This document shows positions 1-22,445 of a stretch of DNA of 22,445 nucleotides, one piece after another. The position numbers and the translations under genes were made by a program. The first letter of the stretch is position 1. Every line of letters starts with the position of its first letter. The notes below the pieces were generated by a model. The model had not been told where the DNA came from, searched no databases, and worked only from the letters and a program-made list of their open reading frames with translations. The DNA comes from a virus, in the IMG/VR virus record IMGVR_UViG_3300022745_000519, positions 1 to 22,445 of that record; one strand, written 5' to 3'.

Positions 1-14
1 CTACTTTTTTTTTC

Positions 15-45
15 ACTTGCGCGTCGCAACCAGTCTGGTAGTTAT
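15..45 (+). promoter_or_regulatory. Inverted-repeat operator/promoter-like element, copy 1
   Basis: A 15-base core, acttgcgcgtcgcaa at 15-29, is preceded by a run of T and recurs exactly at 959-973. Its centre is an inverted repeat (TTGCG-CGT-CGCAA). TTGCGC at 17-22 could also serve as a -35 box, with a weak TAGTTA at 39-44 as -10 after a 16-base spacer, placing transcription start shortly before the gene at 84. The repeat is seen directly. An operator or promoter role, perhaps bound by one of the two small HTH proteins encoded nearby, is inference. Confidence 0.45.
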
Positions 46-83
46 CGACAGGTCAACGCGGCAATAGCCGAGAAACGAGATAT

Positions 84-386
84 ATGGGAACTATTCCGAA
101 GGCGCCGGTCAGAGAAGAAAGCAAGCTGGAACTAGGGCAAGCGACTTTCTTCGTGCAATTCCGAGAAAGTTCGACGTACGGCCAGCAAAAAGCCGAGTTA
201 CTGAAACTGTTCGAATGCGCCTATGTGCGCTGGCTCATTCTGCAGTCTGGCGGGTGCGTGGCATCGGCTGCGCGAATTGCCAAGATGGATCGAAAACATC
301 TTTTCGACCTCATCTCGAAACACGAATTGCGGGGCTATCTGGATGTAATCCGTCGCAAGGATTGGAGGCAGACCAATGGATCCTAA
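84..386 (+). CDS. Stand-alone Fis-type helix-turn-helix DNA-binding protein
   Basis: This is a 100-residue protein whose residues about 36-83 match the Fis-type HTH at the C-terminus of sigma54 enhancer-binding proteins. The pattern is a long helix with FECAYVRWLI, then SGGCVASAARIAKMDRKHLF and a recognition-helix tail ISKHEL. The G-x-V-x-x-AAR-x-A-x-MDR spacing is characteristic of that family. There is no AAA+ ATPase or receiver domain, so it cannot act as a full sigma54 activator. It probably binds DNA as a small regulator or nucleoid-type protein. The ATG lies about 40 bases after the repeated palindromic element, and the 3' end overlaps the next gene by 11 bases. In the family, stand-alone Fis proteins bend DNA and regulate promoters. 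The target here is unknown, though the adjacent palindromes are candidates. Confidence 0.75.
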   Translation: MGTIPKAPVREESKLELGQATFFVQFRESSTYGQQKAELLKLFECAYVRWLILQSGGCVASAARIAKMDRKHLFDLISKHELRGYLDVIRRKDWRQTNGS

Positions 387-720
387 TGCAGTATTGGAAC
401 GAGTATTGGAGGCCGCGGCTAAAGTGCGCCAGGGCGACTTGGGCGAGGCGAGCGAACTGGCCGAGGCCGTAGAAGAATTGCACGGGTGGCTAAGTAACGG
501 CGGCTTTCTGCCTGCGCGTTGGGAGCGTATCGCACCAATTGCACGGCTCCAACGCACAATCGGCACGGCGCTCGAGTTGCAACGTGGAGCCACGGCCCGG
601 CTCAAAGCAATGCTGGACGCGAGCCAAGGACACCCGGGCGTGCAGCTTGTATATAGCGCTATGGTAGAGCAAGGTTCCTGCCTGCGGACGGCTTTTCGCG
701 CAGTAGGAGGCGAGCCATGA
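376..720 (+). CDS. Hypothetical small phage protein, 114 aa
   Basis: The start is well supported by GGAGG at 364-368, seven bases before the ATG, and by an 11-base overlap with the preceding gene. The product is helical in appearance, with an acidic first half (ELAEAVEELHGWL) followed by FLPARWERI and a basic, Ala-rich C-terminal half. I do not recognise a family, a catalytic motif, a signal peptide or a membrane segment. The stop overlaps the next start (ATGA), so it is translationally coupled to the Cro-like gene. Its position in a strip of small regulatory-looking genes is compatible with an early or accessory function, but nothing in the sequence fixes the role. Confidence 0.7.
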   Translation: MDPNAVLERVLEAAAKVRQGDLGEASELAEAVEELHGWLSNGGFLPARWERIAPIARLQRTIGTALELQRGATARLKAMLDASQGHPGVQLVYSAMVEQGSCLRTAFRAVGGEP

Positions 721-947
721 AGCGGCCACTGAAACGCGCCCCTAGGTGGTGCACTTGGTGGACGGCTGGTGACGCCGCCGAGCTGGACGCGGTGATTGGG
801 GTGGGTGAGGCCGAGGTGTTCGCCGCCGAACTGAGCGTAAGCGTGTCGACTGTCCAGCGTTGGCGGCGTGGCGAGATGGTCCCCCAGTCCCGGGCGATGG
901 CCGAGGCCATCATGCAAAAAGTGCGCGTTTGGAAAAAAGTAGGCTGA
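717..947 (+). CDS. Small Cro/CI-like helix-turn-helix protein
   Basis: This 76-residue protein has an excellent AGGAGG at 705-710, six bases before the ATG, and an ATGA overlap with the gene before it. Residues about 34-66 (AEVFAAELSVSVSTVQRWRRG followed by MVPQSRAMAEAI) fit the XRE/Cro/CI pattern: a first helix, a turn, a recognition helix ending in a V-x-x-W-x-x-G signature, then a Pro-Ser turn. The N-terminus is basic with three tryptophans (WCTWW). It is almost certainly a DNA-binding regulator. Twelve bases after its stop begins the perfect 7-bp inverted repeat at 959-975, and a second copy of the core lies upstream of the Fis-like gene. Autoregulation through these sites is a reasonable inference, not shown. 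Confidence 0.7.
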   Translation: MKRPLKRAPRWCTWWTAGDAAELDAVIGVGEAEVFAAELSVSVSTVQRWRRGEMVPQSRAMAEAIMQKVRVWKKVG

Positions 948-958
948 CGTCTTTTTCT

Positions 959-988
959 ACTTGCGCGTCGCAAGTGGATCCTTATGCT
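959..988 (+). promoter_or_regulatory. Inverted-repeat operator/promoter-like element, copy 2
   Basis: ACTTGCG-CGT-CGCAAGT at 959-975 is a perfect 7-bp inverted repeat with a 3-base centre, preceded by a T/C-rich run (951-958). The first 15 bases are identical to 15-29. TTGCGC (961-966) with TATGCT (983-988) and a 16-base spacer is promoter-like. If it were used as such, the next gene would have to start at the internal ATG at 996 as a nearly leaderless message. The palindrome is certain; its function is inferred. Confidence 0.5.
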
Positions 989-1223
989 GACCTCTATGAA
1001 AAACAGCAACGCAACCACCGCCGAATTGACCTCTCTCATTACCGCCCGCACGTTTGCTTCGCTTGACGCCGCGCTAGAGTGCGTTGAACTGGAGCTGGCG
1101 GCAGGTGCCATCCCCGATGAGGATGCAATTCGGCTGCGGTCTCTGGTACTATTCGAGGCCGACATCATGCCTCCGGCTCCTCCTTCTCCTCCTCCTAGCG
1201 GCTGGGATGTAGCCTCGGCCTAG
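984..1223 (+). CDS. Hypothetical small protein with proline-rich tail
   Basis: This 79-residue product has an acidic helical middle (LDAALECVELELAAGAIPDEDAIRL) and a proline/serine-rich C-terminus (PPAPPSPPPSG). No family is recognised and no membrane segment is seen. The start is uncertain. The ATG at 984 has a weak GGA at 976-978. An in-frame ATG at 996 would give 75 residues and would fit better if the palindrome at 959-975 acts as a promoter or repressor site. A 7-bp hairpin follows shortly after the stop. Coding is supported mainly by compact colinear placement in a strip of similar small genes, so confidence is moderate. Confidence 0.55.
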   Translation: MLTSMKNSNATTAELTSLITARTFASLDAALECVELELAAGAIPDEDAIRLRSLVLFEADIMPPAPPSPPPSGWDVASA

Positions 1224-1236
1224 TTCGGCCTCCTGA

Positions 1237-1261
1237 GAGCCGCTCGCCTGCGGGGCGGCTC
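1237..1261 (+). terminator. GC-rich hairpin without T-run
   Basis: GAGCCGC (1237-1243) and GCGGCTC (1255-1261) form a perfect 7-bp stem with an 11-base loop in the 79-base gap between two genes. No T-run follows, so it is not a textbook intrinsic terminator. It may be a weak terminator, an RNA-processing or stability stem, or chance in GC-rich DNA. Confidence 0.35.
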
Positions 1262-1302
1262 GAATGGGCGCCTAACCAGCCCAGCAAAGGAACAGCAACG
1301 TC

Positions 1303-1743
1303 ATGCCGAAGTACTCTTTTCAAGCAACTGCAGAAGCCATCGATATCGCGCGAATTCTGACCGAAGTCGGCGAGTCGAATCTAGTGGAAGTTACTATGCC
1401 GGACGGCGCCCGGCTGATGTTCATCCGCGAGCGAACGTTCGACCGCGCAAACGACGCATGCTGTATGCCTGAAGCAATTCAGCGCGTGACACATCGCGAT
1501 ATCGCCAACTACTGGCCAACATATGCAATCGAAACCGACACCAAGATGGTCAATGCCGTGCCAGCGTCGAAAGCGAACGCGGTGTGGGGCTGGTACATAG
1601 CCAAGGATCCGACCGAGTTGGTAGACGAAAACAAGTTACGGCCGATCACTCTACAGGAATATGCGGCGGGGATTGTAGCTGCACGCGCCGAGCATGCAAA
1701 AAAGTTGAAGGTACTAGTCAAGCACACCAAAGTGGAGATCTGA
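1303..1743 (+). CDS. Hypothetical protein, 146 aa
   Basis: This is a clearly coding reading frame with AAAGGA at 1286-1291 before the ATG. The product is a soluble mixed alpha/beta protein with an N-terminal region ending in MPDGARLMFIRERTF, a middle with NYWPTYAIET, a WGWY aromatic cluster near residue 94, and a basic Lys-rich end (KKLKVLVKHTK). I do not recognise the family and see no catalytic or metal-binding signature. The next gene starts four bases after this stop, so the two are probably co-translated. Location among small regulatory-looking genes ahead of the packaging genes makes an accessory role likely. Confidence 0.65.
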   Translation: MPKYSFQATAEAIDIARILTEVGESNLVEVTMPDGARLMFIRERTFDRANDACCMPEAIQRVTHRDIANYWPTYAIETDTKMVNAVPASKANAVWGWYIAKDPTELVDENKLRPITLQEYAAGIVAARAEHAKKLKVLVKHTKVEI

Positions 1744-1746
1744 GCC

Positions 1747-2016
1747 ATGCGACGCCTAACGCTCACCTACGGAGTGCTACCAACCGAGCAACAGTTTCTC
1801 GAGGCCTGCGACGCGGCGCTATTGTCGGTCGAAGGCTTCGCGTTTCGCAACGATGCGCGGTTTGGCGACGACTGCGGAATCACCCCAACCCAGCTGTGGG
1901 ATGAGGTACGGCAGGCCATGCGCGAATGGGAGGCCTCCGACGGCGCGTTGGGCGTCAAGCATACTGACGGCTGGGTTTCATTCATTCTGGAAGTAATTGG
2001 AATTGAGTGGGTGTAA
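1747..2016 (+). CDS. Hypothetical acidic protein, 89 aa
   Basis: The ATG follows the upstream stop by three bases and has GGAG at 1734-1737 upstream. The product is acidic and helical (PTEQQFLEACDAALLSVEGF, then QLWDEVRQAMREWEASDG) and ends with a hydrophobic aromatic patch (WVSFILEVIGIEWV). No known family, signal peptide or long membrane helix is evident. Small acidic phage proteins of this kind can mimic DNA or bind host proteins, but nothing here shows that. The next gene begins at the ATG immediately after the stop (TAATATG), so it sits in the same transcription unit. Confidence 0.65.
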   Translation: MRRLTLTYGVLPTEQQFLEACDAALLSVEGFAFRNDARFGDDCGITPTQLWDEVRQAMREWEASDGALGVKHTDGWVSFILEVIGIEWV

Positions 2017-2017
2017 T

Positions 2018-2218
2018 ATGCAGGAGTGCACATTGCAGGAATTCTTGGCGGCAATCGCGAAGCATCGCGACGTTCGCCGAATGCACAGCAAACGCTCTAA
2101 CACCTATGTCTACTCACTTTGCGGTGTAGAGCTAGGCGAGAAAGTCGAGGAGTTGAAACGTGGCAAGCTTGTTCGGACTACCTACTATCGCGCGACCGCG
2201 AGTGCTCTCGGAATATGA
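2018..2218 (+). CDS. Hypothetical basic protein, 66 aa
   Basis: I chose the ATG at 2018, which lies one base after the previous stop, rather than an upstream in-frame TTG at 1997 that would overlap the previous gene. The product is small and basic, with QEFLAAIAKHRDVRRMHSKR at the N-terminal half and KVEELKRGKLVRTTYYRATA near the end. The charge pattern could suit a nucleic-acid binder. No helix-turn-helix or zinc motif is obvious and I do not recognise a family. Upstream there is only a G-rich GAGTGGG as a weak ribosome binding site. Translational coupling to the previous gene is likely. Confidence 0.5.
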   Translation: MQECTLQEFLAAIAKHRDVRRMHSKRSNTYVYSLCGVELGEKVEELKRGKLVRTTYYRATASALGI

Positions 2219-2240
2219 GCAACGTGTTTGGGAGGACGTG

Positions 2241-2576
2241 ATGACTATTGATGAAGACGAAAAAGTACCTGCGACAATTCGCACAGGAGCTCCAATTGCT
2301 GGCGGTGATCATCCTATTGAACGCTACAGAACGCTTTTCGCGTCGGCAGTAGCGGCTTTGGCGTTCGAGATGTTCACACAACGCGAGCACCGCAATAAAG
2401 GCACGTTGCCTGACTTCGCACACTCGTCAACGCGGCAATTGGACCGACGCTATTGGGATTGGCTGATTGCAGAACGTCAGGCGTGGATTCGAGCCCAATC
2501 ATTGGAAGCCGCACAAGAGCAATCTGTCGAGTCGGCATGGGAGCCTGGCAATGCCCCAAATGGTAATCAACGATAG
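2241..2576 (+). CDS. Hypothetical protein, 111 aa
   Basis: The reading frame is open from a GTG at 2160, but that would overlap the upstream gene by 59 bases. The ATG at 2241 follows GGGAGGA (2230-2236) at good spacing, so the shorter form (MTIDEDEKV...) is preferred. The protein is mostly helical, with ERYRTLFASAVAALAFEMF in the first half and RQLDRRYWDWLIAERQAWI in the second. The latter is an aromatic-basic helix that might bind a partner. No membrane segment or known domain was recognised. The last 26 bases overlap the start of the next gene in another frame, typical of compact phage operons. Confidence 0.55.
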   Translation: MTIDEDEKVPATIRTGAPIAGGDHPIERYRTLFASAVAALAFEMFTQREHRNKGTLPDFAHSSTRQLDRRYWDWLIAERQAWIRAQSLEAAQEQSVESAWEPGNAPNGNQR

Positions 2577-2871
2577 TGCGCGCACCATAAGGGACGGGGT
2601 TTCGCGCGATGATTGGGCAACGAGCAGTAAGCATTGGTTTTTTGAGTCGGTCAAGTTCGTGTGCCCAGCGTGTGGTGCGACGCGAATTGCTAAAGACGTG
2701 TCAATTCAAGTGAGTTTCGCGTTGCTAGCGTCGTTCGGCTCGCATGCGTATTCGGCGGTACTGCGCAACTTGGTTCGGCTGGCTCCCGATTGCTACTGCG
2801 ACCGCAATAGGTTTCGGCTCGGCTGCGAATTGCAACGCCGAGCGCGAATGGTGCGCTTGAAAAAACCATAG
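2551..2871 (+). CDS. Small Cys-rich, possibly zinc-binding protein
   Basis: The start chosen is the ATG at 2551, with GGGAG at 2539-2543 seven bases upstream. An in-frame ATG at 2467 would overlap the previous gene by 110 bases. The 106-residue product contains a CPACG knuckle (nucleotides about 2661-2675) and later Cys residues in DCYCDRNRF and LGCEL. Cys-x-x-Cys, then Cys-x-Cys and another Cys could hold a structural zinc as in zinc ribbons. The C-terminus is strongly basic (RRARMVRLKKP). A nucleic-acid-binding role is plausible but unproven. It is the last gene before a strong terminator, so it ends the first transcription unit. Confidence 0.55.
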   Translation: MPQMVINDSARTIRDGVSRDDWATSSKHWFFESVKFVCPACGATRIAKDVSIQVSFALLASFGSHAYSAVLRNLVRLAPDCYCDRNRFRLGCELQRRARMVRLKKP

Positions 2872-2885
2872 CCGGCAGGAGTGAC

Positions 2886-2924
2886 GAAAAAGGCGAGGTT
2901 CCTTCGGGAATTCTCGCCTTTTTC
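2886..2924 (+). terminator. Strong intrinsic terminator with UUCG tetraloop (bidirectional)
   Basis: GAAAAAGGCGAG (2886-2897) pairs with CTCGCCTTTTTC (2913-2924). Inside it, TTCC and GGAA close a cUUCGg tetraloop, an exceptionally stable RNA loop. The T5 run downstream and the A5 run upstream make it able to work in both directions. It separates the small-gene strip from the packaging genes. Confidence 0.88.
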
Positions 2925-2934
2925 GTTTGGCGCA

Positions 2935-2964
2935 TTGGCGTTTCGTTGATTGTTGATGTATTAT
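2935..2964 (+). promoter_or_regulatory. Sigma70-like promoter candidate for the packaging/structural operon
   Basis: TTGGCG (2935-2940) and TATTAT (2959-2964) are separated by 18 bases in an AT-rich stretch directly after the terminator and ahead of the first packaging gene. TATTAT matches the -10 consensus at five of six positions; the -35 match is weak. Transcription would begin near 2971, giving a leader of about 70 bases that contains the GCAAT cluster. Confidence 0.4.
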
Positions 2965-2966
2965 CT

Positions 2967-3003
2967 GAATTGCCAATTAGTTAGCAATGCAATAACGCAA
3001 TTC
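2967..3003 (+). repeat. Clustered GCAAT/ATTGC words before the small terminase
   Basis: GAATTGC (2967-2973) and GCAATTC (2997-3003) form a perfect 7-bp inverted pair. Between them lie two more GCAAT words (2984-2988 and 2989-2993), giving three GCAAT copies and one opposite-strand copy in 37 bases. Such clustering beside a terS gene could be a packaging-recognition (pac/cos-like) or operator site. The pattern is seen; the role is inferred. Confidence 0.4.
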
Positions 3004-3042
3004 TAGTTAGCTGGACTCACTAAAACCACGTAGAACCCTGAG

Positions 3043-3630
3043 ATGGCAGCAAAAAAGCGCAAAAAGTTGCCCCGAATTGACAGTGCGGATCTGCCATTCG
3101 AGGAATTGCCCAAGCGACGGCGGCGAGCGGCCTCGATCGTCGCGGCGGGATTCGCAGGCGCGACGGAATCGGAGATTGCCGCCGACCATGGGGTGTCCCG
3201 CGAGGTAGTGCACAACGTGGCCACGCAGGCCAAGGCAGGCCGGCTGCAGCCCGACCGAGCCCCGGCTCCGTTGGACGCCGCGTTGCCCCCTGAGCAGGCC
3301 GCTGTGGTGGGTGAGGTAGTGGGGGCCGCAGTGTCTGGTGCGATCACTTGGTGCGGAGACGTGCAGCGTGTCGGCCGCAAGGCCGTTCTATTTCTCGAAA
3401 AAGCACTCGACGGTGCTGGCGAGGACTGTCCGCCGCTCAACCCCTCGAACCACAACCACGTGCGCGTTGTGGGTGAGGCAATTCTGCGAATTCTCGCGGA
3501 TGTAATGAAACTCAACTGGTTGATGACTACGCATTCGAGCGAGCCAACGGGACTTTCTCGCGAGATTGAGTCAATGTCTGACACTGAACTCGCAGAAGAA
3601 GCGAAAAAAGCGCTCGAATTGCTGAAGTAA
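3043..3630 (+). CDS. Probable small terminase subunit (TerS)
   Basis: This is a 195-residue protein with a very basic N-terminus (AAKKRKK and RRRRAAS). A likely helix-turn-helix follows at residues about 31-63, where the ATESEIAADHGVSREVVHNV pattern places a turn before the recognition helix. A helical, Ala/Val-rich middle and a helical C-terminus (DTELAEEAKKALELLK) complete it. Length, N-terminal DNA-binding domain and position upstream of the large terminase fit TerS, which recognises the packaging site and regulates TerL. The ATG has a poor ribosome binding site but is the first after the promoter region. Two small genes separate it from TerL, which is less usual. A transcription regulator is the main alternative. 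Confidence 0.6.
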   Translation: MAAKKRKKLPRIDSADLPFEELPKRRRRAASIVAAGFAGATESEIAADHGVSREVVHNVATQAKAGRLQPDRAPAPLDAALPPEQAAVVGEVVGAAVSGAITWCGDVQRVGRKAVLFLEKALDGAGEDCPPLNPSNHNHVRVVGEAILRILADVMKLNWLMTTHSSEPTGLSREIESMSDTELAEEAKKALELLK

Positions 3631-3638
3631 AGGCGAAT

Positions 3639-3935
3639 ATGAGAAAAGTATTGTACGCAATCAAAACGAATTCGACGATGCCCATTGAATCCAACGAGGG
3701 ACAGCAACTGTTTCTAGACAGCCGTGATATCCTACATGTTTTCAATGTCGGCGCGAACGGCACGGCCAAGCGTGTGCGACTGATTCGCGATTGGTCCGAG
3801 ATTGAGATGGTACCAGACGAATCACCGGCGGTTACATTGCCTGCCACTGCGGCTGAAGATGGGCTCGAGCTGCTCAAAGGTCTGCACGGCAAGCAGCCAG
3901 CATCCAATCCGCAGGCGCAGAACAAGGCCAAGTGA
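3639..3935 (+). CDS. Hypothetical protein between the terminase genes, 98 aa
   Basis: AAAGG (3629-3633), overlapping the upstream stop, precedes the ATG at good spacing. The first two thirds look like a small beta-rich domain (RKVLYAIKT, DILHVFNVG, KRVRLIRDW, IEMVPDE), followed by a Pro/Ala/Gln-rich flexible tail. I do not recognise the family. Its stop overlaps the next GTG start (GTGA at 3932-3935), tying it to the packaging operon. A packaging or head accessory role is possible from location alone. Confidence 0.6.
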   Translation: MRKVLYAIKTNSTMPIESNEGQQLFLDSRDILHVFNVGANGTAKRVRLIRDWSEIEMVPDESPAVTLPATAAEDGLELLKGLHGKQPASNPQAQNKAK

Positions 3936-4168
3936 CTTCGCTGCCTCGTCGGCGCCAGCGCCCTAGGCTCGAATGTCAGGTTGACTTTCATGCTTGGGCT
4001 GTTTCGCAGCGGGTCTGTTGGCGCGCGCAAGGGCAACCGCGCGATCGGTTCCTGCCTGCTCGCGTTCGGGTGCGTGTGTATCGCGAGCAATTCCTTCCTG
4101 CTCGGCGTGAATGGGCGTGGAATGGCTGGTCGTCGCCCTTTGGCAACTATCGCTGGAACTGGTTCTGA
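3932..4168 (+). CDS. Small Trp/Arg-rich protein directly before the large terminase
   Basis: This 78-residue frame begins with GTG overlapping the previous stop (GTGA) and ends with TGA overlapping the terminase ATG (TGATG at 4166-4170). It fills the 232-base gap exactly, a strong sign of real translational coupling. The composition is striking: seven tryptophans, many arginines, and a repeated R-x-FLPAR element (DRFLPARV and EQFLPARREW) reflected in two near-identical 16-base DNA segments near 4050 and 4091. No known domain, signal peptide or membrane helix is evident. A competing frame at 3981-4268 was set aside because it would overlap the terminase by about 100 bases. Function unknown. 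Confidence 0.5.
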   Translation: MTSLPRRRQRPRLECQVDFHAWAVSQRVCWRAQGQPRDRFLPARVRVRVYREQFLPARREWAWNGWSSPFGNYRWNWF

Positions 4169-5607
4169 TGGATCGGAAAGCACTCCAAGAACTTGTGCGT
4201 CGTGGGCGAGTAGCAGAGCGAATCATCTCGGGATTCGACGGACCTTCGCGCGCGTTTTTGCTCGATAAGAAGCGCAAGAAAGCTGCACGGTGCGGGCGTC
4301 GTTCGGGTAAGTCAACGACGCTCGCAGGCAACTATTGTCTGACAGCCAACGCGCACCCGAACGAAACTAGCGTGTTCATTGGGATCTCAGCGGCCCGCGC
4401 GGACGAAGTGATTGGGCGTGCGTTTCGCATCCTGAACAAGGAATTGCAGTTGCATCGCTTTGGGGCCACACCCAAGCGTACAACGCGCGCCGGGCAGCTT
4501 TACTACGTGTTTCCCAACGGTCACAAGCTGTGGGTCGCAGGCTGCAAAAACAGAGTGGATGCGGAAAAGTTCCGCGGGGATCCCTACTGCTTGGCTGCGG
4601 TCGACGAATGCGATTCGATGCGCGGGCACTTGAAGTACCTCATCAATGAAGTGCTCGGCCCGTCAATGCTCGACTTCAACGGCCAGATCGCATTGACGGG
4701 AACACCTGGCGTTACTCCGGAGGGCTTCTTTTACGACATCAGCACCGGCGCAATCAAAGGCTGGGGGTTGCATCATTGGACCGTGCGAGAAAACTCGCAT
4801 ATGCCTCACGCCGAAGAGTGGCTCCGCGAACAGCGCGAAGAACTCGGACTTGACGAGAACTCGGCCGCTTACTTGCGCGAATGGCTTGGGCAATGGGTGC
4901 TCGATCTCGAGTCGCTCTGCTATCAATTCGATCTCGATCTCAATACGTTCGAGGTCGACCCGGTGCTGGCTGCCGGCTATCGGATAGTGATTGGAGTCGA
5001 CCTTGGGGTGAACGATGCGACTGCGTTCGCTGTCTGCGCCTATCGCCCGGGGGATCCCGACATCTGGACGTTGGAGGCCTCATCTTGGAACAATCTGAGC
5101 CCTTCGGCGGCCTATGCGCGGCTGCGCACCTATCTGCAGAAGTACCCCCAAGCTCGCGTTGTGGCGGACACTGGCGGGCAAGGATTGGCTTTCGTCAAGG
5201 AATGGCAGGACTCGTTCAACTTCTACGCCGAGCCTGCCAAGAAGCTCGACGTCGCAGGCCAGATCGCATTCATGAACGGCCTGCTCAAGTCGGGCGTGCT
5301 GAAAGTGCATACCTACAACTGCCGCACGTTGCGACGGCAGATTATGGCCACTCCCTGGGATGAGAAACGCAAGGGGCACGCGCCTGACTACGACGACCAC
5401 GAACTGGACGCATGGCGCTATGCTGTGCTCGCCATCAGGACGGGCTACACTGCGGAACTCGAACCGCCCAAGGAAGGCTCCCCCGAGGCCGTGCAAGCGG
5501 CTTTGGCCGAGCGTAAACGGCGGGTGTTCGAGCGTATGCGAAAGAAGCAAGGCTCGTTGATCTACACGCCAGAAGACCCAACAATCTATCTGCCAATGGC
5601 AGCATGA
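4168..5607 (+). CDS. Terminase large subunit (ATPase/nuclease packaging motor)
   Basis: TerL pumps DNA into the procapsid using ATP and cuts the concatemer. From the ATG at 4168 the protein is 479 residues. It shows a Walker A loop GRRSGKST (43-50), a Walker B strand with the catalytic pair (CLAAVDE, 141-147) and the coupling motif ALTGTPG (175-181). The RNase H-like nuclease half has its acidic residues in IGVDLG (D278), VVADTGG (D334) and DDHELDAWRY (about D409-D414). All key residues are present. The ATG at 4168 is preferred to one at 4111 because it forms a TGATG junction with the upstream gene. The portal gene follows seven bases after the stop, the standard phage order. Confidence 0.95.
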   Translation: MDRKALQELVRRGRVAERIISGFDGPSRAFLLDKKRKKAARCGRRSGKSTTLAGNYCLTANAHPNETSVFIGISAARADEVIGRAFRILNKELQLHRFGATPKRTTRAGQLYYVFPNGHKLWVAGCKNRVDAEKFRGDPYCLAAVDECDSMRGHLKYLINEVLGPSMLDFNGQIALTGTPGVTPEGFFYDISTGAIKGWGLHHWTVRENSHMPHAEEWLREQREELGLDENSAAYLREWLGQWVLDLESLCYQFDLDLNTFEVDPVLAAGYRIVIGVDLGVNDATAFAVCAYRPGDPDIWTLEASSWNNLSPSAAYARLRTYLQKYPQARVVADTGGQGLAFVKEWQDSFNFYAEPAKKLDVAGQIAFMNGLLKSGVLKVHTYNCRTLRRQIMATPWDEKRKGHAPDYDDHELDAWRYAVLAIRTGYTAELEPPKEGSPEAVQAALAERKRRVFERMRKKQGSLIYTPEDPTIYLPMAA

Positions 5608-5613
5608 GGCATC

Positions 5614-7527
5614 ATGAGATCTCTACCAAACACCGAATGGCAATCGCTCACCGAAACCAAACTGGCAGACGAATTGAAGAAGGTCGTCACCGAGCTTTGG
5701 AACAATGACACGGCGCGCCGGTCTCTGATGCTAGACCGTGTTTCGCGCTACGAGTCGTTTCGGTATCAGAGCGTCGACCCATTGGACAAGCGCAATGGTG
5801 AGTCAATGGTGACCAAACGTGGCACGGCAATCTGCTGGAACTTGAGCCATTCGATCATCTCGAGCGTTGTTTCGAAAGTAGCCGCGCAGCAGCCCAAAGT
5901 GCGCACCGTTTGCAGCGATGCGGATTGGGCGACACGTCGGCGCGGTCGCAAGATTGACCAGTTCGTCGAAGGCCTTTGGACGCAACGGCAGGCGCAATAC
6001 GCCGATATCTGGGAGATGGCCTCCTACATGCTTCGCGACTGCTTGGTGTGTCAAGTCGGCTACATCAAGACAGACGCCGATCTGTCCCCCGGGGTGGTGC
6101 GGAATACGCGTCCACAGCCGTGGGAGGTACTCTACGACCCAATTGACGCGCGCGACGGCAATCCGCGGCACGTCTTTCTTCGCTATCCCGAGGATATTGG
6201 AGTCCTGAAGATGCGCTACCCGGGAAAGGCGGCGGTGATTGATGCCGCTCGCACATTCCGTCTTTCTGGATTCGCTGAGAATGAAGTCATTGCCGGCACG
6301 ACATTGGAGACTTTCTCGGGCGTGGCTACGGTCTCCGACCAATTACTCTGCTACGAGTGGTATTCTTTGCCGCTTGATGACGAGCATCCTGGTCGCCATG
6401 TTATCGCGGTCGACGGCGGTACGATCCTAGAAGACGTTTGGGAAGCGCCTGACTTCCCCATCGCGGCGCTCTGGTACGAACGTGCGCAGTGCGGCATGCG
6501 AGGAATTGCGCTTTCGGATATCATCGAGACGATTGACGAAGAGTTGAACGACCTCCTAGGGCGCATCACGAAGTGCGTTCGCTATACGTCGATGAACATC
6601 CTTTACCAGCGTGTCGGCGCGTCGGCTGTCGCCAGCGTACCCGACGATGATTGCATCAAGATTGAATACGAGGGCACCGATCCGGGGCTGCGATTCGAGA
6701 CCCCCGAGCCCTTCTCGCAGCAACACTTGGAGCTATTGCGCGTTCATGAAGATGCCGCCCATCGGTATACTGGTGTTTCGCAGGCGCTGACCACCGCGCA
6801 GAAGCCCTCAGGTGTGGATGCCGGCGTAGCCATCCGGATGGTAGAGGACAAGCAGTCTGAGCGCCTATCGCAGATCTGGACCGCGTTTACTGGCGTGTTT
6901 CCCACTGTTGCCGCCAACTCTATCCGTGCGGTGCGTGCCATCGCGTCCGGTGATTCAGAGAGCGGGAGGCAATTCTCAGTTCGTCGCGCTGGCGACCAAT
7001 TCTTGAATTCGATCAATTGGGAGCAAGTCGAACTGGAAGAGGACAAGTTCGTCTTTCAACTAGCCAAAGCGCCGACCATCAAAGGAACGCCAGCAGACCG
7101 CGCGCAGAAAATCGAGGAATACTTCGCACGCGGGTTGATCTCGGCTGATGCATACGCGGCCGCGATGTCATCGCTTGACACATACCAGATTGACGAGGAC
7201 ATTACTCGCCAACGCCAAATCATCGATCAGCAAATGGAGACATGGCTTGACGCTACGCCAGAAGAACTCGAGTCCGGAGTGCTGGAAAGCGGGCGAGACT
7301 TGTTCCAACCCCCGCATCGCTGGATGCGGTTGGAGGACGCTTTGGTGCAGGTTGTTGACGGCTACATGCAAGCCGAACTAGACCAAGCACCGGATGAAAT
7401 CCTGGAACTATTCACGCGCTGGATTGAACTGGCGCACGACGAAATCATCAAGAAACAACAGAGGCAGGCAGCAATTATGGCGCAAGCGGGCGGCGCACTG
7501 CCACCACAACAAGGACCGGCACAGTGA
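5614..7527 (+). CDS. Portal protein
   Basis: This 637-residue protein directly follows TerL, with GAGG overlapping the terminase stop as its ribosome binding site. The portal is the dodecameric ring at one capsid vertex through which DNA enters and leaves. Supporting features are the early helical region (LKKVVTELWNN, RYESFRY), a QPWEVLYDPIDARDG stretch near 168-182, a long helix around 300-320 (SDIIETIDEELNDLLGRI) and the YTGVSQAL...SGVDAGVAIR segment at about 385-408. Portal proteins of P22-like and related podoviruses have similar stretches. The C-terminus is Gln/Ala-rich and probably flexible. Length suits a P22-like (long) portal. Its stop overlaps the scaffold ATG. Confidence 0.85.
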   Translation: MRSLPNTEWQSLTETKLADELKKVVTELWNNDTARRSLMLDRVSRYESFRYQSVDPLDKRNGESMVTKRGTAICWNLSHSIISSVVSKVAAQQPKVRTVCSDADWATRRRGRKIDQFVEGLWTQRQAQYADIWEMASYMLRDCLVCQVGYIKTDADLSPGVVRNTRPQPWEVLYDPIDARDGNPRHVFLRYPEDIGVLKMRYPGKAAVIDAARTFRLSGFAENEVIAGTTLETFSGVATVSDQLLCYEWYSLPLDDEHPGRHVIAVDGGTILEDVWEAPDFPIAALWYERAQCGMRGIALSDIIETIDEELNDLLGRITKCVRYTSMNILYQRVGASAVASVPDDDCIKIEYEGTDPGLRFETPEPFSQQHLELLRVHEDAAHRYTGVSQALTTAQKPSGVDAGVAIRMVEDKQSERLSQIWTAFTGVFPTVAANSIRAVRAIASGDSESGRQFSVRRAGDQFLNSINWEQVELEEDKFVFQLAKAPTIKGTPADRAQKIEEYFARGLISADAYAAAMSSLDTYQIDEDITRQRQIIDQQMETWLDATPEELESGVLESGRDLFQPPHRWMRLEDALVQVVDGYMQAELDQAPDEILELFTRWIELAHDEIIKKQQRQAAIMAQAGGALPPQQGPAQ

Positions 7528-8681
7528 TGGACGATCTAGAATTGCAAGCACAAGAGGCGAAGATTATTCAACAATTCAATGATGACTTTGCGGCTGAACG
7601 CTACAAGGCCATCCAAGCTGAATCACAACCCGCGGGCGAGAAAGAGTCCAGCGAAGAGTCCAGCGAAGAGTCCAGCGAAGAGTCCAGCGAAGAGTCCGAA
7701 GAGACCGAAGAGTCCAGTGAAGAGACCGAGAAGAAGGGCAAGGCGCAAGCCAAAGAAGGCAAAGCCAAAGAAGGCAAGGACAAGGACAAGGGCGTTGGGC
7801 TGTCGGTGGAACAGTTGCGCGCGCTAGCCAAGGAAGGCAAAGGCGCCGAGCTGTTCCAAGCGCTGGGTGTCGACCCGAAAGGGCTCAACGTGCCCTCTGA
7901 CAGGTACGCTAAGCTTCGGCAAATGCAGCAACGGCACAACGCCGACATGGCCGCGCGAGAAAGCGCCGTGTCCGCCAAAGAGCAATTGCTGACCAATGTG
8001 CTCGCGGCAAAGACCGCGCTGGACAATGGCGACATTGTAAGGGCGCTGGAGCTATTCACGGGCAGCCCGCTCGATGTGGTGTCTGAAAAGGCCATGCGTC
8101 AGAAGCTCAACTACGATCCCGAGGCCGCCAAACGGGACGCCGAGCTGGAAAGGTACAAGAAAGCGGAAGCCGAACGACTCAAGCAAGCCGACCTCGAGCG
8201 CGTTCAACAAGCTGAAAAGGCGAAAGTAGAGCGCTATTTAGGGCAGGTGAAAGACGCCTTCCTGAGCGGGGACAACCCGCTATTCGCGAAGTTGGCCGAA
8301 ACAGACCCGGATTTCGTCCCTCACGTCTACAGAATGCAGCTGGATGTGGCCAAAAAGGAGGGAATTGACATTCCCGCCGACGAGGCCGCCGAAAGGTTGG
8401 TTGCCGCCGTCTCACCAATTGCTAAGATGTGGGTGAAAGCGCTCGGACTTCTCAAAGAGCAAGAGGACGACGAGGGCAAGAACAGCGACCGGGCGGCGAA
8501 ACAGCCCGCGAAAACCAAGCAAGCCGGGAAAGCGCTTGACGACAAGAAGAAGAAAGCGGGCTCCAATCCCACTAAATCGAAGTCGAAGGGCGAATTGACC
8601 GAAGCGGACTTGATGGCGCAATTGATGCGCGACATTGAAGAAAGCCGGAAAGGTTCTTCCGACGAAGACGACGAGGATTGA
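7527..8681 (+). CDS. Scaffolding protein (capsid assembly)
   Basis: This 384-residue, highly charged protein lies between portal and major capsid protein, the classic scaffold position. The ATG at 7527 overlaps the portal stop (TGATG). Residues about 39-68 are an acidic Ser/Glu repeat, followed by a Lys-rich stretch to about 89. Residues about 195-238 form a charged helix likely to be coiled coil (ERYKKAEAERLKQADLERVQ). The C-terminus has a Lys-rich region, then helix and an acidic end (SSDEDDED). Scaffold proteins are helical, charged and lack enzymatic motifs, as here. They bind coat protein through a terminal helix and leave or are degraded before DNA fills the head. No protease motif was noticed. 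Confidence 0.78.
   Translation: MDDLELQAQEAKIIQQFNDDFAAERYKAIQAESQPAGEKESSEESSEESSEESSEESEETEESSEETEKKGKAQAKEGKAKEGKDKDKGVGLSVEQLRALAKEGKGAELFQALGVDPKGLNVPSDRYAKLRQMQQRHNADMAARESAVSAKEQLLTNVLAAKTALDNGDIVRALELFTGSPLDVVSEKAMRQKLNYDPEAAKRDAELERYKKAEAERLKQADLERVQQAEKAKVERYLGQVKDAFLSGDNPLFAKLAETDPDFVPHVYRMQLDVAKKEGIDIPADEAAERLVAAVSPIAKMWVKALGLLKEQEDDEGKNSDRAAKQPAKTKQAGKALDDKKKKAGSNPTKSKSKGELTEADLMAQLMRDIEESRKGSSDEDDED
7644..7730 (+). repeat. 12-bp tandem repeat encoding Glu-Ser-Ser-Glu
   Basis: Four perfect head-to-tail copies of gagtccagcgaa occupy 7644-7691, followed by degenerate 9- and 12-base units to about 7730. Because the unit is a multiple of three it keeps the reading frame and lengthens or shortens the acidic Ser/Glu segment of the scaffold. 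It is a likely site of slippage length variation. Confidence 0.9.
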
Positions 8682-8686
8682 CGAGA

Positions 8687-8703
8687 CCGCGAAAGCGGGT
8701 TTT
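8687..8703 (+). promoter_or_regulatory. GNRA-tetraloop hairpin at the start of the capsid gene
   Basis: CCGC-GAAA-GCGG (8687-8698) is a 4-bp hairpin with a GAAA tetraloop, followed by GTTTT, ending two bases before the likely GTG start at 8705. It could be a weak terminator, an RNA-processing stem, or a structure controlling initiation of the capsid gene. The short stem makes all of these tentative. Confidence 0.4.
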
Positions 8704-8704
8704 C

Positions 8705-9970
8705 GTGGCTACTCTCAACACTATTGATGCTTTGATGAAGTTGAATTATGGCACCGCTGATCGCATTCAGCGGTGTCTCGGCAAGGACTTTCCTACCTAT
8801 ACGAAAATCAAGAAGAAGACAGGCGCCGTCAATGCATCCGGTCAGATGCTTGTTGCGCCTGTCATCTTCAGTAACGTGCAGTCTATGGCTGGCACGCTTG
8901 CGACGGCGCAAACGGTAGCGGCCACGTCTGGCGGCTCGATGAAGTCGAAGCGTTGGACCGTGCCCTTCGGCGACTATTCCGCCGCTGTCACGTTCGAGCG
9001 GAAGATGCTCAAGCTGTCGTCGTCCGACATGGGGTGCTACATCGACGCCAAGAAAGAGGAAATCAAGAGCATGTATCGCCAATGGGCGGCCATTTTCTCT
9101 TGGTACCTGCTGAACACTAAGGGGCGCTCGCTCGGGCAATTCACGATTTCGTCTGGGCTCTGCACGCCGGTGAATCCGGAGGATATCGTCAATATCAGCC
9201 CCGGAATGGTGCTTCAGGCTTCAGCCAATAGCGGTGACTCAGGAACCGATACGCTGCTCGGCTCCGGCAGCCTTGGGTATGTCATCAACGTCAACCCCAA
9301 CGCTCCCACGTTCACCGTGGCCACGTCCGACGGCGGATCGGCTGCCACCCCATCGGGCTGGACCGGGACGATGCATGCGTTCCGTTATGGCGACTTCGGT
9401 GGCAGTGGCGCTACCGTCATTTGCGATGGGTTCGGCGACTGGTGTCCGGCATCTGACCCGAGCGCCACGCCGTTCAACAACATTGATCGGACGGCGCATA
9501 TCACCGCGCTGTCTGGCGTGCGCATCCCGACCGCGGAGCTCACGCTGCTCAACAACGAGAACCGAATCAAGCGGCTCATCACTCGAATGGTTACGCGCGG
9601 ATTCGGACCTCCGAAGTGGATCTCGCTGTCGCCTGACAAGTGGCAAGATGTGGCGGACGGGTTGGAGAGTCGCGGCCTTCGAACGTCTTTCGGCAAAGAC
9701 GCCGAATTCGGCTACGATACGATCAATGTCACTGCAGGCGGTGTTACCGTGCCTTGCATCGCGGAGAAATTCCAGCCTTCGACGGCCATCTACGCATGGG
9801 GTGAGGATTGCCTGGTACTCCACAATCCGGAAGAGTTCCCGGCGGTCGTCAATGACGACGGGCTCGAGATGCTCCGGAAGGCCAACACCAACGATTTCGA
9901 GCTCCGCTTGCAGGCGTACCCCGCAACGCTCGGCATCCCGGGCTTGATGGGTCGTTGCCCCGCGGCATAG
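8705..9970 (+). CDS. Major capsid protein
   Basis: This protein of about 421 residues follows the scaffold and should form the icosahedral shell, probably with the HK97 fold. It starts MATLNTIDALMKLNYGTADR if the GTG at 8705 is used. A TTG at 8678 overlapping the scaffold stop would add nine residues. Features typical of capsid proteins are the helical N-arm, the KRWTVPFGDYSAAVTFERKML strand-helix region, Gly/Ser/Thr-rich loops in the middle (IVNISPGMVLQASANSGDSG), and a C-terminal AYPATLGIPGL segment. No ATG or good ribosome binding site stands at the start, odd for the most abundant virion protein. A hairpin sits there instead. A strong terminator follows the stop. Confidence 0.85.
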   Translation: MATLNTIDALMKLNYGTADRIQRCLGKDFPTYTKIKKKTGAVNASGQMLVAPVIFSNVQSMAGTLATAQTVAATSGGSMKSKRWTVPFGDYSAAVTFERKMLKLSSSDMGCYIDAKKEEIKSMYRQWAAIFSWYLLNTKGRSLGQFTISSGLCTPVNPEDIVNISPGMVLQASANSGDSGTDTLLGSGSLGYVINVNPNAPTFTVATSDGGSAATPSGWTGTMHAFRYGDFGGSGATVICDGFGDWCPASDPSATPFNNIDRTAHITALSGVRIPTAELTLLNNENRIKRLITRMVTRGFGPPKWISLSPDKWQDVADGLESRGLRTSFGKDAEFGYDTINVTAGGVTVPCIAEKFQPSTAIYAWGEDCLVLHNPEEFPAVVNDDGLEMLRKANTNDFELRLQAYPATLGIPGLMGRCPAA

Positions 9971-9993
9971 TCCAAGACAGATTGTAAAACGAG

Positions 9994-10025
9994 CGCCAGC
10001 GGTTCGTTTGAATCGCTGGCGTTTT
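9994..10025 (+). terminator. Intrinsic terminator after the capsid gene
   Basis: CGCCAGCG (9994-10001) pairs with CGCTGGCG (10014-10021). GTTC and GAAT extend the stem to about 12 pairs around a GTTT loop, followed by TTTT (10022-10025). It lies inside the structural gene array, so it probably reduces transcription of downstream head and tail genes relative to the capsid gene. Confidence 0.85.
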
Positions 10026-10044
10026 CATAATAGGAGATTTTCAG

Positions 10045-10422
10045 ATGGGAAATTGGGCAAACGAGCAAGACACAAGTCCGGCACGCAACGCGTCCGCGCG
10101 TAGCCTCTGCAGGTTCATCAAAGTAATCACGATTGGCGCGACCGGTGCAGTCGGCGCCATCGACACAGAAAAGGTCTATGGCGGCATCACTCGCACTAGT
10201 GCCGGGCTGTATGCGTTGACGTTCCCTAAGGGGCGTAACGCGTTCATCCAGGCGTATATCATCGCCGCCGGCACTCCTGTGGTGCTGCCGATGGCCTACC
10301 CGCAGAGCGTCAACGCAGGCGCCGGGACGGCTAATATTCTGTTCACCAATGCGTCTTTCGCCGCGACTGACCCGGCCAATGGCGACAAGATTCAATTGAT
10401 CATTGAAGTCGAGCGGAGCTAG
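10045..10422 (+). CDS. Probable capsid decoration (cement/head fibre) protein
   Basis: A clear AGGAG at 10032-10036 precedes the ATG by eight bases. The 125-residue product is beta-rich, with alternating strands (FIKVITIGATGAVGAI, YGGITRTSAGLYALTF), Gly/Ala/Asn loops and a C-terminal ATDPANGDKIQLIIEVERS ending. That arrangement, including the ADPANGD-hydrophobic-strand end, resembles small beta-sandwich proteins commonly found immediately after the major capsid gene in phages and thought to decorate the head. No enzymatic motif is present. The assignment rests on composition and position, so a small tail or fibre protein remains possible. The following gene starts three bases after the stop. 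Confidence 0.6.
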   Translation: MGNWANEQDTSPARNASARSLCRFIKVITIGATGAVGAIDTEKVYGGITRTSAGLYALTFPKGRNAFIQAYIIAAGTPVVLPMAYPQSVNAGAGTANILFTNASFAATDPANGDKIQLIIEVERS

Positions 10423-10424
10423 GC

Positions 10425-10658
10425 ATGCCCAAGCCCGGGAAACTCACGCTTAGAATGCTGTTGATGCCCAAGCCCGGCGGTGCCGAATCGCCTGAAGACG
10501 ACGACGAGATGGAAGAGTCCGCCGAGTCTGAATCCGAAGGCGGGGATGAGCTACCGCCGGGCTTGCTCGAGGCTGTGTCAGAGATGCGCTCGGCTTCTTC
10601 AGACGAAGACGCTGCCAGGGCTTTCAAAAACGCAATGCACTGTTGTGGGAGAATGTAA
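10425..10658 (+). CDS. Small acidic head-region protein with duplicated MPKPG start
   Basis: GGAG (10415-10418) precedes the ATG at 10425. The 77-residue product is very acidic in the middle (EDDDEMEESAESESEGGDE) with a helical C-terminus (EDAARAFKNAMHCCGRM). The first 14 coding bases, atgcccaagcccgg, are repeated exactly at 10464-10477, so MPKPG appears twice in frame and there are two possible start sites. The extra 13-residue N-terminal piece looks like a duplication. Family not recognised. Position between the decoration protein and the adaptor suggests a head-completion or small internal role, without direct evidence. Confidence 0.6.
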   Translation: MPKPGKLTLRMLLMPKPGGAESPEDDDEMEESAESESEGGDELPPGLLEAVSEMRSASSDEDAARAFKNAMHCCGRM

Positions 10659-10661
10659 CGC

Positions 10662-12281
10662 ATGACCGTTCGGACGCTATCCAGTTTGGATGCCAGAATC
10701 AAAGAGCACTACGATTTAGTAGGGTTTGATGCACGGTATCCGTCAACGCTGATCTATTCGTTCATCAATGAGGCTTATCGGTCGTTGCGAGACCGGCTAG
10801 CGTCCGACGGTTGTTTACTGTTCGCGGAAGTGATCGAAGCCTCGATCGCCACGGCGGGGCGCTCGAGAGATTCGCTGGGAACGCTTTTACCTGTGACTCG
10901 ATTCGGGCAACTGTCCACAGTCGTTGGTGTATGCGTGCAAACACCACGGGGCTGGCGCAAGCTGCAGAAGTTGGAGCGCGAAGGCTCCACACTTCAGACG
11001 TCTGGGCAGCTGCCGGCGCCCCATTACTGGAACGCCCGCGTCACGGACTCGGGCGGATTGCAGGTGGAAGTGCTGCCAGCATCCACCACTCTGGACGTGT
11101 TCCGCGTTACAGCCGTGCGCGCTTGGGTAGAGCTCACTCAGGCATCGGACACCGTTCTAGTGGACTACGGCATTGAAGACTACTTGATCGCGGCCGCCGG
11201 CGCGGCCATCTCCGAGCGAGATATGGACGCCGAAGCGTTGGCATTCCGTACGGCGCGGGCCACCGCACTCTATGCCGACGTGAAGAAACGCGCATCGAAT
11301 CGAACGCTAGGGGTGACACGCAGGGAGCACGGCAGAGACGATCTGTTCCCAATTGTTGATCAGGCTGCAACTTCGGCGGTGCACGTCGGGCCTTCTATTA
11401 TCGCCATGCAAATGGGCGATGACGTGTTGTATCGAGTCTACAACGGCTTTCGATTGTTACGAAATCGGCAGGCGCCAGCGTCTAGCACTGTCCAGATCGG
11501 TGGACAGTTGTTCTTTTGCAGCGATGGCGGGGGCAATTTCTGGTGTGCTAAGGCGAACACCAAGCAGGTGGTTTGCTACAACGTAGCCACGGGCAAAGTC
11601 ATCAAGTCAGTGACGTTGACGGAAAGCGCCGGACCCATTGCTTGGGACGGCAAGGACAGCCTTTATTGTGCGTCCGCCTCCGGAGCGACACCAGTATTTA
11701 TCATTTCGATATCTGCCGGCGTTGTGACTAAAGCGATGACTTTCAGCTACGCGGCACTGCATGTCGTTCGTGACATGTCCGGGTACATGTGGCTAATTCA
11801 CGACGTAAATGCGAGAGCCAACCGAATAGGCATCGACGATCAATTGACAGCAGGCTCAACCCTGACAATTCCGGCGGGGTACTATGGTCGATGCGCAGTA
11901 GACGACCGCGGTAAGATCTATTTGCCTAATTACACTGACGGCAATCTATATTACACAGATACGAATGTTCTGGGGACCATTTGGTCGGTTGCGTTGGGCG
12001 GAGAGCCCATTTGCGCGCTATTCGACGGCAAAGACCACATGTACGTTGCATTGCGAACTGGGTTTGGGGTCGCTCGTGTGCACGTCGACACTTTCGCAGT
12101 CACATCGTCCATTACTGGGATCAACGAGCCGCGAAGCCTAGCACTCGATAATGACGGGCACGTGCTTGTCACTGGCAAAGGAAAAAAGCTGTACGCCATC
12201 GGTATAGATTCGGGCGTGATTGAATACACGGACACACTCGAGCATGAGGCTACTGAATTGACCGCGCTGATCGAGGCATAG
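10662..12281 (+). CDS. Head-tail adaptor fused to a C-terminal beta-propeller
   Basis: GGGAG at 10647-10651 precedes the ATG. The 539-residue product has two parts. Residues 1 to about 220 look like a phage adaptor protein, which docks under the portal. They show an N-terminal LIYSFINEAYRSLRDRLASD helix, a beta region (ESQ-less, GGLQVEVLPA), and a DYGIEDYLIAAAGAAISERD helix followed by a basic helix ending VKKRASNR. Residues about 240-520 form four or more repeats of about 45 residues with a DGxGxxW/Y/V-hydrophobic strand pattern (WDGKDSLYCAS, DDRGKIYLPN, DGKDHMYVAL, DNDGHVLVTG), typical of NHL/YVTN-type beta-propellers. Adaptors are usually about 150-250 residues, so the propeller is an extra domain. 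It may be a built-in tail appendage or receptor-binding surface. Confidence 0.72.
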   Translation: MTVRTLSSLDARIKEHYDLVGFDARYPSTLIYSFINEAYRSLRDRLASDGCLLFAEVIEASIATAGRSRDSLGTLLPVTRFGQLSTVVGVCVQTPRGWRKLQKLEREGSTLQTSGQLPAPHYWNARVTDSGGLQVEVLPASTTLDVFRVTAVRAWVELTQASDTVLVDYGIEDYLIAAAGAAISERDMDAEALAFRTARATALYADVKKRASNRTLGVTRREHGRDDLFPIVDQAATSAVHVGPSIIAMQMGDDVLYRVYNGFRLLRNRQAPASSTVQIGGQLFFCSDGGGNFWCAKANTKQVVCYNVATGKVIKSVTLTESAGPIAWDGKDSLYCASASGATPVFIISISAGVVTKAMTFSYAALHVVRDMSGYMWLIHDVNARANRIGIDDQLTAGSTLTIPAGYYGRCAVDDRGKIYLPNYTDGNLYYTDTNVLGTIWSVALGGEPICALFDGKDHMYVALRTGFGVARVHVDTFAVTSSITGINEPRSLALDNDGHVLVTGKGKKLYAIGIDSGVIEYTDTLEHEATELTALIEA

Positions 12282-12283
12282 CC

Positions 12284-12670
12284 ATGCCAAAGCTGAAAAG
12301 ACTACAATCCCTTAGCCCGCTTCCGAGCGAAGTTCAGACCACATTCAGGGAGCTTGAAGAGAACGTGCGCAAGGTCGTCGAAGGTGGCGATGCCAGTTCG
12401 CGCATTGTCATTGTTCGCGCCGGTGTGTATCGCCCTACAATAGGGCAAATTCTGATTTGCACATCAGACGCAACTTCGGCCACAAGCATTATTCTGCCAA
12501 CTCCGACAGAAGCAATTCGCGGCGAAGAAATTGTAGTGGTGCGCCAGGCGGGCAACCCGACTATTTCGGCGCTTCAATCGACAATAAACGGGGTGGCAAC
12601 TTGGACTATTGCGGCGTCCAGGGCTGAACAATTCATTGCCGCCATTGACGGATGGATCACCTATGTCTAA
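12284..12670 (+). CDS. Small beta-rich tail/fibre-domain protein
   Basis: GAGG at 12273-12276 precedes the ATG by seven bases, and only two bases separate it from the adaptor stop. The first about 35 residues are helical and charged (SEVQTTFRELEENVRKVVEG). The rest is beta-rich with the pattern IGQILICTSDATSATSIILP, then EEIVVVRQAG, TINGVATWTI and a C-terminal AEQFIAAIDGWITYV. That order (strand, TLP-like turn, ING turn, final GW strand) resembles small beta domains often found in phage tail fibres and head or tail decorations. It is too short for a full fibre. Being between adaptor and nozzle, it may be an attachment or tail-tip protein. Family not certain. Confidence 0.55.
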   Translation: MPKLKRLQSLSPLPSEVQTTFRELEENVRKVVEGGDASSRIVIVRAGVYRPTIGQILICTSDATSATSIILPTPTEAIRGEEIVVVRQAGNPTISALQSTINGVATWTIAASRAEQFIAAIDGWITYV

Positions 12671-15600
12671 TTTCTCGAGAATCGCAGTCGACCTCGGCGC
12701 TGACTACCAGCGACGCGATGAGCGCACGGGCGGGCCACGCGTGACACATTTGGTCAACATGCGTGTAGCGGAGCCGGGACGCCTTGAGAAAACGCAAGGG
12801 TATATTGATTCTGTAACCTACACGGTGGATGGAAACGTCGGCGATCTGCTTGCGTGCGGGGTTACTCCGCAAAGCATGGCCTTTCGGCTCTTGCGGAGTA
12901 ACTCCAGTGGCTCCGCAGTCGGCGCTCAAGTCTACATCGGGTCCAATGATAGTTCAGGTGGAACGCAGTGGTTCCCGTGTCAGAAATTGCCGTCGCAAGA
13001 CGTCACGTGTGTCAATGACGAAGAAGCTCCGACAGTCATTCCCATATTTCAGGGGGAGCACACTTTCTACACCAATTGCGGGGTTGTAGAGATCCCAGGC
13101 GACCGACAATTCGTCTTCGCCGACTCAGAGGACGAATTAGCCTATCACTCTATTCACCTGGCATTGGTGCAGTTTGGCACCGAAAAAGGGGAGGTAGTTT
13201 ACAGAAGAGTGCAAGGCACAAGTCTGGTGCCCGGGGAGCGCTCCTGGGTGACATCGGCCGGGAAATATATCGCTTTCTATCACACGTCTACTACGGTTCG
13301 GATCTACTACTTTGCAGTAGGCTATATTTCGCCGCAATTCCTTTGCACAATATCCGGAGTTACTCCGACCGGATCGTCTACACCGCTGGCACTGACCTAC
13401 GATGCTGCAGCCGATCGGCTGTTGTTGGTCGACGGCGCCTGCATGTTTTGGCTCATCAATGGGACGACTGGCGCCGTCACGCGGAACGCTACGCTTGGTG
13501 CTCCTTTGGTTGTCGGCTTGATAAATTACTTGAACGTGGCGGCCACAGGGTACCAAAATCACTTCTATGTGGTTTGGTACAATACGCCAAATTGGTCCTA
13601 TGTAATTTATTCTATTTCGGACTCTGCCGCTTCGACTGTTTCTTCTGGGACAGTTTGCGCCATCGCGGGCGCTCCACTGCCTAATACGGCCACCATTTGC
13701 TATCAGCCGCAAATAACGGCGTGGTATAATTCAGGCTACGTATCACAACCAGAAGGGGCCGTGGTGTCAGTGTACCAAGCACCCCGGCTCGGTATGGCTG
13801 CTGCTTTCTCGAGTGATTTATACCTGCTCGGGCCTAGCGGTGTCATTGCCAGAACCACTGCTGGATTTGACACTTTCGCGTCCGTAGCGGCTTGTGCCCC
13901 AATCATCTGTCCAAGAGAGTCGGAGTCGCGCCCCATATTCCGTACTTGGGTGTACCAAAACTCCGCTCGAACAATTCGCGGCGCAATGATGCTGGCGCAA
14001 AGCACCGAGCGCTACACGGGCCCGGTGTGCTACCCCCAGATAAAAGCTTCCGTTTTCGAAGGCGGGCTATATCCGTCGACGCCAATCGAAACTAACATTG
14101 GCGCTGTGCAAAAATCGGCGTTCATCAACTACTTACCGCCGTTTTTGGCGACGTATCGCAAAGGATGGCTGACGGCGATACTGGCGCAAAAGAACGCCAG
14201 CTCAACCAAGAACGATGTGTATTTAGTGATCCAGCCTACCACAGGCCAACACAAGCTATCGCAGAGCACGCCGTCCGTATTCCAGCAGGCGAAGACGGCG
14301 AATGGCTTGTACTTGGCGAGCGCTATTCCGGCGCTGCTCACTCAACAATTGCAAGGGCATGGGGCGCAATTCGTTCCCGTGACGTTGATCGGCACCGCCG
14401 CGGGCGTAGGCAGCAAGCCGGTCGGTACGTATCTGTACGTGGCTATTTTGCAATGGCGGGATGACGCCGGCAACGTCTACCGGTCGCCTGTCAGCGATGT
14501 TTGCACAGTAGTACGCGCTTCTGTTGGCGCCGTACGAATTGACGCGACTGTCGATATCTGGGATCCGACCTGGATGAATGAGACGCAACTGCGCATCTAT
14601 CGCACGGTTGCAAACGGCGTCACGTTCTATCTGTGCAAAGAGTTTCCGTCGTTCAACCCTTTGGTCTTCAATACCTGGACGGATACCGCGGACGATTCAG
14701 TGATCACCACGAAAGAGGTGCTTTACACTCAAGGGGCTCGCGGCGGCATTCAGGGGTTGTTGGAGTGGTGGGGCATGCCGGGTTGCCGTTGTTGTTGGGC
14801 TGGTAGCACTCGCATGATTGCCGGCGGGCTGCAGATTGCCAATCAATATCGGGTGTCGAATCTGTACGAGCCTGGTGAGCAAATTAGTTGGCCCAACCAT
14901 CAGGCGTTTAGCGGCACCGTACCCGAAGCTATCACCGCCGTAGCAGAAATGGACGACCTGTTGCTGGTGTTTTCTTCCGGCAAGATTTGGGGAGTCGCCG
15001 GCCCTGGCCCAGACGCTTCTGGTGCGGGCAGCTTTGAACCTCCAAGAGTGCTGTCCTCGACCGTTGGCGCGCATTCAGAAGCGTCTTTGGTTGAAACTCC
15101 TGACGGCATCATGTTCCAGGCCGAGGATGCTCAAATATACCTGCTGCAGCGCGGGTCATTTCAGGTCGTCAACATGTCGGCGGAGATTTCCCGCCAAATT
15201 GGTAAGCCCATTCCAGACTACCCGTGGACCTTTTCGCCTTTCGAAGAAAATCGCGTGGACAATTGGGTAATGGGCGCGGTGTACGACTCCGACAAGCGTG
15301 AGGTATGGTTCACCGAGCGACGGCCTAGACATTGGGTGTACCAAGTTGATTACAGAAGATGGCACGCGGAAATGTGTGACGCGGACCGTAACTATGGCAA
15401 TTTCGTTAGGTCGTCTATCGGGCACGAACTGAATAGATACGGGCTGTCGCGAACCGTTCCTTTTTTCGTCATGACAAGCGGAACGACATTGAAATTGATT
15501 CGATGCGCGCAAAACGGTGACTGGTCCACGTATTTTGGGCAAGATGACGGCGCCACACACCGCTACGCGTGCGCTATGCTGAACGTCCAAGACAACCCGA

Positions 15601-15971
15601 ATGGTGCTTTGCGCCGGGTGTGGGCGACAATTTGGCGCCCCTTAGACGTTGGCGGGTTGAGCGGGGCGTCTTTGCCGCAGTGTAGTATGCTCTACTGGTT
15701 CGATCGAGGGCCGGTCGGTAACACTCCGGACGAAACGCGAACTATGATGGCGCAAAATGCGAATCCGCAGGTGTTCATGGAACTAGAAAGCGTTCCGTCA
15801 CGATTCAAGTGCAATCAATTCATGCTGTGTTGGACAGACGGGCCCTATGCCACAGCCGACAATGGGCGCCACGCGGGCATTTCATTGACGGGCTTTGCAT
15901 TTGAGGCATCGGGAACTCCGCCTAACAAGGGCGCAATTCGAACCGTAGCTGGTTCAGGAAGGACGGGCTAA
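12663..15971 (+). CDS. Tail nozzle/stabilisation protein (P22 gp10 / T7 gp12-type), very large
   Basis: The ATG at 12663 overlaps the previous stop by eight bases. The 1102-residue product begins IAVDLGADYQRRDERTGGPR plus LVNM, the usual opening of podovirus stabilisation proteins. It has repeated beta strands with hydrophobic-Gly patterns. The last third is most telling: AITAVAEMDDLLLVFSSGKI, then a VGAHSEASLVETPDGIMFQA stretch and IYLLQRGSFQVVNMSAEI, consistent with a six-bladed propeller at the tail tip. These proteins form the hexameric nozzle below the adaptor. T7 gp12 is about 794 and P22 gp10 about 472 residues, so this one is oversized. A Cys-rich GMPGCRCCWAG lies near residue 704-714. 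The stop abuts the next ATG. Confidence 0.78.
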   Translation: MSNFSRIAVDLGADYQRRDERTGGPRVTHLVNMRVAEPGRLEKTQGYIDSVTYTVDGNVGDLLACGVTPQSMAFRLLRSNSSGSAVGAQVYIGSNDSSGGTQWFPCQKLPSQDVTCVNDEEAPTVIPIFQGEHTFYTNCGVVEIPGDRQFVFADSEDELAYHSIHLALVQFGTEKGEVVYRRVQGTSLVPGERSWVTSAGKYIAFYHTSTTVRIYYFAVGYISPQFLCTISGVTPTGSSTPLALTYDAAADRLLLVDGACMFWLINGTTGAVTRNATLGAPLVVGLINYLNVAATGYQNHFYVVWYNTPNWSYVIYSISDSAASTVSSGTVCAIAGAPLPNTATICYQPQITAWYNSGYVSQPEGAVVSVYQAPRLGMAAAFSSDLYLLGPSGVIARTTAGFDTFASVAACAPIICPRESESRPIFRTWVYQNSARTIRGAMMLAQSTERYTGPVCYPQIKASVFEGGLYPSTPIETNIGAVQKSAFINYLPPFLATYRKGWLTAILAQKNASSTKNDVYLVIQPTTGQHKLSQSTPSVFQQAKTANGLYLASAIPALLTQQLQGHGAQFVPVTLIGTAAGVGSKPVGTYLYVAILQWRDDAGNVYRSPVSDVCTVVRASVGAVRIDATVDIWDPTWMNETQLRIYRTVANGVTFYLCKEFPSFNPLVFNTWTDTADDSVITTKEVLYTQGARGGIQGLLEWWGMPGCRCCWAGSTRMIAGGLQIANQYRVSNLYEPGEQISWPNHQAFSGTVPEAITAVAEMDDLLLVFSSGKIWGVAGPGPDASGAGSFEPPRVLSSTVGAHSEASLVETPDGIMFQAEDAQIYLLQRGSFQVVNMSAEISRQIGKPIPDYPWTFSPFEENRVDNWVMGAVYDSDKREVWFTERRPRHWVYQVDYRRWHAEMCDADRNYGNFVRSSIGHELNRYGLSRTVPFFVMTSGTTLKLIRCAQNGDWSTYFGQDDGATHRYACAMLNVQDNPNGALRRVWATIWRPLDVGGLSGASLPQCSMLYWFDRGPVGNTPDETRTMMAQNANPQVFMELESVPSRFKCNQFMLCWTDGPYATADNGRHAGISLTGFAFEASGTPPNKGAIRTVAGSGRTG

Positions 15972-17516
15972 ATGAGTCTTTTGGATACGCTAGGGGACGT
16001 TGTGTCGTACGCTACTCCTGTCGGATGGGCGTACCAGGGCGGCAAGTTTCTGTACAATGCCGTGAAAGGGAACGGCGGCCCGCTCAGTTCGCCGGATGCG
16101 GTCGCTGGAACGTACGGACCCGCCGACTACCAGTATGGATCCGGAACCCAAGGCGTTTCGGCCGAAGTCACGTCCGGACGCATGCGCGATTTGGGTGAGA
16201 CCGCGGCATCCGATTTTTCGCGGGCGGGGCAAGATGCTCAGTACAACAACCGCCAGGTGTCCCAAGGGCTTGTTGATGCCGGATATGCGGGGCGATCCAC
16301 CGGGCAATTCTATGCCCGCGAGGCGGACGCGTTATCTGGGCAATACAACGCGAGAGCGTACGACCCGAAGGACTTAGGCGCCGACAACGCAACCGGCTCC
16401 CAAACTGCAGTTGCTGGGCGCCTGGCAAATTACAGTTACGATCCTAGGGCCTTGTCATCTCAAGGAAAATGGTCCGACGCAAATGAGCGTTTGGCGAATT
16501 ACCAATACGCGCCTTCTGCAGGAGCAACCGCGGCCGCCGGCAGGCTCAACGCGTTTGATGCCGGGCAGCAGACGGGGCACGCCGAGAACGCCTACAATTC
16601 GCTGATGAACTACGCCACGCAAGGCCCCGGCGCTAGTGCGGCAGAAGCCCAGCTGCGCGCCGGCGCAGACGCCAACGTTGCCGCTCAAGTGGCGCTCTCG
16701 AGATCGGGCAGAGGCGCGGGGGAGAATGCGCAGAATCAGCGTCAAGCCATGTTTGCGGCTGCCGATATTGGACAGCGCACGAATGCGGACTTGGCGGCAC
16801 TGCGGGCCAACGAAAGCGCGGCTTGGCGTGCGCAGCAGGCGCAAGCACTTGGCCAGGCGGGTGCGTTGGGTTCGAGTATCGAAGCCCAACGGCAGGGTAT
16901 CGCCGGGCTAAATCTGTCAGCTGCACAATCCGGTGCGCAGCTCGGGCAGCAAGGCGATTTGGCCGCCAATCAATTGACGCTATCCGCCATGCAAGGCGCC
17001 GCCGGGCAGTACGGCACACAGAATCAGGCAATGATGCAAGCCACCGCGCAAGCGGAAGCCGCGCGGTTGCAAGCCATGCAGGCCAGCGCGAATCAATATG
17101 GTTCGTTGTCCAACTACGCTTTGCAATCCGATATCGCCACGCAACAGAACGCGCAAGGATGGGGCGCGCTAGGACTTCAGGCGAACCAAACAGCTGGAAG
17201 CCAAAACGCAGCCGCAAATCAATTGTACGCCAACGCATTGACCGGCGCTGGACAGCTGCAAAACAACGCGGCTCAACTGAACCTGTCAGCGATGCAAGCC
17301 GGTACAGGCGCGCAAGCTGCCTATGAAAATGCAGCCATGGGACTATACGAAGGGGAGGCGCAGCGTCGCGCCGCACTAGCAGCTGCGCAAATGGGCGGTC
17401 AGACGCAAGTCTCTCTCGGCAATCAGCAAGCGGACGTGCAGCACGATCAAGCGCTCATGGGTCTTTTCTCCAACGGCATGGGCATGGCCGCCAGAGCATT
17501 TGGCGGTGGAGCGTAA
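15972..17516 (+). CDS. Ejection protein 1 (internal virion protein), Ala/Gln/Asn-rich
   Basis: AGGAAGGA near 15956-15963 precedes the ATG, which directly follows the nozzle stop (TAAATG). The 514-residue protein has a short hydrophobic/aromatic N-terminus (VGWAYQGGKFLYNAVKG), a Tyr/Gly-rich section, then a long helical low-complexity body rich in Ala, Gln, Asn and Ser. LNLSAAQSG, LTLSAMQGA and LNLSAMQAG recur as internal repeats. The C-terminus is hydrophobic and glycine-rich (GMGMAARAFGGGA). Proteins of this composition lie after the nozzle gene in podoviruses and are packaged in the head, then ejected to build a conduit through the envelope (T7 gp14-16, P22 gp7/16/20). The role is inferred from composition and gene order, not motifs. 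Confidence 0.65.
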   Translation: MSLLDTLGDVVSYATPVGWAYQGGKFLYNAVKGNGGPLSSPDAVAGTYGPADYQYGSGTQGVSAEVTSGRMRDLGETAASDFSRAGQDAQYNNRQVSQGLVDAGYAGRSTGQFYAREADALSGQYNARAYDPKDLGADNATGSQTAVAGRLANYSYDPRALSSQGKWSDANERLANYQYAPSAGATAAAGRLNAFDAGQQTGHAENAYNSLMNYATQGPGASAAEAQLRAGADANVAAQVALSRSGRGAGENAQNQRQAMFAAADIGQRTNADLAALRANESAAWRAQQAQALGQAGALGSSIEAQRQGIAGLNLSAAQSGAQLGQQGDLAANQLTLSAMQGAAGQYGTQNQAMMQATAQAEAARLQAMQASANQYGSLSNYALQSDIATQQNAQGWGALGLQANQTAGSQNAAANQLYANALTGAGQLQNNAAQLNLSAMQAGTGAQAAYENAAMGLYEGEAQRRAALAAAQMGGQTQVSLGNQQADVQHDQALMGLFSNGMGMAARAFGGGA

Positions 17517-17522
17517 GGCAAT

Positions 17523-19364
17523 ATGGAATACCAAGTGTTACCCCATCCAACGCTTCCGGATTTGCGGATTCTGCGTTTCGCAGACGGAAGCGCGCAAACC
17601 ATCCCGGCGTCTTTGGCTCTGCAAAATAGTGGAGCCATGGCGCAGAATATGTCAGTTGACCCGGGCGTGTCACGGCAGCCGATGGCAGCTGACGTGGCGC
17701 CCAACTTCACACCTGCCGCACCTGCCGCACCTGCAACCCCTCCGCAGTCGGCCCCGCCTCCCGCGAATTCGCCCGCCGGCGAGGCGGGGCCGGCGCCTAA
17801 GTTCGATCCCGGGCAAGCGCTGGCCAGCGCCGCAATGCAAGAGGCGTTGAACCCGTACAAGTACCAAGCCGGCACCGCTGGCAACGTCGACAAGTACGGA
17901 CGCCCATTGCAGAAAATCGAAGTGCCGCAGACCAAAGCGTCGGCGGTGCAAGGCGCGACTGCATACGATCCGGAAGGCGTCGCGAAGTTCCAGCGCGCGC
18001 AAATGGAGGCTGCATACGCAAAGTCGGAAGCCGACAAGAAAGCTGCGCAGACCAGTTTCGAGGCAAGCCAGCTCGAATCCGTAGCGCTTCAGAAAGAGGC
18101 CGAGCGTCAAGCTGCGGAGCAGCGCGGGCTGGAGGAAAACTTCAACAACAAGCTAGCTGGTTTGCAGGCGCAAGCAACGGCGGCCGCCGGCGAGAAAATA
18201 AACCCGAATCGAATGTTCGACAACATGTCAGCATTCGGCAAAATTGGACTGGTGCTCGCAGCTGCCGCCGGTGGCTACGCCAACCCGCGCGGACCAAACC
18301 AGATAATGCAAATGGTTGACAGCATGGTCAACGACGACATCCGCGCGCAGGAGGATGCATTACGAGCCAAACGTGGAACGGTAGACAACGCGCTCGCGCG
18401 CATGGCTCGAGAATGGGGCAGCATCGAAGCCGGGCGTATCGCGTTGAAGATGGCGCAGAAAGAGGCCGTCATGTCGCAGATTCGAACCGCGGCGAATGAG
18501 GTAGGCACTCAGACTGCAATGCAGAATGCCGACGTCTATTTGAAAGGCTTCGCCGCAGAGCAGGAACAGCAGAGGTATGAGCTTTGGCAGCGCTCGCAAG
18601 GCGTCCTGGCTTCGGAGACTCGAGCGTCGATGGAGACGCCGACGCGCGGATCTGCCGGGGGTTGGGTGCCGAAGACCGGCGCCGAGAAGCTGAAGGGTTT
18701 GGACACCGCCGCGACAGTCTACAAGACCGCGGGTGGTGCGGCCAAAGACTGGGCAGAATGGCGCGGCGAAGGCGGAAAGTCTGCCACGGACCGCCGGGTG
18801 AATTTTGCACAGCGTGAGTACCTGTCTAAATCATTGAGCGGTCTGTCCGACTATGAGCGGCGCATCAATGATGTAGTCTCGAGTTCAGGTGCCGAGATCG
18901 CCCCAGACGGCAGCGTAACTTTTCCGAATGGCGCGCCGGCGGGGCTTGGCGGCCCGCTGCAAGTGGTGGCCAAGATGTTCGGCGAAAACGTCGCCGGCAT
19001 GATGACCGACGAAAGTGGACGCCTAAATCGCGCCAAATTGCAATCGGTGCTGTCTGCGCGCATTCATGAAATGTCAGGCGCCGCGTTCACCAAAGCGGAG
19101 GCCGACAGCCATGCCATGCAAATTGGCGCCGGATTGCTCGAGTCGCCCGAGACGTTGGTCAGAAAAATGGCGGTGCTCCAGAAAGACGTCGCGGCCAAGC
19201 GCCGACATGTGGAAGCCGCCGCTGATCCGGAAGTGCTCGAGGAGTATTGGGACAACTATCGTGCGGCGGAGGCAAACAGCAGCAAAAACGCGCAGTATGT
19301 TCGGCGCCCCTACGCACCGGCACCAAAGTCGAGTAACGCATACGAGGAATCTGAACTAAAGTAG
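17523..19364 (+). CDS. Ejection protein 2 (internal virion protein), helical
   Basis: AAGG (17515-17518) precedes the ATG. The 613-residue product has a beta-like N-terminus, a Pro/Ala-rich linker at residues about 62-92, then a long Ala/Gln/Glu coiled-coil-like helix (nucleotides about 17990-18200). Near residues 225-300 is a hydrophobic Gly/Ala stretch (GKIGLVLAAAAGGY) leading into IMQMVDSMVNDDIRAQEDAL. That arrangement, a short hydrophobic segment followed by an N-x-x-DI-x-AQ helix, is familiar to me from phage internal or ejection proteins, from memory. The C-terminal third is helical with Tyr/Arg near the end (YVRRPYAPAPK). No lysozyme motif is evident. Position between two similar proteins supports an ejection-complex role. 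Confidence 0.65.
   Translation: MEYQVLPHPTLPDLRILRFADGSAQTIPASLALQNSGAMAQNMSVDPGVSRQPMAADVAPNFTPAAPAAPATPPQSAPPPANSPAGEAGPAPKFDPGQALASAAMQEALNPYKYQAGTAGNVDKYGRPLQKIEVPQTKASAVQGATAYDPEGVAKFQRAQMEAAYAKSEADKKAAQTSFEASQLESVALQKEAERQAAEQRGLEENFNNKLAGLQAQATAAAGEKINPNRMFDNMSAFGKIGLVLAAAAGGYANPRGPNQIMQMVDSMVNDDIRAQEDALRAKRGTVDNALARMAREWGSIEAGRIALKMAQKEAVMSQIRTAANEVGTQTAMQNADVYLKGFAAEQEQQRYELWQRSQGVLASETRASMETPTRGSAGGWVPKTGAEKLKGLDTAATVYKTAGGAAKDWAEWRGEGGKSATDRRVNFAQREYLSKSLSGLSDYERRINDVVSSSGAEIAPDGSVTFPNGAPAGLGGPLQVVAKMFGENVAGMMTDESGRLNRAKLQSVLSARIHEMSGAAFTKAEADSHAMQIGAGLLESPETLVRKMAVLQKDVAAKRRHVEAAADPEVLEEYWDNYRAAEANSSKNAQYVRRPYAPAPKSSNAYEESELK
17710..17736 (+). repeat. 9-bp tandem repeat encoding Pro-Ala-Ala
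   Basis: cacctgccg occurs at 17710-17718 and 17719-17727, with a third copy (cacctgcaa) at 17728-17736. It lies in the Pro/Ala linker of the second ejection protein and keeps the reading frame, so it may vary in copy number. Confidence 0.75.
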
Positions 19365-19368
19365 GACC

Positions 19369-22300
19369 ATGGCTGACGAAATCCAAGGCGTGATTCGCGA
19401 CGGTTTGCGCGTTCTTCGGGATCCGTACGGGAACCTAGTTCAAGTCGATCCGAAGGGTGCCAGCGCGCTACTGAAAGAAGGCGTCGACGGTGAACGCTTT
19501 TCAGAGGTCACCGAGGACGAGGTAAGAAAGCGCGATTTCGAGATCGCCAACGGTGGTGTGGGTGGGCAACTCGAGACCTACAAGCGAGCTGCTCACGAGG
19601 CCGCCGGCGATCTCGTCACCCTGCCAGGGCGCCTGCTGTCGAAGCCGATGGCTGGCTACGTGAATGCGACCTCTCGCTTTTTGGGCGGCCCCAACGCCCC
19701 ACAAGTGGATGCTGGTGAGATAAATCGCGCAATGGCCCTTGGCGCGCCTGCGATCGTGGCTGGCATTTCGAAAGGCGGAACGAAAGAAGAAAAGCTTGCC
19801 GAGGCGGAACGCTACGCCGAGGAAACGCGGCAGTTGAAGGCAGTGAATCCGAAAGCGGCGCTAGCCGGCAACATTGGCGGAAACGTCGGCGTTGGCATCA
19901 TGACGGGCGGCGCGACTGTGGCCGGCGGCAAAATGGCCACGACGGCACTCATGCGCGCGGGCATGGGGCGAGTCGCAGCGGGCGTGGTGGGCACCGGCGC
20001 AGCCATGGGGGTGGAAGGGGCGCTCTTCGGGGCGGCTGGCGCCGAGACTGCCGCGCGCGATGCTGCCGCGGTAGACGGGGCCACGGCGGAACAGCTCCGG
20101 CACGGCATGGGAGTGGGATTCCTGCTGGGGGCCGGACTGGGGGCCGGCTCCGAGGTCGCTCGAGCGGGCCTAGGCGGACTCCGTCGCAAGGTGGGCGAAG
20201 TCGCCGAGCGTTTTCGCGCTTCGCAGCTGACCGCGCCGCGGCCTGGCGCCGTGGACTCTCGCGCCGCGGACTTGTGGGCGCGCACCACTGGCGCCGATCG
20301 CAACATGCTGGACGAAATCGGCGCACACAACACGACGCCAGAAGCCCAAGCGAAACGCGCGCAAATTGCCAACTTCGACCGCGATATTGACCGCGCTACG
20401 GTCGAAATGACGCAAGACATCGACCACTTGGAAAGAGGATTGCACGACGTGCGGCGCTACGTTGATGAGTTCGAGCCGCGCTCGAACGACGTCAAGAAGC
20501 TCATGCAACAGAGTTGGACGCCGCAAGAACTGCCGAGCGCGTTGAAAGCGGCGTCCAAGGCTGGGCGGGAGGAGATTCGCTCGGCGCTCGAGCAAACGCG
20601 CGCCATTCTGGGTGAGATTGAAGGGGCGCCGATGCTGGCCGAGGCGAAGAGCATCTTGACCAAGCATTTCACCAATCAGCTGCACAAGATGGAGATGCAG
20701 GCCGCCAAGTTGCGACCGCAGAAGGTTGGCGATGTGTTCCACCCGCCGGCGGCGCGAAGTGCCGCGGAAATCAACGGCGTGTTGAACACCATGAAAAAGG
20801 ACATGCAGAAATTCGAGCGCGCCATTGGAGACATGAAGGGGAACCAAATGATGGCGGGTAGTGGGTTGAACGAGCCCCTGACCCATTTTTGGACTGAATT
20901 CGAGCGGCGCGTCCAAGAGCCGATGCGAGGGAATCTCGAGAATATGGAGATTTGGGGCCGCGCCGGCGAAGCCCAATCAGTCATCAATTCGCGCTATGCG
21001 AAGATGATCAAGTCCTCGCAGCGCTATTCGGAAGAATTCCAGAAATTGGATCCGAACAAGGCCTGGGAGCCTCGCCCGGCGCAGCGTCGCTATGCAGATT
21101 CGGCGAAGGTCGGTTCGTGGGCGAAGTCTCTTGGCACCGCCGAAGGAACTACGAGGCAGGCGATGGCTCGCCAACATCTGGCCGACGTGGAAGAGTTCTT
21201 GGGCGCGGTGGAACAGTACCATCCGCTGGGGGAAGGTGCGCAGCAATCCTATGATGCCGCTCGAGCGGGTGCCGAGCGAATCAAAGGTCATCTCTCACGC
21301 TTGGACGAAAGCGTGCGGCTCAAGCAAGGATTGGAAGGGATCCGCGAGGCGGAACGACGAGTAGCCTCGATTCCCGGCGCCGATGTGATGGGGCGCGCCG
21401 TGGGAGCCGTCGCCGGCGGGGCACTAGCGGGCACCCCCGGCGCCGTCATTGGCGCCACGGGCGTGGCGAATCGAATCCCCGATATCGTTCGAGGTTACAT
21501 GGCGGCCGGGCCTGTAGGCGCCCGGATCGGCATGAGCGGGATGCTTACACGTCCTGCCGCGGCGATTGATGCCGCTACTGCGTTGCAGGGGCTTGCCAAC
21601 AACGTAGCCACGAGATTGGAGTCGAGAGCCGCCGACTTGGTGCGCGGCGCAGCACAGCGGGTTGGCGCCGCGGCAGCTGCGACAGTGCGCACGACTGCCA
21701 GAGCCGCTCGAGCGGCGGTGCCCGCAGTCGAGGCTAACGCGGCGCGCGACCGTCGACGCGAAAGCTACCTGGCCAAAGTGAGCCGATTGCAGGAGATCCG
21801 CGACAATCCAGAAACGCTAGTCGCTGCGATTGACAATAGGATCCCGGGTTTGGCGGCGATTGCGCCGGGCGTAGCGGGCGAGCTTACCAATCAGCTGCAA
21901 AGCGTGGCGGATTTCTTGCTGGCGAATGCGCCTGCGGGCGCCACAGCTCCGACGGCGCTCGAGCCAGCGCGCAAAACAGCCATATCCCGCACGGACTTGG
22001 CCGCGTACGAACGCCTTTGGCGTGCGGTAGAAGACCCTTTTTCAGTGCTGGACGACGTGGCGAAAGGCACAGCAACCCCCGACCAAATTCGCGCGCTGAA
22101 GTTGTCGCCTGGCTCCTACGAGCTCGTTCGTCAGGCAGTGTTGTTTGCCGTGGCTGACGCTACGCAAAGGGGCGAGCACATTTCGCTTTCGCGCCGGCGG
22201 CAGCTGGACATGCTGCTAGACCTGCAAGGTGCCGGCGTTCCGGCATTCAAACCCGAGATCGCGGACATGGTGTCCAACATTCGGCAAGCCAAGCAGAAGA

Positions 22301-22401
22301 AGCCGGCATCACAGGCGCGAGCGCCACGCGGCAGGGCTTCGAACATGACAATTCCAAACGCCATGAAAACGGCAGAACAGAAATGGAGCGGCAATGCGTA
22401 G
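19369..22401 (+). CDS. Ejection protein 3 (large internal virion protein) with membrane-like Gly/Ala segments
   Basis: This is the largest of the three late proteins at 1010 residues. The N-terminus is a small beta region (IRDGLRVLRDPYGNLVQVDP). Residues about 163-267 are a Gly/Ala/Met-rich hydrophobic region (GNIGGNVGVGIMTGGATVAG, then GMGVGFLLGAGLGAGSEVAR) with glycine-zipper spacing that could insert in a membrane. Residues about 300-660 are charged helices. A second Gly/Ala patch lies near 672-703 (AVGAVAGGALAGTPGAVIGA). The C-terminus is basic and Lys/Arg-rich. In podoviruses the largest ejection protein crosses the inner membrane and may drive DNA transport. I saw no lytic transglycosylase catalytic motif. 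AGGA sits only two bases before the ATG, so initiation may be inefficient. Confidence 0.65.
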   Translation: MADEIQGVIRDGLRVLRDPYGNLVQVDPKGASALLKEGVDGERFSEVTEDEVRKRDFEIANGGVGGQLETYKRAAHEAAGDLVTLPGRLLSKPMAGYVNATSRFLGGPNAPQVDAGEINRAMALGAPAIVAGISKGGTKEEKLAEAERYAEETRQLKAVNPKAALAGNIGGNVGVGIMTGGATVAGGKMATTALMRAGMGRVAAGVVGTGAAMGVEGALFGAAGAETAARDAAAVDGATAEQLRHGMGVGFLLGAGLGAGSEVARAGLGGLRRKVGEVAERFRASQLTAPRPGAVDSRAADLWARTTGADRNMLDEIGAHNTTPEAQAKRAQIANFDRDIDRATVEMTQDIDHLERGLHDVRRYVDEFEPRSNDVKKLMQQSWTPQELPSALKAASKAGREEIRSALEQTRAILGEIEGAPMLAEAKSILTKHFTNQLHKMEMQAAKLRPQKVGDVFHPPAARSAAEINGVLNTMKKDMQKFERAIGDMKGNQMMAGSGLNEPLTHFWTEFERRVQEPMRGNLENMEIWGRAGEAQSVINSRYAKMIKSSQRYSEEFQKLDPNKAWEPRPAQRRYADSAKVGSWAKSLGTAEGTTRQAMARQHLADVEEFLGAVEQYHPLGEGAQQSYDAARAGAERIKGHLSRLDESVRLKQGLEGIREAERRVASIPGADVMGRAVGAVAGGALAGTPGAVIGATGVANRIPDIVRGYMAAGPVGARIGMSGMLTRPAAAIDAATALQGLANNVATRLESRAADLVRGAAQRVGAAAAATVRTTARAARAAVPAVEANAARDRRRESYLAKVSRLQEIRDNPETLVAAIDNRIPGLAAIAPGVAGELTNQLQSVADFLLANAPAGATAPTALEPARKTAISRTDLAAYERLWRAVEDPFSVLDDVAKGTATPDQIRALKLSPGSYELVRQAVLFAVADATQRGEHISLSRRRQLDMLLDLQGAGVPAFKPEIADMVSNIRQAKQKKPASQARAPRGRASNMTIPNAMKTAEQKWSGNA

Positions 22402-22445
22402 GTCCCCCTATGTCCGTGATAATTCCTACACCCTAATCAAGCAAG
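22394..22445 (+). CDS. Start of a further gene, truncated by the window end
   Basis: An ATG at 22394 overlaps the previous stop (ATGCGTAG) and has GGAG at 22385-22388. The frame is open to the window end, starting MRRSPYVRDNSYTLIKQ. Too little is visible to assign a function. In podoviruses this position often holds a tail fibre, spike or lysis gene. Confidence 0.5.
   Translation, partial: MRRSPYVRDNSYTLIKQ

Follow-up and report, generated by a model that had tools for sequence, protein, structure and literature searches.

A head–tail adaptor joined in frame to a likely β-propeller in an uncultured short-tailed phage, and the adaptor C-terminus as an apparently recurrent site of proposed host-facing appendages

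Head–tail adaptors are usually regarded as small, fixed connectors that dock separately encoded fibres. The ring to which the adaptor binds is the portal. The adaptor of phage T7, gp11, has a C-terminal helix that extends out of the ring and wraps around the portal stem, near the capsid vertex (PMC6702177), and in phage SU10 twelve gp11 adaptors make a ring that docks six long fibres (PMC9509320). Both adaptors have a β fibre-dock domain between their helices, and the nozzles of the two phages (gp12 in T7, gp17 in SU10) contain a β-propeller as a structural part (PMC6702177, PMC9509320). The adaptor and nozzle proteins of phage OWB are directly involved in adsorption (PMC7241545). Neither adaptors of the T7/SU10 type nor propellers in the adjoining nozzle are new; no adaptor with a propeller, spike, fibre or other large C-terminal appendage was found in the open-access literature, a coverage that takes in few subscription papers. 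An adaptor carrying a propeller is, within the literature searched, a variant not previously reported, absence from the literature not being proof.

The DNA analysed here (the window: the whole stretch of 22,445 bases) is an IMG/VR virus fragment, IMGVR_UViG_3300022745_000519, from an uncultured phage. The virus is a short-tailed phage, and the gene of interest, in which an adaptor continues into a likely propeller, is surrounded by a structural module (Table 1). The window had no DNA match among 50,697 phage records, and its fusion, portal, capsid and nozzle proteins had no protein match among annotated phages; the terminase alone has distant protein matches (about 23% identity to Streptomyces phages), and no prophage relative turned up when genome contigs were scanned for the capsid. 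The closest kin identified fall into two sets of uncultured contigs; the two nearest relatives, the contigs behind L003 and L017, have terminases about 49–50% and capsid proteins 51–54% identical to those of the window. An acidic open reading frame of 77 residues (window 10425–10658) stops immediately 5′ of the fusion gene, and the probable scaffold protein has an acidic tract, SSEESSEE, repeated near its N-terminus.

Table 1. Features of the window, with positions in the window; the names portal, scaffold and nozzle come from position and synteny with relatives, without a database match.
Feature	Position (strand)	Residues	Basis or remark
Terminase gene	4111-5607		phrog_2, 8.7e-37
Portal protein gene	5614..7527 (+)		40% identical orthologues and identical gene order in L003 and L017
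Probable scaffold gene	7524-8681		position and synteny with relatives
Major capsid protein gene	8678..9970 (+)		phrog_14242, major head protein, 4.5e-5; orthologues 51-54% identical
Gene of a 125-aa protein			between the major capsid and fusion genes
Adaptor–propeller fusion gene (propeller likely)	10662..12281 (+)	539 aa	one open frame; junction from comparison with the plain orthologues in L003 (245 aa) and L017 (241 aa)
Adaptor domain	10662..11336 (+)	1-225	helix bundle, β fibre-dock domain, C-terminal arm
Linker	11337..11414 (+)	226-251	between the family's usual C-terminus and the first repeat; alignment of C-termini, low pLDDT
Likely β-propeller domain	11415..12266 (+)	252-535	six to seven blades; PDB sequence matches, blade profile, repeat statistics, low-confidence models
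Gene of a 128-aa protein	12284..12670 (+)	128 aa	syntenic in L003, L017 and L115; phrog_15797 (function not assigned), 0.0012
Nozzle (tail tube) protein gene	12663..15971 (+)	1102 aa	full-length orthologues (31-35%) in L003 and L017; position
Genes of three long proteins			after the nozzle gene; probably internal virion proteins

An earlier note on this DNA, made from the letters alone, had pointed to a second propeller-type protein nearby (12663–15971). By position and relatives this is the nozzle, of which many weaker orthologues lie downstream of adaptors in other relatives; a propeller of its own was not seen by sequence and is expected by comparison with T7 gp12 and SU10 gp17. The likeness to those two phages is that a β-propeller of the podovirus tail, seven-bladed in theirs, is adjacent to the adaptor; the difference is that theirs is in the hexameric nozzle, where it lines the channel, whereas the additional propeller of the window is a covalent part of the adaptor, the phage keeping a separate nozzle gene beside it. 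The 128-residue protein encoded between the two is kept both in relatives with plain adaptors (L003, L017) and in one with a fused adaptor (L115), and may be a reduced fibre base.

Residues 1–225 of the fusion protein are a head–tail adaptor of the T7/SU10 type, as is seen from the fold, the gene position and the orthologues, which bears out what had been read from the first 220 or so residues. The gene lies between those of the major capsid and nozzle proteins, an order common to L003, L017 and other relatives, and the products of the equivalent L003 and L017 genes match residues 1–217 at 28–30% identity. The N-terminal half has a profile match to the adaptor family at 3.6e-16. A profile made from the L003 and L017 genes and other, more distant capsid-gene neighbours detected 70 such genes in the initial loci and, with the later scans, 160 open reading frames, of which 110 are distinct in sequence; an alignment of the full adaptor set is too divergent for a profile scan of the collection. 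The predicted model, built with 45 sequences, has a pLDDT of about 90 across most of residues 1–210 and comprises a four-helix bundle with an inserted β fibre-dock domain and a C-terminal arm. It aligns to the solved adaptors of cyanophage A4, GP4, SU10 and N4 over 188–200 residues with Z of 12–15 (A4 15.3 over 197 residues; GP4 15.1; SU10 13.1, 7z47_B, over 198 residues; N4 12.4), and its matches also include Pa223 (14.3) and the VP1 adaptor. The domain is like SU10 gp11 and T7 gp11 in fold, gene position, fibre-dock domain and C-terminal arm; it differs in that those proteins end after the arm, whereas that of the window has about 315 more residues.

The Pfam family SU10_adaptor (PF24175) was matched by 24 of 31 aligned relatives at E ≤ 0.01. 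The L003 orthologue scores 22.2 bits, below the cut-off of 27, and the window domain, which has no match at E ≤ 10, also stays short of the gathering cut-off, so its kinship with SU10_adaptor runs through relatives and fold and not through Pfam membership. A search of PDB sequences with the adaptor profile found nothing, the relation to solved adaptors being visible by fold only.

The fusion reading frame has 539 uninterrupted codons from an ATG start, and both halves are in one frame, as first described; a PHROGs search with the whole protein matched nothing. When the C-termini are aligned, the L003 adaptor ends SRTPGRASRVDTRGRYR and the L017 adaptor ends NRTPGHSRRTDTRTRGTQWRW, and the window protein has NRTLGVTRREHGRDDLF at this position, followed by the linker. 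Since the plain orthologues stop where the extension starts, the extension begins at the normal C-terminus of the adaptor family. The G+C content of the C-terminal half is 0.53 (0.60 at third positions), against 0.59 (0.67) for the N-terminal half; the former resembles the nozzle and 128-residue genes, with similar codon usage, and there is therefore no sign of a chimeric join.

Seven repeat anchors were located in the C-terminal half, at residues 252, 289, 329, 371, 414, 455 and 497. The four motifs quoted in the earlier note are all present (residues 328–338, 414–423, 455–464 and 497–506), and the anchors at 289 (GGGNFWCAK), 371 (DMSGYMWLIH) and, more weakly, 252 (GDDVLYRV) extend them: the repeats stand, raised from at least four to six to seven, but the spacing of about 45 residues does not, the observed intervals being 37, 40, 42, 43, 41 and 42 (that is, 37–43, or about 41). 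The best off-diagonal self-alignment of residues 226–539 scores 73, against 41 ± 6 (maximum 58) in 30 shuffles and 30 for the N-terminal half, and lag autocorrelation peaks at 126 (z 3.8), 40 (z 3.1) and 41 (z 2.7), corresponding to three blades and one blade.

When residues 226–539 were compared with PDB sequences, all 28 matches listed were propellers, designed propeller proteins or fragments, propeller-bearing kinases or PQQ-repeat proteins, and a shuffled copy of this half matched no propeller, which upholds by sequence the proposal that it is a propeller. The designed Pizza6 matched at 3.8e-9, E-values against designed tandem repeats being inflated by their regularity; the matches to natural propellers stand, with a PQQ-repeat protein at 1.1e-4, the natural NHL domain of PknD at 1.3e-4 and YncE at 0.65. 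A blade profile made from the seven repeats matches BamB (7.7e-5) and PQQ-type propellers; matches of this profile to trichosanthin (E 0.1) were taken as chance. Among Pfam families, SGL and PQQ_2 matched weakly, and all propeller matches (NHL, SGL, PQQ_2) fell below the cut-offs. The domain has repeat length, blade motif and sequence matches in common with bacterial propellers of the NHL, YVTN/YncE and BamB types; within the material covered, none of these is joined to the adaptor of a phage.

Structure prediction, which served the adaptor half well, gave less for the propeller half: an alignment was impossible for it, so its models are poor, and folded alone, without alignment, it has a pLDDT of 43, for which reason structural matches from such models are supportive only. 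These matches (Foldseek and VIA-align) were mainly to propellers (clathrin terminal domain, WD40 proteins, WIPI, Atg18), and were either local, covering about two blades (Z 9–11), or of low global TM. From the repeat statistics and the PDB sequence matches, the C-terminal half is made up of repeats in tandem, each about 40 residues long and taken to be a single four-stranded sheet, and its fold class is very likely that of a β-propeller, which may be closed and would have six to seven blades. At the sensitivities used, viral contigs, phage records, genome contigs, nine related records and the open reading frames of fetched loci yielded nothing related to the propeller half; phage matches at E 2 and 8 were judged to be noise.

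The adaptors of the surveyed relatives are mostly plain (101 complete distinct sequences, median 238 residues). The L003 and L017 adaptors are plain, and among the 110 distinct adaptors surveyed no second adaptor–propeller was seen. A viral protein of 1165 residues, A0A5Q2W6C3, which may be a further extended adaptor, aligned over 520 columns, but with an rmsd of 30 and a TM of 0.14. The earlier picture of adaptors as short, helical proteins free of appendages holds for the nearest relatives as regards the appendage, but adaptors of the T7/SU10 type are more than helical, having a β fibre-dock domain, as does that of the window. C-terminal appendages are also found on adaptors outside the window: among the 110 distinct adaptors, those of four other contigs carry C-terminal extensions of more than 100 residues at the equivalent site.

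The adaptor of L115, a record of 38.7 kb with a single adaptor gene, has 672 residues, and its extension matches the Pfam pectate-lyase β-helix at 6.7e-6, slightly under the Pfam cut-off, and is similar to proteins of Serratia phages, some annotated as tail fibre or β-helix. L150 has two tandem adaptors (6279–8288 and 8288–10120), 58% identical over 226 residues, one with a β-helix spike like that of L115 (36% identical across its full length) and the other with fibre-like repeats that have a short module in common with a Synechococcus phage tail fibre; "fibre-like" is here partly a reader's judgement of the repeats, with database matches that are short only. L173 has a 263-residue adaptor with a Gly/Pro-rich tail (8023–8814) and, separated from it by a fibre-like gene, a second adaptor (11178–12350) of at least 391 residues with fibre-like repeats, as found also in the 944-residue adaptor of L175. 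The adaptors of L039 (6582–7466, 294 residues) and L047 (8752–9720, 322 residues) have insertions of about 40 and 107 residues within the domain and not at the C-terminus. L115, L150, L173 and L175 resemble the window in having a large domain on the C-terminus of a shared adaptor family, and differ in that the domain is β-helical or fibre-like, not a propeller, and of independent origin on the portal tree.

On the portal tree (106 rows, quick search), well-supported branches make three changes to or from the fused state necessary: in the window, in L115, and in the clade of L150, L173 and L175. Gain and loss are not distinguishable from the tree itself; as unrelated folds are found at one adaptor site, separate gains are favoured. 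C-terminal appendages have apparently been acquired by adaptors at least three times, with unrelated folds. The best reading of these observations is that the adaptor C-terminus may be a recurrent graft site for host-facing appendages, onto which a propeller would have been grafted in the window phage, and this reading is supported by the β-helix (L115), β-helix and fibre (L150) and fibre-like (L173, L175) grafts and by the three changes on the tree. The other domains at the graft site being of spike or fibre type, the propeller is taken as a built-in host-contact module, and the adaptor–propeller is probably a host-gripping device built into the neck.

The adaptor would assemble as a dodecameric head–tail ring, and its C-terminal arm would wrap the portal and then run into the β-propeller on the neck exterior, where the propeller would grip a host surface glycan or protein. 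The propeller would be either the receptor-binding module itself or a first-contact anchor, and would replace or supplement separately docked fibres. If the ring assembles as in T7 and SU10, the C-terminus lies outside the neck near the capsid vertex, with up to twelve propellers around it; the number of twelve is drawn solely from the dodecamers that known adaptors form, the propeller would be exposed outwards, and its receptor binding is suggested by the position of the graft site. That a dodecameric adaptor leads through its arm to an outside propeller, acting as a covalent, host-facing appendage that holds a host surface glycan or protein, we regard as evenly poised between right and wrong. 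Against this reading, the domain is matched in sequence by propellers of general binding or scaffold function (PknD, BamB, YncE), none of them a known phage receptor-binding fold, and since relatives of the propeller half were not found at the sensitivities used, there is no neighbour from which a function could be read. Trimers are the normal form of spike and fibre domains, and a propeller is usually self-contained, so that the analogy with the other grafts is positional and not mechanistic.

The main rival explanation is that the propellers form a structural collar, a skirt that stabilises the adaptor–portal–capsid vertex or the nozzle without direct host contact. The propellers of the T7 and SU10 nozzles are structural (PMC6702177, PMC9509320), the T7 C-terminal helix is directed to the portal stem, near the capsid vertex (PMC6702177), and the matches to BamB and PknD are to scaffold or binding propellers; yet the closest relatives, with portal, capsid and nozzle of like types, have no propeller domain, and the remaining grafts at the adaptor C-terminus are spike- or fibre-like, which leaves the collar rather unlikely.

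Two other roles are less likely than the collar. The propeller could be a docking hub for a separate fibre or spike, in place of the fibre-dock domain or as an extension of it, and make no host contact itself, in keeping with the docking of six long fibres by the SU10 adaptors (PMC9509320). Peptide binding is common among propellers, and because the window is a fragment of 22 kb, separate fibre genes may sit outside it. However, the N-terminal half retains its fibre-dock domain, and the gene intervening between adaptor and nozzle encodes 128 residues here and about 130 in plain relatives, so that, as far as the window extends, the graft comes with no change in fibres; we consider the hub improbable. 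Still further down stands an enzyme, a lactonase or lyase (SGL or Vgb type) acting at the surface to break down capsule or exopolysaccharide: the weak SGL and PQQ_2 matches and the polysaccharide-lyase-like fold of the L115 β-helix graft speak for it, but with every propeller Pfam match below cut-off and no catalytic or metal site identified it is very improbable. An artefact, in which chimeric assembly or a frameshift brought together unrelated adaptor and propeller genes in this single uncultured contig, for which no near-identical second copy was found, is barely credible given the in-frame join, the flanking gene order matching L003 and L017, the composition continuous with neighbouring genes and the same-site grafts in independent contigs.

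If a C-terminal covalent appendage has been acquired repeatedly, the connector could itself carry the means of recognising the host, and this would give a simple testable rule for locating receptor-binding modules in uncultured phages without recognisable fibre genes. The recurrence of grafts at the same site is the more interesting part, more so than the single propeller fusion. The tandem adaptors of L150 and L173 raise the question of mixed rings: the L150 paralogues have different C-terminal domains, and a ring made from both would be mixed. Tentatively, and with less confidence than in the host-gripping reading of the propeller, it may be suggested that a single lineage of uncultured podoviruses uses the adaptor C-terminus as an all-purpose socket into which host-recognition modules are plugged, that spikes, fibres or propellers are encoded in one polypeptide with the ring subunit and so come to lie at the head–tail junction in up to twelve copies, and that members with two paralogous adaptors carrying different modules would build mixed rings.
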